35,026 bases of DNA from the NCBI GenBank assembly GCA_016927275.1, contig JAFGMW010000080.1, positions 1-35,026 of the forward strand, written 5' to 3'. The notes under the pieces were generated by a model. It did no database searches. It had not been told where the DNA came from and worked only from the letters and a program-made list of their open reading frames with translations. This document shows positions 1 through 35,026 of this stretch, piece by piece. Position 1 is the first letter of the stretch. The number at the start of each line of letters is the position of its first letter. The stretch comes from Pseudomonadota bacterium. Its GTDB lineage: Bacteria > UBA10199 > 2-02-FULL-44-16 > JAAZCA01. Both the position numbers and the translations under genes were made by a program.

Positions 1-380
<380 letters not shown>

Positions 381-492
381 TATTCTTATGCAGCGCCAGA
401 TAGGTTGTCCTGGCGCCCAATTTTTAAATCACATCGTGTCCCAAAGGACAGATGAGCCCGTTCAAACTTACGCATTCTGCGTTCGCTATTCA

Positions 493-507
493 GTTTTCAA
501 AGAGCGG
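493..507 (-). promoter_or_regulatory. boxA-like antitermination element in rRNA leader
   Basis: The minus strand reads CGCTCTTTGAAAACTG, which matches the boxA sequence (TGCTCTTTAACA-like) of bacterial rRNA leaders bound by NusB/S10. It lies between the promoter at 609-637 and the start of 16S, as expected. A second leader hairpin (GCGCCAG/CTGGCGC, about 390-415) sits close to the 16S 5' end and may belong to the processing stem. Confidence 0.6.
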
Positions 508-608
508 AGACAAAGTCATCGCCCGATGTATCGATCGGGGGCGATAACATTTTGATTTCATTGGCTTTTATAGCGGGCCGCCCGATGCGTCCCCAAAGCG
601 TGGGGGCG

Positions 609-637
609 GTTCTACAGAAGATAGCCCCCTGTGTCAA
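609..637 (-). promoter_or_regulatory. rRNA operon promoter
   Basis: The minus strand shows a perfect -35 TTGACA (632-637), a 17-nt spacer and TAGAAC as -10 (609-614). It lies about 230 nt upstream of the 16S 5' end, a normal leader length. The stretch 640-773 up to the tyrS stop holds nothing else recognisable apart from AT-rich sequence. Confidence 0.65.
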
Positions 638-773
638 CTCCTGATTTCAAAGGTTTATGCTTTTTTTCGCCTCTGACGAGCGGATCCCGCCTGGGGATAT
701 TACACTCTAATTTTCAACGAGATGGGCAACTCCCTTTAACATGAAACCTGAGTGTAATCGAGCAATTAGCGAT

Positions 774-1985
774 CTATTTCTTGAACTTGACCTTGGCGAA
801 ACGCCTCTTGCCCACCTTGACGAGGCTCTCCCCGTCGGTCGAGAGGGTGGCGTCGATGTCCTCCACCCTCCTGCCGTCAACCTCGACCGCGCGCTGCTTT
901 ATCATCCGGCGCGCGTCGGACTTGCTGGTCACAAGCCTCGTGTCCACCATCGCGTCCACGAGCGAGACCTCCGCGTCCATCGACTCGAGCACATGCTCGT
1001 CGATCTCGTCGGGCGTGTCTTTCTTTTTGAAGACGCGCTCGAATTCGTCGCGCGCGGCGACAGCATCCCCCTCGGAGTGAAATCGCTCCACGATCTCCGC
1101 CGCGAGGTTCTCCTTCGCGACCTTCGGGTGCAGCGCCCCGGTGAGCACGCGCTCCTTGAGCCCCTCTATCTCGCCCAGCGAGAGATCCGAGAGCAGCTCG
1201 TAGTAAGTCCACATGAGCTCGTCGGAGATCGACATCATCTTGCCGAAGATCTCCTTCGGCGGCTCGCTGATGCCCACGTAGTTTCCGTAGGTCTTGCTCA
1301 TCTTCTGCGTCCCGTCGGTTCCCACGAGCAGCGGCATCGTGAGCACGACCTGCGGCTCCTGGCCCACGTCGCGCTGCAGGTCGCGGCCAACCAGCAGGTT
1401 GAAGATCTGGTCGGTGCCGCCGAGCTCGACGTCCGCCTCGAGCGCGACCGAATCGTAGCCCTGCAGGAGCGGGTAGAGGAACTCGTGAATGCGTATGGGG
1501 CTGCCCCCCTTGAATCGGCTCTCGAAGTCGTCGCGCTCCAGCATGCGCGCCACGGTCTCCTTCGCGCTCAGGCGTATGAAGTCGGCGGCGGAGAATTTTC
1601 CCAGCCACTCGGAGTTGTAGCGTATCTCCGCCTCTCCCATGTCCAGGATCTTGCCGGCCTGGGCCACATAGGTCTCCGCGTTCGCGCGTATGATCCCTTC
1701 GCCCAGCTCGGGCCTGGTCTCGTTCCTGCCCGAGGGGTCGCCGATGCGCGCGGTGAAGTCGCCCATGAGGAAGATGACCTTGTGCCCCAGCTCCTGAAAC
1801 TGCTTGAGCTTCTGCATCACGACCGTGTGGCCGAGGTGCAGATCGGGCGCCGTGGGATCGAAGCCCGCCTTGATGCGGAGCGGCCTGCCCTTCTTGAGCT
1901 TTGCGACGAGCTCTTCCTCGTTCACGAGCTCCACGCTCCCGCGCTTGATGACCTCGAGCTGCTTTTCGATCGGGATATGATTCAT
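774..1985 (-). CDS. tyrS: Tyrosyl-tRNA synthetase
   Basis: The 403-residue protein charges tRNA-Tyr in the cytoplasm. Class I signature motifs are visible: HLGHTVVM (the HIGH motif) near residue 50 and KMSKTYGN (the KMSKS motif) about two thirds along, followed by a C-terminal S4-type RNA-binding domain ([26 protein letters not shown]). The long TyrZ-like arrangement (about 400 residues, KMSKT) is usual for many proteobacteria. The start MNHIPIEKQ was chosen because GAGGT lies 4 nt before this ATG. An in-frame ATG 18 nt further upstream lacks a ribosome binding site. It is the last protein gene before the rRNA operon, and ymdB-like and rny lie upstream in the same direction. Confidence 0.97.
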
Positions 1986-2017
1986 AGCGACCTCATATAT
2001 CACACATCTTGAAATTC

Positions 2018-2061
2018 ATTCAGGCTGAGGCTGAGGTTAAGGCTGAGTTGGCCTCAGCCTT
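2018..2061. repeat. Small palindromic repeat (GCTGAGG family), copy 1
   Basis: The motif GCTGAGG occurs in direct repetition and is matched by CCTCAGCC, so the tyrS/ymdB gap can form a hairpin. The repeat overlaps the last codons of the upstream phosphodiesterase gene, whose stop lies at 2054. A related sequence fills the next intergenic gap at 2872-2918. Confidence 0.6.
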
Positions 2062-2848
2062 CCATCCGTCTCTGTATCCTTTCTATGGATCTCGCCTTTC
2101 CGCTGCGCTCATCGATGTCCAAGACCACCCCCTCCAGCCTCACTCCACCCTCGGCCACCTTGAAGCCCTTCTTCTCGCCGGTGAGGAAGCGGTGGATCGC
2201 GACCTCTTTGGCGAGCCCGATCACGGACGCGTGGGGGCCTGTCATCCCGATATCGGAGATGTAGGCGGTGCCGCCCGGCAATATCTCCTCGTCCGCGGTC
2301 TGCACGTGCGTGTGCGTGCCGAGTAACGCCGCGATCCTGCCGTCGAGATGCCACGCCAGCGCGCGCTTCTCGCTGGTGGCCTCGGCGTGGAAGTCGATCA
2401 CGATAAGGTCGCATTGCCCGGAGAGCTTCGGTATGAGCGCGTCTGCCGCGACAAAGGGGCTGTGCGCCTTCTCGCCCTTCTCGTCCATGAAGATCATGCC
2501 CTGCAGGCTCACCACGCCGATCCTTGCGCCGTTGCGCGCGGTGAATACCCCGTTCCCTTTTCCAGGGAGGTGCTCGCTCACGTTGTGCGGACGAAGTATC
2601 GGGTGGGAATCGAAGTAAGGATGCAGCTCGTCGAACTCCCAGATGTGGTTGCCCGCGGTCATCACGTCGATCGGACTCTCGAAGAGCTCGTCCGCGATCT
2701 TCGGGGTCAGCCCCCGGCCGCCTGCCGCGTTCTCCGCATTGGCGATCACGAAATCAGCCCTGTACTCGCGGACGAGACCGGGGAGGAGTTCCCTGATAGC
2801 CGCCCTGCCCGGCCTGCCGAAGATGTCGCCTATCGCCAGGATCTTCAC
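2054..2848 (-). CDS. TIGR00282/YmdB-family metallophosphoesterase
   Basis: The 264-residue protein belongs to the calcineurin-like phosphoesterases related to Bacillus YmdB, a 2',3'-cyclic-nucleotide phosphodiesterase. Metal-binding motifs are all present: GDIFGRPGR at the N-terminus, NAENAAGG, AGNHIWEF, DFHAEATSEKRA and GTHTHVQTAD. It starts with GTG and has only a weak ribosome binding site. It lies directly downstream of rny, the usual partner in many bacteria, which suggests a shared role in RNA turnover. The family assignment is firm. The precise substrate in this organism is inferred. Confidence 0.9.
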   Translation of the reverse strand: MKILAIGDIFGRPGRAAIRELLPGLVREYRADFVIANAENAAGGRGLTPKIADELFESPIDVMTAGNHIWEFDELHPYFDSHPILRPHNVSEHLPGKGNGVFTARNGARIGVVSLQGMIFMDEKGEKAHSPFVAADALIPKLSGQCDLIVIDFHAEATSEKRALAWHLDGRIAALLGTHTHVQTADEEILPGGTAYISDIGMTGPHASVIGLAKEVAIHRFLTGEKKGFKVAEGGVRLEGVVLDIDERSGKARSIERIQRRMEG

Positions 2849-2871
2849 TTTATAATCCAGAATTATCCAAG

Positions 2872-2918
2872 AAGGTTGAGGCTTAGGCTAAGGTTAAGCT
2901 GTCCTCAGCCTCAGCCTT
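2872..2918. repeat. Small palindromic repeat (GCTGAGG family), copy 2
   Basis: The gap between the ymdB-like start and the rny stop consists almost wholly of a GAGGCTTAGGCTAAGG / CCTCAGCCTCAGCC arrangement. It resembles the element at 2018-2061 and can fold back on itself. Both copies lie in gaps of the same operon. Confidence 0.55.
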
Positions 2919-2919
2919 A

Positions 2920-4488
2920 CTATTTTGCATACTCTGTAGCCCTGGTTTCTCTGATCACCGTGACCTTGATCTGGCCCGGATAGGTCATCTCCGCCTCGAT
3001 CTTCTTGGCGATGTCCTTGGAGAGCACGACCGACTCGGCGTCTGAGACCTTGTCGTTGACCACCATCACGCGCACCTCGCGGCCGGCCTGGATCGCGTAG
3101 GACTTCTCGACTCCCGGGAACGATTTGGATATGCGCTCCAGGTCCTCGAGGCGCTTGACGTAGGCCTCCAGCACCTCGCGGCGGGCGCCGGGCCGGGCGC
3201 CGGAGAGCGCGTCCGCGCAATCAACGACCATGTCGAGCGGCGTCGTCTGCTCGATGTCCTCGTGGTGCGATCCGATGGCATGGATCACGTCGGGGTCCTC
3301 TCGGTACTTCTTCGCGTACTCCATGCCGATCAGGGCGTGAGACCCCTCCACCTCGTGGGAGACCGCCTTTCCGATGTCGTGCAGAAGCCCCGCGCGGCGG
3401 GCCTTGGCCTCGTCGAGCCCCAGCTCCGCGGCCATCATGCCGGAGAGGAACGCGACCTCGCGCGTGTGCGCGAGCACGTTCTGCGCAAAGCTGTAGCGGT
3501 ACTTGAGAGAGCCCAGGAGCTTCACGAGCTCCGGGTGGACGTTCGGCACGTTGAGCTCGAGGCAGAGCTGCTCGCCCGCCTCCTTGATGGAGCCCTCGAC
3601 CTCCTTCGTCACCTTCTCCACCATCTCCTCGATGCGGGTCGGGTGGATGCGTCCGTCGGCGATGAGGTTCTCGAGCGTTATGCGCGCGATCTCGCGGCGC
3701 ACCGGGTTGAAGCCGGAGAGGATCACCGCCTCCGGCGTGTCGTCTATCACTATGTCGATGCCGGTCGCGGCCTCGAGCGCCCTTATGTTGCGGCCCTCGC
3801 GGCCGATTATGCGGCCCTTCATGTCGTCGCTCGGGAGCTGCACGACGGAGATAGCGCGCTCCGCGGTGTAGTCCGAGGCCATCCTCTCCATGGCGGTGGA
3901 GATTATGAACTTGGCCTTCTTCTGCGACTCCTCCCTGGCGCGCTCCTCGACCTCCATGATCTCGCGAGCCGCGTCCTGCTTAGCCTCGTCGACCAGGGCC
4001 TCCTTCAGCTGCCTCTTGGCCTCTTCGGTGGAGATGCCGGCCATCTGCTCGAGCTTGCGCTTCGTCTCCGTGACGAGGTCCATGTAGCGCTTTTCCAGAT
4101 CCTCGACGTGCTTCTTGCGATCATCTATGGACTGCTCCGCCCGGACGACCTCCTCCTCCTTCTTCTCGACGAGCTCGAACTTCTTCTCGAGGTTGTCCTC
4201 CTTCTGCTGCAGCCTCTTCTCGGTGGCGGAAAGCTCACGCTGCTTCTCCTGGCTCTCCTTCTCGAACTCCTCGCGGGCCCTCAGCTGCATGTCCTTGGCA
4301 GAGAGTTCCGCCTCCTTCTTGAACGCCCTGGCCTGCTGCTCCGCGTCGCGAAGGAGCGAGGCCGCCCTCTGCTCCGCCTCCTCGACCCTCCTTTTGCCTA
4401 TTCCACGTCGAACGGCGGCGCCGACCGCGAACCCGACTCCGATCGAGACCGCCAGGGAAGCTATCACCTGCCATATCTGCAGCGTCAC
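2920..4488 (-). CDS. rny: Ribonuclease Y
   Basis: The 522-residue membrane-anchored endoribonuclease initiates mRNA decay. In order, it has an N-terminal membrane helix ([18 protein letters not shown]), a long charged coiled coil (about residues 30-200), a KH domain ([19 protein letters not shown]), and an HD domain with the metal motif HDIGKA preceded by HTREVAF. The length is typical of the family. The start is set by the strong AGGAGG, which lies 5 nt before GTG at 4488. The GTG at 4494 directly abuts AGGAGG and is unlikely to be used. It precedes the YmdB-like phosphodiesterase, a conserved pairing. Confidence 0.97.
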
Positions 4489-4533
4489 AGTCACCTCCTA
4501 TATGTTAAGGCACAGGCATTGCCCGCGCTCGTT

Positions 4534-5109
4534 TCATCTGCCGCAGCTTATCACGCGTCGCTCGGTCACCACGTAGTCGATCAGCTTCTCGAACGGACCG
4601 GCAGGCAGGGTCGGAACGACCTGGAACTCGTAGGCCAGGGCTATCCTCCTGCCCGAGAAGGCCCTGAGGTTCGCCTCGTAGAACCCCTTGCCGAAGCCCA
4701 TGCGCCTGCCGGAGAGGTCGAAGGCAACGCCGGGCACGATGAGCGCCCCCAGCGTGTTTATGTCCCTGAGCCTGCTCTGCCTTGCGGTGGGCGCGCGGAA
4801 GCCGGTCTCGCCCGGCAGGAGCTCCTCGAGGTTGGTCACCCTGAAGTAGGCGATGCCGCCCCGCTCCTCGTCCCTCGCCGGGAAGTATATCTCCTTGCGG
4901 TGGCGGTCGCCCTCGACGAAGAGGCGTTCGGTGCGCACCTCGTTGCCGAACGCCGCGTACAGCCCGATGCGGAGCTCGGTGCGGTACTCCTCCATGCCCG
5001 TGACGCGGTGGCCGATCTGGCCGGAGAGCTCCCTCACGTCGTCCTCGGACATCTCGTCGCGCGTGGAGAGTATTCGGTTGTACAGGCGGACCTTGCTCTC
5101 TGAAGACAT
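4534..5109 (-). CDS. fthC: 5-formyltetrahydrofolate cyclo-ligase
   Basis: The 191-residue enzyme converts 5-formyl-THF to 5,10-methenyl-THF with ATP. The family motif VPGVAFDLSGRRMGFGKGFYE is present about two thirds along, in two adjoining parts (VPGVAFD and GRRMGFGKGFYE). The N-terminal KVRLYNRILSTRDEM matches the usual substrate-binding start. A good ribosome binding site (GAGAGGTGA) precedes the ATG. The gene lies between zapA and rny, and in many proteobacteria this cyclo-ligase is next to zapA with the 6S RNA gene between. Confidence 0.95.
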   Translation of the reverse strand: MSSESKVRLYNRILSTRDEMSEDDVRELSGQIGHRVTGMEEYRTELRIGLYAAFGNEVRTERLFVEGDRHRKEIYFPARDEERGGIAYFRVTNLEELLPGETGFRAPTARQSRLRDINTLGALIVPGVAFDLSGRRMGFGKGFYEANLRAFSGRRIALAYEFQVVPTLPAGPFEKLIDYVVTERRVISCGR

Positions 5110-5486
5110 CGATTCACCTCTCGCATCGGAGGGGCGGCCGAGCGGATTCGGTGGCAGGGGATCGGACGGGGTTCAGCAGGCGGCGGACCCTATACAGGGC
5201 GATCCATCAGACGCCGCAATCCGCCTGCCGAAACGGCGGCGGACCATTTAGAAGATAGACAAACGGCGCCGGAGAGTTCCTGCAGCGCCCTGGATTCTAA
5301 ATCCTCTTTCGAGGTTCTGAACCAACCCGTCATATTCACCAGCGTTTTTCCGAATCCAAGCAACCGGATCAGGCTCGATTGCCCCGTTAACTTACCTGCA
5401 TATAAAACATCGCAATAAACAATTCAAGGGCCAGTTTGGCAAAAAAGCCCATAAAAACAAAAAGTTATTTATAACCAAGAGCTTGT

Positions 5487-5515
5487 AAAAAAATCCCCCC
5501 ACAATGGCCGTGTGG
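5487..5515 (-). terminator. Terminator-like hairpin with T-tract
   Basis: The minus strand reads CCACA, a 7-nt loop, TGTGG, then GGGGA and seven T residues. It would end a transcript coming from the zapA side before fthC. The stem is only 5 bp, so the call is tentative. It is also consistent with the 3' end of a small RNA. Confidence 0.4.
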
Positions 5516-5563
5516 CGTCACCATTTTGAACCCGACTCAGTCAGGTGGGTGACCGTATTGCCG

Positions 5564-5637
5564 TTTCAGGCTTCCGAGCACTCAACTTATAACGGCCTGA
5601 AATCATTATTATGCGCCGTTACAAGTTGAGTGCTCGG
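5564..5637. repeat. Long inverted repeat with a competing hairpin
   Basis: Two 23-nt arms (5574-5596 and 5615-5637) are inverted copies with one mismatch around an 18-nt loop. A second pair, TTTCAGGC (5564-5571) and GCCTGAAA (5595-5602), overlaps the left arm, so the two stems exclude each other. This could be a regulatory RNA switch, a miniature transposon or a recombination relic. Sequence alone does not decide. Confidence 0.7.
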
Positions 5638-5754
5638 CATGCTCACCGCGGCAAGGAACAATCCCCAAAAATGGCATCGACGGTTCTAAAATGTGTACGA
5701 CGCCCAAGCACGCACCGCGCAGGGGGAAATCCCGATTTCTTTTTAAAGAGCAAA

Positions 5755-6033
5755 TTAAAGCTGCAGATCAACCAGTTCTATCATGTCCTTAATCTTCTTC
5801 TCAGCCTTTTCGATCCTGTCGTCGCGGTCCTTCTTGAACTTGAAATACTCGTCCGCGATGTTCATGGCGGCCAGTATCGCCACGTTCAGGGAGGCCACGG
5901 ACTTGGTGCTCTGCATGACCTCCTCTATCTTCTGGTCGACGAATCCGGCAATCCTGCGGACGTAATCGTCATTGGATTCGCTCTTGACCATGAACTTCTG
6001 GCCCATGATCGAAATCTCGGTCGTCTTCTTCAC
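5755..6033 (-). CDS. zapA: Cell division protein ZapA
   Basis: The 92-residue protein bundles FtsZ filaments at the division ring. The family pattern is complete: an N-terminal strand region with IMGQKFMVKSE, the YVRRIAGFVDQKIEEV segment, the VAILAAMNIADEYFK helix, and a C-terminal coiled coil (KKDRDDRIEKAEKKIKDMIE). It begins with GTG behind AAGGGCG. A promoter lies just upstream at 6065-6094. Downstream is the structured region and fthC. Confidence 0.93.
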   Translation of the reverse strand: MKKTTEISIMGQKFMVKSESNDDYVRRIAGFVDQKIEEVMQSTKSVASLNVAILAAMNIADEYFKFKKDRDDRIEKAEKKIKDMIELVDLQL

Positions 6034-6064
6034 AGGATCGCCCTTTCTTTCAGCCGCACATATA

Positions 6065-6094
6065 ATGATAACGGCTCAGCGGCCTTTCAGTCAA
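6065..6094 (-). promoter_or_regulatory. Promoter of zapA
   Basis: The minus strand has TTGACT (6089-6094), an 18-nt spacer and TATCAT (6065-6070). It lies about 30 nt upstream of the zapA GTG. The sequence between this promoter and the rnr stop (6095-6191) is AT-rich and contains nothing else recognised. Confidence 0.6.
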
Positions 6095-6191
6095 GCTATT
6101 ACACCCCATTGCCAAGTCTTCTTTATTTTTAAATAACAAGAGGTTGTAAGCATAAACACGAAACTGGTTTGAGAATACATAAAGCGATGCT

Positions 6192-8264
6192 TTAGACAAG
6201 CTCAAAAAGTATCTCTCGATTTGGGATGTCGACCTCGGCCACTTCGATCCGCACCTTGTCCCCCACCCTGAAGGCCCGCTTTTTTCGCCTTCCCACCATG
6301 GCGCAGGCGCGCTCGTCGAAGAGGTAGGTGTCGTCTCCGAGCGTCCCTGAGTGCACCATGCCCTCGACGAAGTAGTCGATCAGCTCCACGAAGAAGCCGA
6401 ATTTCGCCACGTGCGATATGATCCCGTCGAACTGCATGCCCACCCTCTCCTGCATGAACAGGGCCGCATAGAGCTTTGCCATCTCCCTCTCCGCCTCCAT
6501 GGCGATCCGTTCGCGCCTGGAGCAGTGGGCGGCGATCTCGCCAAGGCCCGACGCGTGGGACTTCACGGCTTTCTGCTCAAAGCTCAAAGGTGAAAGCCCA
6601 AAGGAACTTCCCCTTTGACCTTTGAGCTTCGAGCTTGGAGCTGAGTGTGTTTGCAACGCGGCCGCGAGCAGGCGATGGACGACGAGGTCGGGGTAGCGGC
6701 GGATCGGCGATGTGAAGTGACAGTAGCACTTCGACGCGAGGCCGTAGTGGCCGACGTTCTCGCCGCTGTAGACCGCCTGCGACATTGAGCGCAGGAGCAT
6801 GTGGTTGACCATGCGCTCGAAAGGCTTGCCCCGCGCCCAGGCGACGACCCTGGAAAGCCTTCCGGGCGATGCACCCGGCGCGAGCCTCTCGCCGAAGCCC
6901 AGGTTGTGCAGGAGCACCGCGAACTCGGCGAGCTTGTCGGAGGGCGGGGGTTCGTGCACGCGGTAGATGCAGCCCGCGCCACTCTCGGAGAGGAACTCCG
7001 CCACCGCCTCGTTGGCCGCTATCATGAACTCCTCGATCAGCATGTGGCCTGTGTGCCGCTCCGCTCGCACGATGTCCTCTATGCCCCCCTGCATGTCGAT
7101 CTGTATCTCCGGCTCGGGGAGGTCGAAGTCGATGGAGCCGCGCGCAAGCCTCGACGCCCTCAACCTCTCGAAACACCGGCGCATGAGGCCCAGCTCCTGC
7201 GCCAGATCGCCGAGCTCCCCGACCACCGCGGGATCCTCGTCGATCAGCGCCCTCTTCACCTGCGTGTAGGTGAGCCTGGCCCTGCTCTTTATGACGCTCC
7301 TGTAGAAACGGCTGCCCAGCACGCGGCCGCCCCTCCCTATCGTGAGCTCCGCGGTGAAGGTGAGCCTGTCCTCGCCGGGCCTGAGGCTGCATGCGCCGTT
7401 CGAGAGGGCCTCGGGGAGCATGGGGATGCAGTCGCCCGGGAAATAGACCGAGGTCCCCCTCTCGTAGGCGGCCCAGTCGAGCGCAGTGCCGGGCTCCACG
7501 AACCGCGAGACGTCCGCGATGGAGACCAGGAGCTCGAAATCACCGCCCGCGAGGCGCCTCACTGCGACCGCGTCGTCGAAGTCCTTGGCTGTCTCGCCGT
7601 CGATGGTGACGAAGGGCACGCCGCGCAGGTCCTCCCGCAGGTTCATCTCCGCCTGCGCGTCGAATGCGCAGACGCGCTCCGCCTCCCGCAGGACCGAGGG
7701 GTGAAACTCGCGGGTGAGCTGGTGACGCACCGTCACGGCGTCTGTCTCAGTGGCCATGTCGCCTCGGCTGCCCAGCACCCTCTCGACCGCGCCCTCCATC
7801 GGCTCGTCGCCCCGCGGATATTTTTTTATGAGCACGACCACGTTGGCGCCCTGGCCGGCGCCGGAGAGGTCCTCCGGCCTCACGACCACGCGATGGCGCA
7901 CCTTGCGGTCGTCGGCCGCGACCTCGAAGGCGTTGCCGTGGCGCGAGAGCCTGCCCACCATCCTCTTCACGCGCCGCTCCACGATCCTCGTTATGCGGCC
8001 CTCCCTCTTGCCGCCCCTGCCCCCGACAGCGGCTGCCTCGACCAGATCGGTGTGCAGGGCGTCGCCTATGAAGCGGGCGGGGATGAATAGGTCCTCGCCG
8101 CCGTCGGCCGGGACCACGAAGCCGTAGCCGTCCCTGTGGAGCCTCAGCTCTCCGACAGAGGTCTTTCCCCTGACGGCCGGCCCCTCTCTCTGTCCCTTAC
8201 GCTCCCGCCTCCCGGGCCTCCCGTGGGATGTGTGCCTCTTCGACTGCCTGCGACCCATTTTCAT
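6192..8264 (-). CDS. rnr: Ribonuclease R (RNase II/RNB family)
   Basis: The roughly 690-residue 3'-5' exoribonuclease degrades structured RNA. Domains in order are a basic N-terminus, cold-shock-type OB folds (LHRDGYGFVVPADGGEDLF), the RNB catalytic domain with GETAKDFDDAVAV (acidic metal-binding residues) and HFTSPIRRYPDLVVHR, and a C-terminal S1 domain (FDGIISHVAKFGFFVELIDYFVEGMVH). It ends right after S1, without the Lys-rich tail of E. coli RNase R. About 27 residues (THSAPSSKLK...LSFEQK) are inserted between LLAAAL and the HCSRRER motif. They are encoded by a palindromic repeat at 6570-6650. The start MKMGRRQ was taken because the residues further upstream look unrelated. The ribosome binding site is weak, so MGRRQ at 8258 is possible. 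Confidence 0.93.
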   Translation of the reverse strand: MKMGRRQSKRHTSHGRPGRRERKGQREGPAVRGKTSVGELRLHRDGYGFVVPADGGEDLFIPARFIGDALHTDLVEAAAVGGRGGKREGRITRIVERRVKRMVGRLSRHGNAFEVAADDRKVRHRVVVRPEDLSGAGQGANVVVLIKKYPRGDEPMEGAVERVLGSRGDMATETDAVTVRHQLTREFHPSVLREAERVCAFDAQAEMNLREDLRGVPFVTIDGETAKDFDDAVAVRRLAGGDFELLVSIADVSRFVEPGTALDWAAYERGTSVYFPGDCIPMLPEALSNGACSLRPGEDRLTFTAELTIGRGGRVLGSRFYRSVIKSRARLTYTQVKRALIDEDPAVVGELGDLAQELGLMRRCFERLRASRLARGSIDFDLPEPEIQIDMQGGIEDIVRAERHTGHMLIEEFMIAANEAVAEFLSESGAGCIYRVHEPPPSDKLAEFAVLLHNLGFGERLAPGASPGRLSRVVAWARGKPFERMVNHMLLRSMSQAVYSGENVGHYGLASKCYCHFTSPIRRYPDLVVHRLLAAALQTHSAPSSKLKGQRGSSFGLSPLSFEQKAVKSHASGLGEIAAHCSRRERIAMEAEREMAKLYAALFMQERVGMQFDGIISHVAKFGFFVELIDYFVEGMVHSGTLGDDTYLFDERACAMVGRRKKRAFRVGDKVRIEVAEVDIPNREILFELV
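6570..6650. repeat. In-frame palindromic repeat inside rnr
   Basis: The plus strand carries AAAGCTCAAAGGTGAAAG, then about 16 nt, then CTTTGACCTTTGAGC followed by a further TTCGAGCTTGGAGCT. The arms GCTCAAAGGT and ACCTTTGAGC are exact inverted copies. The element keeps the rnr reading frame and falls in a loop that varies in length between RNase R proteins. This is how Rickettsia palindromic elements behave, but this sequence is a different one. Confidence 0.75.
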
Positions 8265-8371
8265 GCCTGCGAAGATAAGCCCAAAGCCGGCGGAATACAA
8301 GGCGCGTCGAGAATATTTGCGTTCTGGGAGTTTCCTGATATAAGGATTGCGCAGCTCAACGGAGGGGGATG

Positions 8372-9424
8372 ATGGCAGTATCGAGGAAGAAAAAGGGAGC
8401 AAAGAAGGCTAAGAAGCCAGCCCAGAAAAAGACCACCCGGAAGAAGACCGGGGTCCGCTCAAAGAATACGGCAGCCAGACAAGACGCACGCAAGAAGAGG
8501 CCCACCGGAAAGGCGGTCGCCATGAAGAAGGCCGCGAAAAAGGGCACGGCGAAGGGGGCGAAGCCTGCGAGGAAGGCCCCAGCGGCCGGAAAGATCGCCG
8601 CCAGAAAGCCGGCCGCCAAGGCCAGGCCGGTCCGAGCCGCCGCGCGGCGCTCCAAACCCCGGATCGAGCCGGCGCTGGCTGGCCCCACCCTGCTGCACAT
8701 CGACGACCTTGAGAGCATGGTCGCACAGGCCTCCCAGGAGGCATCAGACCGCATCCCCACGGAGGCGAAGAAGTTCGAGATCGGCGTGCCGACAAACGGC
8801 CTGGCCGCGCCGCAGGGCGACCTGCCGTGGGAATACGGCAAGGACCGGGCCGTGATCCTCGTCGTGGACCCCACGTTCGTCTTCACCTACTGGGAGATCA
8901 CCAACGAGTCCATGCGCAGGGCCGTCGACTCGGTCGGCCTTGACGCAAAACTAACTCTGCGCTTCTACGACGTGACCCACACCCATGTGATCGAGGGGAG
9001 CAGGTACTGGGACGTCGAGGTCTTCGACAGGCTCGGAAACTGGTATCTCAGGCTCGCATCCCCGGAGCAGAAGCTCTGCCTCGAGGTGGGGCTCAAGAAT
9101 CCGACCGGCCGCTTCCACATGCTCGCGCGCTCCAACGTCATGAGGCTGCCGCCCCAAGGGCTGGCGAAGCCCGGGCCAATCAAGTGGATGGTGGTCACGC
9201 CCTCCGGCGAGAAGCTCATCTCCGATGTCGAGGATTACACAGACGCCGATCTCGATCTCCTCAAGAGGATACTGGGACCGTATTTCTTCGACCTGCTGAT
9301 GAGGGGAAAACTGGCATCCATCACCGGCTCCAGCATAGAGGCGATCTTCTACGAAGTGGAGAACTTCCTGGGCATGCAGGCCGGCGAGTCGCCCGGGGGC
9401 TCTCCATGGTCAATGGCGCGGTGA
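8372..9424 (+). CDS. DUF4912 domain protein with Lys/Ala-rich N-terminus
   Basis: The protein has about 350 residues. Residues 1-100 are highly basic and low-complexity (KKKGAKKAKKPAQKKTTRKK and similar), resembling histone H1-like tails. From about residue 140 it matches the DUF4912 type: PWEYGKDRAVILVVDPTFVF, TYWEI, LRFYDVT, YWDVEVFDRLGNWYLRL, and GRFHMLARSNVMRLP. Function is unknown. Such proteins often sit next to the GH57 branching enzyme, as here (37 nt downstream), which suggests a role in polysaccharide handling. The second of two adjacent ATGs (8372) has the better distance to GGAGG. It diverges from rnr, so the 105-bp gap must hold both promoters. Confidence 0.85.
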   Translation: MAVSRKKKGAKKAKKPAQKKTTRKKTGVRSKNTAARQDARKKRPTGKAVAMKKAAKKGTAKGAKPARKAPAAGKIAARKPAAKARPVRAAARRSKPRIEPALAGPTLLHIDDLESMVAQASQEASDRIPTEAKKFEIGVPTNGLAAPQGDLPWEYGKDRAVILVVDPTFVFTYWEITNESMRRAVDSVGLDAKLTLRFYDVTHTHVIEGSRYWDVEVFDRLGNWYLRLASPEQKLCLEVGLKNPTGRFHMLARSNVMRLPPQGLAKPGPIKWMVVTPSGEKLISDVEDYTDADLDLLKRILGPYFFDLLMRGKLASITGSSIEAIFYEVENFLGMQAGESPGGSPWSMAR

Positions 9425-9461
9425 GCGCATCGTCGGACCAAGACACCAGAGAGGCCCAAGG

Positions 9462-11042
9462 GTGACAAAAGGATACCTTTCCATAGTGCTGCACGCCCAC
9501 CTGCCGTACGTGCGCCATCCGGAGCACGAGGAGTTCCTCGAGGAGCAGTGGTTCTTCGAGGGGATGACTGAAACCTACATACCGCTGCTGGACATGTTCG
9601 AGAGCCTCTTCCTCGACGGCATCGACTTCCGCATGACGATGTCGCTCACGCCCCCGCTCGTATCCATGATGACCGATGGGCTCCTGCAGGAGCGCTACGC
9701 CAGGCACCTCTACAAGCACCTCGAGCTCGCCGACAAGGAGATGGGCCGCACAGCGCACGACCGGGCATTCAGGCCAGCGGCCGAGATGTACTACCACAAG
9801 CTCCACCGCGCCCGTTACATCTTCGACCAGCGCTGGGGCAGAAACCTCGTCGCGGGGTTCCGCCACTTCCAGGACATGGGGAAGGTGGAGATCATCACCT
9901 GCGGCGCGACCCACGGCTTCCTGCCGCTGCTCAGGCCGTCCCACGAGGCGGTGCGCGCGCAGATATCGGTCGCGTGCGATACGCACGAGAGGCACCTGGG
10001 CAGGAGGCCCCGCGGCATCTGGCTCCCGGAGTGCGGCTACTTCCCGGGGCTGGACGAGATCCTCTGGGACCACGGCATCCGATTCTTCTTCGTGGATTCG
10101 CACGGCATACTGCACGCCGACTCGAGGCCCAAGTACGGCGTGTACGCCCCTGTCTTCACCCCCAGCGGGACCGCCGCCTTCGGCCGCGACTTCGAGTCCT
10201 CCAAGCAGGTCTGGAGCGCGAAGGAGGGGTACCCGGGCGACTACCGCTACCGCGACTTCTACCGCGACATCGGCTTCGACCTCGACTTCGACTACGTGAG
10301 GCCCTACATCCACCGCGACGGCATCCGCATAATGACCGGGTTCAAGTACTACAGGATCACCGGCACGACCAACCACAAGGAGCCCTACAGCCCGCACGAT
10401 GCCCGCGAGGCGGCGGCCTCGCACGCCGGCAACTTCCTCTTCAACCGCCAGCGCCAGTGCGAGTACCTGCACGGCCTCATGGGCAAGCCTCCGATCATAA
10501 TCGCGCCGTACGACGCGGAGCTCTTCGGCCACTGGTGGTACGAGGGCATAGACTGGCTCAACTTCATCATGCGCAAGACCGCGTGCGACCAGTCGGACGT
10601 CAAGCTCGCCACCCCGTGGGAGTACCTCTGCTGGCACCCGAAGAACCAGGTCGCCCAGCCGTCTGAATCGAGCTGGGGAAACAAGGGCTACGCGGAGGTG
10701 TGGTGCAACGGCACCAACGACTGGGTCTACCGCCACCTGCATGAGGCGGCGTTCCGAATGACCGAGTACGCCAGGGCCTACCCCTCGCCCGACGACAACC
10801 TCCGACGCGCGCTCAACCAGATGGCGCGGGAGCTCCTGCTCGCGCAGAGCTCCGACTGGGCCTTCATCATGAACAGCGGCACGATGGTGGAGTACGCGGT
10901 CAAGCGCACCAAGGACCACGTCTGGCGCTTCAACAGGCTCTACGAGGAGATAAAGCACATGCGCCTGGACATGAACTTCGTGGCCGAGCTCGAGTGGAAG
11001 GACAACATCTTCCCGAACATCGATTACCGGGTCTACGCCTAG
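9462..11042 (+). CDS. GH57 1,4-alpha-glucan branching enzyme
   Basis: The 526-residue cytoplasmic glycoside hydrolase family 57 enzyme introduces alpha-1,6 branches into glycogen. Conserved GH57 regions are visible: HAHLPYVRHPE (about residue 11), GATHGFLPLL (about 148), GIWLPECGYFPG with the probable nucleophile Glu190, and APYDAELFGHWWYEG with the probable acid Asp351. The length and WLPECGY signature fit the DUF1957-bearing branching enzymes (AmyC-like) rather than amylopullulanases. It starts at GTG behind GAGAGG. Its neighbours, DUF4912 upstream and the kinase/TPR protein 41 nt downstream, form a three-gene group on this strand. Confidence 0.92.
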   Translation: MTKGYLSIVLHAHLPYVRHPEHEEFLEEQWFFEGMTETYIPLLDMFESLFLDGIDFRMTMSLTPPLVSMMTDGLLQERYARHLYKHLELADKEMGRTAHDRAFRPAAEMYYHKLHRARYIFDQRWGRNLVAGFRHFQDMGKVEIITCGATHGFLPLLRPSHEAVRAQISVACDTHERHLGRRPRGIWLPECGYFPGLDEILWDHGIRFFFVDSHGILHADSRPKYGVYAPVFTPSGTAAFGRDFESSKQVWSAKEGYPGDYRYRDFYRDIGFDLDFDYVRPYIHRDGIRIMTGFKYYRITGTTNHKEPYSPHDAREAAASHAGNFLFNRQRQCEYLHGLMGKPPIIIAPYDAELFGHWWYEGIDWLNFIMRKTACDQSDVKLATPWEYLCWHPKNQVAQPSESSWGNKGYAEVWCNGTNDWVYRHLHEAAFRMTEYARAYPSPDDNLRRALNQMARELLLAQSSDWAFIMNSGTMVEYAVKRTKDHVWRFNRLYEEIKHMRLDMNFVAELEWKDNIFPNIDYRVYA

Positions 11043-11083
11043 CCCCTTCCCATCCTCCCGCACATATTGTATAAATACCCGTC

Positions 11084-14000
11084 ATGCCGCAGCAGGAGCT
11101 ATTCTCAGCAGCGCCAGAGGCCGGGCACATTGTCCAGGGCAAGTACAGGCTCGCGCGCATCCTGAGCGAAGGGGGCGGCGGGGTGGTCTGGGAGGCCTTC
11201 GACCCCTCCGGCAGGCAGGTGGCGCTCAAGTTCCTCAAGTGGAACCCGGCAAAGACCCGCGAGGCGGTGGCGGACCGGTTCAAGAACGAGTTCGCGATAC
11301 TTAAGTCGCTGGCCCACCCCAACATCGGCCAGATCTACGACTTCGGCCTGGACCCCGGCTCAGGGCTCTATTTCTTCACCAGCGAGCTGCTCATGGCGGG
11401 CGATCTTACCAGGCTCCTGCTCGCACCGGTGCCGCTGCTCGAGGAGCTGCTCCTGCAGTCGCTCAGGGCGCTGGAGTATCTGCGCGGGCACAAGCTCCTG
11501 CACCTGGACATAAAGCCGCACAACCTGCTGCTCAGGCAGTCTGGCGAGAGCCCGGTGCTGGCTCTCATCGACTTCGGGCTCGCCACCTTCCGGCCCCCGG
11601 ACCGGCCCGGCGGCACGCCGAACTACATGGCGCCGGAGCTCATATCCATGCGGCTCTGCGACGTGAGCCGGACCCGCTTTCCTCCGCCCGACCACCGCAG
11701 CGACCTCTATTCGCTGGGAGTGACGTTCTACCACTGCCTCACCGGCCGCGCGCCGTTCAACGTTGCGGGACCTGACGGCAAGAAGGACGCCATGGCGACC
11801 CTCCGCCGCCACTTCGAGCTCGCGCCGCCGCCGCCATCCTCCCTCAGGCCCGAGGTGCCGGCGTACCTCGACCGGATCATCATGAAGCTCATGGCGCACC
11901 ATCCGGACGAGCGCTACCCCTCCGCGATCGTCGCCGCGCAGGCGCTGCAGTACAGCTCCCCCACGATGCAAAACCCTGAGTGCATGCAGACTCTTCTCGC
12001 CTACCTGCCCAAGGAGGGCAGGCTCGTGGGCCGCCGCGAGGAGTGCGCGATCATAGAGCAGAGCCTCCGCGCGATCGCCGACGGGGTGAGGCACGCGGCC
12101 CCGATCGTGATCGTGCACGGCGGCCGCGGCTCGGGTCGCTCCAGGATGCTGGCCTTCGCAAAGCCGCTCGCCCAGCAGATGGAGATGGACGCGACATTCG
12201 TCGCCGAGGGCCAGGACCTCCCGCCGTCGCTCATCCAGTCGCTGGAATCCGGCGAAGGCTCCGCGGCCGTGCGGGCCGTCATGATCGACGACATCGACCG
12301 CTTCATGATGAACGAGCAGGGCGATTCCCTCGACGACGCGGGGGCTCAGGCCGTCAGGGCGCTGATCAGGCGCCTCCGTCTCCAGCAGAGGCTGCCGGCC
12401 GCTTCGGCCCCGCGGATGATCCTGATCGCATCCCTCGACGCCGAGCGCATGGGGCTTGCGCAGGCGTTCGAGGACCTCAACATAGACCACGCCCTCTGCC
12501 ACTGCGTCGAGCTCGCAAACTTCACCAGGGCCGACATCGCGGAGTACCTCGAGGCGCTGCTGGGCGAGAGGCCGGACAGGGCCGTGATCGACCAGCTCGC
12601 GCACTGCACCGGCGGCAATCCGCTCTTCCTCACCGAGCACCTGGAGCAGATGATCTCCCAGGGCAGGCTCTTCTCACTGGCGGGGAGGCCCGACGCCGCC
12701 ACGCTCAAGGCAATCGGCGTGGACTTCTCCAAGGCGCCGCCATCGCGCTCGCTCGCCGAGTCGATACTCGAAAAGCTGCGCATGCTGAACGATGAGGCCC
12801 GGGACGCGGCGCTGGCGATGGCATGCTGGCAGCGGCCGGTGTCGCTCGAGGAGCTCTCCGCCACCTGCGAGCGGGGCAGCGCCGACCGGGCGGTACTCAT
12901 GCTCATGGAGGCGAGGCTCGCCCACAACCAGCGCCACGACGGCCGCATCGAATTCACGAACGAGATGGCCGGCCGCGTGATCAGAGAGGCCGCCACTCGG
13001 GCTGAATGCGAGAGCTGCCACGACCGGATCGCCGGACACCTGATCGCGCGGTTCGTGGGCGGCAGGCGGCGGGGCCGCAGGGAGATCGACCTGCACGTCG
13101 CGTACGGGAGCGCCTCGCCGGAGCGCATCCCAGCCCTGCGGAGGCTCATAGAGGCGGCCGCCGAATCGGGCCGGCCGCTCGATGCAGCCGAGCACCTCCA
13201 CCTCCTGCTCGATCTCCTGCCGGAGGGAGAGGCTGCGGGCCGCGCGGCCGCGCTGGCCGAACTCGGCTCGGCGTACGAGCGCGCGCACAGGATCGCCGAC
13301 GCGCGGTCCGCCTTCGCGGCGATAAGGGACCTCAGGGCGCCCTCCCCCCTCAGGGAGAGGTTGCGGGTCGAGGCGGCGGAGAGGCTGGGACTGCTCGCCA
13401 TGCGCAGGCGCGACCTCCGCGACGCAAGGAGGCTCTTCTCCGAGGCGCTCTCCTTCCTCTCAGGCGATGCGGACCCGGCCGCGAAGATAAGGCTCGAGAA
13501 CTACATCGCGAGCGTCGATCTGCGCGAGGGCAACATAGAGAGGGCGGTGGAGCGATTCGAGCGCAGCTCGAAGGTGGCGGAGAACATCCTCACCCCCGAC
13601 GAGAAACGCGCCGTGACGAACAACGAGCTCGGCGAGGCGCTGCTGGCCCTCGGGAAACCCTCCGATGCCGTGGGGATACTCCGCAAGGAGCTTGCGCTCG
13701 CCGAGGCGGCGGGCGACGAGCAAAAGAGCGCCTCGCGGCATTACCTCCTGGGCAACGCCCTGAGAAACGACGAGATCATGAAGCCGGACGAGGCGCGCGA
13801 CCACTACGAGAAGGGGCTCGCGATCGCGAGGCAGCACAGGCTAGTGGAGATGCAGGTGAGGCTCCAGAACGGGCTGGGCAACCTCATGCTCAAGGTCGGC
13901 CGGCCCAAGGAGGCGCTGGCGCATTATCAGGAGGGCTTGAAGCTCGCGCAGCAGATCGAGGGCGAGACCACGGGCGTGGAGATCATGATCGGCATGGGGC

Positions 14001-14386
14001 TCGCCTCGCAGCAGATGGCCTCGCCTGAGAACACCATCGAGTATTTCGAGGCGGCGCTGGACTTCTCCGGCGCACCGAAGGGAAAGGCCGCGGGGCTGAT
14101 AAGGCGCTACAGGCCCACCATCTACATCTCGCTCGGCGACGCCTACCTGCAGAGGCACGACCTGGGGCACGCCGAGGACTACCTCAAGAAGGCGCTGGCG
14201 ATGGATCGCAAGAAGGCCCTCACGCCCGACATCCGTTACAGCCTATACGGCACCTTCGCCGAGCTTGCGCTGGAGCGCGGGGACAGGGATGCGGCGCGCC
14301 GCTACATGCCGACCATCGAGGCGATCGCGAAGTCGTTCCCGCAGGCGCAGGGCCACCTCAAGAGGCTCAAGCAGCGCCTTGGCTGA
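11084..14386 (+). CDS. Ser/Thr protein kinase - ATPase - TPR protein
   Basis: This is a 1100-residue multidomain regulator. Residues 20-285 are a eukaryotic-type kinase: glycine loop LSEGGGGVVWEA, catalytic Lys49 (VALKFLK), HLDIKPHNLL (Asp142), DFG at 163-165 and APE (MAPELI). The catalytic loop has HLD instead of HRD, so it is a non-RD type. Around residues 325-620 is an ATPase module with a Walker A-like VHGGRGSGRS and MIDDIDRF as a probable Walker B. The C-terminal half (about 690-1095) is helical with TPR repeats (for example ALGKPSDAVGILRKELALAE and KVGRPKEALAHYQEGLKLAQ). This is the PknK/AAA-type architecture common in delta-like bacteria. Its targets are unknown. Its position suggests, but does not show, a link with polysaccharide metabolism. 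No clear ribosome binding site precedes the ATG. Confidence 0.9.
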   Translation: MPQQELFSAAPEAGHIVQGKYRLARILSEGGGGVVWEAFDPSGRQVALKFLKWNPAKTREAVADRFKNEFAILKSLAHPNIGQIYDFGLDPGSGLYFFTSELLMAGDLTRLLLAPVPLLEELLLQSLRALEYLRGHKLLHLDIKPHNLLLRQSGESPVLALIDFGLATFRPPDRPGGTPNYMAPELISMRLCDVSRTRFPPPDHRSDLYSLGVTFYHCLTGRAPFNVAGPDGKKDAMATLRRHFELAPPPPSSLRPEVPAYLDRIIMKLMAHHPDERYPSAIVAAQALQYSSPTMQNPECMQTLLAYLPKEGRLVGRREECAIIEQSLRAIADGVRHAAPIVIVHGGRGSGRSRMLAFAKPLAQQMEMDATFVAEGQDLPPSLIQSLESGEGSAAVRAVMIDDIDRFMMNEQGDSLDDAGAQAVRALIRRLRLQQRLPAASAPRMILIASLDAERMGLAQAFEDLNIDHALCHCVELANFTRADIAEYLEALLGERPDRAVIDQLAHCTGGNPLFLTEHLEQMISQGRLFSLAGRPDAATLKAIGVDFSKAPPSRSLAESILEKLRMLNDEARDAALAMACWQRPVSLEELSATCERGSADRAVLMLMEARLAHNQRHDGRIEFTNEMAGRVIREAATRAECESCHDRIAGHLIARFVGGRRRGRREIDLHVAYGSASPERIPALRRLIEAAAESGRPLDAAEHLHLLLDLLPEGEAAGRAAALAELGSAYERAHRIADARSAFAAIRDLRAPSPLRERLRVEAAERLGLLAMRRRDLRDARRLFSEALSFLSGDADPAAKIRLENYIASVDLREGNIERAVERFERSSKVAENILTPDEKRAVTNNELGEALLALGKPSDAVGILRKELALAEAAGDEQKSASRHYLLGNALRNDEIMKPDEARDHYEKGLAIARQHRLVEMQVRLQNGLGNLMLKVGRPKEALAHYQEGLKLAQQIEGETTGVEIMIGMGLASQQMASPENTIEYFEAALDFSGAPKGKAAGLIRRYRPTIYISLGDAYLQRHDLGHAEDYLKKALAMDRKKALTPDIRYSLYGTFAELALERGDRDAARRYMPTIEAIAKSFPQAQGHLKRLKQRLG

Positions 14387-14401
14387 CATCACGAAACCGC
14401 T

Positions 14402-16033
14402 TCACGGCATTTGCGCGCCTGATCGATCTCCCATGATCTTCGAGACGGCGAAACCCAGATAATCGCCCCGATTTTCGCGCGAAGGGGGGATGTGGATGTC
14501 GATGTCAGGGGGGTTGCCTTCCTGGTCCCTGCCGTCTGCGCCAACGCTTATTCCCACGGCCATCGAAATCGAAAAACGGGTGCCGTCGCGCAGGGAGAAG
14601 TCGCGCTCGTAGTAATACGGGTTCTGGGCGGCGCGCGGCGGAAGGCCGGCGGTCGTGGCGATGTTGTTTCCCTTCATGATCGCGACAAACTGATCGCACG
14701 AGCTAGCGCAGTAGGGGCCGGTCAGCACCACCAAATCGAAAGGTCTTCCACCCTCCTCCGGCCTATAGACAGCCTCGCCCGCTTCGCACCGCTCGGTCGT
14801 GCAGAAAAAGGGGTACTCGGGCGAGACCAGCGCCCCGGGATTGTCCCTGAAAAATCTTCGGGCATGTTCGGCCATGAAGTCGGAGCCCATGTCGACATCG
14901 TCGGTCCAGTCGCTCCTCCCCTCGAAAACAGGGCGCCTGTGCAGATATCGGGTGCCTATGCTGAACGGCCTGTCGGCGAGGCGCGCTATGAACCACGGAT
15001 TGAGATTGCCGCCGCCGTTCTCCCGCACGTCGAATATGACGGTGCGGGCCCCTCTCCTTTTCAGATACCCGAGGAGCTCGCGCTGGTCGGCCGTGGCAAG
15101 CTCGCGAGTCCCCGGGCCCTGCGGATCCAGGGGCATCGGCCTATAGGAAAGCTCGGGGAGCCTGTTCCAGAGGGCCACTGCGTCGTCGAAACGGTAGCGG
15201 AACGAGTGATAGCGGACGATCTTCACGTCGGGCCGTGCCGTCGGGTATACTCCGTAGTTGATCCCAACGAATTCAGGGGTCCGGCCCCTGTAGTCGTCGG
15301 GTATGAGCGGCGTCCACAGCACTTCGGCCGCGCCCCGGCCCTTGGCCCGCTCGCCGCCTCCGCTCCTGCGCTCGGCCCACCGGAATATCGTCTTCATCGC
15401 AGTACCGGTATCAGGATCGCGAAACTCGAAGGCCGTGGACTCGCCGACCTCCGGCGCAGGTGAGACTAAGGGATCGCGGGAGACGAGCCATTTCGCTGTC
15501 TCGAATTTGAGATGCTCGGGGGAGCTGCTCTCGTGCCACTCGCGGAACTCCTCCTCCAGCTGAGCGGGCGGGCGGCCGTCCACTGAGACGAGCACCGAGC
15601 CGGCCGAAACCGCGTCATCAGACGATTCTATGACGACGTACTCGTATCCACCCTCGCCCGATTCAACCCTGAGCTTCAGCGGGAGCTCAACCGGCTTTCT
15701 GTCCGGGAGGAATTCGTCCCGGATGCGAAGCCTGCTGTGCAAGTCGTGATATGAGTTTTTCAGCGACAGAAGCGCATAATAGACGTCATCCCTGGTTCGG
15801 GCATCCGAGAATCTTCTTCCGGCCCTTTCGAGCTCGATCTCCCATGTCGTTCCGAGCCTGCGGAGGCCGTCCTGCGAGACGATCTGCGTCTCCGCGATCC
15901 CCTCGACCATCTCCTCGAAACAGCCGTTCCTGTCCCTGCCGAACCAGCGGTCCGCATCACCCCCCGCTCGAGAACAGCCGCCGAAGATCGCGACGACGAA
16001 AGCGACGATGAGCATGAATCCTCTGCATCGCAT
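14402..16033 (-). CDS. S41-type protease-like lipoprotein
   Basis: The protein has 543 residues and a lipoprotein signal peptide (FMLIVAFVVAIFGGC, lipidation at Cys20), so it sits on the periplasmic face of a membrane. An N-terminal helical part is followed by a PDZ-like stretch (VSAGSVLVSVDGRPP). The C-terminal half has the S41 (C-terminal processing protease) features RTVIFDVRENGGGN and VVLTGPYCASSCDQFVAIMKGN, the latter at the catalytic Ser position. The usual catalytic Lys is not clearly identifiable, so activity is unproven. The start at 16033 has AGGGGG 8 nt upstream. It is the last gene of the radical SAM unit, 23 nt after the GYPPCC gene, and could act as the protease that trims the product. 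It is convergent with the kinase gene. Confidence 0.8.
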   Translation of the reverse strand: MRCRGFMLIVAFVVAIFGGCSRAGGDADRWFGRDRNGCFEEMVEGIAETQIVSQDGLRRLGTTWEIELERAGRRFSDARTRDDVYYALLSLKNSYHDLHSRLRIRDEFLPDRKPVELPLKLRVESGEGGYEYVVIESSDDAVSAGSVLVSVDGRPPAQLEEEFREWHESSSPEHLKFETAKWLVSRDPLVSPAPEVGESTAFEFRDPDTGTAMKTIFRWAERRSGGGERAKGRGAAEVLWTPLIPDDYRGRTPEFVGINYGVYPTARPDVKIVRYHSFRYRFDDAVALWNRLPELSYRPMPLDPQGPGTRELATADQRELLGYLKRRGARTVIFDVRENGGGNLNPWFIARLADRPFSIGTRYLHRRPVFEGRSDWTDDVDMGSDFMAEHARRFFRDNPGALVSPEYPFFCTTERCEAGEAVYRPEEGGRPFDLVVLTGPYCASSCDQFVAIMKGNNIATTAGLPPRAAQNPYYYERDFSLRDGTRFSISMAVGISVGADGRDQEGNPPDIDIHIPPSRENRGDYLGFAVSKIMGDRSGAQMP

Positions 16034-16056
16034 GCTTCGGCCCCCTGAGGGCACGG

Positions 16057-16893
16057 CTAGGCGGTGAGCGGCGAGAAGTAGACCGTGTGCACATCGGCGC
16101 ACGGCACGCTGCCGGTTGTCCCCTTGTAATACGGGGTGTTGACCAGCGCAACACCCCTGTGCGCGTCCCAGACCGACTCAAGCGACACCGCCTCCATCAT
16201 ATCGGCCGAAATCCCAGGATCCAGCGACTCCGCGACCTCCAGCCAGAGATGGGCGAGCGCCCTCGTCTTTTGGCACACGAAGCTGCACGGGAGATGGAAG
16301 CCGATCCTGGCGCCCCAGTACCTCTGGTGGGCTACGCATTCCGGGTACCCCTCGACTCGGAGCTCATGTCCGCCGTCCGGGCGACTCACGATCTCGCCGC
16401 CGGTATTGAACGCCTGCTGCCAGATGGGGTCGATGAAACCGCGGGCCCAGGCGTCGGAAAAGAACTCCCTGCAGCAGGGGGGATAGCCGAGGAGCGCCCC
16501 TATGGCGTCATGATCCGGGTGTCTCGGCAGCGACGCGGCCACGAACCTTTCAGCTGCCGCATGCGTACGGGTCACGACTCCATAGCAGACCGCTGAAGGA
16601 TCTTCCTCGCCGGCCAGGTCGTGGCGATGCGCGAACCCCTTGAACTTTTTGACCCACCTGATGGCGGTGAACAGCAGGCGCTCCTCGGCGAGGGTCTCTC
16701 TCCGCCGTTCGATTTCATCGCGACGCAAGAGCAATGTCGAAGCCTCGCGATGCCCGGCCTTCACAAGGCCCAGCTCCACATCGCCGGCGATGCGGGTGCA
16801 GCGCCTGAGCTTTTCGGACCAGCGCCGCTCCTCCCCAGGAGTCCGGTACTCCACCCTGGTGAACGGCTCGCAATGTATATCCATGAGCTTCAT
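16057..16893 (-). CDS. Cys-rich protein with GYPPCC motif (DUF483-like), function unknown
   Basis: The protein has 278 residues with no signal peptide or membrane segment. It is noteworthy for the Cys motif LLGYPPCCREFF in the centre and later GYPECVAHQRYWG and FHLPCSFVCQKT, all with the spacing of a metal- or cluster-binding fold. The GYPxCC-xx-FF pattern resembles what I recall of the DUF483 family, but I cannot confirm that without a search. The C-terminus ends in PCADVHTVYFSPL. An excellent GGAGGT precedes the ATG at 16893. It starts 28 nt after the stop of the His/Asp-rich peptide gene and precedes the S41 lipoprotein, so it is probably a modification partner in the same pathway. Confidence 0.65.
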   Translation of the reverse strand: MKLMDIHCEPFTRVEYRTPGEERRWSEKLRRCTRIAGDVELGLVKAGHREASTLLLRRDEIERRRETLAEERLLFTAIRWVKKFKGFAHRHDLAGEEDPSAVCYGVVTRTHAAAERFVAASLPRHPDHDAIGALLGYPPCCREFFSDAWARGFIDPIWQQAFNTGGEIVSRPDGGHELRVEGYPECVAHQRYWGARIGFHLPCSFVCQKTRALAHLWLEVAESLDPGISADMMEAVSLESVWDAHRGVALVNTPYYKGTTGSVPCADVHTVYFSPLTA

Positions 16894-16921
16894 GGCGGAC
16901 CTCCGCACCCGGTCTTAAAAT

Positions 16922-17209
16922 TCAGTCGCGATCCATGTGGTTGTCGTGCGCGTCATGATCGCTGTGCGCCTCATGACCGTTGTCGTGCTTGTCGTGGTCC
17001 GAGTGCGAGCGGCCGGCAATCAACACATGGCCCCTGCCCTCGCTCAGAACCTTGAGCCCATCCTGCGCCTTCTGCAGCTCAGCCAGCCGCTGGACCAGAG
17101 GCGGCAGCCTGTCCGGCCCCTTGACCGACTCCCTCTCCGGCTCCCTCTCATGCGCATGGACCCTCTCGTGCACTGCCGACCCCTCCCCATCCAGCCTGTT
17201 GGTGTACAT
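16922..17209 (-). CDS. Small peptide with duplicated His/Asp-rich C-terminus (candidate RiPP precursor)
   Basis: The protein has 95 residues. A very strong ribosome binding site (AAAGGAGGGG) precedes ATG at 17209. Residues 1-65 are charged and helical, like a leader (ERVHAHEREPERESVK, RLPPLVQRLAELQKAQ). Residues 69-77 and 82-90 are near-identical nonapeptides, HSDHDKHDN and HSDHDAHDN, followed by HMDRD. The gene overlaps the 3' end of the radical SAM-SPASM gene by 62 nt in another frame and is followed by the GYPPCC gene. Short size, tail repetition and position next to a SPASM enzyme are what one expects of a precursor of a ribosomally made, modified peptide. A metal-binding accessory protein is the alternative. 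Confidence 0.7.
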   Translation of the reverse strand: MYTNRLDGEGSAVHERVHAHEREPERESVKGPDRLPPLVQRLAELQKAQDGLKVLSEGRGHVLIAGRSHSDHDKHDNGHEAHSDHDAHDNHMDRD

Positions 17210-18449
17210 TTCCCCTCCTTTGTTCGGACGAGCGGCGATCCGCACCCGCGGGATCCCCGCCCGTCGCGCTGACAGCGGTGGCGGTTTTGATGCCGTATGA
17301 TCCGAGCCTCCTGTCCACGTGCTCACAGATGTCGTATCTGGCCTTGCAGAGGACGTTCCGCCGCGCCACGCTTCCGTCCCTGCCGTTGAGATAGGAGTAG
17401 TACGGGCACCCCCCCTTGCAGAGGCTGAGGTAGGCGCAGCGGCTCCTCTCGCAGTCGTTGATCGCGGCCAGCCGTTCGTCTATGAGCCTTTTCAACACCG
17501 GGTTGTCGCAACTTACGAGGTCGCTCATCGCACTTTCCCGTATGTTGCCGAACCTGAAGTCCTCGTACCCCACAAACTTGGGGCACAGCGTAGCGTTTCC
17601 GAGGTCGTCGACGCTCACGAAGTTGGTCAGGCATCGCGCGCCCTGAGAGCACTTGGTGCCGCAGCCCACTCCGGTCAGCAGCTTCATTATCGTCTCGAGC
17701 GATCCCTCCCCGAAGCTGTCGCTGAATTTTTCGAGGAGGTAGTCGAACTGACCCTTGAAATAAGAGGCGACTTCCTCCGGCGTCAGGCCCAGTTCCTCTT
17801 CGGAGACCGGCTTCCCCGGATCGCAGATGTATGTGTTAGTGTGCCAGTGCGGTATTCCGTTGTCCGCATAGAAATCGGCGATCTCCTTGAATCGGCCGGC
17901 CGAGGCCTTTGTGAGGGTGCAGAGCACGCCGCACCAGCCCTGGCGCGCCCTTATGTATTTCTGTGATCTCAGAATGTCATCGAAGGCGCCGGCTGACCTG
18001 CCCGGCCTGTTGAGCTCGTGGAGGTCCCTGGGCCCGTCGATGGTCAGCGAAAGGGTGACCTTGTTATCGATGAGGAAGTCGTAGAGCTCCTCGTCGTATA
18101 TGGCCCCGCTGGTCTGAACGCAGTTGGAGTACGTCTTTCCGTTTCTGGAGTGCCTCCTCTGCAGGGCGAGGACCTTCTCGAAGAAGGGCCTGCCGCCGAG
18201 GAGCGCCTCGCCGCCGGTCCATTCGAAGTCTATATGGCGCTGGCGCACGTCGAAGGCGTCGCTTATCACCTTCTCCAGGAGGTCGTCCGCGATCATCCTG
18301 TTCTCAGGACGATGGTTCGGGTCGCGCGCATAGCAGTACCTGCACCGCAGGACGCATTCACGCGTCACGACGACCATGAGGTTGAGTTTCGTGTTGGATT
18401 GAAGGTGCTCGACGAATTCATCCCTTGTCGTAATATACGCGTCTCTCAT
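17148..18449 (-). CDS. Radical SAM/SPASM domain enzyme
   Basis: The enzyme has 433 residues. The radical SAM cluster motif is CVLRCRYC (Cys32, 36, 39 from the chosen ATG). A GGEAL motif (EWTGGEALLGG) follows. The C-terminal SPASM domain for auxiliary Fe-S clusters is seen in VGCGTKCSQGARC, ATLCPKF, CERSRCAYLSLCKGGCPYYSY and LCKARYDIC. This is the type of peptide-modifying maturases and anaerobic sulfatase-maturating enzymes. No sulfatase is nearby, but a short peptide gene overlaps its 3' end. The last 40 or so residues are low-complexity and may be poorly conserved because of the overlap. ATG at 18449 fits the family's N-terminus (NLMVVVTRECVLRC soon after). It has no clear ribosome binding site, and a GTG at 18506 is an alternative. 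Confidence 0.92.
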   Translation of the reverse strand: MRDAYITTRDEFVEHLQSNTKLNLMVVVTRECVLRCRYCYARDPNHRPENRMIADDLLEKVISDAFDVRQRHIDFEWTGGEALLGGRPFFEKVLALQRRHSRNGKTYSNCVQTSGAIYDEELYDFLIDNKVTLSLTIDGPRDLHELNRPGRSAGAFDDILRSQKYIRARQGWCGVLCTLTKASAGRFKEIADFYADNGIPHWHTNTYICDPGKPVSEEELGLTPEEVASYFKGQFDYLLEKFSDSFGEGSLETIMKLLTGVGCGTKCSQGARCLTNFVSVDDLGNATLCPKFVGYEDFRFGNIRESAMSDLVSCDNPVLKRLIDERLAAINDCERSRCAYLSLCKGGCPYYSYLNGRDGSVARRNVLCKARYDICEHVDRRLGSYGIKTATAVSATGGDPAGADRRSSEQRRGNVHQQAGWGGVGSAREGPCA

Positions 18450-18606
18450 GCCGGTACGAGAAGCAATAATCGTGCCAGCCCAACCATGTGCACATTTTTC
18501 AAGCACTTGAGTTATCGATCACACAACGACGGCAGGAAACTGTTCGCAGATAAATACGATTTCTGGAATATTGTACAAATTATCGAACAAAACGCGCAGG
18601 AAACAA

Positions 18607-18698
18607 CCAGAAACAAGCTGATAGTTACTGGTAGGTGGCTGTCTTATCTCCTGCGGCGGCGGATGGGGACGTGGACGAGGCGCATAGCGCCGATTGCG
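18607..18698 (-). repeat. CTERM 3'-end repeat, copy A (gene remnant)
   Basis: This is almost identical to the 3' end of the CTERM gene at 25569. On the minus strand it encodes SAIGAMRLVHVPIRRRRR then TAA (stop at 18644), followed by about 37 nt of conserved 3' untranslated sequence. No start or upstream coding part remains. It begins 10 nt after the stop of the histidine kinase gene and lies in a different frame from it. Unlike copies B and C, it has no terminator hairpin beyond it. Confidence 0.85.
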
Positions 18699-18707
18699 GA
18701 GAAAAAC

Positions 18708-20447
18708 CTACACCTTCTGTATCACCGAATCCGCGCCGGCGGCCATGGCGGCCCGGCGGATTGTATCGTCGTGAGCAAAGCCGGTGCACATGTGGATTTC
18801 CCGAAGGCCTCGGGTTTTGAGGTGAGCGATCACATCGAGGCCGGTCTTCTCAGAACCCTCGAAATTGTAATCGACGATGGCTGCGTCTGCGGCTGACATA
18901 TCAATGCCGACGCCGCACGCCTTCTCAGGGGAGTCGGCCTCGCCGACTACAGTGCCGCCGCCCTCCTCCACGATCCTGCGCCAGCGCAAACGGATGTCCG
19001 CATCGTCATCGATCAGCAGGAACTTCCGCCCTTCAATTTTTAATTGCGGTTCGTTGCGACATGCCTTCGCCTCGGCCTCGGAGACAACGCAATTCGGGAT
19101 CCGTATCGTGAAAGTCGTGCCCTTTCCGACCTCGCTCTCTACATCTATGGTGCCGCCGTGGGCCTCAACGACCTGCTTGCAATAGCTGAGGCCGAGGCCG
19201 GTACCCTTCTTGCGATCGGTGGAAAAAAAGTTTTCGAAGATGTGAGGGAGATCCTTCTCCCTTATACCACAACCGTTATCCTTGACCAGAATCATGATAT
19301 CCTTTTCGTTGTCCACGTCTACGATCATCTCGATTCTACCTTCACCCCCCTTCACCGCCCTTATGGCATTGTGGATCATGTTGGTGATAACACGTGCCAT
19401 TCTGTACCTATCGATCGACACACAGAGATCGTCTGCAATATCGATATTCAATTTTATAATTTCTTTCTCAATTGTATCTGTCACTTCGAATTTTATACAA
19501 TTCTCATACATCCTCTTGAATAAAACACTTTCCTTCTGTAATTTAATAGCCTTCGCATAATCCACCAAATCATCAGCCATATGTAACAACTTCTCCGCAC
19601 TACGCCTTGCAGCCGCATTATATTCACTCTGATTTTTTCCATCGCCGTTCAATTGCATGTTTAGATATGCCTGCAATACCGCTAACGGCGACCGCATGTC
19701 ATGAGCTATATGAGATGACATTTGGCCGATAGCAGCCATCATAGACTCCTCTTTCCTCCGATCGTGCGCCTTCTTGAACTCATCGATTACCGCCAGAAAG
19801 ACTTCCTTCAAATCGCGCTCTTCCTTGCTCCTAGCAGCCTCCACCTCGCTCCTAGATAGGGCATCGCAGGTGCCATCCCGAATGTAGCTCTTGATCCACT
19901 CTATACAGGCAATAATTGGTCGCATCGCATATCCCACGGCGACGATCAACATGACGACCGCTATTGCAGTGATGGCTGCATAGGAAATGATGATGGATCT
20001 TCGCATGCTGCTCAACTGCATTGCCAGCTCATCAACCGGATACTCGACCACAACTCTCCCGAATACGGCATCGTCATATTTAATCGGCGCAGCTACTGCA
20101 TAGCCGACATCATTGAACACATCGCTCGGATTTTCACACAATCGACGGTCAAATCCATCTATGTTACCCACCACAATTACTTCGCCATTACTGAGACATA
20201 TCGCGGCCCTCTCAACACCCTCATATTGCAGATAAGCGGCCATCTGTACGCGGGCCGAATAATAATCGCCTATCATTACGTCATCTGAAAGCACCCTGGA
20301 CAAGAGATCGCCGGACGCTCTGCGGCTTTCTATGAACCTGTCCTCAATGACATGCCGCTCCCCATGCATGATGAGTGCAGAGACGATTCCGCCCAACAAC
20401 ACAATAATTGCAATTATCCAGGCCGATATCTTGTTTTTTATTGACAT
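18708..20447 (-). CDS. Hybrid sensor histidine kinase with C-terminal receiver
   Basis: The 579-residue inner-membrane protein has TM1 at about residues 9-27, an extracytoplasmic sensor part (28-149) and TM2 at about 150-174. The phosphoacceptor box is SSHIAHDMRSPL (His249). The ATPase domain has NMIHNAIRAV (N box), KDNGCGIRE (G1), FENFFST (F box) and GTGLGLSY (G2). The C-terminal receiver has DDDADIR and the phosphoacceptor Asp526 in IVDYNF, with the conserved Lys in VIQK. No separate regulator with a DNA-binding domain is visible, so the output is unknown. It is AT-richer than its surroundings and follows the second methyltransferase by 44 nt, so it is likely the last gene of that operon. 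Confidence 0.92.
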   Translation of the reverse strand: MSIKNKISAWIIAIIVLLGGIVSALIMHGERHVIEDRFIESRRASGDLLSRVLSDDVMIGDYYSARVQMAAYLQYEGVERAAICLSNGEVIVVGNIDGFDRRLCENPSDVFNDVGYAVAAPIKYDDAVFGRVVVEYPVDELAMQLSSMRRSIIISYAAITAIAVVMLIVAVGYAMRPIIACIEWIKSYIRDGTCDALSRSEVEAARSKEERDLKEVFLAVIDEFKKAHDRRKEESMMAAIGQMSSHIAHDMRSPLAVLQAYLNMQLNGDGKNQSEYNAAARRSAEKLLHMADDLVDYAKAIKLQKESVLFKRMYENCIKFEVTDTIEKEIIKLNIDIADDLCVSIDRYRMARVITNMIHNAIRAVKGGEGRIEMIVDVDNEKDIMILVKDNGCGIREKDLPHIFENFFSTDRKKGTGLGLSYCKQVVEAHGGTIDVESEVGKGTTFTIRIPNCVVSEAEAKACRNEPQLKIEGRKFLLIDDDADIRLRWRRIVEEGGGTVVGEADSPEKACGVGIDMSAADAAIVDYNFEGSEKTGLDVIAHLKTRGLREIHMCTGFAHDDTIRRAAMAAGADSVIQKV

Positions 20448-20491
20448 AGCGGGTCACGGCCGGCAACGGCGCGCTCTCCCTCCCTCTGAGT

Positions 20492-21142
20492 TTATTTCGA
20501 AATCAAATAATAATCGTACCTAATCCATCCACCCTTTAACCTGTAGGCATTATGGGTGTCGGACGCCAACAGGCGTCCGCCAAGATCGGCGATCAACTTC
20601 CTGACCCAGGATGCGCTGTAGCGCCTTGAAAAAAAACCTCTCTCGTCGTGCACATAAATATATTTGCCTTGCAGGGATGAACCCTCATCATACTTGTCGG
20701 TTGAAAAGAGCATCATCCCACCATTCTTAAGGACTCTCAGCATCTCAGCCAGGGTAAATCTGAGGTCCCTGCAAAATTCCAGGGCGCTGACGCATACGAC
20801 ATAGTCGAAAACCTCATCAAGGAATGGGAACGGACAGTCAAAATCCTGCAGGATGCCAAGGACATGGTTACGCCGCCTACTCCTGGCAACATCAAGCAAC
20901 CTGACGGAGATGTCTGTCGAGACGATAGAGACCTTATCGGGATCCAGCAACGACGTGGACAGCCCGTCGCCTCCCGCGACGTCCAGCAGCAGCGTGTTCG
21001 GCCTAATGTACCGCTCAAGATACTTCTTCACAATCCAATCGTATTCGCCACCCATGCTACGAACGTGCCGTTCAAAATCTTCCCCATACTTGTCATATCT
21101 CTCCCTTACCACCGCCTTGTTGATTTCCATTTCTTTTTCCAT
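20492..21142 (-). CDS. Class I SAM-dependent methyltransferase
   Basis: The protein has 216 residues. The SAM-binding motif I is LLLDVAGGDGLSTSLL, motif II is STDISVRLLDVARSR, and FDYVVCVSALEFCRD plus EMLRVLKNGGMMLFST match the Methyltransf_11 pattern. The acceptor substrate is not predictable. It starts 3 nt after the solute-binding protein's stop, and AAAGGAT lies inside the end of that gene, so the two are translationally linked. Codon use and GC are low compared with genes outside 18.7-23.5 kb. Confidence 0.85.
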   Translation of the reverse strand: MEKEMEINKAVVRERYDKYGEDFERHVRSMGGEYDWIVKKYLERYIRPNTLLLDVAGGDGLSTSLLDPDKVSIVSTDISVRLLDVARSRRRNHVLGILQDFDCPFPFLDEVFDYVVCVSALEFCRDLRFTLAEMLRVLKNGGMMLFSTDKYDEGSSLQGKYIYVHDERGFFSRRYSASWVRKLIADLGGRLLASDTHNAYRLKGGWIRYDYYLISK

Positions 21143-21145
21143 GCG

Positions 21146-22651
21146 TTAATCCTTTTTACGAATACTTATGTCGGACAGATCGATATTCCATATCCCCTGA
21201 CCGTTGGGGCTTATACCATCTAGTTTTGGATTCACCGCCAAAGCGACGTTCGTGGAGAATAGCGGCACGACTACCGGATCGCGGCCGAGTTCTTTGTTGA
21301 CCGACGAGTACAGATGAATACGATCCCTGCTGTTTTCCAGCACACGCGATAGCTCCAACAGCTTGTCCACCAGGCGATTGTTGTATCTCATGAAGTTAAA
21401 CTGACCACTTGAATGGAGGAACGGGAAGTAGTAGGCATCAGGATCAGGATAATCGCCCAAGTATCGAACATATGCTACGTCAAATCTATTGTGGTACAGC
21501 CTGGCTATGTAGATCTCGTGCTCGCACATATCCAGGCGGACCCCGATCCCCTTCTTCCTCCATGCATCCATGATGCTGTCTATGACCACAGGATCCCTCT
21601 CATAGATTTTTCTGGATATCAAAAAGCGCAAGTCCCGTTCCCGGCCCCGCCCGCGCTTTCCCGAACCTGTCCCTCTGTCAATTGAGAGCTTCTTCCATCC
21701 GGGAATATCCATGGGTATCAGCGCATCGACGGGCCTGACCCCGATCATATGCGAAACACGAGTAAGCCCTTTGTTGTCGGTGCTGTGCAGCAAAAATACG
21801 CGTTCATCATCCCGCATCGTGCCATAGTTCATGACCAGCACGTCTACCGCATAATTAGGAAACCTTATGACGGTGCTCCCGCTCCTGCGGTATCTCGCAA
21901 CTTCATCCTCCAGTTGAAGTTGGACTAAAGCCATACCACTACTGTCATACACTGCCTCGCTTAAACTCCCGTTGTCGTTCTTGATGAATCTGATCTTTTT
22001 GAAATGCGCGCGTCTGCCGTTCACATTTGATTCATTGGCGACTAGGACAAGCGAATTGTCAGAATGGCTTCCGACGCGATACGGACCTGTGCCAATAAAT
22101 TGGCCGTCTAACTTGAAACCGATCTTGGCTAACGGACTCGCCAGGCACATAAGCAGGATGTTGGAGGGCTCGACAAGTCTAATCTCGAATATGTTCCCTG
22201 AAGCGGACAGCCCGGATACAACCGGCGACCGGCCCTCCAGATAATCGTCCAGCCCCTCCACGTTTCCTACGATCCACCTCCTGTCCGGATGTTTTCTGAG
22301 CATACCTTCGTAATAATGCTTCACAGCATCTCCAGATACGATCCTACCCGAGGAATCTCTAACATCGTCATTCAGGTGAAATACGTAATGTTTTCTGTCC
22401 ATGCTTATAGTCCACCGTTTTGCTATGTCCGGCATCACTTTCAAATCCTTGTCGAGTTTGACCAAGCCTTCAAATACCTGGTTGATCACTAGGGCGCTAG
22501 TGAGATCCCTTACGCCATCGGGCGTCAGTTCGATATCAAGGTTTACAACGTCGATCACAAGCTCGTAGGATTCAGAATGAGCGTAAGTCGACGCAGAAAA
22601 CAAGACCAGCGCAAGCAGAGATAGGATCAATTTTCTCGTTATGATATTCAT
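21146..22651 (-). CDS. Family 5 extracellular solute-binding protein (peptide/nickel type)
   Basis: The protein has 501 residues with a cleavable signal peptide (KLILSLLALVLFSASTYAHS), so it is periplasmic. It shows the SBP_bac_5 pattern: LVINQVFEGLVKLDKDLKVMPDIAKRW, VFHLNDDVRDSSGRIVSGDAVKHYYE, FIGTGPYRV, and YLGDYPDPDAYYFPFLHSSGQFNFMRYNN. Members bind peptides, nickel complexes or metallophores for ABC import. No permease or ATPase gene is in the window, so it may act with transporters elsewhere or as a sensor partner for the histidine kinase downstream. Its ATG overlaps the upstream methyltransferase stop (ATGA), showing translational coupling. Confidence 0.9.
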   Translation of the reverse strand: MNIITRKLILSLLALVLFSASTYAHSESYELVIDVVNLDIELTPDGVRDLTSALVINQVFEGLVKLDKDLKVMPDIAKRWTISMDRKHYVFHLNDDVRDSSGRIVSGDAVKHYYEGMLRKHPDRRWIVGNVEGLDDYLEGRSPVVSGLSASGNIFEIRLVEPSNILLMCLASPLAKIGFKLDGQFIGTGPYRVGSHSDNSLVLVANESNVNGRRAHFKKIRFIKNDNGSLSEAVYDSSGMALVQLQLEDEVARYRRSGSTVIRFPNYAVDVLVMNYGTMRDDERVFLLHSTDNKGLTRVSHMIGVRPVDALIPMDIPGWKKLSIDRGTGSGKRGRGRERDLRFLISRKIYERDPVVIDSIMDAWRKKGIGVRLDMCEHEIYIARLYHNRFDVAYVRYLGDYPDPDAYYFPFLHSSGQFNFMRYNNRLVDKLLELSRVLENSRDRIHLYSSVNKELGRDPVVVPLFSTNVALAVNPKLDGISPNGQGIWNIDLSDISIRKKD

Positions 22652-23403
22652 ACATTTCTCATGACAACCGCAATACTGGCGGAAGCCGGATCCGGACAGC
22701 ACATCTCAACTGGACTGCCAAACATCTCGTCGATCTTAAGACCGAGCTCGTCCGCCACATCCCTGATGAATTTGTAAGTCATGGCACAATGCTCAAAACG
22801 TACCAGCCTCTCCGCGCCAGCGCCATCGTCAGGCAGGAGCTCGATCTCGACTATGAGTTTGTCGTTCTTAACATCCCTCTGGATCCATGTCCTTCTCCTT
22901 CCTGAAAACAGCCCTCCGATATCGACATGCTTCTCGACGGTCATTTCTCTGTGTGAGGAGAAAGAAGCGGCATTGTCTACGTGAAATGCAATGCGCGCCC
23001 TTTCACCCATGACGGAGGCCACTGTCCTTAGAATATCGCTAACATCGCGTTTATTGTGATTCTCCGAGATCACATTGCACGGCATGATGGCCAGACAGGA
23101 ATCTATTTTTCCTTTCACATCTCTTATATCCTTATTGATCAACTCGTACCTCTTCAGCGTCCTGTCATCCGAAGCTCTGTCGAGCACAGACTTCAATTCG
23201 GCAAACATTCCGTCACTTCGTTCAACCCCTATAATTTCGTAATCAGACAGCAGCTCAAGCATCACCCTTCCGGCACCAGGACCTATATATAGGATGGGCT
23301 TGTCGTTCGCGTATCTTCGCGCGGCATATCGCCAGAAAGGCATATCATCCGTATATGTAAAAAAGGCGCGGTAGTAGCGGGCAAACTCGCCGAAGCTATC
23401 CAT
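22648..23403 (-). CDS. SAM-dependent methyltransferase-like protein
   Basis: The protein has 251 residues. The N-terminal half holds a SAM-binding motif (PILYIGPGAGRVMLELL, then EIIGVERSDGMFAEL) and a catalytic-domain motif (KIDSCLAIMPCNVISE). The second half is unusual, with many strands (MTVEKHVDIGGLFSGRRR, IQRDVKNDKLIVEIELL) and a late CC pair (VEMCCPDP). The start MDSFGEF has GAGGAG 7 nt upstream. An in-frame upstream ATG at 23457 lies inside a perfect hairpin and was rejected. It is the first full gene of the AT-rich operon. Confidence 0.8.
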   Translation of the reverse strand: MDSFGEFARYYRAFFTYTDDMPFWRYAARRYANDKPILYIGPGAGRVMLELLSDYEIIGVERSDGMFAELKSVLDRASDDRTLKRYELINKDIRDVKGKIDSCLAIMPCNVISENHNKRDVSDILRTVASVMGERARIAFHVDNAASFSSHREMTVEKHVDIGGLFSGRRRTWIQRDVKNDKLIVEIELLPDDGAGAERLVRFEHCAMTYKFIRDVADELGLKIDEMFGSPVEMCCPDPASASIAVVMRNV

Positions 23404-23422
23404 ACTTCTGCTCCTCAGATGC

Positions 23423-23455
23423 GCATCGGCGGAGGTGTTACACCTCCGCCGATGC
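23423..23455. promoter_or_regulatory. Perfect 15-bp hairpin in operon leader
   Basis: Two exact 15-nt inverted arms (GCATCGGCGGAGGTG and its complement) are separated by 3 nt. On the minus strand there is no T-tract after it, so it is not a simple terminator. It lies between a minute ORF and the first methyltransferase gene. It contains GGAGGTG, a ribosome-binding-site-like sequence that is buried in the stem. Confidence 0.8.
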
Positions 23456-23457
23456 AT

Positions 23458-23520
23458 TCAAGTTAAGCTACAGCCTGTTATTTCCCACTTTCTCTGCATG
23501 GTGTCATAGCTTAACCTCCT
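23458..23520 (-). promoter_or_regulatory. Leader with minute ORF(s) and ribosome-binding-site hairpin
   Basis: An AAAGGAGG site stands 7 nt before ATG at 23507, opening a 9-codon ORF (MTPCRESGK, stop at 23478). A second ATG at 23499 opens a 13-codon ORF (MQRKWEITGCSLT, stop at 23458). The flanks GTTAAGCTA and TAGCTTAAC are a perfect 9-bp inverted repeat enclosing the short ORF. This may be a leader peptide used in attenuation, or a tiny precursor peptide. Neither ORF was recognised. Confidence 0.5.
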
Positions 23521-23890
23521 TTCAGCTAGAATTGATAGATTTTTAACGTTTCTGCATAGAACCTTATGAACGTCAAATAATAAGCTCATAATTATTAATG
23601 ACGTCTCTTTCATGGTTGATTGCAACATTTATACCGGCTTGCCGAAAACGTGGATTCCATTGATTATCGGTGTATTATAGGAAATGTTGCTCATTATTTG
23701 TGTTCAAATTTTCGCAATAATGAACACCGTGTTCATTATTGCGGACACCATATCCTTAATGATTACGAACTGTTAGCACCCCTATCTTGGCTAAAACTCT
23801 TGCGACTGGTCAGAAGCCCCGGCACGTGATCAAGGCTGGCAACTGAATCGGGGCGTATCTGCCATCCGATAGCTTTTTCACTATAAAGCA
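23521..23890. other. AT-rich upstream region of the methyltransferase operon
   Basis: This roughly 370-bp stretch has no credible gene. It holds the 31-bp palindrome at 23713-23743. On the minus strand, TTGACG (about 23568) is a possible -35, but no clean -10 was found at the right distance, so I do not call a promoter. Short open frames here lack ribosome binding sites and family features. Confidence 0.4.
23713..23743. promoter_or_regulatory. 31-bp perfect palindrome, operator-like
   Basis: Arms of 14 nt (CGCAATAATGAACA and its exact complement) surround a 3-nt centre. A further half-site-like copy (TCATTATTTGTGTTCA) lies about 20 bp away at 23691-23706. Size and symmetry are those of a dimeric regulator's binding site. 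The regulator gene is not identifiable in the window. Confidence 0.6.
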
Positions 23891-24547
23891 GGTTAGTGGT
23901 GTAAATGACCTCCTCCCCGGACTGCGCTAGCGCTCCGTCCGGGGTTTCCTGGAAAAGCGTCATGAGAATTCGAAGCCTACCTGTTGCGACAGATCCTGCC
24001 GCCCTTGGTATTCTATATATTTTTTAATTTGCTCCTCGTTGAGCCCGATAGTGAATGAGAAATACCCCACACTCCATATTGATCCGTCCAGATACATGCG
24101 CCGTATAAACTTGAATTTCCTCTTCAACTGCTTGCTCGCTTCAATCTTCAATTCCTGTACTGCCTTCGAGACTGGTATGTTCGGGGGGATCTCAATCTGA
24201 ATGTGGATATGATCTTCATCGATATTCATCGCGATCAAATGGAGCGTGGGGTATTTCTTCATCGCCGAATAGAGGCTCTTCGCAAACTCTCCACGCACGT
24301 AGTCCTTCAGATATTTCCTGCGATATTTCGTCCCCCAAACTATGTGATATTGATGTTGATATACTGAATGCTGCAGGCTTCGAATTCTCATGATTACCCG
24401 TTGCACACGCCTACGGCCTGTGCAACGGCAAAGGAGTCATTCATCCCCGCACTCCGGCGGCTTGCCAAATCCTTTAGATTGCCAGCTCTTCTAGAACGCC
24501 GCCTGCGTGCGGGGTTTCCTGACTTGGCAAAAGGTTAGTGGTGTAAA
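23891..24547 (-). mobile_element. IS200-type insertion sequence
   Basis: A lone Y1 transposase gene (23960-24391) lies between two hairpin ends. The left hairpin has CCCCGGAC (23915-23922) with GTCCGGGG (23937-23944), and the right one CCCCGCAC (24445-24452) with GTGCGGGG (24507-24514). Both are followed by GTTTCCTG. The 15-nt sequence GGTTAGTGGTGTAAA occurs at both outer edges (23891-23905 and 24533-24547). IS200 family elements have subterminal hairpins and no classical inverted ends. The exact outer boundaries are inferred from the shared sequence. Confidence 0.75.
23960..24391 (-). CDS. tnpA: IS200/IS605 family Y1 transposase TnpA
   Basis: The 143-residue enzyme cuts and joins single-stranded DNA. 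Motifs present are YHIVWGTKYRRKYL at the N-terminus, the histidine pair HIHIQIEIP (HUH), and the C-terminal catalytic helix EEQIKKYIEYQG with the probable nucleophile Tyr. The length is normal for the family, so the gene seems intact. The ATG at 24391 is chosen. A GTG at 24406 would add five residues. No TnpB or other cargo gene is associated. The first 17 and last 18 or so bases of the gene region are exact inverted copies of each other (23961-23978 and 24375-24392). Confidence 0.93.
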   Translation of the reverse strand: MRIRSLQHSVYQHQYHIVWGTKYRRKYLKDYVRGEFAKSLYSAMKKYPTLHLIAMNIDEDHIHIQIEIPPNIPVSKAVQELKIEASKQLKRKFKFIRRMYLDGSIWSVGYFSFTIGLNEEQIKKYIEYQGRQDLSQQVGFEFS

Positions 24548-24567
24548 AAGGCCGGGGGTAACCGGCC
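24545..24567 (-). terminator. Terminator beyond CTERM repeat copy B
   Basis: The minus strand has GGCCGG, a short loop and CCGGCC followed by TTTTTAC. It corresponds to the terminator at 25493-25518, so it belongs to the duplicated 3' end. It also ends the HEPN/MNT transcript. Confidence 0.75.
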
Positions 24568-24590
24568 TTTACGGCAAGTACCAGAAACAA

Positions 24591-24689
24591 GCTGATAGTT
24601 ACTGGTAGGTGGCTGTCTTATCTCCTGCGGCGTTTGATGGGGGCGTGGACGAGGCGCATGGCGCCGACGGCCAAGAGGGAGATTAAAAG
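24591..24689 (-). repeat. CTERM 3'-end repeat, copy B (gene remnant)
   Basis: This is a near copy of the CTERM gene's 3' end. It encodes LLISLLAVGAMRLVHAPIK then RRRR and TAA (stop at 24618), plus the conserved downstream sequence. It begins immediately after the stop of the nucleotidyltransferase gene and happens to be in the same frame. Only the last part of a membrane helix and the Arg tail survive, and the upstream part of the gene is missing. Confidence 0.85.
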
Positions 24690-25025
24690 TTACGCGGCCT
24701 CGTCGTAGATGACTTTTCCGCTGCGCAGTATGTCCGCCTCGAAGCTGCGGGAATCACAGTCCAGAAAATCATCCGGAAGATAAGGCAGCGCTTCGATCTG
24801 GGGGGTTATGTGACGCGCAACCTCCGCAAGCAGCAGATGGTCATCTTCAGTACCGCCGTGAAAATCCGGCGAAATGACGACCAGGTCGATGTCGCTCCAT
24901 GGACGCGGGTTGCCGCGGGCGTAAGAGCCAAAGAGGATCACGCGCTGAATGCGAACACGCCGCTTCAGGGCATCGATATATAACTTAACTATTCGTTCAA
25001 CATCAGGATAGATTTCCTGCACCAT
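24690..25025 (-). CDS. MNT-domain nucleotidyltransferase (antitoxin of HEPN/MNT pair)
   Basis: The 111-residue minimal nucleotidyltransferase carries the motif VILFGSYARGNPRPWSDIDLVV (GSYARG and DxD, two metal-binding Asp residues). MntA-type antitoxins adenylylate the HEPN partner to silence it. The start overlaps the HEPN gene end by 37 nt, the normal arrangement with HEPN first. It ends with DEAA directly before a CTERM gene remnant. Confidence 0.9.
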   Translation of the reverse strand: MVQEIYPDVERIVKLYIDALKRRVRIQRVILFGSYARGNPRPWSDIDLVVISPDFHGGTEDDHLLLAEVARHITPQIEALPYLPDDFLDCDSRSFEADILRSGKVIYDEAA

Positions 25026-25393
25026 TTTACAAAATCCTCCGTCTGTGAAAGCAGCTCTGACGCCTGCGCCCTGCTCAACTCGGATGCAAGCTTCTGTTTG
25101 AACGACGGATAGCGACCTGCTATATAATATCTGCTCAGCCGATTCATCAGAAGATGCTGTCCATCGGACAGCTCGATCTTCAGCGATTCGACAAGGGTGG
25201 AGAGGTTATGAACATACGGAGGCGAATCGTCTCTCAATTTACACCATATCGCCTTCAGGATCTTTTCCGCCGCTTGCTGACTCATAAAGGCAACATAGAG
25301 GCTGTGCCCACTCGCCTCCATCGCAGCAGCGGCACTGAGGTCATAGTCAGCCCTCGCTACCCATTGATCCACGATATTTTTCGGATCGGTCAT
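24989..25393 (-). CDS. HEPN-domain toxin (HEPN/MNT pair)
   Basis: The 134-residue helical protein has the HEPN features RADYDLSAAAAM, AFMSQQAAEKILKAIWCKLR, and PPYVHNLSTL with a conserved His. HEPN toxins of this type are RNases. The Arg-to-His distance here (R-x7-H) is longer than the usual R-x4-6-H, so activity is uncertain. The ATG has no clear ribosome binding site. Upstream is an AT-rich stretch, and the unit is bracketed by CTERM repeat copies B and C. Confidence 0.87.
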   Translation of the reverse strand: MTDPKNIVDQWVARADYDLSAAAAMEASGHSLYVAFMSQQAAEKILKAIWCKLRDDSPPYVHNLSTLVESLKIELSDGQHLLMNRLSRYYIAGRYPSFKQKLASELSRAQASELLSQTEDFVKWCRKSILMLNE

Positions 25394-25492
25394 AGAGCGG
25401 ATATAGCATTAACTCCATTGAATTAAAAGACTTTTTAAAGCTCTGCTCCGTTTTCATCTCACATGCCTGCAGGAAAACGGTTTGTAGCGGTA

Positions 25493-25518
25493 AACAAAAA
25501 GGCCGGGCTCCCCCGGCC
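25493..25518 (-). terminator. Terminator of the CTERM surface protein gene
   Basis: The minus strand has GGCCGGG, a 4-nt loop and CCCGGCC followed by TTTTTGTTT. It lies about 50 nt after the TAA of the gene at 25569. Confidence 0.8.
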
Positions 25519-25531
25519 TTTCTGGCAAGTA

Positions 25532-25625
25532 CCAGAAACAAGCTGATAGTTACTGGTAGGTGGCTGTCTTATCTCCTGCGACGTTTGATGGGGGCGTGGA
25601 CGAGGCGCATTGCGCCGATTGCCGA
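25532..25625 (-). repeat. CTERM 3'-end repeat, copy C (in the intact gene)
   Basis: The sequence shared with 18607-18698 and 24591-24689 covers the last 16 or so codons of the CTERM gene and about 37 nt beyond. This is the only copy attached to a complete gene, so it is the likely source or the only unbroken descendant. Confidence 0.85.
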
Positions 25626-27020
25626 CAGCGCGATGAGGATGCACCAGGCGATGCCGCCCGCGCTCGCGTCGTGCCAGGCAAGTCCCATGAGAGAGGCGCC
25701 GCCGCCGCAGCCGCTCGCTGCGCCCGCGGCCCCGATTATGCCGCCGCCGCCCTCGGTGGTGACACCGTCGCCGCCCATGCTCGAGCCCCCGCCCTCCTCC
25801 TCGTCGTCTCCCACAGGCACGTCGGTCGCGCCGCCCGTGGTGGGGATGTCGTAGGGGTTGGCGACAAAGGCGACAACACCGCCACCCGTAGGACTTGCAG
25901 AGAAAGAAAACTGTCTTGAAATACCTGCACTGCCTTTTTCAGAATCATTGTACATAGCGATCAAAGTCTTGTTCAGCACCTGCGGAGATAACGTTATCTC
26001 CACAGGGCCGAGATCCAGCATGCCCGAGCTTATGGTCACAGGGTTTGTCATGCCGCCCACGCTGGAGCATGACTGCTTATATGCGGTGAGCCCGGAGCAC
26101 GTTGCCGAAGCCTCGTCGTCCATGCTCAAGAAAAACTCCACCTTGCCTGAGTTGCCCTCAGGGACGTCTATGAGCACATACGCGGGGCTGTCCTTGTACT
26201 CTATGATATCCTCGCCGTCGAGGAGCGGCACCGGCTCATTTTCTTCCATTTTGTAGAAAACAAGCTCGTGCATCACGCTGCCCTCGATCTTCACGCCGTA
26301 GTTGCGCAGAAGATCGGTGCCCGCCGGATCCTTGTTGTTGTATATGGAGCTGCCCTGGATCACAGGCCTGTTGTTCTCGGACATCACGTGCACGCCCAGG
26401 TGGTTGCTCCTGATTATGGAACCGCCCTTCACCTCGACGCCCACCGCATCGATTTTCACGCCCTCGTGACACCCGGAGGCCTGCACGCCGCTGAGCACCG
26501 CATTCTTCGACTTGACGTCTATGCAGGAGCCGGACTTGGTGGAGTCGCCGGTCACAACCACCCCTTTATCGTCATAGGCGCCGAGCTCGATCTTCCCCAG
26601 GCCGGTCATCTTGAGGCCGTTCTTCACGTTGGAGAGCTGGGTGTCCTTGAGGTGGATCGTGCCTGCCCCGTAGTGGTTTATGGCAAGGAGAGGGTCGGAG
26701 GAGAGGAGGGCATCGGCCTTGGCTAATTTCAGGCCTGTTATATAGATGTCATTCGCTATAGCCGCTTCAACATTCAAGGTGAACCCGGTGATGCCGTCCG
26801 CCGGTTGCAACTCGAGCTCTTCCATTAAAAAACATATTTCGCAGTTCCCGGATTCTTGATACGTGCATGGCGCAGAAAATGCGGAGTTAATCCGTGCTAT
26901 CCTTTGAGCTTTGTTTATAAGGAGATTGAGATTAATCTCGTTGCTACAAACTTGGGCAGCAGCCGTACTACAAAGCAGCAAAAGGGCCGCTGCTAATATT
27001 AATGAGTATGCTCTCTTCAT
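25569..27020 (-). CDS. Secreted beta-helix protein with CTERM-like sorting tail
   Basis: The protein has 483 residues with a signal peptide (SLILAAALLLLCSTAAAQ). Residues of about 90-260 look like a right-handed parallel beta-helix (repeats such as GVVVTGDSTKSGSCIDVK, NAVLSGVQASGCHEGVKID, GSIIRSNHLGVHVMS). An acidic Gly-rich linker (DDEEEGGGSSMGGDG) leads to a C-terminal signal: a GCGGG segment, a hydrophobic helix (GGIAWCILIALSAIGAM) and an Arg-rich end (KRRRR). This tripartite form is that of CTERM/MYXO-CTERM surface sorting signals. A strong GGAGGAG precedes the ATG at 27020. The ligand or role is unknown. Confidence 0.82.
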   Translation of the reverse strand: MKRAYSLILAAALLLLCSTAAAQVCSNEINLNLLINKAQRIARINSAFSAPCTYQESGNCEICFLMEELELQPADGITGFTLNVEAAIANDIYITGLKLAKADALLSSDPLLAINHYGAGTIHLKDTQLSNVKNGLKMTGLGKIELGAYDDKGVVVTGDSTKSGSCIDVKSKNAVLSGVQASGCHEGVKIDAVGVEVKGGSIIRSNHLGVHVMSENNRPVIQGSSIYNNKDPAGTDLLRNYGVKIEGSVMHELVFYKMEENEPVPLLDGEDIIEYKDSPAYVLIDVPEGNSGKVEFFLSMDDEASATCSGLTAYKQSCSSVGGMTNPVTISSGMLDLGPVEITLSPQVLNKTLIAMYNDSEKGSAGISRQFSFSASPTGGGVVAFVANPYDIPTTGGATDVPVGDDEEEGGGSSMGGDGVTTEGGGGIIGAAGAASGCGGGASLMGLAWHDASAGGIAWCILIALSAIGAMRLVHAPIKRRRR

Positions 27021-27277
27021 GACTCCTCCCCCATCTCTGAAATGTATGCATATCAATAGTAAGCAACTATTGTGCCATTGACGGACAAGGAGGAAGGGCT
27101 TGCATTTCAATAACTTAGGAACTGTCGGATAAGAAAAAGAGGTTAAAAATCACCCAGTTATGCGGGATTCATTATCATGATGAGAGGGATGGCAAGTGAT
27201 GGACTATTCTTTACAGCAGATAAATGAAAGGTCACCCTCTCCCTGACCCTCTCCCATCGAGGGAGAGGGGATAGAAA
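27021..27277. other. Gap upstream of the CTERM gene
   Basis: This holds the promoter region of the CTERM gene (no clean promoter seen) and, at 27230-27271, one copy of the CCCTCTCCC palindromic repeat in the plus orientation. Confidence 0.5.
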
Positions 27278-27326
27278 TCATTTTTCTCCCTCCCTTGATG
27301 GGAGGGAGTCAGAGGGAGGGTGATCC
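27230..27326. repeat. Inverted pair of CCCTCTCCC palindromic repeats at DUF559 3' end
   Basis: Copy 1 (27230-27271) reads GGTCACCCTCTCCCTGACC... on the plus strand. Copy 2 (27281-27326) is a diverged copy on the minus strand and encodes the C-terminus of the DUF559 protein (DHPPSDSLPSREGEK). Each unit contains its own CTCTCCC/GGGAGAG hairpin. Confidence 0.85.
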
Positions 27327-27652
27327 ATGCATTCACGATGCACTGATTCAAGCACATCCATCGGATTAAGAAGAATGTCGCTATTCCAGTATCTCAACAC
27401 TCTGTAACCTTGACTTGAAAACCATTGATCGCGAGAGAGGTCCTTCGCATTCTCCAAGTGATGACCACCATCACATTCAATTATGAGCTTTTTCTCATAA
27501 CAGATAAAATCAACTATGTATGGTCCTATTGATTGCTGTCTCCTGAATTTAAAGCCGGAAAACCTCCTTGCTCTAAGATGCTGCCAGAGCAAGCGCTCGG
27601 CATCGGTAGATTCCTTGCGAAGTTTTCTAGCGAATTTGATGAGATGATTCAT
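27278..27652 (-). CDS. DUF559 endonuclease-like protein
   Basis: The 124-residue protein is related to the Vsr/PD-(D/E)xK nuclease superfamily. Motifs seen are RKESTDAERLLWQHLRAR, FKFRRQQSIGPYIVDFIC (catalytic Asp), KLIIECDGGHHL (Glu and Asp) and GYRVLRYWNSDIL. The usual DUF559 core is complete. The gene is bounded on both sides by copies of a palindromic repeat. The upstream copy starts 2 bp from the start codon and supplies GAGGGTGA as the ribosome binding site, and the downstream copy supplies the last 15 residues. This is probably a mobile unit. Confidence 0.88.
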   Translation of the reverse strand: MNHLIKFARKLRKESTDAERLLWQHLRARRFSGFKFRRQQSIGPYIVDFICYEKKLIIECDGGHHLENAKDLSRDQWFSSQGYRVLRYWNSDILLNPMDVLESVHRECMDHPPSDSLPSREGEK

Positions 27653-27653
27653 G

Positions 27654-27856
27654 GGTCACCCTCTCCCTATCCCTCTCCCATCAAGGGAGAGGGGATGAGT
27701 ATGTCAAGGTCACCCTCTCCCTGACCCTCTCCCATCGAGGGAGAGGGGATGAGTATGTCAAGGTCACCCTCTCCCTATCCCTCTCCCATCAAGGGAGAGG
27801 GGATGAGTATGTCAAGGCCACCCTCTCCCCTACCCTCTCCCATCGAGGGAGAGGGA
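27654..27856. repeat. Four tandem 54-bp repeats (CCCTCTCCC palindromic family)
   Basis: Units start at 27654, 27708, 27762 and 27816, an exact period of 54 bp. Each has GGTCACCCTCTCCC, a hairpin arm pair around ATC(A/G)A, then the constant ATGAGTATGTCAA. The last unit is diverged and cut short. Between units there is no variable spacer, so this is not a CRISPR array. Confidence 0.92.
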
Positions 27857-27860
27857 AAAT

Positions 27861-27885
27861 AAAAAGGGGCGGTGAGCCCCTTTTT
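27861..27885 (-). terminator. Terminator of the subtilase gene
   Basis: AAAAAGGGGC and GCCCCTTTTT are inverted copies around a short loop. On the minus strand it ends in a T-rich run (TTTTTATTTT) and lies 26 nt after the stop of the gene at 27911. It can work in both directions. Confidence 0.8.
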
Positions 27886-27910
27886 AAACCCGCGATTTAA
27901 CTCCGCTCAA

Positions 27911-30900
27911 TCATTGCGTACTGACTGAAACCATGTCTACCATGATGGGAACCGGGTCACCGGGATGTTGCGCCTGATATAAATTCATCAGTTGTTGAGC
28001 GTATGTATAACTTATTCCACCCGCATATGATCTTCCAGGTAATGAATGAGGTAAGGAATTCAGCGTAATATGGCGCGCTGAATCACTACTCATAAGAGAC
28101 GAAAATTCCGTGCCACTGTAGGCAATTCTCCATTCATTTGGACACATGACCGCTCTGTCCAGTATTCCATCGCCATCGAAGTCAGTCGTAACAGGGTGGC
28201 AAAAAGCGTTACCGTAAATATTAGCAGGCGCGATCAAGGCGAGATTGGACCAGTAGTTGTCATTGGTTATAGGCCACTCGCCGTTGCTCCTTTTCACGCT
28301 TATCATTGGAGAATAACCGTATAAAAATTTCCCTCCAAACGGCACAACGTCGTTTCCACCAAAAATAAATGGAGTGCCGTCCATCGCATCGTATTCAGGA
28401 TAAAACACATTTCCATCAAAAGGTACAAGATACATCCGTCCTTCATCAGCATGACTATCAGGCACCTTGAAACCCAATACAGCAGTGCCATTTTCCATAA
28501 AATCGCCCACAAAGGGCAAATATGCCCAGCCAGGCGCCTGGCTCAGTTGAGTATTTGAAATAAGTTGAGCGGTCTTTTCAAAGCCTGCAAATGAACTTTC
28601 AGTGCCATCGCCATAGTCGATTCTCACCATGCCATCCGAACAGATAATCGCGATGTCGTTAAAACCATCCTTTGCATATCCACTCTTGTAATAGTTACCG
28701 ATCACCGGCCTGCTGTAGTCCGCGTCGTCCGGATCCAGGGCCATCTCATCGTGCCACTGGGCAGAGTAGTCGAGCACCCAGTCCCAGCCGTGCCAGAGGT
28801 TGTTGCGCGTGAGGTCGGTGTCGGTGAGGGCAACGTAGAAGGTGCCCGCGCACTTGTCGTAAGCAACGAAGTCGGCCCGGCCGTCCGAGTTCATGTCCTC
28901 CACATAGGGCCACGCGCCGCACAGACCGGGGATCACAGGGAAGCTCACGTCCACGTCCCACGCGCCGAAGCCGTCGGCCGCTGGGCCCGTGCTGGAGAGA
29001 TCGACCTTCCAGTTGCCGTTGCTGAACTGCACCAGGTCGGCCCTGCCGTCGCCGTCGAAGTCGTAGTGCTTGGCGATCTTTGTCCCCTCCGGGAAGATCT
29101 CGGAGTCGGGACACGAGGGGTCGGAGTTAATGGGATCGAACTGTCTGCATATGATGCCCACGCCCTGCGCGCGCAGGGCTATCATCTGCGACTCCGTGAG
29201 CTGCTCGTCCGCGGCGAGCTCGGGATAGGAGCTGCTCACCGACGCGAGGAAGGTGTCCACGAGGGTCATTGCAACGTCGATGCGCGGCTGCTTGCCGATG
29301 TTGCCGCCGCCCCCGACCTGCGCCACGCCGGAGCTGTAGAGAATCTCGCGCATCTTGAGCGGCATGAGGTAGCGGCGATGTCCCAGCTCCTGCCTTGCGT
29401 AGCTCTGGACCAGCACTGCGGCTCCGCCCACGATCGCAGCGGCAGAGGAGGTGCCGCCGAAGTTGTCTATGAAATAGGTGTTCGTGGTATCGTTGGGCGG
29501 GATCGGTGGGGTCGTTCCATTCCAGGCGTATTCGCCGTATGGATAGCCCGTGGTCACAACCCCGAATCCCCACGAAAACGCGTTGAAGCGCGAGCCGTAG
29601 TTCGTGAACGCTGAGGCCATGATCTCGTCTGCGCCGCCTGATGCGCCCACCATCACGGCGCCCGCGTCCTCGTACGAGAGGTTGTGCGCAAAGCTCCAAT
29701 CCCCTGTGTAGAGATCAGGGTTGTCGAGATTCATCTGGCCGTTGCCGCCGCCCTCGATCACGGTCACGCCAAAGGCTGTTGCCTGCTCTATGGCGCCGAA
29801 CACGTCGGGCCAGAGCTCAAGCGGCACGCAGCCGTATTGATCGTCCACAGAACCGGCGCAGGTACCTGAAGTGTTAAACTTTCCCGTCAGCTGAACCTCT
29901 AATATCCATATCGAACCCGGCTCGATGTCGTCGTCGCCATCGGTCGTGGGGCTGTCTATGCCGTCTGTTGCAACGCCGAGATCGCCTGCCGCTCCATCCG
30001 TCATACTGCCCTGCACATAATACGCATCGTGCGCAAGGCCGGTGACCCCGTGACCATTGTCCTGAGCGATGAGTATGCCCGCCACCGCGGTTCCGTGCGC
30101 GATCCACGATTCGCAATTGGGGATGGCATAGGGAAAACCGGGCGCGCAGTCGGGCTGGTAGAGGAAATTGCCGCCGTCATCCAGCTCCGCCTTCACGAGG
30201 TCGAACTCCTCGTGGTCAAAGTTCATGCCGGGCTCGTTGTCCACCACATAGACGTCCTGGCCGGTTATCCCGGCTGCCCAGGCCGCCTCTGCGTTCACGC
30301 CGCCGTGTGTGGCCTCGGGCTTGAGATACCCCTGAAGGCCGGTGAGGTCTGGCGTGGTGAGGAGGGACGAAGGGAACGGCTTGAGCTCGGGATAGACCTT
30401 ATCGACGCTGGGCAGGCCCCGCAGGTTCCGAAGGATCTGCACCGCGTAGTCGGGCTTCTTCGCATCCACGCGAAACACGAGGTTCCAGTCGGTGAGCTTC
30501 TTGCCCGAGAGCCTCTCGAGCTTCATGCGCTGCGCCTTGACCACGTCCATGGGCGCATCCACGGAGCGGGTCATCACGATGGAGCCTGCGGTGGAGAGGA
30601 AATCTTTGGTGTCAGGGGATTGCCGCGCTTCGCTCGCAATGACATCCTTGATGGCAGCGACGATCTCATCGTCGCTCGCACTGACGTCCTTGGCAGCGCT
30701 CACCGCATCCGCGGCCGAGCTGCTCTCCAGCACCGGCAGCACGCTCTCGTTGAAATAGACCGTGAGGCGGCCTGAGTATGCGTCCGAGTAGATGAGGTCC
30801 TCGAGGGAGGAGCCTGGACCCAGATCCGCGTTCGGCCCCACGCTCACAGGGCCGCCGGCCCCGCCGCAAGAGGAAACAAGAAGAACTAGAGCGAGGAGAA

Positions 30901-30979
30901 GGAACAGCGACCACCCTCTCCCTGACCCTCTCCCATCAAGGGAGAGGGGATATGATCTCTGTGGGGTTCGGATCGACAT
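27911..30979 (-). CDS. Subtilisin-like (S8) lipoprotein with FG-GAP/VCBS-like repeats
   Basis: The 1022-residue lipoprotein has a signal region ending in the lipobox LVSSC. The S8 triad is visible: Asp in VYVVDNEPG (about residue 245), His in WIAHGTAVAGI (about 295) and Ser in FGGTSSAAAIVGG (about 510). The second half carries calcium-type repeats (FDGDGRADLVQF, MNSDGRADFVAY, FDGDGILDRAVM). Residues 9-24 (SYPLSLDGRGSGRGW) are encoded by a CCCTCTCCC palindromic repeat inserted before the hydrophobic segment. A role in surface or extracellular proteolysis is likely. The 3' third is AT-richer than the middle. A GGGGGA lies about 7 nt before the ATG. Confidence 0.9.
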   Translation of the reverse strand: MSIRTPQRSYPLSLDGRGSGRGWSLFLLLALVLLVSSCGGAGGPVSVGPNADLGPGSSLEDLIYSDAYSGRLTVYFNESVLPVLESSSAADAVSAAKDVSASDDEIVAAIKDVIASEARQSPDTKDFLSTAGSIVMTRSVDAPMDVVKAQRMKLERLSGKKLTDWNLVFRVDAKKPDYAVQILRNLRGLPSVDKVYPELKPFPSSLLTTPDLTGLQGYLKPEATHGGVNAEAAWAAGITGQDVYVVDNEPGMNFDHEEFDLVKAELDDGGNFLYQPDCAPGFPYAIPNCESWIAHGTAVAGILIAQDNGHGVTGLAHDAYYVQGSMTDGAAGDLGVATDGIDSPTTDGDDDIEPGSIWILEVQLTGKFNTSGTCAGSVDDQYGCVPLELWPDVFGAIEQATAFGVTVIEGGGNGQMNLDNPDLYTGDWSFAHNLSYEDAGAVMVGASGGADEIMASAFTNYGSRFNAFSWGFGVVTTGYPYGEYAWNGTTPPIPPNDTTNTYFIDNFGGTSSAAAIVGGAAVLVQSYARQELGHRRYLMPLKMREILYSSGVAQVGGGGNIGKQPRIDVAMTLVDTFLASVSSSYPELAADEQLTESQMIALRAQGVGIICRQFDPINSDPSCPDSEIFPEGTKIAKHYDFDGDGRADLVQFSNGNWKVDLSSTGPAADGFGAWDVDVSFPVIPGLCGAWPYVEDMNSDGRADFVAYDKCAGTFYVALTDTDLTRNNLWHGWDWVLDYSAQWHDEMALDPDDADYSRPVIGNYYKSGYAKDGFNDIAIICSDGMVRIDYGDGTESSFAGFEKTAQLISNTQLSQAPGWAYLPFVGDFMENGTAVLGFKVPDSHADEGRMYLVPFDGNVFYPEYDAMDGTPFIFGGNDVVPFGGKFLYGYSPMISVKRSNGEWPITNDNYWSNLALIAPANIYGNAFCHPVTTDFDGDGILDRAVMCPNEWRIAYSGTEFSSLMSSDSARHITLNSLPHSLPGRSYAGGISYTYAQQLMNLYQAQHPGDPVPIMVDMVSVSTQ
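30911..30950. repeat. CCCTCTCCC palindromic repeat inside the subtilase signal region
   Basis: A single copy reads CCACCCTCTCCCTGACCC and so on, matching the units at 27230-27856. It keeps the reading frame and adds a basic, Gly-rich stretch before the hydrophobic part of the signal peptide. Confidence 0.88.
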
Positions 30980-31160
30980 CCTTAAATCCCCCTGATTCTC
31001 AACAAGTTCGCCATCTTTCTACCACCACTGTCAACTATATACAAGGCCCTTCTCCCGGGCGCTCATAATTCATTTTCGGCAAGGATCACAAAAGGTTGCG
31101 TGATTTCTCAGGCGCCCGGAAACCGGCACGGGATATGCATTGTAAGGCAGGGGTCAGCGG

Positions 31161-31508
31161 TCAGTGGCCGGGGCTTTCAAGCGTGGTTATGCGGGTCTCG
31201 TGGTCATCCACTCGCACATGGATGGAGTCGATCTTGTCGGCCAGGCGGGTTTCCATGTCTTTCATCTCGCCGCGAAGCGTTTCCCCCATGTCCTCGATCT
31301 GTCCCTGCAAATCTTCCTTCGTGGCTTTGAGGGCCTGCTGGGTCTGGTGGACCTCCGTCTCCAGCTTGTCGATCCGTTTGCCCAAGACAGCCTCGGTCCC
31401 CTTGGCGGTGGATTTGATCAGGTCCTTGATGTCCTCAAGGATGGGGATGAGCCTGCCCTCGGTCATGACCCTTTCATGCGACTTTGCAGCAATAGTTTTG
31501 TTTCTCAT
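31161..31508 (-). CDS. Small coiled-coil protein, function unknown
   Basis: The 115-residue, highly charged protein has no signal peptide or membrane segment. Heptad-like patterning runs from about residue 40 to 110 (GKRIDKLETEVHQTQQALKA, GQIEDMGETLRGEMKDMETR). GAGGAG is 4 nt before the ATG, so it is probably translated. It lies between the subtilase and cold-shock genes with no obvious partner. The flanking gaps (30980-31160 and 31509-31723) hold no other gene. TTGACA occurs near 31029 on the minus strand without a good -10. Confidence 0.6.
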   Translation of the reverse strand: MRNKTIAAKSHERVMTEGRLIPILEDIKDLIKSTAKGTEAVLGKRIDKLETEVHQTQQALKATKEDLQGQIEDMGETLRGEMKDMETRLADKIDSIHVRVDDHETRITTLESPGH

Positions 31509-31723
31509 GCGACTCCTCGCGGTCGAACCGGGTTATCAGAGCCCTCGGTCATGAACAAGGAATTTCTGCTGAAATTATTTAGCAGGAACCGTGCCAGAAG
31601 GGACCATGGATGGCCCAAAATAAACAGGCGGGATATCAGCGCGTTACGCTAAGCGCTGCAGGAATGCAAAAGATATGGGTGCTGCGTTTTTGTGCAATGT
31701 GACCGGAATCGCTGCACCCTTTC

Positions 31724-31756
31724 AAAAAAAAATCCCCGGCCTTGCGGGCCGGGGAT
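31724..31756 (-). terminator. Terminator of the cold-shock gene
   Basis: The 10-bp GC-rich stem ATCCCCGGCC/GGCCGGGGAT with a 5-nt loop is followed on the minus strand by nine T residues. It lies 27 nt after the stop of the gene. Confidence 0.93.
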
Positions 31757-31782
31757 CGCCTTTTGGCAGATAAATTGTTTTA

Positions 31783-31995
31783 TCAAACCGCGGTGACGTT
31801 GGCCGCCTGCAGGCCCTTGGGGCCCTGAGTGACCTCGAACTCGACCGTCTGGCCTTCCTTCACGGTCTTGAAGCCCTCGGACTGGATTGCGGAGTAGTGG
31901 ACGAACACGTCCTCGCCGCCCTCCTCGGGGGAGATGAAGCCGAAGCCCTTCGAGTCGTTGAACCACTTCACCGTACCTCTTTTCCTGTCTGCCAT
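31783..31995 (-). CDS. Cold-shock protein, CspA family
   Basis: The 70-residue single OB-fold RNA chaperone has RNP1 KGFGFISP and RNP2 VFVHYSAI. It starts at [13 protein letters not shown], typical for the family, with AAGGAAGGAAG before the ATG. A promoter at 32126-32154 and the terminator at 31724-31756 make it a single-gene unit. The long (about 120 nt) leader with a GCCGC/GCGGC hairpin near 32035-32065 is typical of cold-induced csp mRNAs. Confidence 0.96.
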
Positions 31996-32125
31996 ACACT
32001 TCCTTCCTTTCGTTGGGGCATTCTCCAGAACGCATAAAGCCGCAGAACCCAAAATCGGGCCCAGCGGCTCTCCGTACCATTACGTTGCGACCTGTAGATG
32101 CCTTAACTTCATGTTACAGGGCGCG

Positions 32126-32154
32126 CTATTACGACATAACCGGTTGATGTGCAA
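32126..32154 (-). promoter_or_regulatory. Promoter of the cold-shock gene
   Basis: The minus strand has TTGCAC (32149-32154), a 17-nt spacer and TAATAG (32126-32131). It starts just after the clpB stop at 32168, so the csp gene does not rely on clpB transcription. Confidence 0.65.
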
Positions 32155-32167
32155 GCAAAAAAATGCG

Positions 32168-34753
<2,586 letters not shown>

Positions 34754-34783
34754 GGATATCCCCTTTCGCGGACTGCCCCAATG

Positions 34784-34812
34784 ATATGAGGCCTTTTGGC
34801 GGAAATATCAAG
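34784..34812 (-). promoter_or_regulatory. Sigma-32-type heat-shock promoter of clpB
   Basis: The minus strand shows CTTGAT (34807-34812), a 15-nt spacer and CCTCATAT (34784-34791), close to the sigma-32 consensus CTTGAA / CCCCATNT. The predicted start of transcription is about 20 nt before the clpB ATG. No CIRCE repeat was seen. Confidence 0.6.
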
Positions 34813-35026
34813 CAGTAGGCGGAGTCAGCACAGAGTCAGCAGACCGAGCGGATCGGGGTGTCCATATTGTCATCCAGAGGCGTCGTTTGTACAGCGGAGC
34901 CCTATGCAACCGTGTGGACGCCGAAGCCTGCCTGCCGCAGGCAGGGATCCCCTTAAGACAGTTGGCAGCGTTTTCGTGTCCTCCCTTCGTCGACTGGCGC
35001 GCTCGCCTCGCTTCTTGTCGCGAAAA
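34813..35026. other. Upstream region of clpB, no gene seen
   Basis: No open frame with coding character was found. The only structure is a perfect palindrome, CCTGCCTG-CCG-CAGGCAGG, at 34927-34945, which could be a dispersed repeat or a short terminator stem without a T-tract. Confidence 0.45.

Follow-up and report, generated by a model that had tools for sequence, protein, structure and literature searches.

In a tight run of four genes on the minus strand of a Pseudomonadota contig we recognise what is probably the cellular, short-peptide member of a mostly viral family, in which a radical SAM (rSAM)-SPASM enzyme together with a GYPxCC protein would introduce triceptide-like crosslinks between positions i and i+2 of H-x-D/N motifs. 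The window, that is, the whole stretch of 35,026 nucleotides under analysis, corresponds to one entire contig (C80); the draft genome to which it belongs measures 1.8 Mb and is 96% complete, and 46 genomes formed the comparison set for the source class. All four genes of the packed run described by the initial annotation were found: they encode, in this order, the rSAM-SPASM enzyme, a 95-aa peptide, the GYPPCC protein and an S41 lipoprotein (Table 1). The start of the peptide gene overlaps the end of the enzyme gene by 62 nt, followed by gaps of 28 nt from the peptide gene to the GYPPCC gene and of 20 nt from there to the ATG of the S41 gene. Scans for promoters and terminators gave site numbers no higher than in shuffled sequences. 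Genes for an SBP5-type binding protein and a sensor kinase lie upstream on the same strand.

Table 1. Features of the gene cluster (positions in the window)
Feature	Position	Strand	Basis
Radical SAM-SPASM enzyme, 433 aa	17148..18449	-	Pfam/NCBIfam, 51% homologue at L003, PDB anSME 4k36
Precursor-like peptide, 95 aa	16922..17209 (ATG 17209, stop 16922)	-	Homologue encoded immediately behind the rSAM gene of L003
Ribosome binding site AAAGGAGG of the peptide gene	17214..17221	-	Sequence; equally good AAAGGAGGCAAAATG before the L003 peptide
Leader-like stretch LPPLVQRLAELQKAQDGLKVLSEGRGHVLIAG, conserved	17009..17107	-	Alignment with IPQVIKEMKDWQKQQDLSSLLEGKMYAVAEG of L003
Core HSDHDKHDNGHEAHSDHDAHDNHMDRD with five H-x-[D/N] motifs (HSD, HDN, HSD, HDN, HMD)	16925..17005	-	Sequence
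GYPPCC (GYPxCC/DUF483-related) partner protein, 278 aa	16057..16893	-	Haloarchaeal, Thermus phage and viral homologues
GYPPCC motif	16471..16488	-	Alignment of 20 homologues
S41 peptidase-like protein, signal/lipobox start MRCRGFMLIVAFVVAIFGGCS	14402..16036 (ATG 16036)	-	Pfam

The enzyme matches the Pfam domain Radical_SAM with E = 5.9e-14 and the SPASM domain with E = 0.016, which is below the cut-off. Its CX3CX2C motif lies at residues 32-39. All eight SPASM cysteines are aligned with the solved anSME structure 4k36 (E = 2.3e-41) and conserved in the relative at locus L003; both auxiliary cluster cysteine sets that mark the rSAM-SPASM maturases of triceptides are present. This relative, encoded in genome G045, is the sole close rSAM protein among 146 relatives (51% over 391 aa, 442 bits; next 120 bits), and a contig scan with the rSAM alignment likewise returned only the L003 genome at 51%, followed by relatives at about 31% or less. 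Conservation between the two enzymes reaches to about residue 390, and the tail that overlaps the peptide gene is not conserved. A structure prediction from these two sequences had a pLDDT of 48, too low for a fold search. Among the NCBIfam models the window enzyme scores highest with DynA, at 167 bits against a cut-off of 450. None of the cyclophane maturase families AmcB, GrrM/OscB, YhhB and FxsB passed, the best being GrrM/OscB with 92 bits (cut-off 310). The best scores fall mostly on crosslinking maturases, DynA for the window enzyme, AmcB and YhhB for the viral ones, all below cut-off. We file the window enzyme in none of the curated cyclophane maturase families and would liken it to them only in its presumed action.

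The peptide start is preceded by AAAGGAGGGGAA. At L003, the only close cellular case known of the enzyme-peptide pair, nucleotides 3000-3332 encode a homologue (BLASTP E = 2e-5), which follows directly behind the rSAM gene with a 4-nt overlap (ATGA), is preceded by AAAGGAGGCAAA and reads MKVTNS...IPQVIKEMKDWQKQQDLSSLLEGKMYAVAEGHTDIHTNSTRCGGECHIDIHKDNHTDKTSDKGAHTNV... The two peptides align across both leader and core, and the score of the leader-only alignment is matched by just 2 to 4 of 10,000 shuffles. The reading frame is conserved beyond the overlap and a short His/Asp-rich open reading frame does stand beside an enzyme homologue, two points on which the initial annotation had made its proposal of a leader-bearing substrate of the SPASM enzyme depend. 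As in triceptide systems, a precursor with leader and core adjoins the enzyme and is kept in a relative. We regard the 95-aa peptide as the well supported, if putative, substrate of the rSAM-SPASM enzyme; metal binding is a possible function of it.

Asp or Asn stands two residues after five of the eight histidines of the window peptide and after all six in the G045 peptide. Taken alone, the window peptide shows the pattern weakly (shuffle p = 0.067), the three remaining histidines being in HDK, HEA and HDA. When both peptides are pooled, 11/14 core histidines conform, a number reached by none of 20,000 shuffles, and the aromatic-x-X3 motif of a triceptide core is thus present. The repeat length is 3 in the window peptide and mostly 4 in the other, and the element common to both is a His with Asp/Asn two residues on. 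The His/Asp core noted initially is real, but the conserved unit is this H-x-[D/N] spacing and not the nine-residue duplication of the tail. Neither a GYPPCC nor an S41 gene adjoins the pair in G045, and a search of that whole genome found no GYPxCC protein. Therefore the conserved core consists of enzyme and peptide. The S41 protease (Peptidase_S41, E = 1.4e-8) is outside this core.

The GYPPCC protein is a genuine and widespread radical-SAM partner which is mostly viral and related to DUF483. It has both the viral homology and the rSAM adjacency of a GYPxCC partner in modules of rSAM and motif array. Thermus phages, a pair of haloarchaeal plasmids and some 100 contigs of IMG/VR have a homologue next to an rSAM-SPASM gene, which bears out the early designation of the protein as a partner. 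P138, C140, C141, D155, C207 and W242 are invariant in 20 aligned homologues. The suggested comparison with DUF483 (PF04467) came out divided: the viral homologue L136 scores 28.3 and exceeds the gathering threshold of 25, whereas the window protein stays below it with 17.1 (E = 0.0055 over 25 residues). The phages phiMa, Cumys and phiLo carry homologues at 31-35%, and one on a Halomicrococcus plasmid was detected by tblastn (full length 24%, E = 2e-23). The other relatives searched had no homologue, and a contig scan with the GYPPCC protein likewise gave no match. Many viral GYPxCC proteins have a C-terminal methyltransferase-like domain; the methyltransferase encoded at 20492-21142 of the window has no detectable relation to the domain of this kind in one such viral fusion protein. 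A structure prediction of the GYPPCC protein alone had a pLDDT of 34, too low for a fold search.

In phiMa, Cumys, phiLo, Halomicrococcus and Halorussus an rSAM-SPASM gene adjoins the GYPxCC homologue, and in all of these but Halorussus a protein with an H/Y/F-x-D/N array is encoded beside or near the module. The GYPxCC gene is directly behind the rSAM gene in each of the three phages and on the Halomicrococcus plasmid. There, a 206-aa protein encoded before the radical SAM gene, near a baseplate J gene, ends in HSDTHGDSYADEHDDHTDDPHTNQHDDHTDDPFTDNHSN...; on the Halorussus plasmid we noticed no array beside the same pair. The genes phiMa_29/Cumys_13 lie directly after the tail genes and directly before the rSAM gene and encode 342 aa, some 240 of them made up of HTDTHSDTHTDAHGD... 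In phiLo the array reading frames span phiLo_135-137, after the base plate wedge gene and on the strand opposite to the rSAM gene. The rSAM/DUF483 pair of Cumys was described in 2024 as an 'rSAM module' with a guessed role in DNA modification, which drew on cyanobacterial neighbours with deazapurine genes; the accessible part of that report makes no mention of an array substrate (PMC11437467).

For a survey of viral loci an array was defined as at least six [HYFW]-x-[DN] motifs within 40 residues, called in six-frame reading frames (not curated genes) within 8 kb on either side. When IMG/VR was scanned with the GYPxCC alignment, an array was near the GYPxCC gene in 28 of 30 loci, and the two loci lacking one are fragments of 4 kb; in L133, one of the 28, the sole array is the tail of the rSAM itself. 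Further scans gave arrays in 72/77 new loci fetched by a viral rSAM profile and in 74/76 fetched by GYPxCC, where the exceptions are mostly cut off by contig ends and some contigs are common to several scans. Grouping the 181 rSAM rows at 70% identity leaves 61 clusters, of which 59 are accompanied by a separate array. By contrast, arrays were present in just one of 115 control loci, mostly other radical-SAM loci (11,824 reading frames), and in none of 14 loci that lack this rSAM but encode a related tail-fibre J protein. Within the viral arrays Asp/Asn is found at i+2 of 96% of 1435 histidines, against 4-32% at other offsets, and at i+2 of 66% of Phe; since arrays were picked by motif density, the contrast between offsets counts as evidence and not the absolute value. 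The motif FxN occurs 211 times in the arrays, and the motif also ends several viral rSAM proteins. Among the array proteins, one was identified as a tail fibre J protein (phrog_5616, E = 6e-57) and a second has a weaker tail-fibre match; the others are called tail proteins from their neighbours or are unassigned. A viral scan with the window-type rSAM gave no match, nor did one with a two-row GYPxCC alignment, whereas the deeper alignments did retrieve loci. In the openly accessible literature we found nothing relevant that links phage tails to radical SAM enzymes or cyclophanes.

How the window cluster relates to these modules depends on the protein considered. In the GYPxCC tree the window protein is one of a set of six on long branches (96/98), together with haloarchaeal proteins, that of L133 and those of the Thermus phages, the last being nearest by path. 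The window rSAM is only about 23% identical to the viral enzymes and belongs to a different well-supported clade: viral and haloarchaeal enzymes form one clade (100/100), the window and G045 enzymes a separate one, near anSME with weak support (77/64). Forcing window and viral enzymes into a single clade costs 3 log units, an arrangement that the AU test does not reject (p = 0.23). The discordance of the two trees means either a deep divergence of the enzymes or two rSAM lineages arriving at the same motif. Because of the distance between the clades, what the viral enzymes catalyse may not hold for the window enzyme. The Thermus phage module resembles the window cluster in its DUF483 protein, a homologue of the GYPPCC protein, next to an rSAM, but differs in the clade of that rSAM and in its probable substrate, a tail-region protein with an array of more than 200 residues.

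From gene order, enzyme-peptide homology, the i+2 motif and the joint occurrence of enzyme, partner and arrays, all visible in the sequences, we infer the modification of the peptide and the type of bond as follows. The rSAM-SPASM enzyme and its DUF483-related GYPxCC partner would have as their substrate a protein in which aromatic-x-Asp/Asn motifs recur, in the window the dedicated 95-residue peptide. Residues 35-67 of the peptide would serve as recognition leader and its C-terminal 27 residues as modified core. The enzyme would abstract the C-beta hydrogen from Asp/Asn, and this C-beta would become bonded to the ring of the His at i-2, so that three-residue rings follow one another as they do in triceptides. 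The GYPPCC protein could be a helper and the S41 protease could take part in export or trimming. We judge the link between His ring and Asp/Asn C-beta most likely since the i+2 register is that of the known three-residue cyclophane enzymes, namely XncB/OscB (W/F-x-N/D), YxdB (Y-x-D) and HaaB (H-A-A) (PMC11002830). DynA links His-N to a C-beta two residues apart (PMC11002830).

With the triceptide enzymes XncB, OscB, YxdB, HaaB and YhhB the cluster shares an rSAM-SPASM gene beside a precursor that has a leader, a C-terminal core and aromatic-x-D/N or H-x-x motifs at i, i+2. It differs in its runs of H-x-[D/N], in the GYPxCC partner, in scores far below every curated family and in a chemistry which is deduced. 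The closest score and the His link across two residues connect it to DynA, but the dynobactin precursor is not a repeat, and we know of no GYPxCC partner of DynA. The His-Xaa-Ser system (HxsA/B/C) has an rSAM maturase too, and a His at every third residue of the core. Membership was rejected: the window has no HxS run but D/N at position 3, HxsB scores 107 against a cut-off of 370, HxsA3 gives E = 0.2, and no second rSAM was found beside the window enzyme. The statement that the core fits no known precursor class agrees with this.

The peptide could also be the rSAM substrate and undergo a change other than the i/i+2 crosslink, such as Asp/Asn epimerisation, beta-hydroxylation or another change at His or Asp. 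SPASM enzymes perform several chemistries, even the highest-scoring known maturase family stays far short of its cut-off, and the methyltransferase-like domain of many viral GYPxCC proteins makes a compound modification possible. Against this, the strict aromatic-x-D/N register at i+2 matches that of the three-residue cyclophane enzymes, and we hold a different modification to be rather unlikely. Alternatively, the His/Asp tail might be an unmodified metal-binding tail, a buffer or sensor for Ni, Zn, Cu or Fe, with the rSAM acting elsewhere. H-x-D runs resemble His/Asp-rich metal loops, and the binding protein and sensor kinase genes upstream would suit such a role. This is in our view improbable, as arrays occur nearly always with this rSAM and nearly never in controls without it, and the F-x-N arrays have no metal-binding His.

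Modification of DNA or a nucleotide, which was proposed for the Thermus phage version on the basis of the cyanobacterial neighbours with deazapurine genes (PMC11437467), appears very improbable for the module: substrate-like arrays adjoin nearly every copy, the motif is found even in the tails of some viral rSAM proteins, and the enzyme has SPASM architecture. We give least credence to an orphan relative of the anaerobic sulfatase maturases with the peptide as chance neighbour. The weak placement of the window and L003 enzymes nearest anSME in the tree speaks for it, but a homologous peptide is kept at L003, and we rejected the maturase identity on other grounds. TIGR03942 (anSME) scores are 142.7 and 191.7, far from the cut-off of 349.45, when true maturases attain 370-467 in the same search; the catalytic Asp that anSME has behind its third SPASM Cys (CDFY) is missing from the window enzyme (CPKF); and no sulfatase above cut-off is present in the source genome (G000). 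We favour a crosslinked peptide, and the initial interpretation as a whole is partly supported.

The purpose of the combination of enzyme, partner and motif in bacterial and archaeal viruses was previously unrecognised. We see about an even chance that it represents a virus-wide protein maturation, in which rSAM-SPASM and GYPxCC proteins would convert the His/Phe/Tyr-x-Asp/Asn arrays of tail proteins to three-residue rings strung in chains, so that the fibres become stiff or metal-ready, with the window cluster as its cellular short-peptide version. The Thermus phage 'rSAM module', described without a substrate, would thereby gain a testable one, and proteins of the GYPxCC/DUF483 type could be placed concretely as partners of radical SAM enzymes. 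Ribosomal peptides would gain a class with H-x-[D/N] repeats, and our results suggest that many tailed bacterial viruses and some haloarchaeal elements may enzymatically crosslink their tail proteins.

Immediately upstream of the peptide gene of genome G045, which carries the closest relative of the window's radical SAM enzyme, lies an imperfect tandem duplication of about 85 bp (L003:2783-2970, two copies of CAACCGCGTCAAAGTCAAGTTAGTAACTTGTAT). The radical SAM frame of G045 reads through this duplication, which is possibly regulatory. Among the control loci, a single one has an array, that is, an open reading frame with repeated [H/F/Y]-x-[D/N] motifs (L058:3-146, NPHENPHANPYSNKNPHANPHTD), and it is located at a contig end.

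The viral radical SAM proteins at L130, L131, L133 and L134 terminate in H-x-D runs, for example EHGDYTDHGDAPHGDHWDG. Given such C-termini these enzymes may modify themselves or carry a decoy. In Thermus phage phiMa the annotated start of the radical SAM gene phiMa_28 (L129:7848-8984) lies too far downstream and excludes the CX3CX2C motif, whereas the frame is complete in Cumys_12. The omitted motif would explain why phiMa_28 is labeled as a hypothetical protein.

Other genes of the window
Feature	Position	Remark
Hybrid histidine kinase with receiver domain, methyltransferase, SBP5-type binding protein, second methyltransferase-like gene	18708-23457	same strand as and upstream of the radical SAM gene
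IS200-type Y1 transposase	23960-24406	
Nucleotidyltransferase (NTP_transf_2) and HEPN gene pair	24690-25393	MntA/HepT-like toxin-antitoxin
DUF559 protein	27278-27652	near the subtilase gene
Large secreted subtilase (S8)	27911-30979	a stretch is weakly FG-GAP-like

The GYPxCC protein, the partner family of the window's GYPPCC protein, is also found in cellular clusters among several tandem radical SAM genes (L169 in G070, L170 in G302 and L171 in G165). At L171 four proteins around it were confirmed with Pfam Radical_SAM, and the L170 and L171 clusters contain proteins of 270-316 amino acids belonging to no family. These three clusters look like a different system which has the GYPxCC partner in common.
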